The notes under the pieces are model-generated. The model was not told the DNA's origin, did no database searches, and saw only the letters and a list, made by a program, of their open reading frames with translations. A stretch of DNA of 64,000 nucleotides from Fimbriimonadaceae bacterium (GTDB lineage: Bacteria; Armatimonadota; Fimbriimonadia; Fimbriimonadales; Fimbriimonadaceae), in the NCBI GenBank assembly GCA_023957775.1, contig JAMLGR010000004.1:124001-188000 (forward strand), written 5' to 3'. Positions 1 to 64,000 of this stretch are shown in pieces (position 1 is the stretch's first letter; each line of letters starts with the position of its first letter). The translations under genes and the position numbers were made by a program.

Positions 1-44
1 TCGAAGTGCAGGATGAAATCGCCGAGCTGCGAGAAGATCTCCAT
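1..44 (-). CDS. DedA-family membrane protein, N-terminal fragment (runs off the window)
   Basis: Reading leftwards from the ATG at 44-42, fourteen codons give MEIFSQLGDFILHF before the window edge. This resembles the opening of DedA/SNARE-associated family membrane proteins, which often begin with a short helix of the type MExLxxLxDFILHLD. DedA proteins are polytopic inner-membrane proteins linked to lipid-carrier flipping and membrane homeostasis. The gene would be divergent from the helicase at 98, with about 50 bases between the two starts to hold both promoters. So few residues are visible that the call rests on a family resemblance only; it could be an unrelated membrane protein. Confidence 0.4.
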   Translation of the reverse strand, partial: MEIFSQLGDFILHF

Positions 45-97
45 GAAGGAAGACGCAGTGTATCTGGCACCCGCCCCACGCTGCCAACTCACCCATA

Positions 98-2167
98 ATG
101 AAGACCTTGCCCAAGGCCAGCCATCTGATCGAGACCGCCTTCGAGCGGCTCGCCGGTCGCAAAGGGTTCGTCGAGCGGCCGGACCAGAAGCAGCTCGCCC
201 TCCTCCTGGCCGACTGCATCGAAGGACCCTCCTCGGCGGCGTTCGAGGCGCCCACGGGGTTGGGCAAGTCGCTCGCGTGCCTCGTCCCGGCGATCGCGCA
301 CGCGCTCCTCGACGGGAAGCGCACGATCATCGCCACCTACACGAACGTGCTGGCGGAGCAGTACTGGCGCGACGACCTGCCGCTCGCGCTCGAGCTGTTC
401 GACGGCGAGCCTCCCAAGTCCGAGTTCCTCATCGGCCGACAGCGGTACGCGTGTCTTGCGGCCATGGACGAGCAGAAAGGCGAGGTGCAGGCACGGTTTC
501 GACGCGTCGCCCAACTGGGCATCGAGTCCGAGCTGCGCGGCATGCACGGTGTGAGCCAGCGCGACGCCGCGAAGCTGTGGCCGCTGATGGCCGCGCCCGC
601 CGTGTGTCCGGCGCGCCTGTGTCCGCACTTCAACGAGTGCTTCTACTACCGCGCGCGCCGTTCTGCCGAGCGCGCGGCGATCGTGATCACCAACCACAGC
701 GTCGTGATGCAGGACGCCCTGCTCTCCCAGGCGTCGAGCGGCGAACTCAGCTTGCTGGGCGAGTACGACTACCTGATCCTCGACGAGGCGCACGACTTCC
801 CGCTGGCCGCCCTCAACGCCCTGGAGTTCGAACTGAGCGATGCCAAGCTTTCGCAGGTGGCGGGGATCGCGACAAAGATGGAGCATGCGTTGCTCCCCAT
901 CGCCGCGCAATCCGGCGCCGGCGAGGAGTGGGTGCAGACCTGTGTCGCCTACCTGGAGACTCTCAAGCGGGCGCAGCGCGATGTCGGCGCCTTCGGAGCG
1001 ACGCTTGGCCACCCCGGCATCCTGGCGGTCGCCCCCGCGGAGGTCGAAGCGCACGAGCAGGTGAAGCGGCACTCCGCGACCCACGCCAAAGGAGGTGCCG
1101 AACACCTCGCCGCAGGCGTGGCGGAGCAGACGACTGCCTTCGTCAAGAAGGCGCAAGCGACGATTGAGCGGAGCAAACGCAACAGCGAGGTCGAGCCGGG
1201 GAAGGCCGACGAGGCGGCGGAGACGGTGCGCAACTACTCCATGTACCTGCGCGAGTACGCCGAAGGGTGCCTCTCGCTCATGGAGCCGAACCCCGTGTCG
1301 GTGAGCTACGTGGGTTTGCGCGAATCCGGGGCGATCCTGCGCCACGACGTCGTGGACCTCGCCGGACCCCTCCACGAACTGCTCTGGTCGCGCGTGCCGG
1401 CCGCGTGCCTCTCGGCGACCCTCGCGGTCGATGGCGCTTTCGACTTCTTCAAGCGCCAGACGGGCATGGCGCCGGACTTCGAAGAGGTGCTCCCCTCGCC
1501 GTTCGATTTTGCCACGCAGGCCGCGCTCTACCTTCCCCCGCCCGGTCGCATTCCCGACCCGACCGAGGCGCGCAAGAGCGGCCAGGAGGAGGCGTACTTC
1601 GACGCCGTCGCGCGCGAGCTCGAGCAGATCCTCCTCGCCATGGGTGGGCGCACCCTTGCCCTGTTTCACAGCCGGCGCGAGATGGAGGCCGTGCGCGAGC
1701 GGATGCACGTGCCGGACGAACTTCCGATCGTGATGCAGCGCTGGTCGGGGGCCGCGTACGCGGGCGAGCGGTTCAAGAAGGACGTCGCCACCTCGCTCTT
1801 CGCCCTTCGCTCGTTCTGGACCGGGTTCGACGCGCCGGGGGAGACGCTCTCTTGCGTGGCTCTGGTGCGCGTGCCGTTCGAAGTGCCGATCGATCCCCCT
1901 CAAGTCGCGCGCATGGCGTGGCTTCAGACACAAGGGATCAACCCCTTCGCCGGACACAGCCTGCCCATGGCGAAGATGATGATGCGCCAAGGCGCCGGCC
2001 GGCTCGTCCGCCGCGATGGCGACCGGGGCATCGTGGCCGCCCTCGACGCGAGGCTCCATACGAAGCGCTACGGCGAGGAGATCCTCGCGAACCTCCCGCA
2101 GGAGATGCGCCGCTTCGACGACGTCCGCGAAGCGGCGGGTTGGGTCGGTATCGAGGGCTGGAGCTAG
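98..2167 (+). CDS. DinG/XPD-type Fe-S superfamily 2 DNA helicase
   Basis: 689-residue ATP-dependent DNA helicase of the DinG/XPD group, expected to unwind DNA 5' to 3' during repair or when clearing R-loops. Walker A is APTGLGKS at residues 51-58 and the DEAH box sits in LILDEAHDF near residue 230. Four cysteines lie where XPD-like enzymes carry the 4Fe-4S cluster: C119, then C170, C175 and C181 in the segment CPARLCPHFNEC. The C-terminal half keeps motif VI, QGAGRLVRR, near residue 635. There is no N-terminal exonuclease domain, so it resembles E. coli DinG or YoaA more than Firmicute DinG. The ATG at 98 is the first start that fits the conserved N-terminus. Family is certain; the exact paralogue is not. 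Confidence 0.9.
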   Translation: MKTLPKASHLIETAFERLAGRKGFVERPDQKQLALLLADCIEGPSSAAFEAPTGLGKSLACLVPAIAHALLDGKRTIIATYTNVLAEQYWRDDLPLALELFDGEPPKSEFLIGRQRYACLAAMDEQKGEVQARFRRVAQLGIESELRGMHGVSQRDAAKLWPLMAAPAVCPARLCPHFNECFYYRARRSAERAAIVITNHSVVMQDALLSQASSGELSLLGEYDYLILDEAHDFPLAALNALEFELSDAKLSQVAGIATKMEHALLPIAAQSGAGEEWVQTCVAYLETLKRAQRDVGAFGATLGHPGILAVAPAEVEAHEQVKRHSATHAKGGAEHLAAGVAEQTTAFVKKAQATIERSKRNSEVEPGKADEAAETVRNYSMYLREYAEGCLSLMEPNPVSVSYVGLRESGAILRHDVVDLAGPLHELLWSRVPAACLSATLAVDGAFDFFKRQTGMAPDFEEVLPSPFDFATQAALYLPPPGRIPDPTEARKSGQEEAYFDAVARELEQILLAMGGRTLALFHSRREMEAVRERMHVPDELPIVMQRWSGAAYAGERFKKDVATSLFALRSFWTGFDAPGETLSCVALVRVPFEVPIDPPQVARMAWLQTQGINPFAGHSLPMAKMMMRQGAGRLVRRDGDRGIVAALDARLHTKRYGEEILANLPQEMRRFDDVREAAGWVGIEGWS

Positions 2168-2173
2168 GTGTTG

Positions 2174-2208
2174 TCTATCGTCTATCGTTTGTCGTTTGTC
2201 GTTTGTCG
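2174..2208. repeat. Heptanucleotide tandem repeat (5 units)
   Basis: Two TCTATCG units are followed by three TTTGTCG units in perfect 7-base phase, starting seven bases after the helicase stop codon. The tract is A/T-richer than the flanking genes. It is one of several unrelated-looking heptamer tracts in the intergenic DNA of this window. Confidence 0.8.
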
Positions 2209-2276
2209 GGGCGAATTTTCGGACTTTGGGCTCCGTCCCTTCCACATTGGAGACGGATACCGTACGATAGAAACCC

Positions 2277-4061
2277 ATGGGCATCAGAGCGGCGGCGAGC
2301 CTCGCATTGGCGATCGGCGCCGGCTTCGCGAGCGGAGCCGGTCCGCTCGGCATCCGGGTTCAACCCCTCTACGAGGGTCGGAGGGCTTCCGGCATGGTCG
2401 CGCTGGTCGCGACCGTTTCGAACAGCGGCCGGGACGCCACGGGCGCCGTGGTCGTCTCGACCGAGGGCATGGCGCCCGTGCGCTTTCCGGTCGCCCTGCC
2501 GCGAGGCAGCGTCAAGCGGGTCCGCATGTTGGCGCCGCTGAACGCCTACTACGGCACGCCGACGGTCGTCCTTGAAACCGATCGCGGCAGCGTGCGGGCC
2601 ATGCTCCCGCCGTCCGAAATCGCCTACGGGGAAGATCATCCGGGTGCCCTCCTCATCGGCGGGGCCTCGGGAGAACTCAACTTCCTCGAAGAGAGCACCG
2701 GCCTCTTCGTCCAGGCGGAGAGCGCGCCCGATCGCCCCATCGCGTACGCCAGCATGCGCTTTGTGGTTTTGGGCGAGGGCGCCGAGCGGATGTCGGACGG
2801 AGTCGTCGACGCGCTCCAGGCGTGGGCGGAAACCGGGGGCACGATCGTGGTCGTCGGGGGGGCGTCGAATCCCCTGCTGTTCGACCGCCGGTGGACGCCC
2901 TTCCTGCCGCTCGAGGCAGAGGGAAGCCGCCAGGCCCGGATTCCGAGTAGCGTCGAGAAACTCTGGGGGCGGCCGATGCCCGACGCGCCGATCGCGGTGG
3001 CGTTCGGAAGGGTCGCTCCCGGCGCCCGCGTCGCCGTCCAAGGCCCGGTGCCCCTGGTGATGGATCGACCGCTGGGTTCGGGACGTGTGTTGATGTTTGC
3101 GTTCAATCCGTTCGAAGGGCCGTTGCGCACGTGGCCGGGGCGGAAGAAGATGTTCGAACAGCATCTGCCCGCCATGGGATCGACCGGGATGATGGGATTG
3201 CAGAGCCAGCCCTCGTACTTCGGAGGGACCCGCATTCCGAGCTCGCCCGGCGTGATTCGAAACGAGCCAGACCCGTTCACGGTCGAACTGCCGGCGACCG
3301 GAACCGTGCTGATGTTGCTCGCAGGGTACGTGGTCCTGGTGGTTCCCATCAACTTCCTCCTCTTGCGCAAGCTGAAGCGGGGCGAGTGGGCCTGGGTCAC
3401 GTCGCCGCTGCTGAGCCTCGGCTTCGCCGCCGTGTTCTTCTCGTTCGCCGCGGACCTCTACAAGACCCCGTTGGGGCGTGCGGTGACTGGGACGCTCTAC
3501 TTGGACTCCCGGCTCGACCACGGCTACCTCGTTGGGAACGCGCAGCTGTTCATCCCGCGCGGCGGGACGTACGACCTTCGATTCGACGCGGTGGACTGGG
3601 TGGCGCCCGTCGGCTTCGACCTCTACGGCTCCGGCTACGGTGGCCGCACGGAGAGCCGCATCGATCTCGGCCTGGTCGACAACGGCAACCTCCACGCGCG
3701 TCGGGCCGCCTTTCCCAACCTCGCGTTCCACCAGTTCGGATTTGCCCAGCGTTTGGAAACGGCAGGGTGGCTGGCTGTTCGCGGGAGTGTGAAGAACGGC
3801 AAGGTGAGGCTCGAGTTGACGAACGGATCGCCTTACTCTATGGCACCCACCATCGGCAAGGGGGATGCCAATGCGCTCCCGGTCGGCATCCTGGCGCCTG
3901 GCGCTTCGGGCGCCGTTCAGTTGGCGGGTTCGAGGGTCCCTCCCCACGTGTTCGTGTTCGGGTCCTTGGAGGGGCTCGAGGCGGGGCCGCGGTTGGGAAA
4001 GGACTACTCCTCGCCGACGTCCATGCGGTTTGAGGCGGTCGTCCAGGTGGTGAACGAGTGA
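2277..4061 (+). CDS. Membrane-anchored exported protein, first gene of the exporter/MoxR operon
   Basis: 594-residue protein with an N-terminal signal peptide (MGIRAAASLALAIGAGFASG), a large extracytoplasmic region, and two hydrophobic segments at about residues 342-365 and 375-397 that bracket a basic loop (LLLRKLKRGE). The stretch around residues 120-200 (LLIGGASGELN, then GGTIVVVGGASNP) has the look of a class I glutamine-amidotransferase-like Rossmann fold, as found in similar proteins encoded next to MoxR and ABC-2 operons in Planctomycetes and Armatimonadota. A beta-rich C-terminal domain follows. No catalytic triad was recognised. It overlaps the permease gene by four bases (GTGA), so it is translationally coupled to the exporter. 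Function unknown; perhaps an accessory factor of the exporter. Confidence 0.75.
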   Translation: MGIRAAASLALAIGAGFASGAGPLGIRVQPLYEGRRASGMVALVATVSNSGRDATGAVVVSTEGMAPVRFPVALPRGSVKRVRMLAPLNAYYGTPTVVLETDRGSVRAMLPPSEIAYGEDHPGALLIGGASGELNFLEESTGLFVQAESAPDRPIAYASMRFVVLGEGAERMSDGVVDALQAWAETGGTIVVVGGASNPLLFDRRWTPFLPLEAEGSRQARIPSSVEKLWGRPMPDAPIAVAFGRVAPGARVAVQGPVPLVMDRPLGSGRVLMFAFNPFEGPLRTWPGRKKMFEQHLPAMGSTGMMGLQSQPSYFGGTRIPSSPGVIRNEPDPFTVELPATGTVLMLLAGYVVLVVPINFLLLRKLKRGEWAWVTSPLLSLGFAAVFFSFAADLYKTPLGRAVTGTLYLDSRLDHGYLVGNAQLFIPRGGTYDLRFDAVDWVAPVGFDLYGSGYGGRTESRIDLGLVDNGNLHARRAAFPNLAFHQFGFAQRLETAGWLAVRGSVKNGKVRLELTNGSPYSMAPTIGKGDANALPVGILAPGASGAVQLAGSRVPPHVFVFGSLEGLEAGPRLGKDYSSPTSMRFEAVVQVVNE

Positions 4062-4900
4062 ACTGGTTCCGAAGCGCGGTGCTCGACAATCCGATGTTCG
4101 CCGAGATGCCGCGACAGGCGCGCAGGTTCGTCTCGCCGTCGGGTTCGGGAGCAGTCAACCGCCTGGCCGTGGGTTGCATGATCGCCGCCTACCTGGGATT
4201 CATGACCCTCGTCGGAGAGTCGCAGATGCCGTTCGAGGGCGTGGTCTGGGTCGAAATGATCCTGGCAGCGATCCTTGTCGCTCCCGTGACCCACAAGGCG
4301 ATCGCGGGCGAGCGGGATCGGCGTTCGTGGGACCTTCTGCAGGTCGCCCCACTCCGTCCCGAGCAGATCGTGGTGGGTCGGTTTGTCGGGGCGATGATTC
4401 CGTTCCTGACCCTCGCCGTGCTTGCCACGATGGTCGCCCCGTTTTCGACGGCTTCGAACAGCTTTTACGCCGACGGATACCGGTACGCCAGCCCGGCGAT
4501 CTCGACGGTCGCGCTGTCGCAGGTCTACGTGGTGAGTTGGAGTCTGTGCCTGGTGGCGCTCGGCATCCTCATTTCGGCGCGGAGCCGTCGCGCGTTCACG
4601 GCCCTTGCCTCCACGTTCGGCGTGTTGGTGATCTGGCTGGTGGTGTTGCCGGTGCTTGGGTCGGTGGTGTTCGACTCGTTCACGTGGCAGATCGCCGAAC
4701 AGCTGTTTCCGTTCACGACCCTGAGCTCGATCTTTGCGCGCACCCCGGACAGTCAAGCGCTGACGTCCCCGTTGGCGGGGGCTCTGCTGATGTCGACGGT
4801 CTACACGATCGCCGGCGTTTCGTTGCTGGTTTGGGCCTCCAAGACCCTCCATTTCGCCGACAACCAAGTTCGATTCGCGGGAGGACGCCGCCATGCTTGA
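4058..4900 (+). CDS. ABC-2 type exporter permease (smaller subunit)
   Basis: 280-residue polytopic membrane protein. After a cytoplasmic N-terminus it has about six hydrophobic segments, including LAVGCMIAAYLGFMTLVG, MIPFLTLAVLATMVAPF and FGVLVIWLVVLPVLGSVVF. The cytoplasmic motif HKAIAGERDRRSWDLLQVAP is the ERE-like element of ABC-2 permeases (E-R-x-x-x-T/S-W/L-D-L-L) that couples to the ATPase. The GTG start at 4058 overlaps the previous stop. The ATPase gene begins eight bases before this gene ends. Together with the ATPase and the permease at 5822 it should form an exporter; the substrate cannot be read from the sequence. Confidence 0.85.
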   Translation: MNWFRSAVLDNPMFAEMPRQARRFVSPSGSGAVNRLAVGCMIAAYLGFMTLVGESQMPFEGVVWVEMILAAILVAPVTHKAIAGERDRRSWDLLQVAPLRPEQIVVGRFVGAMIPFLTLAVLATMVAPFSTASNSFYADGYRYASPAISTVALSQVYVVSWSLCLVALGILISARSRRAFTALASTFGVLVIWLVVLPVLGSVVFDSFTWQIAEQLFPFTTLSSIFARTPDSQALTSPLAGALLMSTVYTIAGVSLLVWASKTLHFADNQVRFAGGRRHA

Positions 4901-5822
4901 AGTCAAGAATCTGCGCAAGGTCTACGGGCCGCTCGTGGCCGTCGAGGAGCTCAGCTTCACGTTGCAGCCGGGCGACGTGTTCGGGTTCATCGGGTCGAAC
5001 GGGGCGGGCAAGACCACGACGATCCGTATGATCTCGACGCTCCTCGAGCCCACCTCGGGCACCGCGACGATCAACGGCGCCGACATCTGGAAGGACCCGA
5101 TGGAGGTGCGGCGGCTGATCGGCTACATGCCCGACTTCTTCGGCTTGTACGACGACGTGAAGGTGTGGGAGTACCTCGACTTCTTCGCGACGATCTACCG
5201 GGTGCCGGTCAACCAGCGCCCGGCGGTGATCGACAACGTGCTCGAGCTGACCGACCTGACGGTCAAGCGCGACGCCTTCGTCCAGTCGCTCTCTCGGGGA
5301 ATGCAGCAACGGCTGTGCCTCGCCCGCTGCCTGGTGCACGACCCGGCGCTGCTGCTTCTCGACGAGCCCGCGAGCGGTTTGGACCCGCGGGCGCGAGCGG
5401 AGTTGCGCGAGCTGATTCTCGAACTCGGTCGCATGGGGAAGATCGTTATCGTCTCCTCGCACATCCTGTCCGAGCTTTCGGGGTTCTGCAACACCGTCGG
5501 GATCATCGAGAAGGGGCGGCTGTTGGCGTCGGGTCCCGTCAAAGAGGTGATCGGCAGCATCCGGACGTCCCGCGTGCTGGAGGTGCGGTTCCTCGAAGAC
5601 GCCGGTGCGCCCCTGCAGTTCGCGAAGGCCCGTGCCCACGTGAACGACGCGCAGATGGGACCCGAAGGCCAGGTGTGCATCGACTTCGTCGGGACGCTCG
5701 AGGATCAGGCGTCCCTGCTGGAGGCCTTTGTGGCGGCGGGACACCGGGTGGTGGACTTCCGCGAGACGCACGCGGACCTCGAAGACGTCTTCATGCGCTT
5801 GACGACGGGGGCGTTGAACTGA
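4893..5822 (+). CDS. ABC transporter ATP-binding protein
   Basis: 309-residue nucleotide-binding subunit with all core motifs: Walker A GSNGAGKTT, a Q-loop just before GYMPDFFGLYDD, signature LSRGMQQRL, Walker B ALLLLDEP, and an H-loop in VSSHILSE. The C-terminal 80 residues beyond the ATPase core are the extension common in ABC-2 exporters of the CcmA/DrrA type. It lies between two permease genes, overlapping the first by eight bases and the second by one (TGATG), so the three proteins are probably made in matched amounts. It would power export of an unknown substrate. Confidence 0.92.
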   Translation: MLEVKNLRKVYGPLVAVEELSFTLQPGDVFGFIGSNGAGKTTTIRMISTLLEPTSGTATINGADIWKDPMEVRRLIGYMPDFFGLYDDVKVWEYLDFFATIYRVPVNQRPAVIDNVLELTDLTVKRDAFVQSLSRGMQQRLCLARCLVHDPALLLLDEPASGLDPRARAELRELILELGRMGKIVIVSSHILSELSGFCNTVGIIEKGRLLASGPVKEVIGSIRTSRVLEVRFLEDAGAPLQFAKARAHVNDAQMGPEGQVCIDFVGTLEDQASLLEAFVAAGHRVVDFRETHADLEDVFMRLTTGALN

Positions 5823-7384
5823 TGGCGCACGCGATCGGAGACGGGCTGCGCGAGGCGAAGCGCACCTACTTCGGAAACGCCACGGCCGTACGCGACTTCC
5901 GCTCGCAGATCCGCGGCACGCGCGCGTTGGTGTTGCTCACGCTCTACCTCTTGCTCCTGTTGATGATCGTCGCGGCGATCTACGTCTCGACCGTTCAGGT
6001 AGCGACCGTCTCGATTTCGGTGGCCCAGGAGTCCCTGAGCCGTTTCTACGTGGCGGTCTTGGCTCTGCTCGCGGCGGCGGTGACGGCGATCACTCCCGCG
6101 CTCAGCGCGTTGGCCGTGATCGGCGAGAAGCAGCGCCGTTCGCTCGACCTTGTGTTCAGCGCTCCCGTCACGCCGTACTACTTCCTGGTCGGGAAGCTGA
6201 TCAGCAACTTCCGCTGGACCGCGCTTCTGATCCTCCTGGCGATGCCGTTCTGCGCTGTCAGCATCGTGCTGGGCGGAGCCACGTGGACCGATGCGCTGGG
6301 CGCGTTCCTCATCCTCCTTTGGGCAGGCCTGCTCTACTCGGCGATCGGGATCGTGCTCTCGACGCTGGCGGCCACTCCGGTCGCCGCGATCATGCAGACG
6401 TACGCGGTCGTCGGCGTCTACTCGATGGTGGTGGGGATCGCCTCCACCGCTTCGAGCATCAGCTACGCGATGGGCAGAGTCGACATCCCGTGGTGGACGG
6501 GGTTCAGTCCCTTTGCGGCGGGGATGATGGGTTCGAGTTCGGCCGAGGTCTTTGGGATCGCCGTCCCGCACTGGGTCAGTGTGGGTCTGGTCACGCTGGT
6601 CGCGGTTCGGCTGCTTCTCCTCGGCGCCGCCTCGGCGATGTCCGGTTACGACGCGCCCGAAACGCGACGGCTGCGCATCGAGGGGTGGGTCGTGATGATC
6701 GCGCTGGGGTTCTTCCTGGGGGGTCTGGCCGCGCCGAACACCGCCGTGTCCCCCGCGGGTCCGATGGCCGATTTCGGGTCGGGTTGGGGTGCGACAACGG
6801 CGCTGCTGATGGTGCCGCTCCTCGTGTTCCTGCCCAACCTCGTGTGCAGCGCGCCCGATGCGGATCGGCGCTTCCGATTCAACGGGATGGTGGACTGGCG
6901 GCAGGTCTGGCGTGGAACGCCTGCGGGGTCGCTCCCGTATCTGGTGTTGCTGTGGGCTGGCTTGTTTGGGGGCTCCGCGCTCCGCGGTTTGATTTGGCAG
7001 GACGGCGCGATCGACGCCGAATTCGCGACGCGCGCACTCTGGGCCCTGGCCTTTCTCTATTTCTGGTGGGCGTTGGGTCAGTTCGTGTCGGCGTACGCCA
7101 CCACGTTGCGAGGGGCCCGCGCGGCGATCTTCGCTCTGGGGCTGATCGTGCTGGTCATCCCGTTCCCGGTGCTTTCGGTCATGACCGCCACGGCCGATCC
7201 GGGAAACACCTATCTGTTCGCGCTGCATCTGATGTCGCCGCTGTTCTGGCGCAGCGACCTCTCGGCCGGCGTGCATCTGGTGGCGCTGGCGGCGTTTGGA
7301 ATGGGGGCGGCCGCGCTGGCGCGCAACCGTTATCAGGAGCTTGGATATGGACAACGACACTCACCTTCGGCTGATTCGGTTTAG
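5822..7384 (+). CDS. ABC-2 type exporter permease (larger subunit)
   Basis: 520-residue membrane protein starting at the ATG that overlaps the ATPase stop. It contains roughly a dozen hydrophobic segments, for example ALVLLTLYLLLLLMIVAAIYVSTV near residue 38 and later FLYFWWALGQFV. The cytoplasmic ABC-2 coupling element IGEKQRRSLDLVFSAPVTP is near residue 100. It is about twice the size of its partner at 4058, as if two ABC-2 membrane domains were fused. The last 38 bases overlap the start of the next gene, which is read in another frame. Exported substrate unknown. Confidence 0.85.
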   Translation: MAHAIGDGLREAKRTYFGNATAVRDFRSQIRGTRALVLLTLYLLLLLMIVAAIYVSTVQVATVSISVAQESLSRFYVAVLALLAAAVTAITPALSALAVIGEKQRRSLDLVFSAPVTPYYFLVGKLISNFRWTALLILLAMPFCAVSIVLGGATWTDALGAFLILLWAGLLYSAIGIVLSTLAATPVAAIMQTYAVVGVYSMVVGIASTASSISYAMGRVDIPWWTGFSPFAAGMMGSSSAEVFGIAVPHWVSVGLVTLVAVRLLLLGAASAMSGYDAPETRRLRIEGWVVMIALGFFLGGLAAPNTAVSPAGPMADFGSGWGATTALLMVPLLVFLPNLVCSAPDADRRFRFNGMVDWRQVWRGTPAGSLPYLVLLWAGLFGGSALRGLIWQDGAIDAEFATRALWALAFLYFWWALGQFVSAYATTLRGARAAIFALGLIVLVIPFPVLSVMTATADPGNTYLFALHLMSPLFWRSDLSAGVHLVALAAFGMGAAALARNRYQELGYGQRHSPSADSV

Positions 7385-8564
7385 TCGGCGCGTGCGTCTG
7401 GCGCGCGCGTGGCGGGGCGCGGCCGTCGGCTTGTGCGCCGGCGCGCTGGTCGCGGCGGCTTTGGCGGGGCTCGACGCGTGGAGGGTCGTGTTCGCCGAGC
7501 CGCTGACCCTGGCGGGGGCGGTCGCCGCCGGAGGCGTCTTGGGCGCGATCGTTGGAGCGTTGTGGCGCGTCCGCACGATCGATGTCGCGGACAGCATCGA
7601 CCGGAGGGCGGGGCTCGAAAACCGCGTGCGCACGGCGATCGCCGTTCCGGACGGAGCATTCTCGGACGCCCTGCGGGAGGATGCCCGCCTCCAACTCCAG
7701 GACGTGAGGCCGAAGCAGGTGTTTCCCTTGCGGCTTGGCCGGTGGCATGCAGGCGCGCTGGCGCTCTCTGCCGTCGCGGCCTCGTTGTTCCTTCTGGGCA
7801 ACACGTCGTTGTTTCTCAGCGAGGAGCAGAAGGCGGACCGAGAGGCGCTGAAGAAAGCGGCACCGCTCGTCGAGCGAGTCGCCCGTCCGAACCTCGAGGA
7901 CCGCACGGCGGACGAGAAGGCGCTGAACGCGGAGATGAAGCGGTTCGCCAAGCTCCTCGAACGCGCACGCATCGATCGGCCCGAAGCGTTGCAGAAAGCC
8001 AACGACCTCGCCCAAAAGGCCGACGAGTTGGCGCGGCAGCGGTTCAAGCAGGCCGAGCAAAGCCTGCAGACGGCCGACCAGGCCCTCGCCAAGATGATGC
8101 AGGACGAACTGGCCAAGGCAGGGCTGGAGAACGTGGATCCGGCGGATTTGATGAAGGATCCGGCGGCCGCAGAGTCCCAGATGTCCAAGCTCGACCAGCA
8201 GATTCGGGATCTGGAGAAGCGTCTCGGGGACAAGGGGCTCAGCGACGCCCAGCGCGCCGAGCTCTCCCAACAGAAGGCGGACGCCGAGAAGCAGCGCCTC
8301 GAATTGAAGCTCTCGAAGGAGGCGCGCGAGACGTTCGACAAGCTGTTCAACTCCAAGGAGTTCAAGGAGATCATGGAAATGGCCCGGAAGCTCCGCCAGG
8401 AGGCGCAAGCCGGGCAGCAGGGCCAGCAGAAGCTCACCGCCGAGCAGGTGAAGGAGCTTCAGGATCGGCTCGAGGAGTTGGCGAAGCAGCTCAAGGATCC
8501 CGAAAAGCTGAAGGAGTACCTCGATGCACTGCGCGAGGCACTCAATCACGCGGGAGAAGGGTGA
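7347..8564 (+). CDS. Membrane-anchored coiled-coil protein
   Basis: 405-residue protein with three hydrophobic helices in its first 160 residues (AVGLCAGALVAAALAGL, LAGAVAAGGVLGAIVGAL and ALALSAVAASLFLLG). A long, highly charged alpha-helical region rich in Glu, Lys, Gln and Leu follows, with runs such as AEKQRLELKLSKEARETF that look like coiled coil. The ATG at 7347 is preferred because AGGAGC lies eight bases upstream; a longer reading from 7296 would begin inside the permease gene. Similar proteins (DUF4175-like) stand next to MoxR/DUF58/vWA genes in several phyla. It may scaffold the complex on the outer face of the membrane. No enzymatic motif is visible. Confidence 0.7.
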   Translation: MDNDTHLRLIRFSRRVRLARAWRGAAVGLCAGALVAAALAGLDAWRVVFAEPLTLAGAVAAGGVLGAIVGALWRVRTIDVADSIDRRAGLENRVRTAIAVPDGAFSDALREDARLQLQDVRPKQVFPLRLGRWHAGALALSAVAASLFLLGNTSLFLSEEQKADREALKKAAPLVERVARPNLEDRTADEKALNAEMKRFAKLLERARIDRPEALQKANDLAQKADELARQRFKQAEQSLQTADQALAKMMQDELAKAGLENVDPADLMKDPAAAESQMSKLDQQIRDLEKRLGDKGLSDAQRAELSQQKADAEKQRLELKLSKEARETFDKLFNSKEFKEIMEMARKLRQEAQAGQQGQQKLTAEQVKELQDRLEELAKQLKDPEKLKEYLDALREALNHAGEG

Positions 8565-8573
8565 GAGGGCTCG

Positions 8574-8924
8574 ATGTGCGCCAGCGGTCTGCTGGCGGCT
8601 CTCGGACTCGGTGGAAACGGCGGCCAGGGCAAGGACGAGTTCTACAAGAACCTCGGCACCGTGCCTCAGAACGAGAAGCCCGAGGACATCTCGGCCAAGG
8701 CGCTTCCGATGAGCGTCCGGGGCGAGAGGCAGGACAAGGGTGAAGAGTCCTATGTGGAGATCAAGGCTCCGGTCGCTCCCGGCCAGCGCTCTTCCACCCC
8801 CTACAGCAAGGTGTTGCCCAAGTATCAGAAACAGGCCGAGGAGGCCATGCGCCGGCAACAGATTCCCAAGGATCGCCAAAAGGCGGTGAAGGACTACTTC
8901 GACTCGCTGGGAGGGGGCCGTTGA
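8574..8924 (+). CDS. Small conserved protein upstream of MoxR
   Basis: 116 residues, beginning MCASGLLAALGLGG. It has no clear membrane segment and a polar middle. The C-terminus carries YSKVLPKYQKQAEEAMRRQQ followed by a short helix ending DYFDSL. That C-terminal helical pattern recurs at the end of longer membrane proteins encoded just before MoxR in related bacteria, so this may be the detached tail of such a protein. A GAGGG ribosome-binding site precedes the ATG, and the stop overlaps the MoxR start (TTGA). Role unknown; probably works with the coiled-coil protein encoded nine bases upstream. Confidence 0.6.
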   Translation: MCASGLLAALGLGGNGGQGKDEFYKNLGTVPQNEKPEDISAKALPMSVRGERQDKGEESYVEIKAPVAPGQRSSTPYSKVLPKYQKQAEEAMRRQQIPKDRQKAVKDYFDSLGGGR

Positions 8925-9928
8925 GCGACGCCGCCGCCTCCGCGCAGTGGTTTCGGGACACGTTCGAGTCCGTGCGGGCCGAGGTGTGCAAGGCCATGGT
9001 CGGCCAAGAGCCGATCGTCGAGGGGGTGCTCATCGGGCTGGCTTCCAACGGCCACGTGCTGCTCGAGGGTATGCCGGGTCTGGGGAAGACGCTCCTGGTG
9101 CGTTCCCTCTCCGAGGCGCTCGACCTCTCGTTCGGGCGGATTCAGTTCACCCCCGACCTGATGCCAGCCGACGTGACGGGCACCAATGTGCTCGCGATGG
9201 GCGAGGGCGGGGGACGCGCGTTCGAGTTTCGCCGAGGTCCCCTATTCGCCAACATCGTGCTCGCCGACGAGATCAACCGGGCCACCCCGAAAACGCAGTC
9301 GGCGATGCTCGAGGCCATGCAGGAGCGCGCGGTCACGGTGGGAGGCGTGCGCCACGCGCTGGAGGAGCCGTTTCTCGTGATGGCGACGCAGAACCCGATC
9401 GAACAGGAGGGCACGTACCCCCTGCCCGAGGCGCAGCTCGACCGGTTCTTCCTCAAGCTGCTTGTGCCCTATCCTACGAAGGAGGAGCTTGCCGAGATCG
9501 TGAACCGAACCACGGGAACCGTCGAAGCGAAGCCCGAGCCCGTGGCCGACCGCGAAGCCGTGTTGCGGATGCGGCAGACCGTGCGCGAGGTCGCCGTGGC
9601 TCCGCACGTGTTGGATTTCGGGCTGTCCCTGGTGGTGGGGACGCACCCGGAATCTCCCAGTGCGTGCGAGTCCGTGCGCAAGTACGTGCGGTTCGGGTCG
9701 AGCCCGCGCGGAGCGCAGGCCGTCATGACCGCCGGCAAGGTGCGAGCGCTGTTGGAAGGTCGTTTCAACGTGTCGAAGGAGGATCTGGCCCGGGCGGCAA
9801 AGCCCGCCTTGCGGCACCGGCTCTTGCTGAACTTCGAGGCCGAAGCCGACCGCGTGAGCGCAGACGATGTGGTGGACGCCGTTCTTGCGGCGGTGAACGC
9901 CGGCGACAAAGACCCCATCACCGTGTGA
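8921..9928 (+). CDS. MoxR-family AAA+ ATPase
   Basis: 335-residue AAA+ ATPase of the MoxR family, chaperone-like proteins that help mature or insert von Willebrand A proteins and metalloenzymes. Walker A is GMPGLGKT at residues 50-57, Walker B is in IVLADEINRA near 112, and sensor 1 is the MATQNPIEQEG segment typical of MoxR. The start is a TTG overlapping the previous stop codon; no in-frame ATG fits before conserved sequence begins. The DUF58 gene follows directly, and MoxR-DUF58-vWA is the classic order of this system. Its clients are most likely the two vWA proteins encoded downstream. Confidence 0.92.
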   Translation: MSDAAASAQWFRDTFESVRAEVCKAMVGQEPIVEGVLIGLASNGHVLLEGMPGLGKTLLVRSLSEALDLSFGRIQFTPDLMPADVTGTNVLAMGEGGGRAFEFRRGPLFANIVLADEINRATPKTQSAMLEAMQERAVTVGGVRHALEEPFLVMATQNPIEQEGTYPLPEAQLDRFFLKLLVPYPTKEELAEIVNRTTGTVEAKPEPVADREAVLRMRQTVREVAVAPHVLDFGLSLVVGTHPESPSACESVRKYVRFGSSPRGAQAVMTAGKVRALLEGRFNVSKEDLARAAKPALRHRLLLNFEAEADRVSADDVVDAVLAAVNAGDKDPITV

Positions 9929-9933
9929 GCGCC

Positions 9934-10824
9934 ATGGCATCGACGGCGCCCCGATTCGTGCTCGATCCCGCCGAGTTTCGGCTGCTGGAAGGTCTGCGCC
10001 CGAATCCCCGAAAGACGTTCACCGGGCGCGTTCGAGGCGAGCGGCTGACCCGGCAGAAGGGGATCAGCATCGAGTTCGCCGACTTTCGGGACTATGTGGA
10101 GGGCGACGACCTGCGCCACCTGGATTGGAACGCGCTCGCCCGCCTCGACACGACGGTCGTGAAAACGTATCAGGACGAGGAGGATCTGGCCGTGCACGTC
10201 CTCCTCGACTGTTCGGCCTCAATGGGTTTCGGCAACCCGCCGAAGTTTGAGACCGCGCAGCGCGTCGCGTGCGCGCTGGGCTACGTCGCGCTGGCGAGCC
10301 ACGACGCCCTGATCCCCCACGCGCTGGGCGCCCGCGTCGCCCCGGGTGCGCCGATGCGCGGGCGCGGGGCTTACCCGCGATTGGCCCAGTGGGTGCTCGA
10401 CCGCACCGCCGAGGGCAAGGGCGCGTTGACCGAAGCGGTGCGCCGGTTCGCCGGGTCGAGCGCGCGATCCGGGCTGGTGTACCTCGTCAGCGATGGACTG
10501 GATCCCCTGCTGCCCGACGCCCTGCGCGTGCTGGCAAGCCGCGGGCATGAACTGGGTTTCGTCCACGTGCTGAGCCGAGAAGAGGCGGACCCCGATCTCG
10601 AAGGCGACCTGCGGCTTCTCGATGCGGAGGACGGCGAGCCCGTGGAGATCACGGCCAGCGGGTCCACGCTCGAAGGGTATCGCCAGAATCTCGACCATCA
10701 CTGCGCTGCTCTCGAGGCCGCGACGACCCGCCACGGGGGCCGCTACGTCCGGCTGTTGGCGTCCGACCCGTTGGTCGCGTTGATCCGAGGACCGCTGCGG
10801 CGCGACGGGTGGTTGGTGGATTGA
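9934..10824 (+). CDS. DUF58 domain protein (vWA-like, MoxR partner)
   Basis: 296-residue protein with the DUF58 signature FADFRDYVEGDDLRHLDW near residue 50, followed by a degenerate von Willebrand A fold with a DCSASM metal-site motif near residue 90. DUF58 proteins are almost always encoded beside MoxR and are thought to link the ATPase to its vWA clients. A GTG at 9925, in frame and overlapping the MoxR stop (GTGA), is an alternative start that would add three residues. No membrane segment is visible, so it is probably cytoplasmic. Family assignment is firm; the exact biochemical role is not known. Confidence 0.88.
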   Translation: MASTAPRFVLDPAEFRLLEGLRPNPRKTFTGRVRGERLTRQKGISIEFADFRDYVEGDDLRHLDWNALARLDTTVVKTYQDEEDLAVHVLLDCSASMGFGNPPKFETAQRVACALGYVALASHDALIPHALGARVAPGAPMRGRGAYPRLAQWVLDRTAEGKGALTEAVRRFAGSSARSGLVYLVSDGLDPLLPDALRVLASRGHELGFVHVLSREEADPDLEGDLRLLDAEDGEPVEITASGSTLEGYRQNLDHHCAALEAATTRHGGRYVRLLASDPLVALIRGPLRRDGWLVD

Positions 10825-12641
10825 GCTTCGTCTCCGCCTCGGCCCTGGCCTGGTTGGCACCGATTCTCGGGGCGATCCTCGCGCTGTACCTGCTGAAGAT
10901 GCGCCGCAGAGATTTCGTGGTGCCGGCGACCTTCCTTTGGCCCGCCCGCACGTTCGAGGTCCGCGCGAATTCGCTGTTTCAGCGGCTCCGGCTGAGTCTG
11001 CTGTTGTTTCTGCAGCTTCTCGCTGCGGCGCTCGTGATCTTCGCCATGGCGCGTCCGCAAGTGCGCCAGCGCACGCTGGCGGGCGAGCTGACCGTGGTGG
11101 TGGTCGACGCATCCGCAAGCATGGGAGCCCGGGAGGGCGGGTCGACTCGGTTCGACCTGGCCGTCCAGGTGTGTCGGAGTCTGGTGGACAGCGTACGCGC
11201 GGGGGACCGGATGAGCGTGGTGGAAGCCGGGCCCAGCCCGCGAGTCGTCATCCCCGTGTCGTCGGATGCGGGCAAGATGCGGCAAGCGTTGCAGACGCTT
11301 CGGCCAACCGATGCGGCCGGCGACTTGGGAGAGGCGCTTCGTCTCGCCGCGTCGATCGCCGCTCCGCACAAGGGAGCCCGGATCGTGCTCCTTTCGGACG
11401 GCGTGTTTCCTCCGATCGCCGATTTCTCCCCGGGCAACGCGCGGTTCGAGTTCGTCCCGATCGGCACGCAGATGGAGAACGTCGGCATCTCCGCGTTCTC
11501 CATCGCTCCGGCCGCCAAGGGCGTGCTCGCGTTTTGCGGGGTGCGGAACTACGGCAAGAAACCCATCGAGGCGACGCTCGACCTGCTCGCCGACGGCAAG
11601 CTTTTCAACTCGAAACGGATCGCGCTCGATGGCGGCGCATCGTTCGGGCAGACCTTTTCGGCTCCGTCCGGGGCCACCGTCCTCGAGGCGAGGATCCAGC
11701 CGGACGATGCGCTGGCCGCGGACAATCGGGCGTTTGCGCTCGCCGATCCCGGCGCCCGCGTGCGGGCGCTGCTGGTGGGCCGGGGCGATCTCTTTCTCGA
11801 GCGCGCCCTCGCCCTCGATCCGCGCGTGACCCTCGATCGCGCGGCCGCGCTGCCCCCCGAGGCAGGTGGCGAGGCCCCCTACGACCTCGTGGTGTTCGAC
11901 GGGGTGCCCGAGCAGCCGACGCGTGCGCGCGGCGTGCTGACTTTTGGCGCTGCGGGGCCCTCGTCCCCGGTTCGGCGCGTGGGGGTGGCGAAGTCGCCCC
12001 GCGTGCGGTCCCAACAGACGGAGGACCCGGTCATGGAGGCCGTGGACCTTTTGGACACCTACATCGAGACGGCGGAGCGCGTGGAGCCCAAGCCGGAGGG
12101 GCGCGTGTTGGCGGAGGGCTCGCAAGGGCCTCTGATCGTCGCGGCCGACGGGGCGCAGCGGAAGCTGTACGTCGCCTTCCTTCCGGTCGATTCGGACCTT
12201 CCACTCCAAGTGGCGTTCCCCATCTTCGTCGCCAACGCGCTTGATTTCCTGGCGCCGCGAGAGTCGGGTGGCGACACGTTGCTGATGCCTCCTGGAAGGA
12301 CGTTCGCGCTCCCGGCATCCGGCGAAGGCGCGCTGTCGCTCAAGGGGCCCGACGGAGCGAGCGCGACCTTGGCGGCAACCAACGGCGCCTACACCGTGCG
12401 CGAGGCGGTTCGGTCGGGGGTGTACGAATTCGAGCAGGGGGGCAAGAAGCGCACGCTTCTCGTCGGGACGCCTCCCGAGTCCGAGTCGGAGATTGCGCCG
12501 CGTGCCCAAGTGTTTGCTGGAGGCTCCGAGGTCGCCGGTTCGGAGTCGCTCCTACGGTTGGCGGACCTTTGGCGTTGGGTCGTGTTGGCGGGCCTGATCG
12601 TGCTGGCGGTCGAGTGGTGGGTTTTCGCAAGGAGGTCGTGA
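10821..12641 (+). CDS. BatA-like vWA membrane protein
   Basis: 606-residue membrane protein with the BatA N-terminus: a first helix (LAWLAPILGAILALYLL), the basic motif KMRRRDFVVPATFLWP, and a second helix rich in Leu and Ala. A von Willebrand A domain follows, with metal-site motif VVDASASMGA near residue 95, then a large extracytoplasmic region and a C-terminal transmembrane helix (WVVLAGLIVLAVEWWVF) ending RRS. The TTG at 10821 overlaps the DUF58 stop (TTGA). A GTG at 10809 would add four residues. It is the likely client of MoxR. What it binds is unknown. Confidence 0.85.
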   Translation: MSFVSASALAWLAPILGAILALYLLKMRRRDFVVPATFLWPARTFEVRANSLFQRLRLSLLLFLQLLAAALVIFAMARPQVRQRTLAGELTVVVVDASASMGAREGGSTRFDLAVQVCRSLVDSVRAGDRMSVVEAGPSPRVVIPVSSDAGKMRQALQTLRPTDAAGDLGEALRLAASIAAPHKGARIVLLSDGVFPPIADFSPGNARFEFVPIGTQMENVGISAFSIAPAAKGVLAFCGVRNYGKKPIEATLDLLADGKLFNSKRIALDGGASFGQTFSAPSGATVLEARIQPDDALAADNRAFALADPGARVRALLVGRGDLFLERALALDPRVTLDRAAALPPEAGGEAPYDLVVFDGVPEQPTRARGVLTFGAAGPSSPVRRVGVAKSPRVRSQQTEDPVMEAVDLLDTYIETAERVEPKPEGRVLAEGSQGPLIVAADGAQRKLYVAFLPVDSDLPLQVAFPIFVANALDFLAPRESGGDTLLMPPGRTFALPASGEGALSLKGPDGASATLAATNGAYTVREAVRSGVYEFEQGGKKRTLLVGTPPESESEIAPRAQVFAGGSEVAGSESLLRLADLWRWVVLAGLIVLAVEWWVFARRS

Positions 12642-12642
12642 A

Positions 12643-15450
12643 TTGAGATTCACGTCGCCCGCCACCCTCCTGCTGCTGGTCCCCGTCGCGCTGGGATTGT
12701 GGCTCACCTACGGCCGCGTACACGGCATGATGCGCGGCCGAAAGCGGTTCGCCTTCCTGTTGCGCGCCGTGGTCGCGGCTTGTCTGGTCTTGGCTCTGGC
12801 CGGGCCGGAGTCCCATCGGGCCAACGAGGGGGTCTGCACGATCTTCGTGCTCGATCGTTCGGACAGCATCTCCGACGCCGACCGCAGGCGGGAGCAGTCG
12901 TTCGTCGAGGATTCCCTGCAGCACCTGGGGGAGAAGGACGCGGTCGGCGTCGTGGTCTTTGGGCGGGAGGCGATGGTCGATGCCGCCCCGTCCCGGTTCA
13001 AGGAGTTGGGGGCGATCGCCTCGGTGGTCGACCGCTCGGCCTCGAACCTCGCCTCGGCTCTGAGGCTGGCCTCCGCCTCGTTCCCAGACGGGAAGGCGCG
13101 CCGGTTGGTCGTCCTTTCCGACGGCAACGAGACCCTGGGCGATGCGGCCGACGCGGCCCGGGTCGCGGCTGCCGACGGGATCGAGATCGACGTGGTGCCG
13201 CTCGGGTCGCAGGGCCGAGCGGGCGAGGTGTTGGTCGAGAGTGCCGAGCTTCCACGCGATGTCCGCATCGGACAACCGTTCGCCGTGCGCGTCGGGGTCG
13301 ACGCGGACCGCGCCACGCGGGCCGTCGTGACGTTGGATCGCGACGGGTCGATCGTCAGGCGCGAGACCGTGCGCGTGGATGCGGGCCGGAGCACCTTGGT
13401 CTTGAACGACGTGGTGGACGAACCGGGATTCCACCGGTACCGGGCGACCGTCGAGGCCGAGGGCGACCTGGACGCGCGCAACAACGTCGGCATGGGTTTC
13501 GTCGCCGTGCGCGGGAAACCGAGGGTGCTCGTGATCCAAGGGCACGACGGACCGTTGCCGGACGTGCTTCGGCAGCAGGGAATCCTGGTGGACGGGGTCG
13601 ATGCGGGCGGGACTCCAGTGCGGCCCGAGCAGGTGCAGCCTTACGACGCGGTCATTCTCGACGACGTCAACGCCTCCAAGATCACCGAGCCGCAGATGAA
13701 GCTGCTCCGTTCCGCGGTGCGCGACACGGGGGTGGGTCTGGCGATGGTGGGTGGTGAGGACTCGTTCCTCCCCGGCGGGTGGTACGGCACACCGGTCGCC
13801 GAGGCGCTCCCGGTCGATCTCAACATCCGGCAGCGCAAGACGTTTCCGTCGACCTCGATCCTCATCGTGTGCGACACCTCGGGAAGCATGTCGATGGTCG
13901 AGGACGGTGTTCCGAAGGTCCGCCTCGCGGCAAAGGCCGCCGAGCAGACGATCACGCTCATGGGAGCGCAGGATCGGGGGGGTGTGGCGGGCAGCACCGA
14001 CAAGATCGATTTCGTCGCGCCGATGCAGAAGCTGTCGAACAAGCCGGCGGTGATCGGCCAGATCCAGCGGCTGGGAACGGGCGGGGGCGGAATCTACATC
14101 ATGCCGTCGATGGAGTTCGCCAACGACAACCTGTCGAAGGAGCCCTCGAAGGTTCGCCACCTCATCCTGCTCGCGGACGGGGCGGACAGCGAGATGCAGG
14201 AGGGAGCGCTCGCGCTGGCGCTCGACATGCGCGGACGCAAGATCACCACGTCGGTGGTGGCGATCGGGGACGGTTCGGACGTGCCGTTCCTGCGCCGCCT
14301 GGCGGCCGTGGGCGGGGGCCAGTTCTACCTGGCGGAGAAGGCGGGGCAGTTGCCCTCGATCTTCACGCAGGACGCGGCCGTGATGTCGCGCTCGGCGATC
14401 GAGGAGGGTGCGTTCATTCCGAAGATGGTGCTGGGCGAGGAGATCCTTCGCGGACTCTCGCCCGAGGGTGTGCCCCCGCTATTGGGCTACTGCCTGGCCG
14501 ACGCGAGGCCGCTGGCGCGGGTCGGGATGCGGACGCAGAAGGACGATCCGCTGCTGGCTGTGTGGCAGTTCGGCTTGGGCTCGAGTTTGGCCTTCACGTC
14601 GGATGCGAAGCCGCGGTGGGCGGCCCAGTGGGTGCCCTGGGGCGGTTTCGGGAAGTTCTGGGCGCAGGCTGTGCGCGCGATCTCGCGTCGCGCGAGCTCC
14701 AACGCCTACGAGATGCGCGCGCAGATGGACGGTGCGGAGGGCAAGGTGGTGCTGGAGGCGAAGGACCCCACCGGCAAGCCGTTGGACAATCTCCGGCCCG
14801 ACGTGCGGGTGTCTTCGCCGCGGGGCGGTTCCGAGGCCGTGACGATGGTGCAGAAGGGCCCGGGCCTGTACGAGGGGCGGTTCCGGGCCAACGAGATCGG
14901 CTCCTACATCGTCACCGTTGCGGAGACCGATGGTTCCGGGGCCACGCGCGTTTCGTCGTCGGGCTTCTCCATGCCCTACCCTCCGGAGTACCGGGCGTAC
15001 CGCGCCAACCGGCCGATGCTGGAGGGTTTGGCGCGCGCGGGCGGCGGGCGCGCGCTGGCGGAGCCGCGCGAAGCGCTCCGTCCGGTGGCGGTCCCGGGCG
15101 AGTCGATCCAAGAGCTGTGGGCGGCGTTTCTCTTTGCCGCGGCGATTCTGCTTCCACTGGACGTCGCGGCGCGCCGGGTGGCGATTCCGTTCGGCGAGAT
15201 GTGGGCGGCTTTGGCGTCGCGCCTGCGCGCCTTGCGCCTTCGCGAAAGGGAAGATGTGGTGCCGCAGGTCGAGGTGGCGGGACGGCTGCAGAGCGCGAAG
15301 GCGCGAGCCAAGCGCGAGGTGTCGGTGCCAGAGGTCGAAGCACCCATCGTCAAGTCCGAGCCGCGGAAGCCGGAGGGCTCACCGGCTCCCTCAGGCGGCG
15401 ATGCCGCCGCGCGTCTGCTCGACGCCAAGCGCCGCCGAAAGGGCGACTAG
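12643..15450 (+). CDS. Large membrane protein with two vWA regions and an amidotransferase-like region
   Basis: 935 residues. Two N-terminal transmembrane helices are followed by a first vWA domain (VLDRSDSISDADRRRE near residue 70). Next comes an Ig-like stretch, then a class I glutamine-amidotransferase-like fold (VLVIQGHDG, then AMVGGEDSFLPGGWYG). A second metal-site motif, CDTSGSMSMVEDG, is near residue 411. A late transmembrane helix (FLFAAAILLPLDVAARRV) is followed by a charged cytoplasmic tail. The TTG at 12643 has a strong AAGGAGG site eight bases upstream. Similar proteins close MoxR operons in Planctomycetes and Armatimonadota. It ends the 13-kb operon. Probably a surface-exposed adhesive or assembly protein matured by MoxR; the ligand is unknown. 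Confidence 0.82.
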   Translation: MRFTSPATLLLLVPVALGLWLTYGRVHGMMRGRKRFAFLLRAVVAACLVLALAGPESHRANEGVCTIFVLDRSDSISDADRRREQSFVEDSLQHLGEKDAVGVVVFGREAMVDAAPSRFKELGAIASVVDRSASNLASALRLASASFPDGKARRLVVLSDGNETLGDAADAARVAAADGIEIDVVPLGSQGRAGEVLVESAELPRDVRIGQPFAVRVGVDADRATRAVVTLDRDGSIVRRETVRVDAGRSTLVLNDVVDEPGFHRYRATVEAEGDLDARNNVGMGFVAVRGKPRVLVIQGHDGPLPDVLRQQGILVDGVDAGGTPVRPEQVQPYDAVILDDVNASKITEPQMKLLRSAVRDTGVGLAMVGGEDSFLPGGWYGTPVAEALPVDLNIRQRKTFPSTSILIVCDTSGSMSMVEDGVPKVRLAAKAAEQTITLMGAQDRGGVAGSTDKIDFVAPMQKLSNKPAVIGQIQRLGTGGGGIYIMPSMEFANDNLSKEPSKVRHLILLADGADSEMQEGALALALDMRGRKITTSVVAIGDGSDVPFLRRLAAVGGGQFYLAEKAGQLPSIFTQDAAVMSRSAIEEGAFIPKMVLGEEILRGLSPEGVPPLLGYCLADARPLARVGMRTQKDDPLLAVWQFGLGSSLAFTSDAKPRWAAQWVPWGGFGKFWAQAVRAISRRASSNAYEMRAQMDGAEGKVVLEAKDPTGKPLDNLRPDVRVSSPRGGSEAVTMVQKGPGLYEGRFRANEIGSYIVTVAETDGSGATRVSSSGFSMPYPPEYRAYRANRPMLEGLARAGGGRALAEPREALRPVAVPGESIQELWAAFLFAAAILLPLDVAARRVAIPFGEMWAALASRLRALRLREREDVVPQVEVAGRLQSAKARAKREVSVPEVEAPIVKSEPRKPEGSPAPSGGDAAARLLDAKRRRKGD

Positions 15451-15469
15451 CCCTATGGCAGTGCAACCC

Positions 15470-15562
15470 CCGGGTGCCACCCTGGGTGCCACGCCCGCTT
15501 GGCGGGCGTGCCGGGAGTACCAGCCCTTGAACCCACGCCAGCGGGCGTGCCACCCGGTGAGC
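15470..15562. repeat. Palindromic gtgccacgcccgc repeat between convergent genes
   Basis: The gap between the convergent vWA and EgtB genes is filled by partial copies of a palindromic unit: gtgccacgcccgcttggcgg and its inverse agcgggcgtgccac. The same unit is tandemly repeated at 42571-42857 and occurs singly near 27728 and 42901. Transcribed in either direction it would form GC hairpins, so it may also slow or end transcription here. Confidence 0.75.
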
Positions 15563-15565
15563 GAG

Positions 15566-16831
15566 CTACTCCGCCAGGCGGAAGCCGGTGAACTGCCAGC
15601 GTTTCTCCGGTTGGAAGAAGTTGCGGTACGTGAGGCGGATGTGGTCGCGGGGCGTGGCGCAGGACCCGCCGCGCAGCACGCGCTGGCCGTTCATGAACTT
15701 GCCGTTGTACTCGCCGAGGGCCCCTGGCTCGGGGCGGTACCTGGGATAGGGCAGGTACGCGCTGCTCGTCCACTCCCACACATCGCCCAGAAGCTGCGCC
15801 ATCCCCGCCGCCGCAGTCGCCCGAGGGTGGAGGAGGCCGTCCTCCACGAAGTTCCCCTCGGTCGCCGAGGGGCCTGTGCGCCGAGCCGCGTGCTCCCACT
15901 CGAACTCCGTCGGGAGGCGCTTGCCCGCCCACGACGCGTAGGCGTCCGCTTCGAAGAAGCTGACGTGGCAGACCGGCTCGTTCGGGTCGAGGGGACGCAG
16001 GCCCGAGAGCGTCATGATCTTCCATCCCTCGTCGGTGGGAATCCAGTAGAGGGGATGCTCCCACCCCTCGCGCTGGACCGTGTCCCACCCGTCGGAGAGC
16101 CACCATCGAAACTCGCCGTACCCGCCGTCCTCCACAAAGCGGAGAAACTCGCCGTTGGTCACCAGGCGGTCCTGCAGTTGAAAATCCTCGAGGAGCGCCT
16201 GGTGCACCGGGCCTTCGTTGTCCCACGCGAACCCTCCGCTGCCATCGTCGCCGATCGGCACGATGCCTCCGTCGAACTCCGCAAATCCGGCAGGGCGTTC
16301 CTGGCTGGCCGAGGGAGCGGCGTTCTGGTACGCGGGGAGGAAGGGACTGCTCGCGAGGATGTATTTGATGTCGGTCGCGAGCAGCTCCTGGTGCTGCTGC
16401 TCATGCTGGAGACCGAGAAGCGAGAGGGTTTCGAAGGCACCCCACTCCGCCTCCCCGATTTCGGCGACGGCTCGGCCCATCGCCTCGTCGACAAATGCCC
16501 GGTAGCCGAACACTTCGGCGAGGGTTGGCCGGGAGAGCATGCCTCGACTCGAGCGTGCGATCCGCGTGCCGAAGGTGTTGTAGTAGGAGTTGAAGACAAA
16601 GGCGAAGCGCTCGTGGTAGGGCTCGAAACCGGGCAGAAACCGGGGGAGCACCAGCGTTTCGAAGAACCAGGAGGTGTGCCCGAGGTGCCACTTGGGCGGT
16701 GAGACGTCCTCGATGGGCTGGACCACGGTGTCCTCGACCTCGAGGGGGCGGACAAGCGCTTCGGTCTGGGCACGGACCCGTCGGTACCGCGTCAAGAGGG
16801 CGTCCCGGGAGGTGAGAGGCGGCGCGTTCAT
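15566..16831 (-). CDS. egtB: EgtB-like sulfoxide synthase (DinB plus FGE-type domains)
   Basis: 421-residue non-heme iron enzyme of the EgtB/SenA/OvoA group, which joins a thiol or selenium donor to the imidazole of hercynine using O2. The N-terminal DinB-like bundle carries the iron ligands: WHLGH near residue 50 and HEQQHQE at 143-149. A formylglycine-generating-enzyme-like C-lectin domain starts near residue 205 (GGIVPIGDDG) and includes DVWEWTSSAY near residue 360. No egtD methyltransferase gene lies in the window, so hercynine supply must be encoded elsewhere. Family is firm; whether the donor is cysteine, gamma-glutamylcysteine or selenosugar cannot be told from sequence by eye. Confidence 0.85.
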   Translation of the reverse strand: MNAPPLTSRDALLTRYRRVRAQTEALVRPLEVEDTVVQPIEDVSPPKWHLGHTSWFFETLVLPRFLPGFEPYHERFAFVFNSYYNTFGTRIARSSRGMLSRPTLAEVFGYRAFVDEAMGRAVAEIGEAEWGAFETLSLLGLQHEQQHQELLATDIKYILASSPFLPAYQNAAPSASQERPAGFAEFDGGIVPIGDDGSGGFAWDNEGPVHQALLEDFQLQDRLVTNGEFLRFVEDGGYGEFRWWLSDGWDTVQREGWEHPLYWIPTDEGWKIMTLSGLRPLDPNEPVCHVSFFEADAYASWAGKRLPTEFEWEHAARRTGPSATEGNFVEDGLLHPRATAAAGMAQLLGDVWEWTSSAYLPYPRYRPEPGALGEYNGKFMNGQRVLRGGSCATPRDHIRLTYRNFFQPEKRWQFTGFRLAE

Positions 16832-16859
16832 GGCTTAGCCTACACAAACCACAAACCAC

Positions 16860-19544
16860 TCAGCCTCCGCCGAACACCCTTTCGCTCGAAGCGAGCCGCT
16901 TCATGTACTGGTCGCGGAACCGGGTGAACCGGCTCTCCATCGGCGCAGGGCGCCCCTTCACGAACACATGGTGCACGGTCGTGGTCAGCTCGAACGGATC
17001 CCCGTCGGTGACGATCAGATTCGCGAGCTTGCCGGTCTGCAGGCTGCCGATCTGCTTGTCCACCCCGAGGATTTCGGCGGTGGACAGCGTGAGCGCGCGC
17101 ACGGCGTCCTCGACGGACAGCCCGTAGGCGCAACTCTGCGCCACGCGGAACGGCAGGTTCATCGCGTCGGCGTTGTCCTCGCTCATGAACGCGAACTTCA
17201 CGCCTCCGCGCTTGAGGAGTGCGGGAAGCGCGTAGGGCGTGTCGTACGGCTCCCAGTCGGCGGTCGGCGCGTTGGCGAAACCCGAGGATTTGCCGGCGGG
17301 CTCGATCAGCACGGGAACGTTCGAGGACGAGAGGAGCTTGGTCTCCTTCCACGCATCCTGCGCGCCCAGGAGGATCGGCTTCAATCCATGTTGTTTCGCG
17401 AATGCCACGGCGGCGCGGATCTGCGCGGCGCTGCGGACGCGCATGACCACGGGCCGCTCGCCTCGAACATAGGGGATCATCGCGTCCAGTTGGAGGTCCA
17501 CGGGCACGTCTTTCCCGTCGGCGCGCGCCTTCGCGTACGCGGCGGCCTTGTCGAAGAACTCGTTGATCGGCCGCATCTGTGCGTCGGTCGGAGCACCCCC
17601 GCCGCCGCCGCGCCGCCGCTGAAGCAGCCCGCCCGTTTCAAGATCGTGGGCGTGGAGGAGGTGCCCGTCGGACCATCCGCCCGAGATGAGGTCGTTGAAG
17701 CCCGCGTCCGCGCAGTCTGCTTCGGCGGGCCTCCCGAATCCTCCGCCTCCCGGTAGGTTCACCCAAAGCGGTCCCGGATTCTGAAGGCCCATGCTCTCGG
17801 CCGTCCACCCGAAGGTGTGGATGACCGCGCCCCGGCCCGAGACCACCCCGCCCGAGGGGTGGGTCATCACGTTCGTGATGCCGTTGAAGCGGGCGGTTTC
17901 AAAGTGCGCGCTCTGGACCTGGACGCCGGTGAGCGCCTTCAGGTCCGGCTGATAGGAGCCGGCCTCCGAGGGGCTCCCCATCACGTCGATGCCGCCGATC
18001 TCGGACAGCCCCATCGTGTTGCTCCCGTCGATGAAACCCGGGTACACGTGAAGGCCCGTCCCGTCGATGCGCGCCGCCGAGCTGGGAACCGCGACGTCTT
18101 TGCCGATGGCCGTGATGGTGCCGTTGACGAACACGATCGTTCCACCCTCGATCACCGGGCCCGACACGGGGTGAAGGGTCGCTCCAATCACCGCGTAGGC
18201 GGCCGAGGCCGGAAGCGTCTGGGGAGCGCGGCGCGGGTGCGAATCGAGGACGTTCTTGGTCGTCGACGCCTTGTCCACCCCGAAGGCGTCGCGGCGCTGG
18301 AAGTACACTTCGCCCTCGATCAACGTCATCGCGCAGCGCGAATAGACGCTGAGCGGGTGGCCGTCCCAGATCGCGATGTCGGCGTCCTTTCCCACTTCCA
18401 AGGTGCCGGTGCGCTTGTCCACGCCGATCTGTTTCGCGGGGTTGATCGTGATGAATTCGAGGCACTGCTGCTCGGTCATGCCCCCGAACCGCATGGGTTT
18501 GGCCGCGTCGACGTTCAGTGCGACCGTGCCGCCCAGGGAGTCGGTGTTGATGGACATCAACACCCCCGCCCGAGTGCAGATCGCGGTGTTGTAGGGAATG
18601 TTGTCGTACGCCTCGAGTTTGTAGGCCCAGCTGTCGGCGAACACCGACGCGCCCACGCCGGCTTTCGCGAGTTCCGGCGCGATCTTGTACGCCTCGAGCG
18701 CGTGCTGGAGATTCAGCTTGAACCCGTACTCCTGGCTGAGCCGCACCATCATCAGCATTTCGTCGGCCCGATAGCTGTGGCACTGCACCCAGATGCGCTT
18801 GCGCAAGATGTCGGCGAGCGTCTCCAGCCGGAGGTCCTTGCGGGGACGGGGACCTTCGAGCGTTCGGCCATAGGCGTCCCACTCGGCCATGTATTTGCGG
18901 GCCTCCTCGAACGCGCGCCGATACACGGACTCCACGCCCATGCGCGTGCGCGGGTAGCGCGTCGAGTCCGCCGAGCTCATCCGGGTCACGTTTTCACCCA
19001 GGGCGAACTTGATCATCCTCGGCGCGTCGGGAACGGGCAACTCCTGCGGAGGGCGTCCGTACTTGAACTTCATGACCATGCTTTGGCCGCCGATCGCGTT
19101 GGCGCTTCCGTGCAGGACCATGCCGGTGGTTTCGCCGCTGGCCACGGCCTGCCATACGTTCTTGGCGAAGGGGTTGATGACGTCGCCGATCCGGACTTCC
19201 GCGGTGATGCTGTCGGTGCCTTCGTTGGTGCCGTCCGAGCCACGGTGGGCGTGGGCATCGACCAGACCGGGCGTGACGACTTTGCCGCGGGCGTCGATCA
19301 CTTGGACGCCTGCGGGAGCTGCAAGGTGGGGGCCGATCGCGGCGATCTTGCCGCCCCGCACCAGGATGTCGCCTTGCTCGAGAACGGGCCCGGCCACCGG
19401 TAGGATCCGCCCGCCCCGGATCAGCACGTCGCCGTGCGTTTCGATGGTGGGCTTGCGCTGCGACTCCAGCTCGTAGGGGAACTCCTGGGCGCCCGCGAGG
19501 GTCGCCAGGAGGAGTGCGGTGCCGAACATCCAGCGCCGCTTCAC
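16860..19544 (-). CDS. Exported double amidohydrolase-like protein
   Basis: 894 residues starting at a GTG that overlaps the upstream gene's stop (GTGA), with a signal peptide (MFGTALLLATLAGAQ). Two imidazolonepropionase-like units are joined. The first (about 35-460) has the metal-binding VDAHAHRG and ends in the usual composite-domain tail NPAKQIGVDKRTGTLEVGKD. The second (about 480-880) reads YPGFIDGSNTMGL where the HxH motif should be, so its metal site is degenerate, but it keeps the tail EILGVDKQIGSLQTGKLANL. The upstream gene encodes a similar degenerate unit. Substrate unknown; probably a periplasmic or surface hydrolase. The open frame continues to 21017 without a stop, but that upstream stretch is the other gene read in the wrong frame. 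Confidence 0.82.
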   Translation of the reverse strand: MKRRWMFGTALLLATLAGAQEFPYELESQRKPTIETHGDVLIRGGRILPVAGPVLEQGDILVRGGKIAAIGPHLAAPAGVQVIDARGKVVTPGLVDAHAHRGSDGTNEGTDSITAEVRIGDVINPFAKNVWQAVASGETTGMVLHGSANAIGGQSMVMKFKYGRPPQELPVPDAPRMIKFALGENVTRMSSADSTRYPRTRMGVESVYRRAFEEARKYMAEWDAYGRTLEGPRPRKDLRLETLADILRKRIWVQCHSYRADEMLMMVRLSQEYGFKLNLQHALEAYKIAPELAKAGVGASVFADSWAYKLEAYDNIPYNTAICTRAGVLMSINTDSLGGTVALNVDAAKPMRFGGMTEQQCLEFITINPAKQIGVDKRTGTLEVGKDADIAIWDGHPLSVYSRCAMTLIEGEVYFQRRDAFGVDKASTTKNVLDSHPRRAPQTLPASAAYAVIGATLHPVSGPVIEGGTIVFVNGTITAIGKDVAVPSSAARIDGTGLHVYPGFIDGSNTMGLSEIGGIDVMGSPSEAGSYQPDLKALTGVQVQSAHFETARFNGITNVMTHPSGGVVSGRGAVIHTFGWTAESMGLQNPGPLWVNLPGGGGFGRPAEADCADAGFNDLISGGWSDGHLLHAHDLETGGLLQRRRGGGGGAPTDAQMRPINEFFDKAAAYAKARADGKDVPVDLQLDAMIPYVRGERPVVMRVRSAAQIRAAVAFAKQHGLKPILLGAQDAWKETKLLSSSNVPVLIEPAGKSSGFANAPTADWEPYDTPYALPALLKRGGVKFAFMSEDNADAMNLPFRVAQSCAYGLSVEDAVRALTLSTAEILGVDKQIGSLQTGKLANLIVTDGDPFELTTTVHHVFVKGRPAPMESRFTRFRDQYMKRLASSERVFGGG

Positions 19545-20812
19545 GACTTCACCTCGAACGCGTTCCCGTCGACGACGACGCGCGTGACCTTCGACTTGGG
19601 GTCGGCGAAGTCGCCGTCCATGATCGTCAGGAATGCGGGCTGCCCCACCCGGATGACGCCTGCTCCCACGCCGAGCAACTCGGCCGGGGTCGCAGTCAGG
19701 GCCCGCAGCGCGTCGGCGCGGGGGAGTCCGTGCTCGATGGCCGTTCGGACGTTGGAAAGGAAGTCGCCGAGGGCGTCGCCTTCCGAGGAGAACGCAAGCG
19801 GGACGCCGGCCTCCGCCAGAGCCGCGGCGTTGGCGGCACGCTCGGTCCAGTCGCGCAACTGGTCTTCGCGGACCGCCCTTGGAATCGAGTCGCCCGGCTC
19901 GGTGCCCTTCTCCTCTTCCAACGAGGGCGGGGTGCCGACGTTGAGGTTCACCAGGACGGGAATCCGCTGTTGGGCGAGCATTTTGGCCTGCCGGTACGCT
20001 TCGCGTCCTCCGGCGATCATCGGCTTCATGCCAAATTCGCCGCAGATTCGCACGGCTCTCACGATCTCGAGTTCGGTGTCCGCGGCGAAAACCACGGGCA
20101 TCCGCCCGGTCGCCGCCGGCGCTGCGTTGGCGAGTGCCTCGTCCTTCTCGTCCGTGTCGAGCGTCGCGTAGCGCTGCGCGTCGAAAAGGGTCTGCCGCAT
20201 CAGCGCGATGATGCCGAGCACGTTGCCCGGGTACCCCGCGCCCGAGCCGCCGCGGAAAGACATCTCCAAAGCAAAGTCGGGGTGGGGCAGCTCCTGCGGC
20301 TCCCCAAGCATGGGAGCGATCGCGCAGATGCCGCGCAACGTCCCGCTTCCGGGAGCCAGAAGCGCCGCGGTGAGTCCCTGCTTGTGGAAGTCCCCGGCGC
20401 TGGCCTTCAGGCTGAGGTGGGCCGCCGCCCGGACGTCGGACCGGATGCCCTTGCGGTTCTTCTCCCACATCGTCGCGGGCGCCGTGTCCTTGTCGTCGCG
20501 CGGATCTTGGCTTGGAGCGGCGGGAATGTCCAGGCCCCGGGTGGTGTAGGCGTCGAGAAAGCCGGGGTAGACCGTCTGCCCCTTGAGATCGATCGTCTTC
20601 GCGCCGCCGGGAGCCTGCAGATCCTCTCCGACCGAGACGATCTTGCCGCCTTGGATCACCAGGGTCGCGTTTTCGAGAACGGTCCCATTGCCCAGTTCGA
20701 TGCGGGCACCGACGAGCGCAAGGGGCCTGGCCTCTTGGGCGGATCCGACGCATAACGAACCCGCGAGGAGCAGACTGACGAGGATGGGGCGTGAATTGGA
20801 AGGAAGCAGCAT
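19541..20812 (-). CDS. Exported amidohydrolase-like protein lacking HxH
   Basis: 423 residues. The start at 20812 is chosen because GGTGGAG stands eight bases upstream and a clear signal peptide follows (SRPILVSLLLAGSLCVGSAQE). The sequence follows the amidohydrolase fold: an N-terminal beta-sandwich piece (GGKIVSVGEDLQAPGG), a barrel, and a C-terminal composite tail (TPAELLGVGAGVIRVGQPAFL). At the metal site it has YPGFLDAYTTRGLD in place of DxHxH. It may be inactive or use other ligands. It forms an operon, overlapping by four bases, with the double amidohydrolase, whose second half it resembles. A structural or substrate-binding partner role is a fair inference. Confidence 0.75.
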   Translation of the reverse strand: MLLPSNSRPILVSLLLAGSLCVGSAQEARPLALVGARIELGNGTVLENATLVIQGGKIVSVGEDLQAPGGAKTIDLKGQTVYPGFLDAYTTRGLDIPAAPSQDPRDDKDTAPATMWEKNRKGIRSDVRAAAHLSLKASAGDFHKQGLTAALLAPGSGTLRGICAIAPMLGEPQELPHPDFALEMSFRGGSGAGYPGNVLGIIALMRQTLFDAQRYATLDTDEKDEALANAAPAATGRMPVVFAADTELEIVRAVRICGEFGMKPMIAGGREAYRQAKMLAQQRIPVLVNLNVGTPPSLEEEKGTEPGDSIPRAVREDQLRDWTERAANAAALAEAGVPLAFSSEGDALGDFLSNVRTAIEHGLPRADALRALTATPAELLGVGAGVIRVGQPAFLTIMDGDFADPKSKVTRVVVDGNAFEVKS

Positions 20813-20888
20813 GAAGGAATCTCCACCTGGCAGACGGCCAGAAGCCAGGATGATCCCAGCATTTCGCCGCACCCCGCCCGATTCCTTC

Positions 20889-21014
20889 CGATTCCCGATT
20901 CCCGATTCCCGATTCCCGATTCCCGTCTCCCGTCTCCCGTCTCCCGATTCCCGTCTCCCGTCTCCCGATTCCCGATTCCCGTCTCCCGATTCCCGTCTCC
21001 CGATTCCCGTCTCC
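20889..21014. repeat. Heptanucleotide tract of 18 units in two variants
   Basis: Eighteen contiguous, perfectly phased 7-base units of only two kinds: A = CGATTCC and B = CGTCTCC. The order is AAAAABBBABBAABABAB. The tract lies between two divergent genes and ends nine bases before the likely -10 element of the regulator gene at 21038, so it occupies the -35 region. Changes in copy number could alter promoter strength. Confidence 0.9.
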
Positions 21015-21022
21015 CATCAGAG

Positions 21023-21040
21023 TAGAATGATACAGTTGTG
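21023..21040 (+). promoter_or_regulatory. Probable -10 element and leaderless start of the ArsR-B12 gene
   Basis: TAGAAT at 21023-21028 matches the -10 consensus in five of six positions. The GTG start at 21038 is nine bases after it, which would place the transcript start at or next to the start codon. No ribosome-binding site is visible. The -35 position falls in the heptamer tract. Confidence 0.4.
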
Positions 21041-21979
21041 TTAAGTTCCCCCTCGTTGTTGCAGGAGTTGGCGGACCCGTCGCGCCGCGCCATTCTCGGG
21101 ACGTTGCGCCAGCAGCCGCGCTCCGTGGGCGAAATCGTCGAGCTGACCGGACTCAAGCAGCCCAACGTTTCCAACCACTTGGGGCGGCTCCGGGAGTCGG
21201 GCATCGTGGAGGCCACGCGCGACGGCCGTCGGATGGTGTACCGACTGGCCTCCGGAGTGGTGGACAACGTCCTTTCGGCATCGGTCGTCCCTCGATCCAC
21301 AACGGTGGATTCCGAACGGGTCCGTGCTTGGGCCGATCGTCTCTTTGCCGGCATCGTCGAGGGGGACCATCGAGGGGCGAAGGCCGTGGTGCGGGAGGCC
21401 TTGGAATCAGGGCTCGCCTTGGTGGATCTGTACGTGGACGTGTTTGAAGCAGCCCTTGCCCGCGTGGGGTCCTGGTACGAGCAGGGCCGGCTTTCGGTGG
21501 CGGACGAGCACCTTGCCACCAACATCGTCCAGCGTCTCATGGCTTGGGCGAGTTCGGCCGCCCCCGGGGAGCTTCCCGTCGACAGGAAGGCCGTCATCGG
21601 CTCCGCGGCGGGAAACCAGCACGACGTCGGTCTTCGGATGATCGCGGACGCTTTGAGCCAGCGGGGATGGGACGTGCGCTATCTGGGGGCCGACGTGCCC
21701 ACACCCGACTTCGTCCGGCACGTTCGCCACGAACGCCCGGACGCCGTGCTCGTCGGATGCGGCGTCGAAGCGGCGTCTGCGGAGGCCAAGCGGCTGGTCG
21801 GAGAACTCGACAGCCTGCGGCTGAGCGAGGGTCTGGATTGCGTGATCGGCCTGGGCGGGCGCTACATCAACCTTCATCCAGCATTCGCAAAGGCCAGCGG
21901 AGCCGATTTCTGGGACCAGGACCTCCGCTCGCTGCTCGCACGGTTGGACCGCGTCTCCACCCCCCGCGTGGACCTCTGA
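21038..21979 (+). CDS. ArsR-type HTH fused to cobalamin-binding domain (CarH/LitR-like sensor)
   Basis: 313-residue regulator. Residues 1-75 are an ArsR-type winged helix (LADPSRRAILGTL, then LKQPNVSNHLGRLRESGIV). Residues 95-185 are the helical B12-binding cap with SVADEHLATN. Residues 185-300 are a Rossmann cobalamin domain with GNQHDVG supplying the lower-ligand histidine. In CarH the motif is W-x9-EH; here W precedes the pattern by one extra residue (SWYEQGRLSVADEH), so Tyr may take the Trp place. CarH and LitR use a MerR-type HTH; an ArsR fusion is uncommon. By analogy it would repress in the dark with adenosylcobalamin and release DNA in light, but methyl- or hydroxocobalamin sensing is possible. 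The downstream FAS1 promoter, with twin palindromes, is the obvious target. Confidence 0.85.
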   Translation: MLSSPSLLQELADPSRRAILGTLRQQPRSVGEIVELTGLKQPNVSNHLGRLRESGIVEATRDGRRMVYRLASGVVDNVLSASVVPRSTTVDSERVRAWADRLFAGIVEGDHRGAKAVVREALESGLALVDLYVDVFEAALARVGSWYEQGRLSVADEHLATNIVQRLMAWASSAAPGELPVDRKAVIGSAAGNQHDVGLRMIADALSQRGWDVRYLGADVPTPDFVRHVRHERPDAVLVGCGVEAASAEAKRLVGELDSLRLSEGLDCVIGLGGRYINLHPAFAKASGADFWDQDLRSLLARLDRVSTPRVDL

Positions 21980-22013
21980 CCCCCACCCTTTTGAAAATAG
22001 TGAAGCCAAGGGG

Positions 22014-22052
22014 TTGACAACGAGTGATATATCAGTGAATAATGATATATCA
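22014..22052 (+). promoter_or_regulatory. FAS1 gene promoter with two identical palindromic operators
   Basis: TTGACA at 22014-22019 and AATAAT at 22038-22043 are separated by 18 bases, a good sigma-70-type promoter. Two copies of the perfect palindrome TGATATATCA lie at 22025-22034 (in the spacer) and 22043-22052 (touching the -10), 18 bases centre to centre and so on nearly the same DNA face. A protein bound there would block polymerase. The ArsR-B12 regulator encoded just upstream is the natural candidate. Confidence 0.7.
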
Positions 22053-22074
22053 CCTGAGGAGGTTGACAACTGAA

Positions 22075-22566
22075 ATGAAGATCCGATTTGGAAAGATGAA
22101 TGCCATGGTCCTGGCCGGTGCGATGCTCGCGGGACTGGTCACCGCGGCCGGCCCGAGCAAGGACATCGTGGATACGGCCGTCGGTGCGAAGGACTTCACC
22201 ACGCTGGTGAGCCTCGTCAAGGAAGCCGGCCTCGTCGACACCCTGAAGAGCAAGGGCCCGTTCACAGTCTTCGCCCCCAGCGACAAGGCGTTTGCCAAGC
22301 TCCCCAAGGCCACCGTGCAGAAGCTCATGAAAGATAAGGAGCTTCTCAAGCAGGTCGTGCTCTACCACGTGGTCGCAGGCGAAGTGACGGCGGCCCAGGT
22401 CGTGAAGCTCTCCAAGGCGACGACCGCGGGCAAGGAGGACGTGATGATCAAGGTCGTCGACGGCAAGGTCATGGTCAACAACGCGACGGTGACGGCCACT
22501 GACATCATGGCGAGCAACGGCGTGATCCACGTGATCGACACGGTGCTCATCCCACCGACGAAATAA
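22075..22566 (+). CDS. Exported FAS1 (fasciclin) domain protein
   Basis: 163 residues: a signal peptide (NAMVLAGAMLAGLVTAAG) and a single FAS1 domain with the two hallmark segments, GPFTVFAPSDKAFAKLP near residue 63 and the H2-like YHVVAGEVTAAQVV, ending GVIHVIDTVLIPP. FAS1 proteins are secreted or surface adhesion modules, and some bind pigments or small ligands. The ATG at 22075 is chosen over an in-frame ATG at 22042, which lies inside the operator. An AGGAGG site at 22056-22061 is 13 bases upstream, slightly long. The gene is monocistronic, under a promoter with twin palindromes, and is probably controlled by the B12-binding regulator upstream. Confidence 0.88.
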   Translation: MKIRFGKMNAMVLAGAMLAGLVTAAGPSKDIVDTAVGAKDFTTLVSLVKEAGLVDTLKSKGPFTVFAPSDKAFAKLPKATVQKLMKDKELLKQVVLYHVVAGEVTAAQVVKLSKATTAGKEDVMIKVVDGKVMVNNATVTATDIMASNGVIHVIDTVLIPPTK

Positions 22567-22609
22567 CCCCCCCCACTAGGAGGTCTGCCGGTGCTCAAGG
22601 AGTGAGCCC

Positions 22610-22692
22610 GGCTCCTCCGCTGCGGACGCGAGTCCGTTGCGGGGGAAGGAGAGCTCCCCCACTGGTCGCATCGGTTGCGACCTACTACCCTC
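22610..22692. repeat. Cluster of short hairpins, possible dispersed repeat
   Basis: Between the FAS1 gene and its terminator are two further GC palindromes, one around gcggacgcgagtccg and one around ggtcgcatcggttgcgacc, separated by a purine-rich stretch (gggggaaggagagctccccc). No open frame fits. It looks like an intergenic repeat or a structured 3' UTR; no second copy occurs in this window. Confidence 0.35.
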
Positions 22693-23149
22693 CGCCCTTC
22701 CCGTCTGTGGGAGGGGCTTTTTGTTCATGGCGGGCGTCTCCGTCGCCGCCGGGTTCGCCTCCGCCATCGCCTGGCGCAATGTCGGGCACGGTCGTTCCGA
22801 TGTCGTCGGGAGGGGGCGGTGCACCCTGGTCCTGCGCGGGTTCCGCGGCGGGGGGTTCGCTGTCGGGCTGCTCGCTGGGAGGCGGCTCCTCCGAGGGCGT
22901 CGTCCTTTGCACGGGCGCGGAGCGGGTGCGGGTGCGCGTTCGCTTGGGCGCTGGCGCGACGCTGACGTCCACGTCGGGTTCGCCGGAGAAGCGCCGCGGC
23001 TCCTCCAGCGCTTTGGCGGACGCCTTGACCTCTTCGGCCGCCGCCCGGCCTTCGAGCAACGGGCCCAGCACGAAGAAGCCGATCGCCGCAAGGACGATGG
23101 GTACCGCGAACCACTTCACGGCAAAAACGATGGATGCACGCTTCGCCAT
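22685..23149 (-). CDS. Small single-span protein with proline/acid-rich tail
   Basis: About 154 residues. A short basic N-terminus (MAKRAS) precedes one transmembrane helix (WFAVPIVLAAIGFFVLGPLL). The rest is low-complexity: Thr/Arg-rich (KRTRTRTRS), then Pro/Glu/Ala/Gly-rich to the C-terminus. An ATG at 23158 is an alternative start three codons upstream. No domain was recognised. The arrangement suggests an anchored protein with a flexible periplasmic extension. It has no obvious partner, as both neighbours are convergent or divergent. The compositional bias makes the call somewhat uncertain, but the helix-plus-start structure is convincing. Confidence 0.5.
   Translation of the reverse strand: MAKRASIVFAVKWFAVPIVLAAIGFFVLGPLLEGRAAAEEVKASAKALEEPRRFSGEPDVDVSVAPAPKRTRTRTRSAPVQRTTPSEEPPPSEQPDSEPPAAEPAQDQGAPPPPDDIGTTVPDIAPGDGGGEPGGDGDARHEQKAPPTDGKGGG
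22694..22722 (+). terminator. Intrinsic terminator downstream of FAS1 gene
   Basis: A nine-base-pair stem GCCCTTCCC / GGGAGGGGC (one G-T pair) with loop GTCTGT is followed directly by TTTTTG. It ends rightward transcription and overlaps the last codons of the convergent gene at 22685. Confidence 0.75.
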
Positions 23150-23190
23150 CGCTCCCATTATGCGCCGGTGCGTGCGAAACGAGAGGGGGG

Positions 23191-23378
23191 ATGTTTCACG
23201 CAGGGAACGCAAAGGGCGCGAAGGGGGGGATGGTTCACGCAGGGAACGCAAAGGGCGCAAAGCGGGGATGGTTCACGCTGAGAACGCAAGGGGCGCGAAG
23301 GGGATGTTTCACGCAGGGGACGCAAAGCTCGCAAAGGGGGATGGTTTGCGCAGGGAACGCAAAGGACGCAAAGAGGGG
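23191..23378. repeat. Five-unit degenerate 36-39 bp tandem repeat (cgcaaag type)
   Basis: Five successive units begin at 23191, 23230, 23268, 23304 and 23341 (spacing 39, 38, 36, 37). Each reads approximately atgttTCACGCAGGGAACGC followed by AAAGGGCGCGAAGGGG. It is the forward-orientation relative of the ccttgcgttccttgcgtg arrays at 41452 and 44690. It fills the gap between the small membrane-protein gene and the DUF5107-like gene; no promoter is obvious within it. Confidence 0.85.
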
Positions 23379-23399
23379 CACTGGGTAGGCTCACGGTCC

Positions 23400-25217
23400 A
23401 TGGCATCGAGCGTCGAGGAGACTGTTTTTGAGTGCGAGGCGCTCGACGTGGTCGAGCGCGCCGAGATCGATCCCCGATCCTATCCCTACCGGCGTCTCGA
23501 GGTGTCCACCCGGGTGTGGCGCCCCTCGATGCGTTCGGTCGAACTCGACAACCCGTGGGTACACGCGATCTTTGCTCCCGAGCTCGGCGGACGGATCGTC
23601 TCGCTCAGGCGGGGACGGGCAGGCGAGGAGCTTCTCGCCGGGGGCGATCGGTTGGAGCCACGATCGACTTGGGGTCGAGGCGGCATCGAGCATGCGCGCG
23701 ACGCCTATCTCGACCACGGGGTTCAACTCCTGGCGCCCGACCGTGGGAACGTGTCGATGCCGTCTCTGTCGCCCGTGGAAACGCTGATCTCGCCGCCGAT
23801 GGACGAGGACGAAGCCGCGTCGGTCGTGATGGCGGGTCTTGCGGGTGGAGATCTGGCCTTTCACGTGGTGGCCGAGCTTCCTCCGGACCGCGCGGAGCTC
23901 GTGCTGGAAGCCCGGTTCTTCAACCGGAGCTTGACCCGCCCGTCGCCGTACAGCGCCGCTTGGCGCGCGCACGTTCCCGGGTTTCAGCCGTTCCGGGACC
24001 ACCAGGTTTCTGCCGCGGTGCACCCCTCGTCGGGCGCCGGGTTGGCGTGGATCTTCGACCCGAGGCTGCTTCGCGAGCCGCGGTGGGACGGGGAGGGGCT
24101 GGAGATCGGGAGGCACCCCGGAGGGACTCTTCTTGGCCCGCGGCAGAGCGACGTCGTTCGCGTCGCGCTGGTGCCGCTTCAAGGAATGGCGGGGCTCGTT
24201 GCGGCAACCCCCGACCTGTTCGCGGCCGTTCAGGGGAGGTCGCTGCGATTGTTGTCGGTTGGGACCACGGCGGGGTGCCGGGTCTTTGTCCTGGTGGGGA
24301 GAGAAACCCTCGAGGCGACGCTGGACCTCGACCCGACGACCCCGCACGAGTTGGATCTCCCCGGCCAACCCGAGGGGCTGGAAGTGCGCGGGCCCGACGG
24401 CGCGGTGCTGCTTCGATGGGAGCCCGGATCGAAGGAAGCCCTCCTCTTTGAATCGACGCCGGTGCCCGCGAGCCTCGCGGCGCTCGTCCGACCTGCGGCG
24501 AACTCCTGCGAGGAGGCTTACCTGCGCGGCGCCGCGCGACGGTCGAACGGAGAGGATCCCTCGGTCGAGTTGGCGGTCGCCGCCATCGCCCCGGAGTTGC
24601 GTTCCCTGTGCCACCTCCAGGGCGCGATGCACCTGCTTCGCTCGGGTGATTCGGCACGCGCGTCGAGGGAGGTCGAGATCGCGCTGGGGTTCAACGCGGA
24701 AGACCCCTTGGCGTGGTGGCTCAAGGCCGTAGCCGATCGTCTTTCGGGCGGGGGCTCCGACGAGGCTCCGGAGTTGCCCAACGCCCATTTTCTCGCTCCG
24801 CTCGAGCCCGCGTTGCGCGCCGAGGCTTTTCTCTCCCAAGGCGCCGACGGGGGACCGGACCCCAACCCGCTCCTCGCACCGTTGGCCGAGATGCCCGATG
24901 TCGCACTTGAGGCGGTCTGCCTGGTCTTGGATCTCGGCCTGTGGGATCAGGCGATCCGCCTGACCGAAGAGCTGCTCCGCCACCGCGAACAGCCGCTCCT
25001 GCGCTATCTGCTCGCGTACTCGCACCTGCGCGCCACGGGTATGGAAGTCGATGTCGCCCACCATCTGGGGTTGGCTGGCGCGCAGCCCTTGCAACCCCCG
25101 TTCCCGAGGCGGGACGTCGAATGGCGGGCCCTCCGGGAACTGGCCCGGCACCGGCCCGAGGACGCCCGGTTGGCCGAGTGGAACGCTTTGGCCTCGATCT
25201 TGGAGCCCCGACCCTAA
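23400..25217 (+). CDS. DUF5107-like protein with TPR-like C-terminal half
   Basis: 605 residues, cytoplasmic (no signal peptide). The N-terminal half resembles DUF5107, a galactose-mutarotase-like beta-sandwich: VHAIFAPELGGRIVSLRRG near residue 55, then a region with DAYLDHGVQLLAPDRGN. The C-terminal third is helical with tetratricopeptide-like spacing (LRSGDSARASREVEIALGFN, LWDQAIRLTEELLRHREQP), as in DUF5107 proteins fused to TPRs, which tend to occur near carbohydrate-metabolism genes. No such neighbours are present. The ATG at 23400 follows the tandem repeat immediately. A ligand-binding role toward sugars is inferred only from fold. Confidence 0.6.
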   Translation: MASSVEETVFECEALDVVERAEIDPRSYPYRRLEVSTRVWRPSMRSVELDNPWVHAIFAPELGGRIVSLRRGRAGEELLAGGDRLEPRSTWGRGGIEHARDAYLDHGVQLLAPDRGNVSMPSLSPVETLISPPMDEDEAASVVMAGLAGGDLAFHVVAELPPDRAELVLEARFFNRSLTRPSPYSAAWRAHVPGFQPFRDHQVSAAVHPSSGAGLAWIFDPRLLREPRWDGEGLEIGRHPGGTLLGPRQSDVVRVALVPLQGMAGLVAATPDLFAAVQGRSLRLLSVGTTAGCRVFVLVGRETLEATLDLDPTTPHELDLPGQPEGLEVRGPDGAVLLRWEPGSKEALLFESTPVPASLAALVRPAANSCEEAYLRGAARRSNGEDPSVELAVAAIAPELRSLCHLQGAMHLLRSGDSARASREVEIALGFNAEDPLAWWLKAVADRLSGGGSDEAPELPNAHFLAPLEPALRAEAFLSQGADGGPDPNPLLAPLAEMPDVALEAVCLVLDLGLWDQAIRLTEELLRHREQPLLRYLLAYSHLRATGMEVDVAHHLGLAGAQPLQPPFPRRDVEWRALRELARHRPEDARLAEWNALASILEPRP

Positions 25218-25421
25218 TCGCGGGTGTCGTCCTTCACGAGCGCCAGCAGCTCGCCGACCGTGTGTCCTCCTTCGACGGGGTGCCGCAGCGGCGCGTCCAG
25301 CAGGATCGTGTACCGATTTCGGCGGCCCACCTTCGTCGTTTCAAGGACCCGCCTTGCCAAGGTCCCGCACGATGGGTTGCCTCGACTCCGGGTTCGGATG
25401 GGATGGGGGCGTCTGACGAGA
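25214..25421 (-). pseudogene. Decayed fragment of a winged-helix transcriptional regulator
   Basis: On the minus strand the last 45 codons read LETTKVGRRNRYTI, then LDAPLRHPVEGGHTVGELLA, which is the wing and C-terminal tail of a common winged-helix regulator family. The preceding recognition-helix remnant RQPIVRDLGKAG is found in a different frame and joins the rest only through a one-base frameshift near 25343-25349. No N-terminal helices are seen before the PepSY gene's stop at 25422. The stop codon overlaps that of the convergent DUF5107-like gene by three bases. It is best read as a broken regulator of the pseudopilin/PepSY operon, though a sequencing indel is an alternative for the frameshift. 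Confidence 0.45.
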
Positions 25422-25934
25422 TCAGGCGCTCCGGCGTCGGAACTTCCAGCGGCGCGCCACGGGCACAAAGAACATCACGAGCCCGCTGAAGCCCAGAGCA
25501 AAGAGAGCCAAGGCTACGGCGGGCAAGACCCAGGTGTGCAGGTGGTCCGAGAAGAAGCGCAGGTCGTGCAGATCCTCGAAGAAGTGATCTCTGCGCTGAG
25601 AGACGCTCAACACCGACCCGTCGGCGCCGTCCACTTGGACCTCGTGGTACCCCTCGTTGCTCAGCACCTTGAAGATGTTCTTCTCGGGACGGTAGTCCAC
25701 GCGATCGACGTGCGCGACCGTCTGGAGTTCGGCGATGCCGAGCGCGAACACGGTGGCGTAGACCTGCTCGAGGGGAATCACCGTCGATGAGACCGAGCCC
25801 TTGCGCGTGGCGGGCTGGATCCACTCGACGCTCCGCTTCAGAGAGAGCAGAAAGCCCGTGGCAGAAACCAGGACGAGGAACAGGCAGGCAAAGATGCCGA
25901 TCCAACGGTGGGCGACCCGCAGCGTGCGATACAT
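25422..25934 (-). CDS. PepSY-domain membrane protein
   Basis: 170 residues: an N-terminal transmembrane helix (WIGIFACLFLVLVSATGFLL), a PepSY-like periplasmic domain with KVLSNEGYHEVQVDGADGSV near residue 90, and a second helix (WVLPAVALALFALGFSGLVMF) followed by a basic C-terminus (RRWKFRRRSA). Histidines in AHRW and HDLRFFSDHLHTW could bind heme or metal, as in PepSY_TM reductase-like proteins, but the protein is far shorter than those. It lies 40 bases downstream of the seven-helix protein on the same strand and is probably cotranscribed. Function unknown. Confidence 0.65.
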   Translation of the reverse strand: MYRTLRVAHRWIGIFACLFLVLVSATGFLLSLKRSVEWIQPATRKGSVSSTVIPLEQVYATVFALGIAELQTVAHVDRVDYRPEKNIFKVLSNEGYHEVQVDGADGSVLSVSQRRDHFFEDLHDLRFFSDHLHTWVLPAVALALFALGFSGLVMFFVPVARRWKFRRRSA

Positions 25935-25974
25935 GGTGGCAGTCTACACCTGCTCGCTGCCGGCCGCTTTGAGT

Positions 25975-26694
25975 TCAGGCCTTCGCGGCGCCTGCGGGCG
26001 GGACCGGCGAAGGGTGTCGGGCTTGGACCATCGTCTGGTATCCGGCCCAGATCAGCAGCAGGCCGATGCACTCGCCGACGTAGAGAACCTCGACGTGGCC
26101 GGCCTTGGCGAACCCGCCCCCGATCCCGGGAAGGAGGGCTCCGGCCGCGATCAGCGCGTTGCCGATCGCACGGGACCGGCCTCCTTCGATCTGCGCGTAC
26201 CGTTTCGCACTGAGCACGGCTCCTCCGATGAGGAGCACGGCCGCATAGCCGTTGATCAGCGGGGTCAGCAACCGCACCCAACGCCACGCGAGGATCGCTC
26301 CGGAGGGTCGGGTGGGTTCGAGCGCCGCAAGGTTCACGGGACTCGCGATCACGAGGATGGCAGCGACGGCGACGAACGCGAGGGTCGCATACGAGAGGAT
26401 GTTGGCGGTGCGCCGCTTGAGAAGCAGGTACGCGGTGCCTTGGGCCAGCGGGTAGCCCCCGAGGAGTGCGCCGGCGACGTACCACATTTTGGTGAGTTCG
26501 ACGGAGTTGCCGGTGAGCGTGATGGCGCTCTCGATGCCCGTACCAAGTCCATAGCAAAGGGCCCCGATGGCCCACCACATGAGATGGGGTCCGGAGCGGC
26601 GCACCTGCGCCGCCCGGACCAGCACCACGAAGAACCCGAGGGAGACCGCCGTGGTGAGGAGAGGGAGGTAGTGGAGGGGGTTCTGCGTGGTCAT
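25975..26694 (-). CDS. Seven-helix integral membrane protein of unknown function
   Basis: 239 residues from the ATG at 26694. A longer in-frame reading from 26787 would start inside the pseudopilin gene. About seven hydrophobic helices are visible, beginning with YLPLLTTAVSLGFFVVLV and including GALCYGLGTGIESAITLTG and VLYVGECIGLLLIWAGYQ. The pattern resembles the sensory 7TM modules that precede kinases, but nothing follows the last helix except a short Pro/Ala tail. It starts four bases after the pseudopilin stop, so the two are in one operon. It might be an orphan membrane sensor or assembly factor. Confidence 0.6.
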   Translation of the reverse strand: MTTQNPLHYLPLLTTAVSLGFFVVLVRAAQVRRSGPHLMWWAIGALCYGLGTGIESAITLTGNSVELTKMWYVAGALLGGYPLAQGTAYLLLKRRTANILSYATLAFVAVAAILVIASPVNLAALEPTRPSGAILAWRWVRLLTPLINGYAAVLLIGGAVLSAKRYAQIEGGRSRAIGNALIAAGALLPGIGGGFAKAGHVEVLYVGECIGLLLIWAGYQTMVQARHPSPVPPAGAAKA

Positions 26695-26698
26695 GGCG

Positions 26699-27511
26699 TC
26701 AGTTGGCGGTTCCGTTCCAGTACCGGTCCATGATCTCCGGGGCGGGATCGTCCACTCGGAGCTGGTCGATCGCGCGCGGCTTGGCATGGCTGTCGAGCCA
26801 CAGGATGTTCACGGTGTCGTCGTTGAATCGGGGCCAGAGCTGGCCGGTCGCGTTCGCGTTGGGCCGCTCGCCGATCCACCGGCTCGGCGGCTCGATGCGG
26901 GAGTAGCCGATCGTCGAGGTGATCGTTCCGCCTCCGGGCCGGGTTTTGTCCTTCATCGTCGACTCGCCGAGGAAGACGGTCGAGGCGGGCGAGTTGATCG
27001 CCGAGGCGTTCTTTCCCACGTAGTAGAAGGGCGTCGGGTTGGTCCCGTTGGGATCGTTGCCCATGATCTGCGTGGCGAGGTAGCGGTAGTTGTAGCCGTA
27101 GCTCGGGTTCGCTCCCACGATGTAGAAGTGCAGCTCGTTGTTCGGATCGAAGCGGCCGCGTCCCTGGGAGTCCACGAGGATGGGATCCTCGTCCTTGTCG
27201 GCGGGGCAGAGGAAGATGCTCTCGCTCTTCGTGTAGGGAAGGAGCAGCACGGGCCAGTAGTAGAAGCCCTGGGTGCTCGGGATGCTCAGATTGTTGGCGT
27301 CGTAGTAGTACAGAGTCGGTGTGGTGTCGTCGGTGTCTCCCATGTAGAGGAGCATGGCAATGCCGACTTGGCGCATGTTGCTCATGCTCATCGTTCGCTT
27401 GGCGGCGGTCTTGGCCTGCGCGAAGACCGGGAAGAGGATGGCCGCAAGAATCGCGATGATCGCGATCACGACCAGAAGCTCGATCAGCGTAAATGCACGT
27501 TTCACTCTCAT
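26699..27511 (-). CDS. Type II/IV pseudopilin-like protein (DUF1559-type)
   Basis: 270 residues with a classic prepilin start, RAFTLIELLVVIAIIAILAA, followed by ILFPVFAQAKTAAKR, a form very frequent in Armatimonadota and Planctomycetes. Cleavage would be after Ala7 before Phe, where most prepilins have Gly. The C-terminal head ends with DTVNILWLDSHAKP, in the position of the H-x9-DG motif of this family but with Asn for the His. It should be exported, processed by a prepilin peptidase and built into a pseudopilus or surface structure. Such genes occur in many copies per genome. It is the first gene of an operon with the seven-helix and PepSY genes. Confidence 0.88.
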   Translation of the reverse strand: MRVKRAFTLIELLVVIAIIAILAAILFPVFAQAKTAAKRTMSMSNMRQVGIAMLLYMGDTDDTTPTLYYYDANNLSIPSTQGFYYWPVLLLPYTKSESIFLCPADKDEDPILVDSQGRGRFDPNNELHFYIVGANPSYGYNYRYLATQIMGNDPNGTNPTPFYYVGKNASAINSPASTVFLGESTMKDKTRPGGGTITSTIGYSRIEPPSRWIGERPNANATGQLWPRFNDDTVNILWLDSHAKPRAIDQLRVDDPAPEIMDRYWNGTAN

Positions 27512-27639
27512 GCCCTAAGGAATCCCATACGGTGGAACCTCGTGACTTGATGTTTTTGACGATCACCTCCCCGTTTCGTTGAACCCAGCGAGGCTTCGTC
27601 AGATTTGTCAACTCGCCGTCAGAATGGGAGCCCGCGGGG

Positions 27640-27796
27640 GGAGTTTCACGCAAAGGACGCAAAGGACGCAAGGGGCTCAAGGGTTTCACGCAGGGGCGCA
27701 GAGGCGCGGGGGAAGGGGGGACGAGGGTGCCACGCCCGCTTGTCGGGCGTGCGAACCCAAGACCCAAGGCCCAAGGACTAAGGACGAAGGACGAAG
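27640..27796. repeat. Composite intergenic repeat: cgcaaag array, palindrome and heptamers
   Basis: Three repeat families lie side by side downstream of aroF. First come TTTCACGCAAAGGACGCAAA-type units and a gcgcagaggcgcggggg unit (27640-27718). Next is one gtgccacgcccgcttgtcgg palindrome (27727-27752). Last are six heptamers (ACCCAAG x2, GCCCAAG, GACTAAG, GACGAAG x2; 27755-27796) ending 13 bases before the aroF stop codon. The same heptamers appear in the modules at 39631 and 45054. Confidence 0.8.
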
Positions 27797-27809
27797 GACC
27801 ACAACCGGT

Positions 27810-28826
27810 CTACCCCAGCGTCGCCCGCAGGCGCGAGAGATCGCCCATGAGCTCGGTGAACTGCTCGGGCGTCAGGGCTTGCGAGCCGTCGCTGAGCGCG
27901 ACCTTGGGGTTCGGGTGCATCTCGACCATCACCCCATCCGCCCCGGCGATCATCGCGGCCATCGCCATCGGGGCGACGTACCTCGCGACGCCCGTGCCGT
28001 GCGACGGATCGACGATGACCGGCAGGTGCGAAAACTCCTTCAGCACCAGAACCGCCGCCAAGTCGAGCGTGTTGCGCGTGTAGTTCCGATCCAGGGGCAG
28101 GATGCCGCGTTCGCACAGGATCACGTTCGGGTTTCCCTGGTGGAGCACGTACTCGGCCGCGAGGAGGAACTCGTCGATCGTCGCTCCGGGACCGCGCTTT
28201 AAGAACACGGGCTTCCCGCTGCGGCCCGCCTCCACGAGAAGCGGGAAGTTCTGCATCGACCGCGCCCCGATCTGGAGGATGTCGACGTACCTGCCGACCA
28301 GTTCGACGTTCTCGGGGCTCATCACCTCGGAAATCGTGACGAGGCCGAACTCCCGCCCGACGCGCTGCATGATCTGCAGCCCCTCTTCGGCAAGGCCCTG
28401 GAACGCGTAGGGCGAGGTGCGCGGTTTGAAGGCGCCCCCGCGCAGGACGGTCGCCCCGGCCTCTTTCACGATGCGGGCGGACTCGGCCAACTGCTCGTAC
28501 GACTCGATCGAACAGGGGCCGCCCATCATCACGAAGTCGCCGCCTCCGATGGACACCCCTCCGACCTCCACAACGGAGCGCCGGCCCTGAAACTCCATCG
28601 ACGCCAGCTTGTAGGGGCGGCTGACGTGCGTGACCTTGTGCACGCCGGGCATCGAGGAGATCGTCACATCGAGCGGTTCGCGGGCCTCCTGGGGGATCGC
28701 CGAGGGAATCCCGATCGCCACACGATCGCCGGGCAGGACCAGCGGTTCCAACTTGAAACCGCGGATGGCGTCGCAAACGGACTCGACTTGCTCCGGGCTT
28801 GCGCCGCGCTGCATGAGGACGATCAT
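27810..28826 (-). CDS. aroF: 3-deoxy-7-phosphoheptulonate (DAHP) synthase
   Basis: 338-residue enzyme condensing phosphoenolpyruvate with erythrose 4-phosphate, the first step of aromatic amino acid synthesis. It is the short type I-beta form: an N-terminal ferredoxin-like regulatory domain (MIVLMQRGASPEQVESV to about residue 70) precedes a KDO8P-synthase-like barrel. Conserved parts include GPCSIES, VLRGGAFKPRTSPYAFQG, QIGARSMQNF, LKRGPGATIDEF and VIVDPSHGTG. The regulatory domain usually mediates feedback by tyrosine or phenylalanine. It is alone on its strand, with intergenic repeats behind it and the iron-permease-like gene divergent. Function is certain at the family level. Confidence 0.95.
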   Translation of the reverse strand: MIVLMQRGASPEQVESVCDAIRGFKLEPLVLPGDRVAIGIPSAIPQEAREPLDVTISSMPGVHKVTHVSRPYKLASMEFQGRRSVVEVGGVSIGGGDFVMMGGPCSIESYEQLAESARIVKEAGATVLRGGAFKPRTSPYAFQGLAEEGLQIMQRVGREFGLVTISEVMSPENVELVGRYVDILQIGARSMQNFPLLVEAGRSGKPVFLKRGPGATIDEFLLAAEYVLHQGNPNVILCERGILPLDRNYTRNTLDLAAVLVLKEFSHLPVIVDPSHGTGVARYVAPMAMAAMIAGADGVMVEMHPNPKVALSDGSQALTPEQFTELMGDLSRLRATLG

Positions 28827-28935
28827 TGGGGCTTAGGATACCGCCAGCACCCGATGAGAACTAAACGGAACTCTTATGCCTCGGCCCTTCCGGACGGAGT
28901 TGAATGAAGGTGGCCTACGGGGCCAGGAGGTCGGC

Positions 28936-29364
28936 ATGCAAGAATCTTGGTTCGTTCGGTTCGCGAAGGGCGCCGCGTTGGCGGCGGGGCGGCCCTTGGC
29001 GTTCCTGGTCGCAGCCGCGATCGTCGTCCTTTGGGCGCTGACGGGCCCGTTCTTCGCCTTCGGCGACACGTGGCAGTTGGTGATCAACACCGGCACGACG
29101 ATCATCACCTTTTTGATGGTGTTCCTCATCCAGAATTCGCAGAATCGCGATACCCATGCGATCCAGATCAAGCTCGACGAGTTGATTCGGGCGACGCACG
29201 ACGCGCACAACGTGCTCCTCGATCTGGAGGAGTTGGACGACACCGATCTTGAAAAGATCAAGAAGCGGTACCAGCGGCTTGCTGCCAACGCCCGTCGACG
29301 ACTGCGCGACGGCGAGCCGGACAACGGCACGCCACGTGTGGAGGCAAACGAGGGTCTGGATTAG
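28936..29364 (+). CDS. Low-affinity iron permease family small membrane protein
   Basis: 142 residues. The ATG at 28936 has an AGGAGG site six bases upstream, so the 20 additional codons from 28876 are rejected. Two transmembrane helices (PLAFLVAAAIVVLWALTGP and LVINTGTTIITFLMVFLIQN) are followed by NSQNRDTHAIQIKLDELIR and a charged helical tail. This is the signature layout of the low-affinity iron permease family (PF04120). Despite the name, iron transport by the bacterial members is poorly supported; many are simply two-helix membrane proteins. Its gene is divergent from aroF and stands alone. Confidence 0.85.
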   Translation: MQESWFVRFAKGAALAAGRPLAFLVAAAIVVLWALTGPFFAFGDTWQLVINTGTTIITFLMVFLIQNSQNRDTHAIQIKLDELIRATHDAHNVLLDLEELDDTDLEKIKKRYQRLAANARRRLRDGEPDNGTPRVEANEGLD

Positions 29365-29432
29365 TCGGTACCAGGTTTTTCGCTCCGTTTCGATCCGCTG
29401 TCTCGGGGGGTGTTACTCTGAGGCTAAGAACG

Positions 29433-31403
29433 ATGATTGGAATCGCGATCGCCTTAGCAACTCTGGGAACCCAGGCCGCCCCGACGCCCATCCTTGCCGA
29501 GGGGGTGCGTTGCCACCCCGAGAGACTGCTCGTACGCGTGGCGTCGCCGTTCGCGGAGAACGGACTCCAACTCGCGGGGGTGCGCGTGACGCGACGCATG
29601 CCGGAGATCGGCTGGGTCGTCGTTTCCGTACCCCGCAGGAGTCTCCAGGCGACCCGCGCCCGGCTCAACCGCTGGCCCGGCCTGCGGGCGGAGTACGATC
29701 GGGCGGCCGAGCCGGCCTATGCCCCCAACGACCCCCTGTGGCCGCAGATGTGGCACTATCCCGCGATCGGCGTCGACGCGGCGTGGGACCTTTCGTTCGG
29801 AAGCGCCGTGCCCGTCGCCGTCATCGACACGGGAGTGATGGCGGAGCACGAAGACCTCGCCGCGAACATGTGGACCAACGCCGGAGAGATCGCCGGGAAC
29901 GGCATCGACGACGACCACAACGGCTACATCGACGACGTCCATGGCTGGGACTTCGCGTACAGCGACGCCGACATCACCGATGTCTTCGGACACGGAACAG
30001 CGTGCGCGGGCATCGTTGCCGCGGTCCAGGACAACGGGCTCGGAGGCACTGGAGTCGCGCCGCGGGCGAAGATCATGGCCCTCAAGACCGCGACGAACGA
30101 CGGCTACTTCTACGACTCCGCCACGGTCCCGGCCTATCTCTACGCGGCCGCCATGGGCGCCAGGGTCCTGTCGATGAGCTACTTCTCCGACCGGGTGAGT
30201 TTGGCGGAGCGAGACGCGATGAACTACTGCACCGAACACGGCGTTCTTCCCGTCGCGGCGGCGGGCAACGCGAACTCGGTGATCCCGTTCTATCCGGGCG
30301 CCTACCCCAACGTGGTCGCCGTCGCGGCTTTGGACACCAACCTGCTTCGCGCCGGCTTCTCCAACTGGGGCTCGTGGGTCGACGTCGCGGCCCCCGGAGT
30401 CAGCCTGGTGACCACCACGAACGATGGCTCTTACACCTTCGGATTCGCGGGCACGAGCGGCGCGACGCCGCACGTCGCCGGCGTCGCCGCCCTGCTGTTC
30501 GGGGCGCGGCCGGCCGCGACGGCCGCCGAAGTGCGCGACGCCATTGAGGACACGGCCGTACCCATCGTGCAGGCGCCGTTCGGAGAGTTCTCGAACTACG
30601 GCAGGGTGGACGCGTTTGCGGCCCTGACCGCGCTCCTGGGCACCGCGGCGCCTCCCAGGCCCGGGGTCGTGCGCTGGATGAGCCCGACCGCGGTCTCCAT
30701 CGCCTACGCCGCCAGCGAGGAGGCGATCGTCCACCGAGGCCGCATCCAGGGCCGCGGATTCCAGGCTCCGGGGAATGTGAGCGTCTGGTGGGGGCCGTTC
30801 CCGGTTCGCATCCTGGCGCGCGACCGCGACTGGATCGATGTGGACCTCCCCTTGGCGCCCGGCGTGCTCCAGGTCAAGGTCGATGGCGTGACGGTCGGCA
30901 CCGTACGCATGCCCGCCTACGAACTCGGCGCCGACGAGGTGCACGAGCCGGTGATGATCTACGGGTTGGCCGAGGCCTCGACGCAAGGGGCCACCCTGAC
31001 CGGCGGATTCACCGAGACGGCCAACCAGGACGGCCAGGAAATGCGTTGCACTCGCCGCGAGGACGGCACCATTCTCGTTCAAGGCACGTTCCAGAACGTC
31101 CATCTCCTCACGGATCGCGCGTACTTGAAGATCCTTCGGCGCTACACGCCGACCAGCGCAGGGACAGAGCGGCTTTATCTGTACGATTGGACGTCGGGTT
31201 CGTACCCCTACGGCAACTGGGTCCAGATCGGGTCCAGACCCCTCAGCGCCGGCGGCTTCGCCACGTATACGGTCTCGAATCCCTCGCGGTTCGTCGATCC
31301 CGAACACACGGTGTACTTCCTCCTTCAGACCACGAACGACGTGGTGGAGGGGACCGAGTTGCGAATCGACATGCTTCAGTTCCGCAACGCGATCCCGCGC
31401 TAA
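29433..31403 (+). CDS. Secreted subtilisin-like serine peptidase (S8)
   Basis: 656 residues with a short signal peptide (MIGIAIALATLGTQA), a propeptide-like region to about residue 95, and an S8 catalytic domain. The triad is visible: Asp in VAVIDTGVM near 131, His in FGHGTACAG near 187, and Ser in AGTSGATPHVAG near 343. The last deviates from the usual GTSMA. The insert NGIDDDHNGYIDDVHGWDF is a calcium-binding-type segment common in bacterial S8 enzymes. A linker and IPT/TIG-like beta domain, then a C-terminal beta domain (residues 520-656), may mediate surface attachment or substrate binding. Its stop codon overlaps that of the convergent helicase by four bases. Confidence 0.9.
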   Translation: MIGIAIALATLGTQAAPTPILAEGVRCHPERLLVRVASPFAENGLQLAGVRVTRRMPEIGWVVVSVPRRSLQATRARLNRWPGLRAEYDRAAEPAYAPNDPLWPQMWHYPAIGVDAAWDLSFGSAVPVAVIDTGVMAEHEDLAANMWTNAGEIAGNGIDDDHNGYIDDVHGWDFAYSDADITDVFGHGTACAGIVAAVQDNGLGGTGVAPRAKIMALKTATNDGYFYDSATVPAYLYAAAMGARVLSMSYFSDRVSLAERDAMNYCTEHGVLPVAAAGNANSVIPFYPGAYPNVVAVAALDTNLLRAGFSNWGSWVDVAAPGVSLVTTTNDGSYTFGFAGTSGATPHVAGVAALLFGARPAATAAEVRDAIEDTAVPIVQAPFGEFSNYGRVDAFAALTALLGTAAPPRPGVVRWMSPTAVSIAYAASEEAIVHRGRIQGRGFQAPGNVSVWWGPFPVRILARDRDWIDVDLPLAPGVLQVKVDGVTVGTVRMPAYELGADEVHEPVMIYGLAEASTQGATLTGGFTETANQDGQEMRCTRREDGTILVQGTFQNVHLLTDRAYLKILRRYTPTSAGTERLYLYDWTSGSYPYGNWVQIGSRPLSAGGFATYTVSNPSRFVDPEHTVYFLLQTTNDVVEGTELRIDMLQFRNAIPR

Positions 31404-33643
31404 GCGGAGGGCTCCAGCAGTTCGGCAAGCAACCGCAGGGCGCCCTGCTTGTCGAGCACCTCGTTGCCGCTCGGGCAGCGGGGGCTGAGCAGGCAGGCGG
31501 GGCAACCGTCCCGACAAGGGCAACCGGACAGGAGCCGTCGTGCCGCGGAGGCCCAGTCGCCTCGGCGGCTCCAGAGGCTCTCGCACAGGCCCACGCCCCC
31601 CGGCGCGCGATCGAAGACGAACAGGGCGGGTGCGAGCGTTTCGGGGAACAGGGCGTACCACGTGCTCCCAAGATCCTCTCGATCGCACCCCGCGAGAAGC
31701 GGGGCGACCGCCATCAGCGCATGCTCGAGTCCGTGAAGCTCGGCTGCGCGCCGCATGCTCTCTTCAGGATCGTCCGCCTCGGGAAGCGACAGGTGGATTC
31801 CCAGCGTGTCGAAACTCTGGGTCGGCAGTTCGAGGGATTCGACGCTCAGGACGCGGGCGCCGTCGTGGGCGATCCTTCGGAACCCCTCGACGGAGTCGGT
31901 CACCCGCAGAGCGCCCCATCGCGCGAGGTGGCGTCCCCAGGCTTCCTCCTCGATCCGTTCGCCGGACTCCAAGATCGATTGGGTCAGCGGCTGGGTGTAG
32001 TAGTCGACGTCCTTCTGCACCACGTGGGCCTCGCAGGTGTCCAGGTCGAGTTCGGTGACCAGATAGCTGATGCCCCGGTGGAGGTACACGGCCCCCTCGT
32101 GCGCGTGCTCGAGCGCGCGCCATCGCTCCATCGAGCCCAGCTCCTCGCCGTTGTGGATCAGGAGGACCGTCCCTCCCCCGCCGGACCGAATGTCGACGCC
32201 GGGGGCGGGCGCCTCGTGGGCGGGGTTGAAAAAGACGCCCCCCCGCCGTTCCAGGACGCCCTCGTCTTCGAGCGCTTCGGCGACGTCCAGCGCATGGGGG
32301 CCGAACGCGTCCAACTCGGAAGGCGCGAGCGGACGTTCGTGCGCCGCGCACCGCAGTTGCTGGGCGAGGATGCGCGGGTTCTCGGGATTGGCCGACACGC
32401 TCTCCACGGCGGCTTCGAGCACCAGTTGGGGCTCTCGGACGAGAAACTGCTCGAGCGGGTCTTCGTGGGCGACGAAGATCGCCAGCCCTTCGCGCGAGCC
32501 GCGCCCCGCGCGTCCCGCCTGCTGCCAGAAGCTGGAGACCGTTCCCGGGTAGCCGTTGAGGATCACGGCGTCGAGGCCTCCGATGTCGACCCCGAGCTCC
32601 ATCGCGTTCGTGGCGGCGAGCCCCTTCAGCTCACCGGAGAAGAGGGCCCTCTCGATCCCGCGGCGCTCCTTGGCCGTGTAGCCGGCCCGGTAGCTCTCGA
32701 TGGATGAGGGGGGCGTGCCGCCCCGCTCCAACCGGCGCCGCGCGTACTGGAGGACCAGTTCGGCGGTGATGCGCGACCTGCAAAACGCCAGGGTCGTGAG
32801 CCCGTTTTCCACCAAGGTCGCCAGGATTTCGGAAGTCACCAGGTTCGGGCTCGCCCGGGACGCGTCGTCGAGGGTCGGTGGGTTCCAAAAGACGAAGGTG
32901 CGGCGCGCTTGGGGCGATCCGTCCTCGTCCACGACCGCCGCGTGCCGGCCCGTGAGCTTTCGGAACAGCTCGGTGGGATTGCCGATGGTCGCGCTGCACG
33001 CGATGATCTGCGGGCGGCTGCGATGCCATTCGCACAGGCGGATCAGCCTTCGGAGGACATTGCCGACGTGGGAGCCGAACACCCCCCGATACACATGCAT
33101 CTCGTCGATCACGATCACGCGGAGGGATTTCAGGAACTTCGCCCAGGTCTCGTGCCCCGGAAGGATGCCGACGTGCAGCATGTCCGGATTTGTGAGGACG
33201 ATGTGGGCCCCCTTTCGGATCGTGGTCCGCTTGTACTTCGGTGTGTCGCCGTCGTAGGTGGCGGGCCACACGTCTGGGGGACAGAGCTCCTCGAGTTTGC
33301 CAAGTTGGTCTTGGGCGAGGGCCTTGGTCGGGAAAAGAAACAGGGCGCGCGCGGCCGGTTCGGCGAGGCACGCGTGGATGGCCGGAAGGTGGGTGCACAG
33401 GGTCTTGCCGCTGTTCGTGCCGGTGACGACCACGACGTCGCGTCCGTCGAGGGCCGCGTCCACGGCCAGCGCCTGGTGGGCGTACAGCCGCCCGCGCCCG
33501 GTCGCCTCCAGCCGCTCGGCGAGCCGTGGGTGCAGCGCGTGGCGAAGCGAGCCCCACTTCGGGGGCCGCGGCTCCGTCACCTGGATGGAGGCGATCTGCG
33601 AGGCCAAGAGCTCGTCCTCGCGCAGGCGGTCGAGCGGGTTCAT
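31400..33643 (-). CDS. MrfA-like DEAD/DEAH helicase with DUF1998 cysteine cluster
   Basis: 747-residue superfamily 2 helicase. Walker A is TGTNSGKT at 74-81, motif II is VIVIDEMHVYRG (DEMH in place of DEAH), motif III is IACSATIGNP and motif VI is QQAGRAGRGSREG. The C-terminus is a DUF1998 domain with the metal-binding cysteines CPCRDGCPACLLSPRC (708-723). This matches B. subtilis MrfA (YprA), a 3' to 5' helicase in mitomycin-type damage repair, which works with the exonuclease MrfB. No mrfB is in the window. The gene starts four bases after the tatC stop. Confidence 0.87.
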   Translation of the reverse strand: MNPLDRLREDELLASQIASIQVTEPRPPKWGSLRHALHPRLAERLEATGRGRLYAHQALAVDAALDGRDVVVVTGTNSGKTLCTHLPAIHACLAEPAARALFLFPTKALAQDQLGKLEELCPPDVWPATYDGDTPKYKRTTIRKGAHIVLTNPDMLHVGILPGHETWAKFLKSLRVIVIDEMHVYRGVFGSHVGNVLRRLIRLCEWHRSRPQIIACSATIGNPTELFRKLTGRHAAVVDEDGSPQARRTFVFWNPPTLDDASRASPNLVTSEILATLVENGLTTLAFCRSRITAELVLQYARRRLERGGTPPSSIESYRAGYTAKERRGIERALFSGELKGLAATNAMELGVDIGGLDAVILNGYPGTVSSFWQQAGRAGRGSREGLAIFVAHEDPLEQFLVREPQLVLEAAVESVSANPENPRILAQQLRCAAHERPLAPSELDAFGPHALDVAEALEDEGVLERRGGVFFNPAHEAPAPGVDIRSGGGGTVLLIHNGEELGSMERWRALEHAHEGAVYLHRGISYLVTELDLDTCEAHVVQKDVDYYTQPLTQSILESGERIEEEAWGRHLARWGALRVTDSVEGFRRIAHDGARVLSVESLELPTQSFDTLGIHLSLPEADDPEESMRRAAELHGLEHALMAVAPLLAGCDREDLGSTWYALFPETLAPALFVFDRAPGGVGLCESLWSRRGDWASAARRLLSGCPCRDGCPACLLSPRCPSGNEVLDKQGALRLLAELLEPSA

Positions 33644-33647
33644 GGGC

Positions 33648-34478
33648 TCAGTCGAGGTCGTCGAGTTCGGGGGAGCTGCTCCCCGAGTTGCGGGTCGTGA
33701 AGCGCACGGCCATGACGCTGAGGATGAAGAGGAGCGACAGCGGCACGGCCATCATCAACATGCTGAAGGCGTCTTGCGAGGGCGTGAGGATGGCCGCGGC
33801 GAAGAAGATCAGGGCCGTGGCCTGGCGCCAGTACTGCACCAGCGTATCGGGCCCGATCAGGCCGACCTTGCCGAGCATGAAGACGATCAGGGGGAGCTGG
33901 AAACCGATCCCGAACGCCATCATCATCTTGAGGATGAAGAACACCATCGTGCCCGGCTCCTGGATCATCTGCGTGCCGGGAAACTCCTCGATGTAGCTGA
34001 AGAACCACTGGAACGCGCTCGGCAGAATCAGCCAGCAGAAGAACATCCCGATCGCGAACAGCACCACGCTGAACGGCGCCATCAGGGCGAGCGGTTTCCT
34101 CTCGGACGGCCGGAGGCCGGGTTTGACGAACCCCCACAACTGCATCACGAGGAAGGGCAGCGTGATGCCCAAGCCCAGCATGAACGAGAGCTTGAACTTG
34201 AGCATGAAGGGCTCGGTCGCGTTCCGAAAGGCCTCGGAGTAGACGCCGGCTTCGAGCAGTTTGGGGGGAACGGAGTCGCGGACGAGTTGCGACAGGGCGG
34301 TGTAGAGGGGAGGCTCGATGAACCAGCCCAGCACCCATCCCGCGACGATGATGAGGAGAATGCGGAGGATGCGGTCGCGAAGCTCTTCGAGGTGTTCGCC
34401 CAAAGTAGCGCGAAACTCTTCCGGGTCCTCGGAAGAGTTTCGCGTGGAGGTGGTTCGGCCCTTTAGCGGGAGGCGCAT
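33648..34478 (-). CDS. tatC: Sec-independent protein translocase subunit TatC
   Basis: 276 residues with six transmembrane helices. The conserved cytoplasmic N-terminus LGEHLEELRDRILRIL includes the signal-peptide-binding glutamate. Next come FMLKFKLSFMLGLGITLPF, the RPSERKPL loop, the periplasmic loop FPGTQMIQEPGT and the final TPSQDAFSMLMMAVPLSLLF. TatC receives folded proteins with twin-arginine signals, such as ActB at 49123. No tatA/tatB gene is present here, so those are elsewhere. The gene sits between an exported protein gene (12 bases) and the MrfA-like helicase gene (four bases), probably one transcript. Confidence 0.95.
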   Translation of the reverse strand: MRLPLKGRTTSTRNSSEDPEEFRATLGEHLEELRDRILRILLIIVAGWVLGWFIEPPLYTALSQLVRDSVPPKLLEAGVYSEAFRNATEPFMLKFKLSFMLGLGITLPFLVMQLWGFVKPGLRPSERKPLALMAPFSVVLFAIGMFFCWLILPSAFQWFFSYIEEFPGTQMIQEPGTMVFFILKMMMAFGIGFQLPLIVFMLGKVGLIGPDTLVQYWRQATALIFFAAAILTPSQDAFSMLMMAVPLSLLFILSVMAVRFTTRNSGSSSPELDDLD

Positions 34479-34490
34479 ACGGGGTCGAGT

Positions 34491-35978
34491 CTACTTTTCG
34501 AGCGTGAAGATCTGCTGAACTTTCACACGAACGTACAGCGGTGTGCCCGAGCCGCCCGCGCCGCGGCCCGTCTGGCCGCCTCGCTGAAGCCCGGTGTCGC
34601 CTCCGCCGGGGGCACCCTGGGGACCGCCGCCGGCCGTTCCCATCGGGCCGCCGCGCCGGCCGCCGCCCTGGGCTCCGCCGCGCTGGAAGAACCCCTCGCC
34701 GATCGCCCCGCCGCCCTTTCCGTTGCCGGGCAGGTCGGGACCGCCCGTTCCCGCTGCCCCCATGGGGCCGCGCCGTCCGCCGCCCGCGGGCGCGCCCATG
34801 GCGCCGCCGCCGGCGGCCGCTCCGCCATCGGCGGCTTGCTCGACCTTGCGGTCGATGGTAATGTCCCGGATGATCTTCACGATCTTGCCGGTGTCGAGCG
34901 CAAACCAGATGGTCTCGGTCATGGCGACCTTCTCGTCGGTGAAGTCACGGCCCGCCTCGGCGAGCTTGATGCCTTCGATGCTCTTGGTGCCGGCCTGGAT
35001 CGCGTGCTGGATCTTCGCGCACGGGAAGCCCATCTCCCACTCGACGCCGAGGAACTGGCCCACCGCGGGGAAGTTCTCGACGACGGTCGGCTGCTCGTAG
35101 ATCTGGTCGAGATCGAGTTTGCCCCACTGGAAGCGGCCCTGCCACCGATCGCCCGGCTTCACGGCCTTCTGCGGGAAAGAGGGCAGGGGGAAGTCGGCGA
35201 AGAGGTCCGTTCGGGAAGGCTCGCCGGCCGTTCCCTGCATGGGCACGTACAGCGGGATCGATCCGAAGACCTCCTTGCCCGTGGGGTCGAGGCGCATGTA
35301 GATCGGCGCCATCTCGTAATCGTAATAGCGGCGCGGCTCGGTCTGATCGAGCGTCGTCAGCGTCGCATAGTCCTTTCCCTTGTCGGGAAGGGCCTGCATG
35401 CGGAGGAGGCCGTCACCGTTGGGGTACCGGTTGTCCACCGCATAGAGGAGCCGGACGGACTCCGACTCGAGCGGAAGCTCGGCCGCGCGGCCGCCCAACT
35501 GGTTTTGCGCTTGGGTGATCGTCGAAACCGCGACCCGCTGCTCCATGTTGTAGACCATCTGGGCGCCGGGGACGAACTTGTAGCGCAACGCGATGCCATC
35601 TTCCGGGATTGGAATGTTCGCCGAGTTCTGGACGACGACGTCGACCGAAGAGCGGTCCACGATGCGCGGAGCGTCGTTGAAATCGACGTAGAGCACCACT
35701 TCGATCCGCAGATCGCCGTCGGGAATGTTGCGCGCCTTGGTGTCGAGAATGTACTCGTAGAACTTCTCGCCCTTGTCAAGCACGGTGGCTTCGACGAACT
35801 TGCCGCCGACGAAGATGCCGACGTAGCCCCCGTCCGGGATGCTGTCCCCAGGGATGTCGATCTTGACCTTTTCGCGCACCTTCGATCCCTCCGCCGGGCG
35901 GACGATCGTGAAAGGCGCCTGCGCCAGCGCGAACGCCGCGGCGAACAAGCCCAACAAAACTCCAATGCCTCGCTTCAT
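34491..35978 (-). CDS. Exported protein with Gly/Arg-rich low-complexity tail
   Basis: 495 residues. A signal peptide (IGVLLGLFAAAFALAQ) is followed by a beta-rich region to about residue 390 that starts with an Ig-like stretch (FTIVRPAEGSKVREKVKIDI). Residues 395-480 are extremely biased to Gly, Ala, Pro and Arg, with repeats such as GGGRRGPMG, GGGRRGGPMG and GGGPQGAPGGG. The last 15 residues (VRVKVQQIFTLEK) return to normal composition, so the insert sits inside a folded C-terminus. No known domain was recognised. It is upstream of tatC and probably cotranscribed. GGRRG-type sequences can bind nucleic acid or phase-separate; this is only a resemblance. Confidence 0.7.
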   Translation of the reverse strand: MKRGIGVLLGLFAAAFALAQAPFTIVRPAEGSKVREKVKIDIPGDSIPDGGYVGIFVGGKFVEATVLDKGEKFYEYILDTKARNIPDGDLRIEVVLYVDFNDAPRIVDRSSVDVVVQNSANIPIPEDGIALRYKFVPGAQMVYNMEQRVAVSTITQAQNQLGGRAAELPLESESVRLLYAVDNRYPNGDGLLRMQALPDKGKDYATLTTLDQTEPRRYYDYEMAPIYMRLDPTGKEVFGSIPLYVPMQGTAGEPSRTDLFADFPLPSFPQKAVKPGDRWQGRFQWGKLDLDQIYEQPTVVENFPAVGQFLGVEWEMGFPCAKIQHAIQAGTKSIEGIKLAEAGRDFTDEKVAMTETIWFALDTGKIVKIIRDITIDRKVEQAADGGAAAGGGAMGAPAGGGRRGPMGAAGTGGPDLPGNGKGGGAIGEGFFQRGGAQGGGRRGGPMGTAGGGPQGAPGGGDTGLQRGGQTGRGAGGSGTPLYVRVKVQQIFTLEK

Positions 35979-36085
35979 GCGAATTCCTCCAAACAGGGCA
36001 GCGACGACCGAGCGGACCGCGGCGCATACCCCCGTCGATACGATTATGACGCGATTCGCTTCGCGTTCGTTACAGAAGAGGGTGG

Positions 36086-36113
36086 GTGGTTTGTGGTTTG
36101 TTGTTTGTTCCCC
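36086..36113. repeat. Short heptamer tract (GTGGTTT/GTTGTTT)
   Basis: Three phased units, GTGGTTT, GTGGTTT and GTTGTTT, plus a partial fourth stand 12 bases before the pcrA start codon. The reverse complement of the same unit occurs as CACAAAC x2 at 16843-16856 between egtB and the double amidohydrolase gene. Confidence 0.65.
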
Positions 36114-36124
36114 ATAATGAAACG

Positions 36125-38350
36125 GTGAGCCCCACGCTTCCCGAACTCGACTCCCTGAACCCCCAGCAGCGCGAAGCCGTGGAGCACGCTTCGGGCCCGT
36201 TGCTGATCTTCGCCGGGGCCGGCTCCGGGAAGACGCGGGTGGTCACCACGCGCATCGCCCGCCTGCTTGCCGAAGGGATGTCGCCCTCGCGAATCCTCGC
36301 GGTCACCTTTACGAACAAGGCGGCGCGGGAGATGCGGGAGCGCGTGGAGAAACTCGCCGGGTCGAGGGCCTCGGGCATGTGGATGGGGACGTTCCACTCG
36401 GTGTGCGCGCGCCTGCTCCGCATCGACGGCCGCTCGATCGGGCTCAATCCGCAGTTCACGATCTACGACGACGCCGACCAGATGTCCCTGATCCGCGACA
36501 TCCTCAAGAAGCGCGACCTGGACGACAAGCACGTCCAGCCTCGGGCGCTTCTTTCGGAGATCAGCAACGCCAAGGAGAAGCTGTGGTCGCCGGAGAAGCA
36601 CGCCGAGCAGGCCGCGGGGTTCTTCGAGAAGATCGCTTCCGACGTGTACAAGGAGTACAACCGCCTGCTCGAGAAGGCGAGCGCGCTGGACTTCGACGAT
36701 CTGCTGCTCTACACCGTGCGGCTGCTCGAGCAGCGCCCCGACGTGCTGGAGAAGTATCAGGACCGGTTCCTCCACGTGCTGGTGGACGAGTACCAGGACG
36801 TGAACCACGCGCAGTACCAGATCGTGAAGCTGCTGGCGGGCCGGCACCGCAACGTGGTCGTGGTGGGCGACGACGACCAATCGATCTATGCGTGGCGCGG
36901 CGCCGACGTCTCCCTGATCCTCAAGTTCGGCTCGGACTATCCGGACGCGAAGGTCGTGAAGCTCGAGCAGAACTACCGCTCCACGAAGACGATCCTCGAG
37001 GCAGCGCACGAGGTGATCAAGCACAACCGGTCGCGCGCGGACAAGCAGCTTTGGACCGACAACGACGCCGGCGCGCCGATCACGCTCTCGGGAGCGGGCA
37101 CCGAGCAGGACGAGGCGATGGCCGTCGCCGAGCGGGTTCTGGCGGACACCCGTGCGGGCCGCCGCAGCTACCGAGAGTTCGCGGTGCTGTACCGCACCAA
37201 CGCGCAAAGCCGCGTCCTGGAGGAGGCCTTCCTCATGTTGCGCGTACCGCACGTGTTGGTGGGCGGTCAGCGGTTCTACGAGCGCAAGGAGATCAAGGAC
37301 ATGGTCGCCTACCTGCGCCTGGCGCTGAACGAGGCCGACGACGTGTCGGTGCGCCGCGTGCTGAACACGCCACCGCGCGGCATCGGCGCGACCACCATGC
37401 AGCAGATCGTAGCGTGGGCCGCGGCGCGATCGTCGCCGCTCTGGCACGCGCTCGTCGACCAGGAGCTGCAATCGACGCTTCCCAAGAAGGCGGCGGGAGG
37501 GGTGCGCGCGTTCGTTTCGGCCATCGAGGAGGCGCGCTCGGGAGCCCAGTCGGGACCAGTCACGCCGCTCCTGAGGCACCTGATGAACGCCTCGGGCATG
37601 ATCGAGGCGCTGAAGCTGGAGCGCTCGGACGACGCCGTGGCAAGGCTCGAGAACCTGCAGGAGCTGCTCACGGTCACTACCCAGTACGACGCCACCACGG
37701 AGGAGCCGTCGCTGGGCGGCTTCTTGGAGAGCGTTGCGCTCGTGTCCGACGTCGACGCGCTCGACGGCCACGGGGGGGACGCGGTCACGCTCATGACGCT
37801 CCACAGCGCGAAGGGGCTCGAGTTCCCGGTGGTGTTTCTCACCGGATTGGAGGAGGGGGTGTTCCCGCACTCCCGCTCGATGGCATCCGATCGCGAACTC
37901 GAAGAGGAGCGGCGGCTGTGCTACGTGGGCATGACCCGCGCGATGGAGGAGCTGCATCTACTCTACGCGCACCGGCGCACGGTGTTCGGCACGCCCGCGT
38001 TCAACCGCCGCTCTCGGTTCTTGGAGGATTTGCCGATGGAGCGGGTGGTGGAGTCCGGCGGGTTCGGGCCCCGCAGCCCCGATATCCGGCGCGTCGAGTC
38101 GGACCGCACCGGCCGCTATCGGACCAGCGAACCGTCGCGCGCCGCGGTCGAGGCGCCGCGCAAGCTGAAGGGCCCGGACTGGAAGCCCCCGTTCGAGGTG
38201 GGGCAGCGCGTGCGGCACGGCAAGTTCGGCATCGGCGTGGTGATCGCGTGCAATCCCGTCACGAACGACGCCGAGGTCACGGTCGCCTTTCCCGGTGTCG
38301 TGGGAGTGAAGCGCCTCGTGCAGAGTCTGGCGAAGTTGGAGGCCGTGTGA
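36125..38350 (+). CDS. pcrA: UvrD/PcrA-type superfamily 1 DNA helicase
   Basis: 741-residue 3' to 5' helicase for repair and replication. Motifs in order: LNPQQREAV (Q motif), FAGAGSGKTRVV (Walker A, 30-37), TFTNKAAREMRERV (Ia), VDEYQDVN (II), VGDDDQSIYAWRGAD (III), LEQNYRST (IV), and LMTLHSAKGLEFPVVF and YVGMTRAMEELHLL (V, VI). The C-terminal tail after a Pro/Arg linker ends in a Tudor-like VGQRVRHGKFGIGVV domain typical of PcrA, which contacts RNA polymerase. The GTG at 36125 gives the usual short N-terminus. The next gene starts within the stop codon (GTGA). Confidence 0.95.
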   Translation: MSPTLPELDSLNPQQREAVEHASGPLLIFAGAGSGKTRVVTTRIARLLAEGMSPSRILAVTFTNKAAREMRERVEKLAGSRASGMWMGTFHSVCARLLRIDGRSIGLNPQFTIYDDADQMSLIRDILKKRDLDDKHVQPRALLSEISNAKEKLWSPEKHAEQAAGFFEKIASDVYKEYNRLLEKASALDFDDLLLYTVRLLEQRPDVLEKYQDRFLHVLVDEYQDVNHAQYQIVKLLAGRHRNVVVVGDDDQSIYAWRGADVSLILKFGSDYPDAKVVKLEQNYRSTKTILEAAHEVIKHNRSRADKQLWTDNDAGAPITLSGAGTEQDEAMAVAERVLADTRAGRRSYREFAVLYRTNAQSRVLEEAFLMLRVPHVLVGGQRFYERKEIKDMVAYLRLALNEADDVSVRRVLNTPPRGIGATTMQQIVAWAAARSSPLWHALVDQELQSTLPKKAAGGVRAFVSAIEEARSGAQSGPVTPLLRHLMNASGMIEALKLERSDDAVARLENLQELLTVTTQYDATTEEPSLGGFLESVALVSDVDALDGHGGDAVTLMTLHSAKGLEFPVVFLTGLEEGVFPHSRSMASDRELEEERRLCYVGMTRAMEELHLLYAHRRTVFGTPAFNRRSRFLEDLPMERVVESGGFGPRSPDIRRVESDRTGRYRTSEPSRAAVEAPRKLKGPDWKPPFEVGQRVRHGKFGIGVVIACNPVTNDAEVTVAFPGVVGVKRLVQSLAKLEAV

Positions 38351-38904
38351 GGTTTGCGGCGGGCGTTGCGGCGGTGCTCGCGCTGGCAGGGTGCGCGCGC
38401 CACGAGCTGTTTCCGCTGGAGCTGGGTCGAAGCTGGACGTACAACGTGCGGACGGGTTTTCCCCGCAGCGTCGAGCAACTGAAGGTCGAGGCGCCGACCG
38501 CGGTGGCGGGCGTGGACGGGTGGCAGTTGGCCAGCCCCTTGGGAGTCGCGCGGGTGGCGTGGAAAGACGGCGTGCTCCTTGCCGAGGAGACGAGCAATCT
38601 GCGCTTCACGCCGCCGCTTCCGATCCTGGTCGACGGCGAGCCGAAGGCGACGCGGACGTGGAAGGGAACGGTGCGCCACTTGGGTCGGGAGTTCGACGCG
38701 GCGGCGACCTTGATGCAGTCCGAAGGGCGCGACACGTTGGGCTCCAAGCAGGTGGACGTCGTGAAGACGGATCTCCGGATCCGACTCGAGGGCCACGAGA
38801 TTCTCGTGCGCAGCGCCTATGCGTCGGGGGTCGGGCTGGTGAGGCAGCGCCAGGAAACCGATGGCCGCTTCGACGTGGAGATGGAGTTCCTCGGCGGCGG
38901 CTAG
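38347..38904 (+). CDS. Predicted lipoprotein of unknown function
   Basis: 185 residues. The signal sequence FAAGVAAVLALAGCARHELF has a lipobox LALAGC, with Cys17 as the lipidation site. The mature part is a beta-rich domain with LELGRSWTYNVRTG and KQVDVVKTDLRIRLEGHEI, resembling small periplasmic proteins that report on outer-layer conditions. No catalytic motif was seen. It is translationally coupled to pcrA by a GTGA overlap, an unexpected pairing of a helicase and a lipoprotein that probably reflects compact packing, not shared function. Confidence 0.7.
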   Translation: MRFAAGVAAVLALAGCARHELFPLELGRSWTYNVRTGFPRSVEQLKVEAPTAVAGVDGWQLASPLGVARVAWKDGVLLAEETSNLRFTPPLPILVDGEPKATRTWKGTVRHLGREFDAAATLMQSEGRDTLGSKQVDVVKTDLRIRLEGHEILVRSAYASGVGLVRQRQETDGRFDVEMEFLGGG

Positions 38905-38932
38905 GCTGCCCCTTTGTGGGAAGATGGGAACG

Positions 38933-39622
38933 ATGGCACAGGAAGAAGCACTGTCGGAGCGGCTGGTCGTCTTGCGGGACGTGAAGGCGAACCCCAAGGT
39001 CAAGACGTTGATCGACGGCGCGAACAACGTGATGAAGGCCATGGGCTACACGGAGCACGGGCACCGGCACGTGGGCGTGGTGTCGAGCATCACCCGTTAC
39101 ATCCTCGAGGGACTCGGCACTCCGCAGCGCGAGACGGAGCTTGGCCAGATCGCGGCGTACCTGCACGACATCGGCAATGTGATCAACCGCAGCGACCACC
39201 CGATCTCCGGCGCGAACATCGCGTACTCGATCTTGACGGAGATGGGGATGGACGCCTCCGAGATCTCGCCGATCCTCGGCGCCATCGGCAACCACGAAGA
39301 GCTGCTCGGGGTGCCCGTGAGCACGATGTCCGCTGCATTGATCATCGCCGACAAAAGCGACGTGCACTTCAGCCGCGTGCAGAATCCGATCCAGGAGACG
39401 TTCGACATCCACGACCGCGTGAACTACGCCGTGCAGAAGAGCCGCGTCGAGATGGACGCGACGGCCCAGACGATCGAGCTGACGCTCCAGATCGATACGA
39501 CCCACGCATCGGTCATGGAGTACTTCGAGATCTTCCTGAGCCGCATGGTGATGTGCCGCCGCTCCGCCGACACGCTCGGCTACCGGTTCCTGTTGCGGGT
39601 GAACGGCGTGAATTTGGAGTAG
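38933..39622 (+). CDS. HD-domain metal-dependent phosphohydrolase
   Basis: 229 residues. HD-superfamily metal ligands are visible: GHRHVGVVSS (His), AAYLHDIGNVINRSDHP (His-Asp and a further His), IGNHEELLG and a late Asp in IADKSDVHFSR. The pattern matches small cytoplasmic HD phosphohydrolases acting on nucleotides or phosphonucleotides. The C-terminal third (about 140-229) is an alpha/beta extension without known motifs. ATG 38933 is used; ATG 38924 is an in-frame alternative three codons earlier. A heptamer repeat tract starts nine bases after the stop. Confidence 0.8.
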   Translation: MAQEEALSERLVVLRDVKANPKVKTLIDGANNVMKAMGYTEHGHRHVGVVSSITRYILEGLGTPQRETELGQIAAYLHDIGNVINRSDHPISGANIAYSILTEMGMDASEISPILGAIGNHEELLGVPVSTMSAALIIADKSDVHFSRVQNPIQETFDIHDRVNYAVQKSRVEMDATAQTIELTLQIDTTHASVMEYFEIFLSRMVMCRRSADTLGYRFLLRVNGVNLE

Positions 39623-39630
39623 GGGCGAGG

Positions 39631-39739
39631 CCTTGGGCCTTGGGCTCGGCTCGTCCTTCGTCCTTCGTCCTTGGGTCTTGGGCATTGGTCCCTTGGGCGT
39701 TGGGCCGGTCACCTGTCATCCCAGCCCCTTTATCATCCC
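39631..39739. repeat. Repeat module copy A, left part (heptamers plus catcccagcccc units)
   Basis: Heptamers CCTTGGG, CTCGGCT, CGTCCTT x3, GGGTCTT and GGGCATT, with one slipped unit, run to about 39713. They are followed by GTCATCCCAGCCCCTTTATC and a final ATCATCCC. The same series in the same order, read from the minus strand, makes up 45156-44983. In copy B the series continues straight into the 104-bp element; here it is interrupted by the IS110-family element. Confidence 0.85.
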
Positions 39740-39799
39740 AGCCCCAAGGGCTCGGCTGGCGCCGGCTGGGAAGGCGAAGAAACCGAGCTACCCTAGGCT

Positions 39800-39985
39800 C
39801 AGGAGTCCACAGAGTCAAGACCGTCTGCGCATTGGTGCCTTAATTGCCCGTTCCCGAGCTTGGTCCCGGCCTATTCGGTGGGAAGTTTGGAGAGGCGTTC
39901 GCCCCCCGAGGGGGCGAAACGCCATCCCGTTTAGGAGATTGGAGCATACCCCCGGCCGGCTTGGACTCCCCTTTCGATGGAGGTG
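39800..39985 (+). ncRNA. Candidate IS110 bridge RNA region
   Basis: In the IS110 group a structured RNA encoded 5' of the transposase pairs with target and donor DNA to guide recombination. This segment has no reading frame and contains a very strong hairpin, GGCGTTCGCCCCC / GGGGGCGAAACGCC, at about 39894-39922. It is followed by CATCCC (39923-39928) and TTAGGAG (39931-39937), which match the left flank (TCATCCC) and the right junction (TTAGGAG). These matches are short and may be chance. Exact ends are not determinable by eye. Confidence 0.4.
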
Positions 39986-39991
39986 TCTGAA

Positions 39992-41356
39992 ATGTCGAAT
40001 CGCAAATCACGCCGGCCGCTCAAAGTGGTCCATCCCAAAGCGGCGGGTATCGACCTTGGGTCGCAGGCCCATTTCGCCGCCGTCAGCCCCGAAAAGTGCG
40101 AGGAATCCGTTCGCTCGTTCGGTTGCTACACGTGCGATCTGGTCTCGATGGGCCAATGGCTTTTGTCCCACGGCGTCACGAGTGTGGCGATGGAGGCGAC
40201 GGGTGTGTACTGGGTTCCCGTTTACGAGGTTCTGGTCTCGATGGGTCTGAGCGTGCAGCTGGTGGACGCCCGGAAAGTGCACAACCTGCCGGGGCGCAAG
40301 TCCGACGTGCAGGACTGCCAGTGGCTGTGCGAGCTTCACAGCTACGGCCTTCTTTCGCGCTGTTTCGTTCCCGAAGCCCAGGTCCTGCCCTTGCGGGCGC
40401 ATCATCGGCAGCGGGAGCATCTTGTCGAGTTGCGTTCGAACCAGATCCTGATGATGCAAAAGGCGCTCGAGCTGATGAACCTGCAACTGCACAAGGTGCT
40501 GAGCGACATCACCGGAGTAACGGGCATGGAGATCATCCGCGCCATCCTCGCAGGCGAGCGCGACCCGCAGGTGCTCGCATCCAAACGACAGCCTGGCGTC
40601 AAGAAGAGCCAGGAGGAGATCGTCAAGGCTCTGGAAGGGACGTTCGCGGAGCACCACATGGTCGCCTTGCGCCAAGCAGTCGAACTGTACGACCACCTGG
40701 AAGGGATGCTTCGAGAGATCGATGGCTGCCTGAAAGAGGAACTCGAGCGGTGGTGTTCGCGCTACGGCCGAGAACCGGTCCAGCACCCATCGCAGCGCAA
40801 GCCCCGCAAGAACGAAGCCCGCTTCGACCTGAGCGGCACTCTTGAGGGCCTGACGGGGATGGATCTCACGAGAATCGACGGGTTGGACGCGCTCTCCTTG
40901 CTGAGCATCATCTCCGAATGCGGCACGGACTACAGCCCCTGGAAAACATCCAAGCACTGGACCAGCTGGCTCAAGCTCGCTCCCTGCAACCGCGTCAGCG
41001 GAGGCAAGCGTCTGCGTGGCTTTACGATGCCTGCGGCATGCCGCGTGTCCAAGACGTTCCGACTCGCGGCGCAGTCCTTGCACCACAGCGATTGCGCCTT
41101 GGGCTGCCAACTCAGACGGATCGCGGCCCGCCGAGGAATGCCCGCGGCCATCAAAGCGATCGCCCGGAAAATCGCGACCGCCTACTACAACGCCATGACC
41201 AAGGGCCAGGAATATGTCGACATCGGAGCAGCGGCATACGAAGAACAACAGAGGCGACAAAGACTCAAGGGCATGCAACGGCAGGCTCGAAAACTGGGCT
41301 ACCAACTCGTCCCGGTCCAGGACACTCCTGAATCTGCAGCGGCTACAGTTTCTTAG
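39992..41356 (+). CDS. IS110-family transposase (DEDD recombinase)
   Basis: 454 residues. The N-terminal RuvC-like DEDD domain shows AAGIDLGSQAHFAAV (first Asp), VAMEATGVYWVPVYE (Glu) and LVDARKVHNLPGRKSDVQDC (two Asp near residues 95 and 108). The C-terminal Tnp_2 domain includes LTRIDGLDALSLLSIISECG, WTSWLKLAPCNRVSGGKRL and the region with catalytic Ser candidates in PAACRVSKTFRLAAQ. The ATG at 39992 has GGAGGT seven bases upstream. The reading frame is intact, so the element may be active. Codon use looks like the surrounding genes. Confidence 0.93.
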   Translation: MSNRKSRRPLKVVHPKAAGIDLGSQAHFAAVSPEKCEESVRSFGCYTCDLVSMGQWLLSHGVTSVAMEATGVYWVPVYEVLVSMGLSVQLVDARKVHNLPGRKSDVQDCQWLCELHSYGLLSRCFVPEAQVLPLRAHHRQREHLVELRSNQILMMQKALELMNLQLHKVLSDITGVTGMEIIRAILAGERDPQVLASKRQPGVKKSQEEIVKALEGTFAEHHMVALRQAVELYDHLEGMLREIDGCLKEELERWCSRYGREPVQHPSQRKPRKNEARFDLSGTLEGLTGMDLTRIDGLDALSLLSIISECGTDYSPWKTSKHWTSWLKLAPCNRVSGGKRLRGFTMPAACRVSKTFRLAAQSLHHSDCALGCQLRRIAARRGMPAAIKAIARKIATAYYNAMTKGQEYVDIGAAAYEEQQRRQRLKGMQRQARKLGYQLVPVQDTPESAAATVS

Positions 41357-41451
41357 GAGCGAAGTCGAGGATCCGCTCGCAGGGGGCACGGGTGTCCGAG
41401 CGCGGGTGCGGGCCGGGTGGGGCCAGATCCCTCGACGTTGCTCAGGATGAC
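41357..41451. repeat. 104-bp TIR element, copy A (first 9 bp missing at the IS junction)
   Basis: 95 bases nearly identical to the reverse complement of 44879-44982. It begins GAGCGAAGTCGAG and ends GACGTTGCTCAGGATGAC. The outermost GTCATCCC of its left terminal inverted repeat is absent because the IS110-family element ends exactly there. There are a few substitutions or one-base gaps relative to copy B. Confidence 0.85.
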
Positions 41452-41790
41452 GGAACTCTGCAACCCCTAGCGACCTTGGCGTTCCTTGCGTGCAACTCCC
41501 CCTCCGCGCCTCAGCGTGAAACTCCCCCCTCGCGTTCCTTGCGTTCCTTGCGTGCAACTCCCCCTCCGCGCCTCAGCGTGAAACTCCCCCCTCGCGTTCC
41601 TTGCGTTCCTTGCGTGACACCCCCCTCCGCGCCTCTGCGCCTCCGCGTGGAACTCTGCAACCCCTACTAGCGCCCTTTGCGTTCCTTGCGTGCACCTCCC
41701 CCCGCGCCTCAGCGCCTCCGCGTGAAACTCCCCCTCGCGTTCCTTGCGTTCCTTGCGTGAAACTCCCCCTCCGGGTATCCTCTTCGCGCA
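41452..41790. repeat. Array of gcgttccttgcgtg / gcgcctcagcgtg units (module copy A, right part)
   Basis: About 340 bases of repeating TGCAACTCCCCCTCCGCGCC, CAGCGTGAAACTCCCCCC and CGCGTTCCTTGCG units, several with internal nine-base repetition (cgttccttg twice in a row). Short open frames through it encode only repeat-derived peptides and are not genes. It fills the whole gap between the IS element and the rpsF leader. Confidence 0.85.
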
Positions 41791-41796
41791 AACCGG

Positions 41797-41836
41797 CTCT
41801 CTGCTCCGCGTGGCGGAGTCGACCTAGGCCAGAGGG
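41797..41836 (+). promoter_or_regulatory. rpsF leader with stacked hairpins covering the ribosome-binding site
   Basis: An inner stem CTCCGC / GCGGAG (41804-41809 with 41813-41818, loop GTG) sits on an outer stem CTCTCTG / CAGAGGG (41797-41803 with 41830-41836), leaving an 11-base bulge on the 3' side. The outer stem includes the AGAGGG ribosome-binding site of rpsF (ATG at 41843). This layout resembles the S6:S18-binding autoregulatory leader of many bacteria, but the conserved CCG of that bulge is not clear here (bulge contains GACCTAGG). Confidence 0.4.
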
Positions 41837-41842
41837 AGCATC

Positions 41843-42142
41843 ATGAACAAATACGAAGCGTTTTACATCGTCAAGCCCGAGTTCTCCGACGAGGACGTCC
41901 AGAAGATCGCCGACAAGTTCAAGGCGGTCGTCGAAGAGCGGGGAGGAACCGTCGAGTCCGCCGCGAAATGGGACAAGAGGAAGCTCGCCTACGAGATCGA
42001 CGGCCACAAGGAAGGCAACTACGTCCTCATGCACTTTGAGTGCGATCCGAAGGTCCCCGTGGAGCTGAATCGACAAATGAGGATCAATGATGATATAATT
42101 CGTCATCGGATCTTCCGAAGAGAGGAGGACTTAAGTGATTAA
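41843..42142 (+). CDS. rpsF: 30S ribosomal protein bS6
   Basis: 99 residues, the full normal length. It begins MNKYEAFYIVKPEFSDEDV and contains the family motifs KWDKRKLAYEIDGHKEGNY and LNRQMRINDDIIRHRIFR. bS6 binds the central domain of 16S rRNA together with bS18. It overlaps the ssb start by eight bases. The usual downstream partners rpsR and rplI do not follow ssb here; a tandem palindrome array and opposite-strand genes do. Confidence 0.97.
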   Translation: MNKYEAFYIVKPEFSDEDVQKIADKFKAVVEERGGTVESAAKWDKRKLAYEIDGHKEGNYVLMHFECDPKVPVELNRQMRINDDIIRHRIFRREEDLSD

Positions 42143-42557
42143 CAGAGTCGTGCTCGTCGGTCGCCTCACCCGCGATCCCGAGCTGAGAACAACCAACACC
42201 GGCAAGAACGTCGCGAACTTCTCGATCGCGGTCGACAAGCGGTTCAAGGGCGGAGACGGCGAGGATACGGCCGACTTCTTCCGCGTGAGCTGCTGGGAGA
42301 AAACCGCCGAGTTCGTCGCCAACTACCTGACCAAGGGTCGCCTCGTGGCCGTGGACGGTCGTCTGCAGTCGCGCAAGTACCAAGCGAGCGACGGCTCCAA
42401 CCGCGAAGTCGTGGAAGTGGTCGCCGAGAGCGTCCAAGGCCTCGATCGGCCGAGGGACGACGCCCACACTGGAGCCCCCGCCGCGACCGCGGCCGTGGCC
42501 GCCGGTTCCGGCGCCGCGCCCACCGAGGACGAGTACGACCCGTTCGCGGACGAGTAG
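42135..42557 (+). CDS. ssb: Single-stranded DNA-binding protein with an atypical C-terminal tip
   Basis: 140 residues: an OB-fold (INRVVLVGRLTRDPELRTTN, then FFRVSCWEKTAEFVANYLTK and GRLQSRKYQASDG), an Ala/Gly/Pro linker, and an acidic tip reading EDEYDPFADE. SSB tetramers coat single-stranded DNA and recruit repair proteins through a terminal DDDIPF-like peptide whose last Phe carboxylate is bound. Here three residues follow the PF, so recruitment may differ. The GTG at 42135 overlaps rpsF. It is a core gene with the expected rpsF neighbour. Confidence 0.96.
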   Translation: MINRVVLVGRLTRDPELRTTNTGKNVANFSIAVDKRFKGGDGEDTADFFRVSCWEKTAEFVANYLTKGRLVAVDGRLQSRKYQASDGSNREVVEVVAESVQGLDRPRDDAHTGAPAATAAVAAGSGAAPTEDEYDPFADE

Positions 42558-42570
42558 GCGTGTCCCGCGG

Positions 42571-42857
42571 GTGCTACGCCCGCTTGACGGGCTTCGGTGC
42601 AGGTGCCATGGGTGCCACGCCCGCTTGACGGGCTTCGGTGCAGGTGCCTCGAGTGCCACGCCCGCCTGACGGGCGTGCGAGCAGGTGCCGCGGGTGCCAC
42701 GCCCGCTTGACGGGCGTGCGAGCAGGTGCCGCGGGTGCCACGCCCGCTTGAAGGGCGTGCGAGCAGGTGCCATGGGTGCCACGCCCGCTTGACGGGCTTC
42801 GGTGCTGGTGCCGTGGGTGCCACGCCCGCTTGACGGGCGTGCGAGCAACTTCAGTTA
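42571..42857. repeat. Seven tandem 41-bp palindrome-bearing repeats
   Basis: Seven units at exactly 41-base spacing start at 42571, 42612, 42653, 42694, 42735, 42776 and 42817. Each has GTGCCACGCCCGCTTGACGG, then GCGTGCGAGCAGGTGCC or the variant GCTTCGGTGCAGGTGCC. The CGCCCG-CGGGCG pair forms a hairpin in each unit. No variable spacers exist, so it is not CRISPR. A related inverted unit (GCCACGCCCGTCGAGCGGGC) lies at 42901-42927. The array fills the gap after ssb. Confidence 0.92.
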
Positions 42858-42942
42858 CCGGGCTGCCCAGGTCTCGGATCGTGGGTGGGCTGGTTCCGAT
42901 GGCCACGCCCGTCGAGCGGGCGTGGCATCCCTCGCGCCCTGA

Positions 42943-43152
42943 TCAGCGCCTTGAGCGAAGGACCATCCACCCGGCGGCGATCCAGAGCGTGAGCGTCAGC
43001 AGGGCGAGGCCGCGAATCGACAACTCCTGGCCGGGTTGCCAGCCGATGCCCCCGTCCGCGGTCGGTCCCTCGCTCATCATGAGAACTCCGCACCCTCCGC
43101 ACGAGAGGAGGCTTGCGGCAACGCAGACGGCGACAGCCCGTCTCCACCTCAC
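42943..43152 (-). CDS. Small membrane protein coupled to the sulfatase gene
   Basis: 69 residues. A GTG start overlaps the sulfatase stop (GTGA). The N-terminal hydrophobic segment [20 protein letters not shown] could be a signal or lipoprotein peptide (Cys in LLSC or GGC), though the lipobox is imperfect. A second helix [17 protein letters not shown] ends at the basic C-terminus RSRR. Position and overlap indicate cotranslation with the sulfatase. No family was recognised. It could anchor or assist the sulfatase. Confidence 0.55.
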
Positions 43153-44657
43153 GCCTTCTCCTCGAGACCGGTGAGCTGCCGCCAATCCAGGCACAGAGGC
43201 GCATCCTCGTCCCGGTACTGGTGGCGGAGCTTCGCCAGTTCGGCCTTCATCTGCCGCACGACGCCCTGGTAGTTGGGGTTGTGGTAGAGGCTCCACAGCT
43301 CGAGCGGGTCGGTCTGCAGGTCGTACAGCTCCCAAAGCCCCAGAGTGTAGAACTCGATGAGCTTGTACCGCTCGGTACGCACGCCGCGATGCTCCCGGAC
43401 CCGGTGGTCGGCGGGGTACTCGTAGTAGTGGTAGTAGACGGCCTGTCGCCAGCCGCCGGGCGCTTTGCCCTCGAGAATCGGGACGAGGCTGCTGCCCTGC
43501 ATGTCCTTGGGTGCGGGGATCCCGGCGGCGTCGAGGAATGTTTCGGCGAAGTCCAGGTTCATCGCAAACGCTTTTGTGGTGGTGCCGGGCGCCGTATGGC
43601 CCGGCCAGCGCACGAGCAGCGGCGTCCGGAAGGACTCCTCGTACATCCACCGCTTGTCGAACCAGCCGTGCTCGCCGAGGTACCACCCCTGGTCCGACGT
43701 GTAGATCACGAGAGTGTTCTTCGCCAGTCCCGTCTTGTCGAGGTAGTCGAGGACGCGCCCCACGTTCTCGTCCACCGAGTCTACACAGCGGAGGTAATCC
43801 TTGGCGAACCGTTGGTATTTCCAGCGCACCAACTCTCTTCCTTGCAGGTTCGCGGCTTTGAACGCCTCGTTCTTGGGTCCGTACGCCGCGTTCCACGCCT
43901 CGAGCTGCTCTGGCGTCAGGCCGCCTGGTTGCGTGAGCTTGAGGTCGTTCGGGGTCAGGTCCTTGGCGACGGTCATCGTCTGCTCGTGGGCGGGCTGCTC
44001 GCGCCCGAGGTACGAGTCGAACAGCGTCGGCGGCTCCTTGATCTCGACGTCGTCGTACTTGTTCAGGTACTTGGGCCCGGGCTGCCAGTTCCGGTGGGGC
44101 GCCTTGTGTTGGTACATGAGGAAGAACGGCTTGTCCTTCGGGCGATCCTTGTCCAGCCACTCGAGCGCGAGGTCGGTGATGATGTCGGTCGTGTAGCCAG
44201 TGTGGGGCACGATGCCGCCCGCGGTCTTCATCTTCGGGTTGTAGTAGGGGCCCTGGCCTTGGAGGATGTGCCAATAGTCGAACCCGGTGGGGTCGGTTCC
44301 GAGGTGCCATTTGCCGATGACTGCGGTCGAGTAGCCCGCCTTCTGAAGGATCTTCGCGACGGTCTGCTGCGAGCCGTCGAAGACCTGGCCGTTCTGCACG
44401 AATCCGTTGAGGTGGCCGTATTTGCCCGTCAACACCGTGGCGCGCGATGGCCCGCACAGGGAGTTCGTGACGAAGCACCGGTCGAAGCGCATCCCCTCGT
44501 TCGCGATGCGGTCGAGGTTCGGCGTGGAGTTGATGCCGAACCCGTAGGCGCTGAGGGCCTGATACCCATGGTCGTCGCTGAAGATGAGGAGGATGTTGGG
44601 CCGCTCGGCGGACGCGAAGGTCGCGAGCAGCGCCCCGGCGCAGCACAAGGCTTTCAT
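43149..44657 (-). CDS. Secreted sulfatase (formylglycine-dependent)
   Basis: 502 residues from the ATG at 44657, which opens a signal peptide ([17 protein letters not shown]). The alkaline-phosphatase-like sulfatase core is intact: [20 protein letters not shown] with the metal-binding [20 protein letters not shown] with Cys as the residue converted to formylglycine, VIGKWHLG, and [19 protein letters not shown]. This is the common type I arylsulfatase arrangement used on sulfated polysaccharides. Activation needs a formylglycine-generating enzyme, not found here (the EgtB-like protein has the same fold but a different role). Its natural sulfated substrate is unknown. Confidence 0.93.
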
Positions 44658-44689
44658 GTTGCGGAGCTTCGGCGGCGGGGGCGCGGATT

Positions 44690-44878
44690 CCTCCGCACGC
44701 GGAGGCGCGGAGGGGGGAGTTGCACGCAAGGGACGCTATGGGCGCTAGGGGTTCACGCGGAGGCGCAGAGGCGCCGGGGGGGGGAGTTGCACGCAAGGTA
44801 CGCAAAGGGCGCTATGGGGTTCACGCGGAGGCGCAGAGGCGCGGAGGGGGAGTTGCACGCAGGGGCGCGGAGGTTCCC
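44690..44878. repeat. Array of gttgcacgcaaggtacgc / ggcgcagaggcgc units (module copy B)
   Basis: Units such as GGGAGTTGCACGCAAGGTAC, GCAAAGGGCGCTATGGGG and TTCACGCGGAGGCGCAGAGG repeat three times upstream of the sulfatase gene. They are the reverse complement of the array at 41452-41790 and occupy the same place relative to the 104-bp element. Any sulfatase promoter must lie within or beyond this array. Confidence 0.85.
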
Positions 44879-44982
44879 GTCATCCCGAGCAACGTCGAGG
44901 GATCTGGCCCCAACCGGCCCGCACCCGCGCTCGGACACCCGTGCCCCCTGCGAGCGGATCCCTCGACTTCGCTCGGGATGAC
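44879..44982. repeat. 104-bp element with 26-bp terminal inverted repeats, copy B (complete)
   Basis: Starts GTCATCCCGAGCAACGTCGA and ends GGGATGAC. The outer 26 bases on each side are inverted copies with two or three mismatches. The interior (about 50 bases) is GC-rich and non-coding. It is a MITE-like or large REP-like element. Copy A at 41357 lies in the opposite orientation and is cut at one end by the IS110-family element. Confidence 0.85.
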
Positions 44983-45156
44983 CAAGGGGCTGGGATACCA
45001 AGGGGCTGGGATACCAAGCGGCTGGGATGATCAAGGGGTTGGGATGACCGGCCAAAGGCCAAAGGCCCAAGGCCCAACGCCCAAGGCCCAAGGCCCAAGG
45101 CCCAAGGACGAAGGACGAAGGACGAAGGACGAGCCGAGCCCAAGGCCCAAGGACGC
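44983..45156. repeat. Module copy B, remaining part: ggctgggatacc units and heptamers
   Basis: Four AAGGGGCTGGGATACC-type units (44983-45050) are followed by a long heptamer tract (45054-45156) built from GCCCAAG, GCCCAAC, GACGAAG and related units. The tract ends three bases before the stop codon of the S41 peptidase gene. Copy A has the same order in the opposite orientation. Confidence 0.85.
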
Positions 45157-45158
45157 CT

Positions 45159-46142
45159 CTACCCGCCCCGACTCAGCTTCTCCAGCGCCATGCGGTGGGC
45201 GGTGGCGAGGGCGTCGGACTCGGGCACGTCCACGTCGGGGATCACGCCGGTGCCCTCCCAGTTCGTCTTCGTGTAGGGGTTGATCGCGCGGCCCACAGGG
45301 ATGAAGGCGGAGAAATGGTCCGTTAGGCGAACGGTGCCGCCCGGGTTCGCGCCGCCCCAGGTGGGCTTGCCGATGATCGTGGCGCGTTTGAGGTTCTGGA
45401 GGTTGTAGGTGAACTCCTCGGCCCCGGAGCCCGTGCGCGGCCCGACGAGGACGTACACCGGCTTGTCCACGTAGCGCGGTCCGTCGAGCTTCTTCAGAGT
45501 CCAGAACTCGATCGTCCGGTCGCCTTCGCGGAAGTAGAGGCTGTTGAGGTGGACCGGCTTCTCCCCAAATAGGTAGCTGCACAGCAGCTGCACCCCTTCG
45601 GGGTCGCCTCCGCCGTTGCCTCGCATGTCGATGATCAAGGCGTCGGTGTCGGCAAGGAACTCCATGGCGGCCTTCGCCGGGCGAGCCGCGTCCTTGCCCG
45701 CCATGAACGAGCGCACCTCGAGGTAGCCCACGTTGCCCTCCAGACGCTTGACCGTCTCGAAACCCATGTTTTGCCGCCGGATCATCTCGTTGCGAGCCTT
45801 GATCTCTTCCGGGCCGGGCTCGGCGCGGTCGGCTCGCTCGGGCAGCTTGGCCGTACTGTAGCGAACGCGAAGGTGGGCGTCTTTGCACAGCGAGTGGAGG
45901 TCGTCGCTCAGTCGCTGGGCGAGGGCTTGGCCGTCCGTAATCGCGTCGTAGCTGCCCTCCTGTAGGTTCTTCCTCAGCAGTGCGGCGCCTTGGGTTGCCA
46001 ACTCCTTGAACACGTACCGCGACTCAAACGCGTCGGCGAGCGAACTCACCGCGCTCGTACGCTCGGTTGCATCGAGGCCCTGGGCGCCGGCGGCGACGCT
46101 GGCGGCGACGAGAAGGAGGAGAGAAAGCTTGCGTGCGTTCAT
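45159..46142 (-). CDS. Exported S41-family (tail-specific-type) peptidase
   Basis: 327 residues from the ATG at 46142; a GTG at 46154 is an in-frame alternative. A signal peptide (LSLLLLVAASVAAGAQG) is followed by a helical N-domain and the S41 core: VGYLEVRSFM, ALIIDMRGNGGGDPEGV, and VGPRTGSGAEEFTYNLQNL with the nucleophilic Ser. There is no PDZ domain, so it resembles the IRBP-like/tricorn-core S41 group more than CtpA. The end, GTGVIPDVDVPESDAL, is the typical S41 C-terminus. Likely a periplasmic serine peptidase with unknown target. Confidence 0.88.
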   Translation of the reverse strand: MNARKLSLLLLVAASVAAGAQGLDATERTSAVSSLADAFESRYVFKELATQGAALLRKNLQEGSYDAITDGQALAQRLSDDLHSLCKDAHLRVRYSTAKLPERADRAEPGPEEIKARNEMIRRQNMGFETVKRLEGNVGYLEVRSFMAGKDAARPAKAAMEFLADTDALIIDMRGNGGGDPEGVQLLCSYLFGEKPVHLNSLYFREGDRTIEFWTLKKLDGPRYVDKPVYVLVGPRTGSGAEEFTYNLQNLKRATIIGKPTWGGANPGGTVRLTDHFSAFIPVGRAINPYTKTNWEGTGVIPDVDVPESDALATAHRMALEKLSRGG

Positions 46143-46223
46143 AGGCGTGTTCACGATACGGCAGATGGCCGCAACCTTCGTCCTTCACGTGCCTCGATCG
46201 GGGCTTTGGACCCTGGAGATTGC

Positions 46224-46253
46224 TTGACTTCCCGCGGCGGCGTCGGGCAGAAT
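46224..46253 (+). promoter_or_regulatory. Candidate promoter for ctaA-ctaB
   Basis: TTGACT at 46224-46229 and CAGAAT at 46248-46253 with an 18-base spacer stand 98 bases before the chosen start at 46352. The -10 match is only four of six. The 5' UTR between them is GC-rich and contains no reading frame. Confidence 0.35.
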
Positions 46254-46351
46254 CGCGTTGAAATCCGGCAACCGCCGGGTCTCGTTCCCCAGCGCTGCGG
46301 CGGCTTTCTACGCCCGGGCTCCATGTGAGGTGGATGGCTGGGGAGGGGTCG

Positions 46352-48235
46352 ATGAACGCTAACACTCCCAGGGGGTCTGACACAACGATGCGCGCGGTTC
46401 CGCCCAGTCCGGGCCGGGCCCGCTTTGCCAACTTCGCGTGGTTCGTCCTTGCGTACAACCTCGCGGTGATCGTGTGGGGCGCGTTTGTGCGCGCGAGCTT
46501 CTCCGGCGATGGATGCGGCAGCCACTGGCCGCTGTGCGACGGCGCGCTGATTCCCCCCTATTTCGACTCGAAGACGCTGATCGAATTCAGCCACCGCATG
46601 ATGAGCGCCCTGGACGGCTTGCTTGTCCTGGGTCTTGCCATCTGGGCGTACCGGCTCTTCGCCAAAGGCTCGCCGGTGCGCAAGGCCGCCCTTGTTTCCC
46701 TGTTGTTCATCGTCTTCGAAGCGCTGATCGGACGCGGCCTCGTGAAGTTCGGATGGGTAGCGCACGACGCGTCCTCCGCCCGCGCGGTCGTTCTGGCGGT
46801 GCACCTCGCGAACACCTTCGTGCTGATCGGGGCGTTGGCGCTGTGCGCGGCGTGGAGCGCGGGCATCCCTCGTCCCAAGTTCAAGGGACAGGGCGCGATG
46901 GGTTGGGCGATCGCGGCCGCGATCGTCGGCCTGCTCGCCATCGGCATCAGCGGCGCCGTCACGGCGCTGGGCGACACGCTCTACCCGCTGAGCGACGCCC
47001 ACGCGACGGTGGCGGACATCTCCGACCCGACGAAGCACTTCTTGGTGCGGCTTCGCATCCTGCACCCGCTCCTCGCGCTCGTCGTGGGGCTGCTGCTCAC
47101 GCTCGTGGCGGGGCTCGCGATGAAGCTGAGGCCTTCGGCGAACACGCGAACCGCCGCGCTGTGGGTCATCGGGATCTTCGGTTCGCAACTCGGGCTCGGC
47201 CTCCTCAACGTCGTGCTCAAGGCGCCGATCCCCATGCAGATGGCGCACCTGCTGCTCGCCGATGTGAGCTGGGTGGCACTCATCGTCCTTGCGGCCGGCG
47301 CCCTCGCCGAGGGTGTGGAGCGGGTCGAATGGGTCCCGCAATCGGAGGCCGAGGGCGCGCGCGCCGGCGAGCGGGCGACGTGGCGGGCTTACGTCGCACT
47401 CACCAAACCACGGGTGATCAGCCTTCTTCTCTTCACGACCATCACCGCGATGTTCGCGGCGGCCGGCGGTTGGCCCGGCCTCTGGCCCCTGGTCGGGGTG
47501 CTCGTCGGCGGGTACATGTCGGCCGGAGCGGCGAACACGATCAACATGGTCCTCGAACGGGACCTCGACGCGCTCATGCGCAGAACGTCGACGCGTCCGA
47601 CGATCACGCACCAGATTCCGGCACCCAAGGCCCTGACCTTCGGGCTCGGACTCGCCGCCGCCTCGTTTGCGATCCTGGGCCTGGCCTCCAACCTCATGGC
47701 CGCAATGCTCTCGCTGGCAGGGCTGGTCTTCTACGTGATCGTGTACACGATGATGCTCAAGCGTCGCACGTGGCAGAACATCGTGATCGGGGGAGCGGCG
47801 GGCGCGTTCCCGCCCCTGGTGGGATGGGCCGCCGTCACCGGCTCTCTTTCCCCCTTGGCGTGGACGCTGTTCGGGATCGTGTTCCTGTGGACACCCGTTC
47901 ACTTCTGGGCCTTGGCGCTGCTCATCAAAGACGACTACCACTCCGCGGGCGTGCCGATGCTGCCGGTGGTGCACGGCGAACGGGCGACGGTCCTGCAGAT
48001 CGTGGGGTACGCGGTGCTCACCGCCGCGCTCACCGTCCTTCCGTGGTTCTTGGGGCAGGTCGGCTCGCTCTACCTGTGGACCGCCATCGCGCTGGATGTG
48101 CTTCTGCTCGTGCGGTCGATGCAACTTTATGTGGACCCGGCGAGGCCGCGCGCCGTTTCGCTTTACAAGTACTCGATGCTTTATTTGGCGATTCTGTTTT
48201 TGACCATCGCCGTCGACCAAGCGAGGATCGTGTAA
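46352..48235 (+). CDS. Fused heme A synthase and protoheme IX farnesyltransferase (CtaA-CtaB)
   Basis: 627 residues, two enzymes in one chain. The N-terminal half (to about 310) is CtaA/COX15, which oxidises heme O to heme A. It has the heme-ligand histidines in [33 protein letters not shown] and [12 protein letters not shown]. The C-terminal half is CtaB/UbiA, which farnesylates heme B, with [19 protein letters not shown] and [17 protein letters not shown]. The ATG at 46352 has GGGAGGGG five bases upstream; a GTG at 46325 and ATG at 46334 are alternatives. The gene lies just before the ACIII/oxidase operon, which needs heme A. Confidence 0.95.
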
Positions 48236-48368
48236 TTGATTTGGCGTCATGGCAAAGGACCCCAAACGTGGGGTAATTTCCCGCGGTGGGGTTGGAGCCG
48301 GTTTTGCCGGCCTGTGCCGCGTCGGGGGGCGTTGCGCGCGGACGACCGAGGGGGAACGGAGGAAATTC

Positions 48369-49109
48369 ATGGCTCAGATCTTTAAGCCGAGCGCCAACAC
48401 GCTCGTCAAAATCAGCCTGATCGTGGCGGCGAGCATTCCCGTCATGGCGATCTACGGGGGGATGACCATCACCCGGTCGCCCGCCAACACCAACGTCGGC
48501 GTTCCTCTCAACCAGCCCATCCCGTTCAGCCACCTGCACCACGCGAAGGAGCTCGGCATCGATTGCCGCTACTGCCACACCGCCGTCGAAGAGTCCTCCG
48601 CCGCCGGCGTACCCCCGACCGAGACGTGCATGACGTGCCACTCGCAGATCTGGACCAACAGCCCCCTTCTCGAGCCGCTTCGCCAGAGCTATGCGACGGG
48701 CACGCCGATCGAGTGGCAGCGGGTGAACAAGGTTCCCGAGTTCGTGTACTTCAACCACTCGATCCACATCAGCAGGGGAATCAACTGCAACACGTGCCAC
48801 GGGCCGGTCCAAGAGATGCCCATCACGTACAAGGGTGAGCCGTTCCAGATGGTCTGGTGCCTCGAGTGCCACCGAAACCCCGAGAAGTACCTTCAGGCCA
48901 ACCCCGACTCCAAGGAGAGCCCGCGCCAGCAGGTTTTCGACCTGTACTGGAAGATCCAAGGCGGCGTGAAGCTGACCCAGCCCGAGGAGGCGCTCGCGCA
49001 TGGAGAGAGCCTGCCCTCCAACGGGAACCCCGAACAGGGCGCGAAGCTCGTGAAGGACCTCAAGATCGACGTCAAGCAACTGGAAGATTGCTCGATTTGC
49101 CACCGCTAG
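48369..49109 (+). CDS. actA: ACIII subunit ActA, pentaheme cytochrome c
   Basis: 246 residues. The ATG at 48369 has GGAGGA seven bases upstream. One N-terminal transmembrane helix (LVKISLIVAASIPVMAIYGG) anchors a periplasmic domain with five CxxCH heme sites: CRYCH, CMTCH, CNTCH, CLECH and CSICH, the last at the C-terminus. Additional histidines (FSHLHHAKEL, FNHSIHISRG) are likely axial ligands. In Alternative Complex III ActA passes electrons within the periplasmic arm. It is the first gene of the act-cta operon, 13 bases before actB. Confidence 0.95.
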   Translation: MAQIFKPSANTLVKISLIVAASIPVMAIYGGMTITRSPANTNVGVPLNQPIPFSHLHHAKELGIDCRYCHTAVEESSAAGVPPTETCMTCHSQIWTNSPLLEPLRQSYATGTPIEWQRVNKVPEFVYFNHSIHISRGINCNTCHGPVQEMPITYKGEPFQMVWCLECHRNPEKYLQANPDSKESPRQQVFDLYWKIQGGVKLTQPEEALAHGESLPSNGNPEQGAKLVKDLKIDVKQLEDCSICHR

Positions 49110-49122
49110 GAAACACGACTGG

Positions 49123-52100
49123 ATGGACAACGAAAAGACACCGCCCCTGGATCTTTCCGCGATCCGCAAACGACTCGAAGGGAAGTCGGGGAAGCGCTAT
49201 TGGCGGAGCCTCGAAGAGGTCGCCGACACGCCTCAGTTCCAGGCGTTCCTCGAAGACGAGTTCCCGGGTCGATCGACGCTTCTCTCGCTGGATCGGCGCG
49301 ACTTCCTCAAAGTGATGGGCGCGTCGCTCGCCCTCGCCGGTCTGGCGGGTTGCCGGCGGCTCCCCAAGGAGGAGATCGTTCCCTACGTGACCCAGCCCGA
49401 GGAGATCGTTCCCAACGTGCCGCTTCGGTACGCCTCGGCGCTTTCGATCGCGGGCTTCGGGTTCGGTGTGCTCGTCGAGAGCCACGAGGGGCGTCCCACC
49501 AAGATCGAGGGGAACCCCAACCACCCGGCCAGCTTGGGCTCCTCCGATCAGTTCGCCCAGGCGGAGATCCTCAATTTCTACGATCCCGATCGTTCGCGCA
49601 TGGTCCGCAAGAACGGCGACCCGTCCACCTACGAGGCGTTTCTGGCCGAGCTCCGGCCCGTCCTGACGAAGCAGCTCGCTTCGGGGGGCGCCGGCTTGCG
49701 GGTGCTCTCGGAAGCCGTCTCCTCGCCCACGATGGCGGGACTGATGGAGAAGATGCGCGCGAAGTTCCCGGCGATGCGGTGGCACCAGTGGGAGCCTGCG
49801 CACCGCGATGCGGCGCTTGAGGGGGCGCGGCTGGCGTTCGGGGAAGACGTCGACACGATCTACCACTTCGACCGCGCGAACGTGATCCTCTCGCTCGACG
49901 CGGACGTGTTCACGGCGATCGGCACGAACGTGCGGTACGCCCGCGATCTGATGAAGGGCCGCCGGGTCGAGGGTCCGGCGTCGACGATGAACCGGCTCTA
50001 TGCGGTCGAGTGCACGATGACGCTCACGGGCGCGACGGCCGACCACCGAATCGGATTGCGCGCCGAGGAGATCGAAGCGTTTGCGCGGGCGCTTGCCTCG
50101 CGGCTCGGGGTCGCCGGAGCGACCGGTGCGACGCCCGCCTCGGTGCCTGCGCCGTGGTTCGACGCCCTGACGCGCGATCTGATGGACAACGCCGGGTCCG
50201 CTGTCGTGGTCGCCGGGCACGAGCAGCCGGCCGTGATCCATGCGCTCGCCCACGCGATGAACGCGTCGCTGGGTGCGGTGGGGACGACCGTCAAGTACAT
50301 CGAGCCCATCCACGCCAAGCCCGTGAACATGACCGAGTCGCTGCGCGACCTCACGGGTGCCATGGGCGCCGGGCGCGTGGACACCCTGATCATCCTGGGC
50401 GGCAATCCCGTGTTCAGCGCCCCCTCCGACGTGCCGTTCGCCAAGGGTCTGGCGTCCGTGAAGCACACGGCGCATATCGCGCAGTACGACAACGAGACAT
50501 CTGCGATGACCACGTGGCACGTCAACGAAGCCCATCCCCTCGAGGCTTGGGGCGATGTGCGCGCGTACGACGGCACGGCGTCGATCGTGCAGCCCCTCAG
50601 CGAGCCCCTCTTCGGCGGCAAATCGCAGATCGAGGTGGTTGCCGCGCTGCTGGATACGCCCGACTCGGGCTACAACCTGGTGCGCGCGCAGTGGAAGGCG
50701 AAGGTCGGAACGACCGGCACGGGAAGCGACCAGGCGTTCGAAAAATGGTGGCGCCGGGCGCTCTACGACGGTGTGATTCCCAGCACGTCGGCCGCGAAGA
50801 AGGCGCCGACCCTTGTCGCAGGCGTTCCGGCCGTGGTGGCCCGTTCCGCCGGCTCCGGAGGCATCGAGGTCGTCTTGAGACCCGATCCCGGGATTTTCGA
50901 CGGGCGGTTCGCGAACAACGGGTGGTTGCAAGAGCTCCCCAAGCCGTTTTCAAAGCTCACTTGGGAGAACGCGGCGTACATGAGCGTCAGCACCGCCGAG
51001 AAGCTGGGCCTGACCCAAGAGGATTACGTCGAGATCTCGCACCAGGAGCGCTCGGTCAAGGCGCCAGTGTGGTTGGTGCCCGGTCTTCCCGACGATTCCA
51101 TCACCCTCCACCTTGGCTTCGGCCGAACGCGCGGCGGCCAGGTCTCGGATCTGAGCGACGGATTCGACGCCAACGCGCTTCGGACGTCGGCCTCTCCTTG
51201 GGAGGTGAGTGGAGCCAAGGCCGTCAAGGCGCCGGGCCGCGCTCGACTGGCGACGACCCAGCACCACCACGCGATGGAGGGCCGCGACATCGTGCGCGTC
51301 GGCACGCTTGCCGGTTTGGCGAGCAATCCGACCCTCGCCCCCGCGCCGGAGGGCGAATCGTCGGAGGAGATGACCCTCTACCACGACCGGCCGTTCGACT
51401 TCAAGACCGGCAACCAGTGGGGCATGTCGATCGATTTGGGCGCGTGCACCGGTTGCAACGCGTGCGTCGTGGCGTGCCAGGCCGAGAACAACATCCCGGT
51501 CGTCGGCAAGGAGCAGGTGATGCGCGGGCGCATCATGCAGTGGATCCGGATCGACGGCTACTACGGCTCAAATCTCGACGACGCGGAAGTCCACTTCCAA
51601 CCCCTCACGTGCATGCAGTGCGAATCCGCACCGTGCGAGCCCGTGTGTCCCGTCGGCGCCACCGTGCACAGCCACGAAGGCTTGAACCAGATGGTGTACA
51701 ACCGCTGCGTCGGCACCCGGTACTGCTCGAACAACTGCCCGTACAAGGTGCGCCGGTTCAACTTCTTGAACTACACCGACAACATGGAGCAGTTCAAGCA
51801 GCAGGAGCGCATTCCCCTCCTGCGGATGCTCAACAACCCGAACGTGACGGTCCGCGGCCGTGGCGTGATGGAGAAGTGCACGTACTGCGTTCAGCGCATC
51901 AACGCGGCCCGCATCACGGCGAAGAAGGAAGGCCGGGACATCAAGGACGGGGAGATCGTGACGGCGTGCCAGCAGGCGTGTCCCACGCAGGCGATCGTCT
52001 TTGGCAACATCAACGACCCGGAGAGCGCGGTGGTCAAGCGCAAGGCCAACCCCCGCAACTATCTCCTGCTTGAAGAATTGAACACGCGACCGAGGACCAC

Positions 52101-52148
52101 GTACCTGGCCAAGGTCAAGAATCCGAATCCGGGGATCGGGGCAAACTG

Positions 52149-52149
<1 letters not shown>
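49123..52149 (+). CDS. actB: ACIII subunit ActB, Tat-exported iron-sulfur subunit
   Basis: 1008 residues, a fusion of a molybdopterin-oxidoreductase-like part lacking obvious cofactor ligands and a C-terminal ferredoxin part. The twin-arginine signal DRRDFLKVMGASLALAGLAG starts at residue 57 and ends in LAGC (Cys77, possibly lipidated). The ferredoxin region contains 15 cysteines: CTGCNACVVAC near 775, CMQCESAPCEPVC, CVGTRYCSNNC, CTYC and CQQAC. These fit three 4Fe-4S and one 3Fe-4S clusters, as in solved ACIII structures. Electrons from quinol at ActC run through these clusters. The stop and actC start overlap by one base. TatC is encoded at 33648. Confidence 0.96.
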
Positions 52150-53561
<1,412 letters not shown>

Positions 53562-53564
53562 GCG

Positions 53565-54113
53565 ATGGGTTACCACGGAGAGCCAGAGGGTGGGGTCTAC
53601 GGGATCGCGGCGGAGTTCGACAACCCGGAAGACCTGCTGGTGGCGGCGATGAAGGCCTCGGAATCGGGCTTCACGAAGATGGACGCGTACACGCCGTTCC
53701 CGGTGGAGGGGCTGTCCCAGGCGTTGGGGATGCGCGATGTCCGCGTGAAGTGGATCATCTTCATCGGCGGCTTGCTGGGCGTGTCCGGCGGCATGGGGAT
53801 GATGTACTACATTTCGGTGATCGACTACCCGCTCAACATCGGCGGTCGTCCGCTGTTCAGTTGGCCGGCGTTCATTCCGGTCGCGTTCGAGTGCACGGTG
53901 CTCATCGCGGCGTTTGGTGCGGTGTTCGGGATGCTGGCCCTCAACGGTCTGCCGCGGCCGCATCACCCTATCTTCGACACGGCGAACTTCGAGCGGGCGT
54001 CCCAGGATCGGTTCTTCCTCTGCATCGAAGCGGAGGACCCCCAGTTCGATCAAGCGGAGAAGTTCCTTTCCGGCGTCGGTGCCGTGGCGGTGACGGAGGT
54101 GGAGCCCTCGTGA
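53565..54113 (+). CDS. actD: ACIII subunit ActD (DUF3341)
   Basis: 182 residues with the DUF3341 pattern: a cytoplasmic ferredoxin-like N-terminus beginning YGIAAEFDNPEDLLVAAMKA with DAYTPFPVEGL, two transmembrane helices (IIFIGGLLGVSGGMGMMYY and FECTVLIAAFGAVFGMLAL) and a C-terminal FFLCIEAEDPQFD segment. In ACIII it flanks ActC and stabilises the complex. The next gene starts inside the stop codon (GTGA). Confidence 0.94.
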   Translation: MGYHGEPEGGVYGIAAEFDNPEDLLVAAMKASESGFTKMDAYTPFPVEGLSQALGMRDVRVKWIIFIGGLLGVSGGMGMMYYISVIDYPLNIGGRPLFSWPAFIPVAFECTVLIAAFGAVFGMLALNGLPRPHHPIFDTANFERASQDRFFLCIEAEDPQFDQAEKFLSGVGAVAVTEVEPS

Positions 54114-54736
54114 CGTTCTCGAATGGGATTCGCGCGGTGGTCGCCGGGGGCGGCGCGATGCTCGTGTTGGCGGGATGCCACACGGACATGTGGGTGCAGC
54201 CGCGCACGAAGGCGCTGGACAAGAGCACGTTCTACGCCGACGGCCAATCGGCCCGGAAGCCGGTCGCCGGCACTGTGGCGCAGGGGCATCTGAACGCGGA
54301 CGACGCGTTCAGCACGGGGTTCGTCAACGGAAAGCTGGTGACCGAGTTGCCCGTTCCGCTCACGAAGGCGCTGCTGGAGCGGGGCAAGGAGCGTTTCACC
54401 ATCTACTGCACGCCGTGCCACGGGCAACTGGGCGACGGCAACGGGATGATCGCCCAGCGAGGCTTCAACCTGCGCAAGAAGCCGGCGAGCTACCACACCG
54501 AACGGCTGCGGAACATGCCGATCGGGCACTTTTTCGATGTGATCACCAACGGGTACGGCGTGATGTTCAGCTACGCGGCAAGGGTGAAGCCCGAAGATCG
54601 ATGGGCCATCGCGGCGTATATCCGCGTGTTGCAGGCCAGCCAGAACGCGACCGCCGCCGGCGCCCCCGCGGAGGCCGCCGGGAGCGATGTGAGCGCGCAG
54701 ATGCACCCGACTGAGGAGGCGAAGGTCGTTCGATGA
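54110..54736 (+). CDS. actE: ACIII subunit ActE, lipoprotein monoheme cytochrome c
   Basis: 208 residues starting at a GTG that overlaps the actD stop. The lipobox VLAGC (GGGAMLVLAGCHTDM) predicts a membrane-tethered periplasmic protein. One c-type heme motif, CTPCHGQLGDGNG, is near residue 101, with the distal Met in LRNMPIGHFFDVITNG. ActE accepts electrons from ActA/ActB and hands them to the oxidase. The tail is Ala/Glu-rich. The actF start overlaps the stop (ATGA). Confidence 0.94.
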   Translation: MTFSNGIRAVVAGGGAMLVLAGCHTDMWVQPRTKALDKSTFYADGQSARKPVAGTVAQGHLNADDAFSTGFVNGKLVTELPVPLTKALLERGKERFTIYCTPCHGQLGDGNGMIAQRGFNLRKKPASYHTERLRNMPIGHFFDVITNGYGVMFSYAARVKPEDRWAIAAYIRVLQASQNATAAGAPAEAAGSDVSAQMHPTEEAKVVR

Positions 54737-55929
54737 GCAACGAAACACCACAAGGGATGGGACTGCACCGATTCGGGTCCGTGGGGCTGGTCGTCGGTCT
54801 CGTGGGCATTCTCGCGTGGGCGGGCCTGTTCGTTTCGGCTGGCGAAGAGGCGAAGCACGCGTTGCTGGGTTCCTACCTGTTCGCCTTCATCGTGCTCGTG
54901 TGCATGACGCTGGGGTGCTTTGCCCTCACGTTGCTGCACCACACGATTCGGGGGCAATGGGGACTCTCGCTGCTTCGGTTCTTCGAAGCGGGCGGCGGTC
55001 CCACGGCGCTGGGATTCGCGCTGGTCGCCTTCATTCCCGTCGCCTACGGTCTTCACTCGTACCACCTCTATCCTTGGGCGGACCCAGCGCACATCGACGA
55101 GATCGTCCGCCAGAAGCAGTGGTGGTTGAACGAGACCGGCTTCATCGCCCGGACCGTGTTCTACTTCGTGGTCTGGATCGCCTGGTCGGCGTACCTTCGG
55201 CGCTCGTCGGTGCTCCAGGACCAGAACCGGGACCCGAACGAGGCGATCAAGCGCACGAACGTGTCGGCGCCCGGCTTGGTGATGTTCTTCCTGACGGTCA
55301 CCGCGGCCTTCACGGACTGGATCATGACGCTGATGCCGCACTGGTACTCCACGGTGTGGGGCGCGTGGCTCGCGGTCGGATCGGCGCTGCTGGCAATGGC
55401 GTTCTGCACGGCGATGTTGCTCGCCCACCGCGGGCAACAGCCCTTCAAGGACGTGATCGTGCCGGGTCTCACCAAGGACCACGGCAATCTGCTGTTCACG
55501 ATGACGATGCTGTGGGCGTATCTGATGCTCTCGCAGTTCCTGATCATCTGGTCCGCGAACCTGAAGGAGGAGATTCCGTACTTCCTCGCACGGTCCGACC
55601 ACGGGTGGCAGTTCTTGGGGTGGATCGTGATCATGGGGCAGTTCTTCCTGCCGTTCTTCACGCTGCTGGCTCCGCGGACGAAGGCCCACGCGTCGCTGCT
55701 CATCAAGGTGGCCGTGTGGATCTTCGTGCTCCGCATCCTTGATCTATACTGGACTGCGATTCCCGCGATCCGGCACGACGGCAGTCCCCTTCCCACCGTG
55801 GCCGACGCCCTCGCGTTGCTCGGCCTGGGCGGGCTGTGGTTCTCGGTCTTTGTGTCGCAGCACAAGAAGGCGAACGCCTTCCCCGTGCACGATCCGCGCA
55901 TCCGACAGGTGGTCGAACATGCATCATAA
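54733..55929 (+). CDS. actF: ACIII subunit ActF, second NrfD-like membrane protein
   Basis: 398 residues with ten predicted transmembrane helices. Motifs typical of ActF include CFALTLLHHTIRGQWG, SYHLYPWAD, NETGFIARTVFYFVVWIAWS, TDWIMTLMPHWYSTVWGAW and SQFLIIWSANLKEEIPYF. It pairs with ActC in the membrane core but lacks the cluster-facing quinol site. The HHKS gene downstream starts 11 bases before this gene ends. Confidence 0.94.
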   Translation: MSNETPQGMGLHRFGSVGLVVGLVGILAWAGLFVSAGEEAKHALLGSYLFAFIVLVCMTLGCFALTLLHHTIRGQWGLSLLRFFEAGGGPTALGFALVAFIPVAYGLHSYHLYPWADPAHIDEIVRQKQWWLNETGFIARTVFYFVVWIAWSAYLRRSSVLQDQNRDPNEAIKRTNVSAPGLVMFFLTVTAAFTDWIMTLMPHWYSTVWGAWLAVGSALLAMAFCTAMLLAHRGQQPFKDVIVPGLTKDHGNLLFTMTMLWAYLMLSQFLIIWSANLKEEIPYFLARSDHGWQFLGWIVIMGQFFLPFFTLLAPRTKAHASLLIKVAVWIFVLRILDLYWTAIPAIRHDGSPLPTVADALALLGLGGLWFSVFVSQHKKANAFPVHDPRIRQVVEHAS

Positions 55930-56347
55930 GTCTGAGCCCGACGACGTCAACGAACTGAAGAAGCTGGGTTACGACCGGCGCGACGTGCAGTTGAAACCTC
56001 TGGCCTGGGCCGTCGTGGGCTTCTTCGCGTTCACCGTTCTCAGCGCGATCGTGATGATCCCCTTCTACAAGATATTTGTCGGGGGACCGCTGTTCGCAGG
56101 GGAGTCTCCCCAAGCCATCCAGCGTCGCTGGGAAGAGCCACAGCCCCCGCTGCAGAATCGGGAGACGGCGAAGACCGACATCGTGGACCTGCGCAAGAAG
56201 GAGCACGAGGCGCTGACGACTTCTGGACCCTCCCTCGAGGAGCCGGGCAAGTACCGGATCCCCATCGACCAGGCGATCGACGAGATCGCCGAGCGCGGCT
56301 TGCCGCAGCCGGCCGCGCCCAAAGCGCCGGAGGTGGCGCCGCAATGA
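55919..56347 (+). CDS. Small single-span membrane protein of the act-cta operon
   Basis: 142 residues from the ATG at 55919, starting MHHKSEPDDVNELKKLGYDR. One transmembrane helix (AWAVVGFFAFTVLSAIVMIPFYKIF) is followed by a periplasmic part with PLFAGESPQAIQRRWEEPQP and a Pro/Ala-rich end. Its position between actF and the SCO gene is that of a short accessory gene seen in some ACIII-oxidase operons. It could be an ActG-like or assembly subunit. Overlaps on both sides (11 and four bases) show tight coupling. Confidence 0.75.
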   Translation: MHHKSEPDDVNELKKLGYDRRDVQLKPLAWAVVGFFAFTVLSAIVMIPFYKIFVGGPLFAGESPQAIQRRWEEPQPPLQNRETAKTDIVDLRKKEHEALTTSGPSLEEPGKYRIPIDQAIDEIAERGLPQPAAPKAPEVAPQ

Positions 56348-57204
56348 AACTCGCAAGAACCTTGTTGGCAGTGGGCACGCTGATCGGAGCGGTCGCCTTG
56401 GTCGGAGCGCAGAACAGCCCTCCGCCGAGCGGCCCTTCGCCGCTGAGCCCCACTTCGGGACTCGCCCTCGTGCAGAAGCTCGACGCCCAGGTTCCTTTGG
56501 ACGCCAAGTTCAAAGACGAGACGGGACGGGACGTCGTCCTGGGCGAGTACCTCGGGAAGAAGCCCGTCGTGCTGATGCTCGTGTTCTACCGATGCGCGGG
56601 AACGTGCGCCCTCGAATTCGACTCGATGACGCAGACGCTGCGCGCGTTCAAGACCGAGAAGCTGGGCCGCGACTTCGACGTGGTCACCATCAGCATTCAC
56701 CCGAAGGAGACGCCGGAGCTGGCGGCGGAAACCAAGAAGGATTACGTCGAGAAGATCAAGAGCCGACAGCCCGATGCCGCCCAGGGTTGGCACTTCCTGA
56801 CCGGCGAGTACGAGCAGGCCCGCAAGGTCGCGGACGCGGTGGGCTACTCTTACGTTTGGGATCCGGTCAAGGAGATCGTCCGACACCCCGCGGGCATCAT
56901 GGTGCTCACTCCCGAGGGGCGCGTGTCGCGCTACTTCTACGGCGTGGAGTTTCCCGCGAAGCCTTTGAGCGACGCGCTGGTGCAGGCGTCGAGCAGCCAG
57001 ATCGGCCCCAAAGCGGAGGAGATTCTGCTCGGGTGCATCATGTACGACCCCCACAACGGGAAGTACACGGTCAATATCCGCCGCGCGCTCAGCTTTGCGG
57101 CAGGCCTCACCGTGGTGGTGCTGGTCATGAGCATGGTCGTGATGGGTTTGTCCAACCGCCGGCGCGCCCGTGCCGGCGATAAGGAGGGCGGCGACTCGGC
57201 CTAG
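56344..57204 (+). CDS. SCO1/SenC-family copper chaperone
   Basis: 286 residues: a signal peptide (LLAVGTLIGAVALVGAQ), a thioredoxin-like SCO domain with the copper-binding FYRCAGTCALEFDSM (CxxxC) and the conserved His in KEIVRHPAGIMVL, then a C-terminal transmembrane helix (LSFAAGLTVVVLVMSMVVMG) and a basic tail. SCO proteins load the CuA site of subunit II, encoded 17 bases downstream. The C-terminal anchor is unusual, because most SCO proteins are anchored at the N-terminus, but it is common in this operon type. Confidence 0.93.
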   Translation: MKLARTLLAVGTLIGAVALVGAQNSPPPSGPSPLSPTSGLALVQKLDAQVPLDAKFKDETGRDVVLGEYLGKKPVVLMLVFYRCAGTCALEFDSMTQTLRAFKTEKLGRDFDVVTISIHPKETPELAAETKKDYVEKIKSRQPDAAQGWHFLTGEYEQARKVADAVGYSYVWDPVKEIVRHPAGIMVLTPEGRVSRYFYGVEFPAKPLSDALVQASSSQIGPKAEEILLGCIMYDPHNGKYTVNIRRALSFAAGLTVVVLVMSMVVMGLSNRRRARAGDKEGGDSA

Positions 57205-57221
57205 CGCCGGAGCCAGGTTCC

Positions 57222-58223
57222 ATGTTCAACTTTCCGCTTCGTCCCGAGGCCGCCTCGACCTTTGCGGGTCAGCACGACCTGCTGTTCGGGATTCTGACGG
57301 TCCTTACGATCGTGTTTTCCGTGCCGGTCATGATCTTGGCGATCATCTTCGCCGTCCGGTTTCGGGCGGGCAACAAGGTGGACCGGTCGCGCCCCAGCCA
57401 CGAGAACCTCAAGCTCGAGCTGACGTGGACGATCATCCCGCTGCTCTTGGCGTTGGCGGTCTTCGGCTACAGTGCCAAGCTGTTCGTCGACCTCCGGAAG
57501 CCGCCAAAGGACGCGATGGAGATCTTCGTGATCGGCAAGCAGTGGATGTGGCACATCCAGCATCCCAACGGCGTGCGCGAGAACAACGAACTCCACGTGC
57601 CGGTGGGGGTGCCGGTCAAGCTCACCATGATCTCCCAGGACGTGATCCATGCGTTCTACATCCCCGAATTCCGCACCCAGTACATGGTCGTGCCGGACAA
57701 GTACACGCAATTGTGGTTCCAAGCCACCAAGGAGGGCGAGTACATGATCCTTTGCAACCAGTACTGCGGCACGCAGCACTCGGAGATGGTGGGCAAGGTG
57801 ATCGTACAGAGGCCCGACGAGTTCCAGAAGTGGCTCGCCGACGGTGGGCGTTCCATGCGTCCGAAGGATCGAACGATGGTCGAGTCGGGCGAGGATCTCT
57901 ACAAGCTCTACAACTGCGCAAACTGCCATGGAGACGTGGACACGCCGCGCGGCCCTTCGCTGTATGGCCTGTTCGGCAAGCGCCAGCAGATGACGGACGG
58001 CACGACGGTGCTGGCGGACGACGAGTACCTGCGCGAGTCCTTGCTCAAGGCCGAGAAGAAGCTGGTCGCGGGCTACATCGCGACGATGCCGAACTACGAA
58101 CAGGAGCTAAGCGAGGAGCAGGCGCTCCAGTTGATCGCCTACATGAAGACTTTGGGAGTGCAGAAGCCGGCGGCCCCCGCCGCACCGGCGGCCGCGACCA
58201 CCCCTCAGGAGGGTAATCGATGA
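57222..58223 (+). CDS. ctaC: Cytochrome c oxidase subunit II with fused cytochrome c (caa3-like)
   Basis: 333 residues. Two N-terminal transmembrane helices ([20 protein letters not shown] and [18 protein letters not shown]) are followed by the cupredoxin domain with CuA ligands: His in [13 protein letters not shown] and Cys-Cys-His-Met in [13 protein letters not shown] cytochrome c domain then follows, with [17 protein letters not shown] and Met in [11 protein letters not shown]. The fused heme c identifies a caa3-type oxidase, which takes electrons directly from ACIII or small cytochromes. Overlaps ctaD by four bases. Confidence 0.96.
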
Positions 58224-59914
58224 GCGCTACGGCAGCTCGACCAGAAGAACTCGACGACGCGACACGTCCGAACTACCTGAACGTGTCCCACACGATCAAG
58301 TCGTGGCTCCTCACGCAGGACCACAAGCGGATCGCGGTGCTCTACCTCGTGTCGATCTCGTTCTTCTTCCTGCTGGGAGGATTGGCGGCGTCGATGATCC
58401 GTCTCGAGCTGACCTCGCCCCGCGGCGTGATGCTCGAGTCCGAGACGTACAACAAGATGTTCTCGGCGCACGGGATCATCATGGTGTTCCTGTTCCTCGT
58501 GCCCTCGATCCCGGCCACCTTCGGCAACTTCGCGCTGCCGATGATGATCGGCGCCAAAGACTTGGCGTTCCCGAGGCTGAACCTGCTGAGCTGGTACCTC
58601 TACATGATCGGCGGCGGCCTGATCCTCGCCGCGCTGCTGATGGGCGGCGTGGACACGGGGTGGACGTTCTACACGCCCTACTCGAGCATGTACAGCTCGG
58701 GACATGTCGTGCTGGCCATTGTCGGGGTCTTCATCGCAGGCTTTTCATCGATCTTCACAGGTCTCAACTTCATCGCGACGGTGCACAAAATGCGTGCGCC
58801 TGGAATGACGTGGTTCAGGATGCCGCTGTTCGTGTGGGCGATGTACGCGACGTCCGTGATCATCGTTCTCGGCACCCCGGTCGTCGCGATCACTCTGGCG
58901 CTGGTCGCGGTCGAGGCCACGATGGGCGTGGGCATCTTCAGCCCCGCGCTGGGTGGCGATCCCGTGCTGTTCCAGCACATGTTCTGGTTCTACTCGCACC
59001 CGGCGGTTTACATCATGATCCTGCCGTCGATGGGCGTGATGAGCGAGCTGATCGCCTGCTTCTCCCGCAAGCGGATCTTCGGCTACCACTTCGTGGCGTT
59101 CTCGAGCCTCGCGATCGCGGGTCTCGGGTTCATCGTGTGGGGCCACCATATGTTCACCTCGGGCCAGTCGACGTTCCAGAGCCTGGTGTTCTCCCTGATT
59201 TCGTTCGTGGTGGCGGTTCCTTCCGCGGTGAAGACCTTCAACTGGATGGCGACGATCTACAAGGGCAACGTGGATCTGCGTTCCCCGATGATCTTTGCGC
59301 TCGGCTTCCTGGGTCTGTTCGTGGTGGGCGGTCTTACGGGCCTTTACCTCGCGTCATTGGCGACGGACGTGCACCTGCAGGCCACGTACTTCGTGGTCGC
59401 GCACTTCCACTACATCATGGTGGGCGGCGCGATGATGGGCTTCCTCGGCGCGCTGCACTACTGGTGGCCGAAGATGACCGGGAAGATGTACTCCGACAAC
59501 TGGGCGAAGATCGGCGCTGCGCTGGTGTTCGTCGGGTTCAACCTCACGTTCTTCCCGCAGTTCATCCTGGGCTATCTGGGGATGCCCCGGCGGTACCACT
59601 ACTACGACTTCGCCCCGCAGTGGCAGGCGTACAACATCATGTCCTCGGCCGGGGCGTCCGTCCTGGCGTTGGGGTACATTTTGCCGGCGTTCTACCTGTT
59701 GCACTCCCTGAAGTACGGCAAGCCGGCGGGCCGCAACCCGTGGGGCGCCGTGGGGCTGGAGTGGCAGACGGAGTCGCCCCCGGACACCCACAACTTCCAC
59801 GAGATTCCCATCGTCACGCACGAGGCGTACGATTACGCCGCGGTGGACGAGATCGAGCATGCGCAGGCCCAGGAAGTCATGAAGAAGGAAGCACACATGG
59901 GGAGTGACGAGTAG
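58220..59914 (+). CDS. ctaD: Cytochrome c oxidase subunit I, A2-type
   Basis: 564 residues, 12 transmembrane helices. Heme and CuB ligands are present: [35 protein letters not shown] and [11 protein letters not shown]. The K-channel Lys is in [13 protein letters not shown] and the D-channel Asp in [11 protein letters not shown]. The helix VI motif is YSHPAVY in place of GHPEVY, so the D-channel Glu is missing and replaced by Tyr-Ser, the mark of subfamily A2 heme-copper oxidases such as Thermus and Rhodothermus caa3. It reduces O2 and pumps protons. Confidence 0.97.
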
Positions 59915-60591
59915 TGTCAACCGCCACACACACGCGGCCCGATCCGGCGGAAGTCGATCTTCACGTCCAGTTCGAGGACATCGAGCAGCAGAACGAGACC
60001 TATCTCGTCGGCATGTGGACGTTCCTCGTCACCGAGGTCATGTTCTTCGGCGGCCTCTTCCTGGTGTACATCCTCCAACGGTGGATGCACGCGCCGCAAT
60101 GGTACGTGATCCACGAGCAGTTGGATTGGCGGCTGGGCGGTCTGAACACGATGATCCTGCTGTTCAGCAGTTTCACCATGGCGTGCGCCGTCCATTTCTC
60201 GCAACTGCGCAAGTTCGACAAGCAGCTGCAGATGCTTGGCATCACGATCCTGTGCGCGTTTGGGTTCCTCGTGGTGAAGTTCTTCGAGTGGAGCGCCAAG
60301 ATCGAGCACCATCTGGTGCCGGGCGCGCACTTCGAGTGGGCGCATGCCGGCGCCTCGAAGGGCGTCGCCGAGATGTTCTTCGTGCTCTACTTCTCGATGA
60401 CGGGCCTCCACGCCATCCACGTCATCATCGGCATCATCGTGATTGGAGTGCTCGCGACGCTCGTGGCCAAGCGCCACACCTCGGTGAACCGCGACTATCT
60501 GCCGACCGAGATGATCGGCCTGTACTGGCACTTCGTCGACCTGGTCTGGATCTTCCTGTACCCGCTGTTCTATCTCATCCCCAAGTCATGA
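59914..60591 (+). CDS. ctaE: Cytochrome c oxidase subunit III
   Basis: 225 residues with five transmembrane helices, the short form lacking the first two helices of mitochondrial subunit III. Conserved pieces are YLVGMWTFLVTEVMFFGGLF, FEWSAKIEHHLVPG, FFVLYFSMTGLHAIHVIIG and the C-terminal EMIGLYWHFVDLVWIFLYPL. The GTG start shares one base with the ctaD stop. It stabilises the proton-uptake side of subunit I. Confidence 0.95.
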   Translation: MSTATHTRPDPAEVDLHVQFEDIEQQNETYLVGMWTFLVTEVMFFGGLFLVYILQRWMHAPQWYVIHEQLDWRLGGLNTMILLFSSFTMACAVHFSQLRKFDKQLQMLGITILCAFGFLVVKFFEWSAKIEHHLVPGAHFEWAHAGASKGVAEMFFVLYFSMTGLHAIHVIIGIIVIGVLATLVAKRHTSVNRDYLPTEMIGLYWHFVDLVWIFLYPLFYLIPKS

Positions 60592-61013
60592 AAGGCACCC
60601 ACGTTCTCCCGCTCGGCGTTTACGCGAAGAACTTCGCGGCACTGGTCGTGTTGATGGTCCTGACCATCGCCGCCGCGCAGTTCGACGTCGGCGATCACCT
60701 GTTCGCCGAGGGCAGCGCGGCCGCGACGTTTCTGAACAACGCGATCGCCATGGGCATCGCGGTGACCAAGGCCACGCTCGTGATCCTCTTCTTCATGGGC
60801 GTGAAGTACACCACCAAGCTTGTGCAGATGTGGGCGATCGCCGGCTTCGCGTGGGTGTTGCTTCTCATGATCACTTACGGCGACTATTCGACGCGCAAGC
60901 CCGTGGAGGGCTGGACGCCCTCGAACGAGATCATCCTCGGCGTCAAGAAGTTCCCCGGCCCCGTCAACAGCGATTTCAAGCCGATCGAAGGCGAAGCGGC
61001 GAAGGGACACTAG
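60588..61013 (+). CDS. ctaF: Cytochrome c oxidase subunit IV-type protein
   Basis: 141 residues. Three transmembrane helices follow the typical COX4_pro pattern: FAALVVLMVLTIAAAQFDVG, NAIAMGIAVTKATLVILFFMGVKY and MWAIAGFAWVLLLMITYGDY. The middle helix with KATLVILFFMGVKY is the family signature. The C-terminal tail of about 40 residues is hydrophilic. It is the last gene of the respiratory operon; a heptamer repeat tract follows eight bases after the stop. Confidence 0.9.
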   Translation: MKGTHVLPLGVYAKNFAALVVLMVLTIAAAQFDVGDHLFAEGSAAATFLNNAIAMGIAVTKATLVILFFMGVKYTTKLVQMWAIAGFAWVLLLMITYGDYSTRKPVEGWTPSNEIILGVKKFPGPVNSDFKPIEGEAAKGH

Positions 61014-61020
61014 GAAGGCC

Positions 61021-61055
61021 GGGAACCGGGAACCGGGACTCGGGAACCGGGCCCC
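61021..61055. repeat. Heptanucleotide tract after the oxidase operon
   Basis: Phased units GGGAACC, GGGAACC, GGGACTC and GGGAACC plus a partial GGGCCCC begin eight bases after the ctaF stop. The unit resembles the reverse complement of the CGATTCC tract at 20889 (GGAATCG). A weak CCCC-GGGG hairpin follows. Confidence 0.8.
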
Positions 61056-61119
61056 AACGGGGGTCGCAAAATCTCGCGATTGCACCCAACAATCTCGGCT
61101 AGAAGCGGCACTATGAAGT

Positions 61120-61638
61120 GTGGGGCAAAAGCCGAGCAACGACTCAAAGAGTAAGTGTGCCGAACGCCTCTGGGACGAGCATGGTGAGGCGGTGTACCGA
61201 TTTGCGCTCCGGCTCTCCGGCAATCGGTCGGTGGCCGAGGACCTCGCGAGCGAGACGATCCTCGCGGCGTTGCAGAGGCTGCATCGGAATGCGGACGAGC
61301 CACTTCACCGCGCCTATCTGTTCGGCATCGTCGTGAACAAGTGGCGGCGCGTTCGCAGAATCCGGACCGACGCAATCGACGATCTCGTCGCCTCAAACTC
61401 GCCCAATCTCGCTGCTCTCATCGACCTTGAACGAGCCTTTCGGCAGCTGCCGCCGAAGCTCCAAGAGGTGTTTGTCTTGGTGAAGGCCGAGGGCTTCACG
61501 TCCAAAGAAGCGGCCGAAGTGCTGAGGCTCCCTCAAGGCACGGTGCAGGCCAGAGTACACGAAGCGGTCCACCGTATGCGGCGCCTGCTCGGCGTCGAGA
61601 TCCCAGTTTCAACAACTCCTCGAGAGGCGAAAACATGA
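61120..61638 (+). CDS. ECF-type RNA polymerase sigma factor
   Basis: 172 residues with sigma region 2 (HGEAVYRFALRLSGNRSVAE, then DLASETILAALQRLHRN) and region 4 (FRQLPPKLQEVFVLVKAEGF, then SKEAAEVLRLPQGTVQARVH). The length and lack of region 3 fit the extracytoplasmic-function group. The GTG at 61120 is the only start before conserved sequence. Its stop overlaps the start of the membrane-anchored partner (ATGA), the standard sigma/anti-sigma layout. The signal and target genes are not evident. Confidence 0.92.
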   Translation: MGQKPSNDSKSKCAERLWDEHGEAVYRFALRLSGNRSVAEDLASETILAALQRLHRNADEPLHRAYLFGIVVNKWRRVRRIRTDAIDDLVASNSPNLAALIDLERAFRQLPPKLQEVFVLVKAEGFTSKEAAEVLRLPQGTVQARVHEAVHRMRRLLGVEIPVSTTPREAKT

Positions 61639-62822
61639 ACATGGAAGAACCGATTCACTTTTCGGGCTGGCGAGACCGGGCCGCCGAACTCGCGTTGAAG
61701 GACACCGTGCTGGACTTGATCCCCCGTCGGGACCGGTCCCGCCGCTTACGCGTTCTTGCTTTGGGCCTTGGCGGCTCCAGTCTGGCCCTCGGTGCGCTGT
61801 CCCTGTTCGTCTTCTTCGGTTCATCCAAGGTGACGCTGGCTCAGGTGATTGCGGCCGATCAAAAGGCCGACTCGCTGACCATCGTGCACAGACGGATCAT
61901 GAGTCCCGAGAAGGGCGGTGGTTTCACGGTCACGACGTGGGTTTTGGGCGACCAGACACGCACGGAGCTGCAGCGAGCCCTGGACCCTGAGCCGACCGGC
62001 GACTTCTACTGCACGCATGGAGAGGAGACGATCTGGTACCGCTCCGCGCTCAACCTGGTTGTCTACGACGCCAAATCAAAGATTCAACCGAGGGCGAATC
62101 GGGCTCCAAGGGTCGAGGAGATGCTCAAGGACTTCGCTGCCGCCAAGGTCGAAGAGGGCTACAACTGGAACGGGCGCACCGTGACGCGGTTCACGTACAA
62201 GGCCGATGTCGGCAACACCAACGTGGATGAAGAGTTGCTTGTGGACCCGGAGACCAAGTTGCCGATTCGGTTCACCTCGATGCGGGACCGCGGATCGTGG
62301 GGAGATGAGTGGACCTACAATTACGCCAAGTTCGACCCCGCTCGCCTGAAACCGAACGTCCCCGCGAGCGCGCAGGTCATCGATCATCGAAAGCTGCGTG
62401 AGCCAATGGCCAGGATTGCGAAAGACGCCAAGGGTGCAGTTGCGATGGTCGTCATCGCTCCATTTGAGGTTGCCGTGCTCATGGAGGCCGCTCGCGTCCA
62501 AAAGGCGCCCTTCGGGATCTTCGAAATTGCGTTGACCGCGAAGGACGGTTCGACCAAGATGTACAAAGGACAGTTCGCTGACCCGTTGGGATCGGGCTTG
62601 TTGCGGGTTGGGGGGAGAGACTTTGCCGTGATAAGATCGAGTCGGAACGACCCTCACTGGGAGGAGCACTGGTTTGGGAAGAATGTCGCGGGCCACGTCA
62701 GGTTCAACGGCGAGACCTACGCGTTCGCGGACGTGCCAACCGTGGCGGCGGGTGGGATCTTCATGCTCAACGAGCCCTTCTCCGCTGCCTACTGGGCTGC
62801 CCATCCCAACAAGAACAAGTAG
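61635..62822 (+). CDS. Membrane-anchored probable anti-sigma partner with LolA-like domain
   Basis: 395 residues. A short cytoplasmic N-terminus (about 40 residues, MNMEEPIHFSGWRDRAAELA) precedes one transmembrane helix (VLALGLGGSSLALGALSLFVFF). The periplasmic part resembles outer-membrane lipoprotein-sorting/MucB-like folds: ADSLTIVHRRIM, TWVLGDQTRTEL and LLVDPETKLPIRFTSMRDRG. The cytoplasmic end has no HxxxCxxC zinc motif, so if it is an anti-sigma factor it is not of the ZAS type. The four-base overlap with the sigma gene supports a regulatory pair. Direct sigma binding is inferred, not shown. Confidence 0.65.
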   Translation: MNMEEPIHFSGWRDRAAELALKDTVLDLIPRRDRSRRLRVLALGLGGSSLALGALSLFVFFGSSKVTLAQVIAADQKADSLTIVHRRIMSPEKGGGFTVTTWVLGDQTRTELQRALDPEPTGDFYCTHGEETIWYRSALNLVVYDAKSKIQPRANRAPRVEEMLKDFAAAKVEEGYNWNGRTVTRFTYKADVGNTNVDEELLVDPETKLPIRFTSMRDRGSWGDEWTYNYAKFDPARLKPNVPASAQVIDHRKLREPMARIAKDAKGAVAMVVIAPFEVAVLMEAARVQKAPFGIFEIALTAKDGSTKMYKGQFADPLGSGLLRVGGRDFAVIRSSRNDPHWEEHWFGKNVAGHVRFNGETYAFADVPTVAAGGIFMLNEPFSAAYWAAHPNKNK

Positions 62823-62839
62823 TACCTACTGCGGAGAGT

Positions 62840-62872
62840 CCCCCCCAGCGCCTCTGCGCCTCTGCGTGAGAC
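62840..62872. repeat. Short gcgcctctgcgcctctgcgtg repeat
   Basis: Two GCGCCTCTGC units and a GTGAGACATCTCC end lie six bases before the M20D gene's stop codon. It belongs to the same family as the arrays at 41452 and 44690 and is the only content of this 55-base gap. Confidence 0.65.
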
Positions 62873-62877
62873 ATCTC

Positions 62878-64000
62878 CTAACGCGCCAAAGCCAACTCAC
62901 ACATCGCCCGCATCCCAACCGGCAGCGCCTTGTCGTTGAAATCGAACTCTGGCGCGTGGAGGTTGGGGTACTGCTCCTGCGTTTCGCCGAGGAGGCCCAG
63001 CCAGTAGAAGCACGCCGGGCACTCGGCGCCGTAGAACGAGAAATCCTCGGCGCCCATCACCGGCTCCACTTCGTCCGGCGAGAGGGCGTCGCCGAACACG
63101 GGTCCTAGGGTCTCGCGCAGGCGCGCGACGGCAGACGCGTCGTTGCACGTCACGGGGTAGCCGTAGTTGAAGCTCAGCTCGGCCTTGGCGCCGAACGCGG
63201 CCGCCACCCCTGAGGCGATCTCGTCGATGCGGCGCATCGCGAGGTGGCGCGTGGCCTCGTTGAGCGTGCGCAGCGTGCCCACCAGCAAGGCCGTGTCGGG
63301 AATGATGTTGCTGGCCGTGCCCGCAACGATCTTGCCGATCGTGACCACCACCGAGTCGAGCGGCTTCACGTTGCGGCTCGCAATCGTCTGCAGGGCGGTG
63401 ACGATGTGGCTCGCGACGACCACGGGGTCGATGCCCATGTGGGGCATTGCGGCGTGTCCGCCCTTGCCGGTCACCAGAATCTCGAAACCGTCGGCCGAGG
63501 CCATCATCGCTCCGACTCGCGTCGCGATCTGGCCGACCTTCATGCCGGGATAGCCGTGCAGCCCGAAGATCATGTCCGCGCGATTCCCAAGCACCGTACC
63601 CGCGAGCGCGCCGTCGTCCACCATCTTCTTGCCCCCACCGCCCCCCTCCTCCGCGGGTTGGAACAACAGGAGCACGTGATTCGGACGCTCCTCGAGCTTA
63701 GAGAGCACCCGGGCCGCGCCGAGCAGGATCGACGTGTGTCCGTCATGGCCGCACGCGTGCATCCGCCCCTCGTGGGTCGAGCTGTACGGAAGACCCGTGT
63801 TCTCCACGATCGGGAGGGCGTCCATGTCCGCGCGGAGAGCAATCGTGCGGGCACTCGGCACGGTTGCGGGAATGAGCGCGAGGACGCCCGTGCCTCCGGC
63901 CAGACCGGGCACGTGCTTCACACCGAGCCGCGTGAGTTCCCGCTGCACCACGCCGCTGGTTCGGACCTCCTGGTACCCCAACTCCGGATGGGCGTGCAGG
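62878..64000 (-). CDS. M20D-family amidohydrolase/carboxypeptidase, N-terminus off the window
   Basis: 374 visible residues; the frame stays open to the window edge, where it reads LHAHPELGYQEVRTSG, the typical opening of the family, so only about 10-20 residues are missing. Zinc-site motifs: RADMDALPI, HACGHDGHTSILLGAA, PAEEGGGGGKKM, GKGGHAAMPH and the late PVMGAEDFSFYG. Members hydrolyse N-acyl amino acids, hippurate or indole-acetyl conjugates. The substrate here cannot be told. It is convergent with the sigma/anti-sigma pair. Confidence 0.93.
   Translation of the reverse strand, partial: LHAHPELGYQEVRTSGVVQRELTRLGVKHVPGLAGGTGVLALIPATVPSARTIALRADMDALPIVENTGLPYSSTHEGRMHACGHDGHTSILLGAARVLSKLEERPNHVLLLFQPAEEGGGGGKKMVDDGALAGTVLGNRADMIFGLHGYPGMKVGQIATRVGAMMASADGFEILVTGKGGHAAMPHMGIDPVVVASHIVTALQTIASRNVKPLDSVVVTIGKIVAGTASNIIPDTALLVGTLRTLNEATRHLAMRRIDEIASGVAAAFGAKAELSFNYGYPVTCNDASAVARLRETLGPVFGDALSPDEVEPVMGAEDFSFYGAECPACFYWLGLLGETQEQYPNLHAPEFDFNDKALPVGMRAMCELALAR

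What the first reader, a model, noticed from the sequence alone, without database searches (positions are those of the whole stretch)
39740..41356. IS110-family element inserted into the terminal inverted repeat of a MITE-like element, with a candidate bridge RNA
Copy B of the module serves as an empty site. Left homology stops after ATCATCCC (39739) and right homology resumes at GAGCGAAG (41357), so the IS split GTCATCCC^GAGC, part of a 26-bp terminal inverted repeat. IS110 elements are known to target REP-like palindromes and to use an RNA guide encoded upstream of the transposase. The 5' region has a strong hairpin (39894-39922) followed by CATCCC and TTAGGAG, echoing the left flank and the right junction. 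The transposase stop codon lies exactly at the element's right edge.
Basis: partly seen in the sequence, partly recalled or inferred. Interest (0 to 1): 0.65.

Follow-up and report, generated by a model that had tools for sequence, protein, structure and literature searches.

The report
RNA-guided IS110 inside a mini-transposon repeat
A single mobile DNA element sits inside the end of a short repeated sequence, and the RNA it encodes upstream of its enzyme gene carries two short guides that match that repeat; the family is known, but this branch combines features so far reported separately for its two known groups.

Summary
The window holds one intact IS110-family element at about 39742-41359, inside the terminal inverted repeat (TIR) of a roughly 104-bp MITE-like repeat.

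A covariance model built from 20 relatives without the window finds a bridge RNA at 39787-39971 (85.6 bits, E 4e-18). Its fold is supported by compensatory changes. Guides were located by testing relatives with other targets. The left target guide is TTCCCGAG (39851-39858), 7/8 to the TIR. The right target guide is CTGCGC (39825-39830), 5/6 to the flank. The donor guide is TTTAGGAG (39930-39937), matching the right end.

A decayed left end lies at the same position of a second MITE copy in the genome.

Unexpected: in about 90 relatives (460-aa class) the RNA is upstream of the gene, as in IS110. The top-strand guide precedes the bottom-strand guide and a short subterminal inverted repeat is present, as reported for IS1111. 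The element is a new member of a known family; its branch looks like a mixed arrangement. One published figure that might already show this order could not be read.

The parts
39732..39741 (+). Left remnant of the MITE TIR (ATCATCCCAG; uninterrupted TIR is GTCATCCCGAG); core AG at 39740-39741
   Evidence: Alignment with copy B and other MITE copies; one base missing relative to the TIR
39742..41359 (+). IS110-family element (left edge uncertain 39740-39745; right core AG 41358-41359)
   Evidence: End structure shared with about 90 relatives, MITE copies as empty sites
39777..39783 (+). Left subterminal inverted repeat AAGAAAC, partner of GTTTCTT 41348-41354
   Evidence: 70 distinct relatives, 8-mer match 6.73 vs 4.47 shuffled; own partner better than swapped, 0/5000
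39787..39971 (+). Bridge RNA (seekRNA-type ncRNA)
   Evidence: Covariance model R1 built without the window: 85.6 bits, E 3.8e-18; covariation of 19 pairs
39819..39865 (+). Target-binding loop: helix 1 (39819-39823 / 39861-39865), helix 2 (39833-39838 / 39846-39850)
   Evidence: Compensatory changes in helices 1 and 2 across 20 relatives, aligned to the window
39825..39830 (+). Right target guide CTGCGC; pairs with the top strand GCGAAG (41359-41364) with one mismatch
   Evidence: RTG-RT complementarity diagonal, 0/2000 permutations
39851..39858 (+). Left target guide TTCCCGAG; TIR is ATCCCGAG (7/8). 39859-39860 CT: putative handshake bases
   Evidence: Guide-flank matching in 20 distinct guides, 162 vs 129 +- 3.7, 0/20000
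39888..39929 (+).
   Evidence: 9-pair helix with compensatory changes in 6 pairs; ATCCCG in 72/92 relatives
39930..39937 (+). Left donor guide TTTAGGAG, matching the right end TTAGGAG
   Evidence: 7-mer identical to own right end in 81/92 relatives over seven variants
39992..41356 (+). IS110 recombinase gene (likely start ATG 39992; mechanical ORF starts 39977); numbered from 39977: D26, E73, D110, D113, S341
   Evidence: PF01548, PF02371, NF033542, profile alignment and fold match to IS621
41348..41354 (+). Right subterminal inverted repeat GTTTCTT
41353..41359 (+). Left donor site TTAGGAG at the right end, containing the stop codon TAG and the core AG
41360..41451 (+). Remainder of the interrupted MITE, from CGAAGTCGAGG to the right TIR GCTCAGGATGAC
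   Evidence: Alignment with copy B and five other two-ended copies
44879..44982 (-). Uninterrupted MITE copy B (104 bp), the empty-site comparison

Best explanation
This is an intact IS110-family insertion sequence of the 460-aa recombinase class. It encodes a bridge RNA upstream of its recombinase. [quoted passage not shown] Together they read TTCCCGAG|CG(C)AG, i.e. the MITE TIR (GTC)ATCCCGAG|CGAAG. A second part of the RNA pairs with the element's own right end (TTAGGAG). The recombinase (DEDD RuvC domain plus catalytic serine) joins the circular element to the TIR at the shared AG core. Shown: the genes, the RNA and its conserved fold, the guide-target and guide-donor matches across relatives, the insertion in the TIR, and a second decayed left end at the same TIR position. 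Inferred: that the RNA is made and bound here, that the element is active, and the strand-exchange chemistry (from IS621).
For: Family; AlphaFold model (pLDDT 85) with IS621 and ISCro4 as best PDB matches. RNA: model without the window finds it at E 3.8e-18 and nowhere else in the genome; 97% of cells paired, covariation 0.405 vs 0.181 shuffled and at most 0.112 slid. Left guide: 0/20000 permutations over 20 distinct guides. Right guide: 0/2000. Donor guide: identical in 81/92, including rare variants TTGAGAG, TTGGGAG, TTAAGAG. TIR copies: about 20 sites in the genome, two-ended copies of about 104-114 bp. Second insertion: left-end remnant at C24:15993-16040 next to GTCACGCCGAA, with the opposite TIR at 16080-16101. 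Near-identical relatives L095/L096 sit at two sites with the same left flank GTCATTGCGAG, one of them followed by GAGCGAAG.
Against: The present left flank (ATCATCCCAG) matches the left guide only with a one-base gap. The guides alone do not single out TIRs in this GC-rich genome (207 sites at up to 2 mismatches, 170 for the reversed control). The right donor guide was not found. No expression data. Relatives are only 41-49% identical in protein.
Confidence: 0.88

Rival explanations
1. The element ends at 39787, with GAAACCGAG as left target, and 39740-39787 is a host repeat.
For: The best ungapped match of left guide plus handshake bases (7/10) is at 39780-39789; 39745-39791 has a second copy in the genome.
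Against: Distance from end to guide would be 63 nt; relatives have 103-161. It would cut off the subterminal inverted repeat and the left-end hairpin region present in relatives. The second copy behaves as a left-end fragment in another MITE.
Confidence: 0.05
2. Insertion into this repeat is incidental: the element is a drifting relic whose guides no longer matter, and the TIR match is chance.
For: Single copy, imperfect left junction, no copies in related genomes.
Against: 9 of 11 non-core guide positions fit the TIR at a fixed position (about 1e-4 by chance, my calculation), 10 of 11 for the TIR variant GTCATCCCGAGCGCAG; intact ORF and RNA; second remnant in the same target.
Confidence: 0.07
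3. Protein-only recognition of a palindromic repeat, with the upstream RNA having another role (for example mRNA leader).
For: No RNA data here.
Against: Guide-target covariation across relatives and the demonstrated mechanism in IS621, ISEc11, ISEc21 (PMC11208160, PMC11187229).
Confidence: 0.03

Closest known systems
IS621 / ISCro4 (IS110 group, bridge RNA; PDB 8wt6, 9t56)
   Same: Recombinase fold and catalytic residues, RNA upstream of the gene, target and donor guides, core dinucleotide shared by both junctions, REP-like extragenic target
   Different: 454-459 aa against about 326; target guides in the reverse order within the loop; core AG (the reverse complement of CT) instead of CT; a 6-9 bp subterminal inverted repeat instead of 2-3 bp
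IS1111 group (ISEc11, ISPa11, ISKpn4; seekRNA)
   Same: Top-strand guide precedes bottom-strand guide; subterminal inverted repeat
   Different: RNA is upstream, not downstream, of the gene; recombinase about 455 aa instead of about 340; inverted repeat shorter and at about 30-40 nt / 5 nt from the ends instead of 7 / 3 bp
ISEc21 (IS110 family, seekRNA)
   Same: Upstream RNA; several relatives, like ISEc21, target a conserved site of IS3-family elements
   Different: ISEc21 has the bottom-strand guide first; its IS3 target is the DDE region, whereas relatives here use the orfA/orfB CTAAAAAA frameshift region
REP-targeting IS110 elements (ISPpu9, ISPpu10, ISPa11, ISRm19; PMC1525189)
   Same: Insertion in a defined place of an extragenic palindromic repeat
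   Different: Here the repeat is a two-ended MITE-like element and the guide is identified

Membership tests
IS110 family (DEDD recombinase) | PF01548 RuvC-like DEDD domain with four acidic residues | tested here: met
   (E 9e-16); D26, E73, D110, D113 invariant, aligned to IS621
IS110 family (DEDD recombinase) | PF02371 domain with catalytic serine in a P----SG motif | tested here: met
   (21.2 bits, just below cut-off 21.3); NF033542 above cut-off; S341 aligned to IS621 S241
IS110 group | Guide RNA in the upstream (left) end, short right end | tested here: met
   250 nt left end, 3 nt after the stop
IS110 group | Bottom-strand (left) guide precedes top-strand (right) guide, as in IS621 and ISEc21 | tested here: not met
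   Reverse order: RTG 39825-39830, LTG 39851-39858
IS110 group | No long subterminal inverted repeat | tested here: inconclusive
   7-bp exact repeat here, about 6-9 bp in relatives; intermediate between the groups
IS1111 group | RNA region downstream of the gene | tested here: not met
   RNA is upstream; 3 nt downstream of the stop
IS1111 group | Top-strand guide precedes bottom-strand guide | tested here: met
   definition from PMC11187229
IS1111 group | Recombinase of 330-350 aa | tested here: not met
   454-459 aa
Bridge RNA system | RNA bound by the recombinase and required for recombination | not testable with these tools
   Needs biochemistry
Bridge RNA system | Guide-target and guide-donor covariation across orthologues | tested here: met
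   right donor guide not found

The most novel reading that the evidence does not exclude
The 460-aa class of IS110 elements is a third arrangement of the bridge-RNA family: RNA upstream of the gene as in IS110, but guide order and subterminal inverted repeats as in IS1111, with the core on the opposite strand (AG/AA for CT/TT). It would be a link between the two groups.
Probability: 0.45. Interest if true: 0.6.

Novelty: new variant of a known kind. Interest (0 to 1): 0.45.

Why it matters
The two groups of RNA-guided recombinases have been separated by where the RNA lies, the order of its guides and the subterminal repeats (PMC11187229, PMC11208160). A large class that mixes these features would show that guide order is not tied to RNA position, and gives a test of how the two groups diverged. 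It also offers a set of recombinases with readable guides and cores other than CT for genome engineering. For this genome it explains why the element sits in a MITE end.

Tried and rejected
(1) I first placed the left end at 39787 (note 1) on the strength of a guide match; rejected once the spacing and the conserved left-end landmarks were compared. (2) CATCCC as target guide: rejected, scaffold. (3) Rfam: no match. (4) Single-sequence scans of genome and viral collections found no relative; alignment-based scans gave 80 + 12 loci. (5) Searching the genome with the guide alone is uninformative. (6) Right donor guide: two covariation searches, nothing convincing. (7) My first look for terminal inverted repeats understated the signal because the left window was cut at 40 nt; repeated. 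(8) 3' side of the target loop as site of the right guide: no signal by eye; the 5' side gave it.

Full report
What is there. The window (C4:124001-188000 of a 3.5-Mb, 27-contig genome) contains one ORF of 459 codons, 39977-41356, with the IS110 domains PF01548 and PF02371 and above the cut-off of NCBIfam NF033542, the RNA-guided IS110 transposase. A Shine-Dalgarno-like GGAGGT just before ATG 39992 makes 454 aa the likelier product. A profile of relatives aligns to IS621 and ISCro4 in the PDB, with the four acidic residues and the serine in place. The predicted structure (pLDDT 85) has IS621 and ISCro4 as its best matches. The DNA is single-copy in its genome, and none of 100 related genomes has a close relative; the nearest proteins found are 41-49% identical, mostly in Proteobacteria and Cyanobacteria.

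Ends and target. The flanks are the two halves of a repeat found intact elsewhere: copy B in the window and five other two-ended copies of about 104-114 bp with 22-26-bp TIRs. About 20 TIR copies occur in this genome and the motif occurs in 11 of 100 relatives. In the interrupted copy the right part runs from CGAAGTCGAGG (41360) to 41451. On the left, ATCATCCCAG (39732-39741) stands where GTCATCCCGAG is expected. Relatives end in TTTCTTAGG + AA or AG on the right and mostly start with C after the same dinucleotide on the left, which gives 39742-41359 with core AG. The left edge could be 39745, because the C24 fragment starts at CAAGGG. So either one G was lost, or the last bases of the TIR were replaced by the neighbouring AGCCC unit.

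A second hit on the same target. C24:15993-16040 matches 39745-39791 (E 3e-8). It is preceded by GTCACGCCGAA (8/11 to the TIR) and followed, on the expected strand, by the opposite TIR at 16080-16101. I read it as a decayed left end inserted at the same position and orientation of another MITE.

The RNA. Twenty relatives, nearly all with core AG, were aligned without the window. RNAalifold gives three helices; 97% of cells are paired, 11 of 19 pairs have double changes, and the covariation score is 0.405 against 0.181 +- 0.017 shuffled and at most 0.112 when slid. The covariance model finds the window at 39787-39971, 85.6 bits, E 3.8e-18, full length, and nothing else in the genome.

The guides. 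Relatives insert at other sites, so guides can be recognised. The 8 nt after helix 2 match the left flank up to the core: over 20 distinct guides the summed best match (guide plus two handshake bases) is 162 against 129 +- 3.7 for permuted guides, 0/20000. Examples: TTTGCGAG for ATTGCGAG, TTTCCCAG for CTTCCCAG, TATATAAG for GATATAAG. The larger set (core AA) carries TTAAAAAA and often sits in IS3-family CTAAAAAA sites. The window has TTCCCGAG, 7/8 to the TIR. The 5' strand of the same loop is complementary to the right flank: one diagonal stands out, 0/2000 permutations in the AG set and overall, with neighbours at chance or much weaker. The window's CTGCGC pairs with GCGAAG with one mismatch and fits exactly the TIR variant GTCATCCCGAGCGCAG found in this genome. 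The donor guide after helix 3 equals the right end in 81 of 92 loci, across seven variants; note that loci were selected by a loose match to both motifs. I could not find the right donor guide.

Order of guides and repeats. In IS621 the 5' side of the loop pairs with the bottom strand (PMC11208160). In ISEc21 the bottom-strand match is also first, while in IS1111 seekRNAs the top-strand complement comes first (PMC11187229). Here the top-strand complement is first, although the RNA is upstream of the gene. In addition a subterminal inverted repeat AGAAAC/GTTTCT lies about 30-40 nt from the left end and about 5 nt from the right end; it pairs better with its own partner than with others' (8.61 vs 7.70 of 12, 0/5000), e.g. 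AAGCAAC/GTTGCTT in L082 and AGTAAC/GTTACT in L120. The same papers describe such repeats as typical of IS1111 and absent, short or imperfect in IS110, and say that further families may hide in the IS110 group. The cores AG and AA are the reverse complements of CT and TT, both accepted by IS621. A simple reading is that in this class the recombination site has the opposite polarity relative to RNA and gene; that is inference.

Limits. Permutation tests do not remove relatedness. Boundaries of relatives were partly set by guide matches, which is why the left-guide test lets every permuted guide choose its own best site. The papers' figures could not be read, so the guide order may already have been drawn for one of six examples. 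Nothing here shows activity.

Verdict. An ordinary family member with an unusually readable target, in a class with a mixed and possibly undescribed arrangement.

Noticed in passing
G000:C24:15982-16101 (L209): Second MITE copy interrupted by a 50-75 bp decayed left end of a related IS110, at the same TIR position as in the window.
   Followed up: partly
L016-L025, L089 and others, left and right flanks: Many alphaproteobacterial relatives of this IS110 class sit in the orfA/orfB CTAAAAAA frameshift region of IS3-family elements, and their RNA carries TTAAAAAA.
   Followed up: partly
L095 and L096, element borders: Near-identical IS110 copies sit at two sites that share the left flank GTCATTGCGAG, one followed by GAGCGAAGCGGCGAAGC, a likely extragenic repeat; cyanobacterial L081 and L085 share the right flank AGGCTACGCCAA, also a likely repeat.
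   Followed up: partly
L136, L137, L139, L140, L142 (CP019636.1): Five near-identical copies share the left target (ATGTGAG) but have different right flanks, so the right half of the target seems loosely specified.
   Followed up: no
window 42494-42888: Tandem array of seven 41-bp units after the ssb-like gene.
   Followed up: no
window 39620-39740, 45020-45160: Mosaic of short GC-rich extragenic repeats (CCTTGGGC, TCATCCCAGCCCCTT units), over 40 matches across the genome.
   Followed up: no
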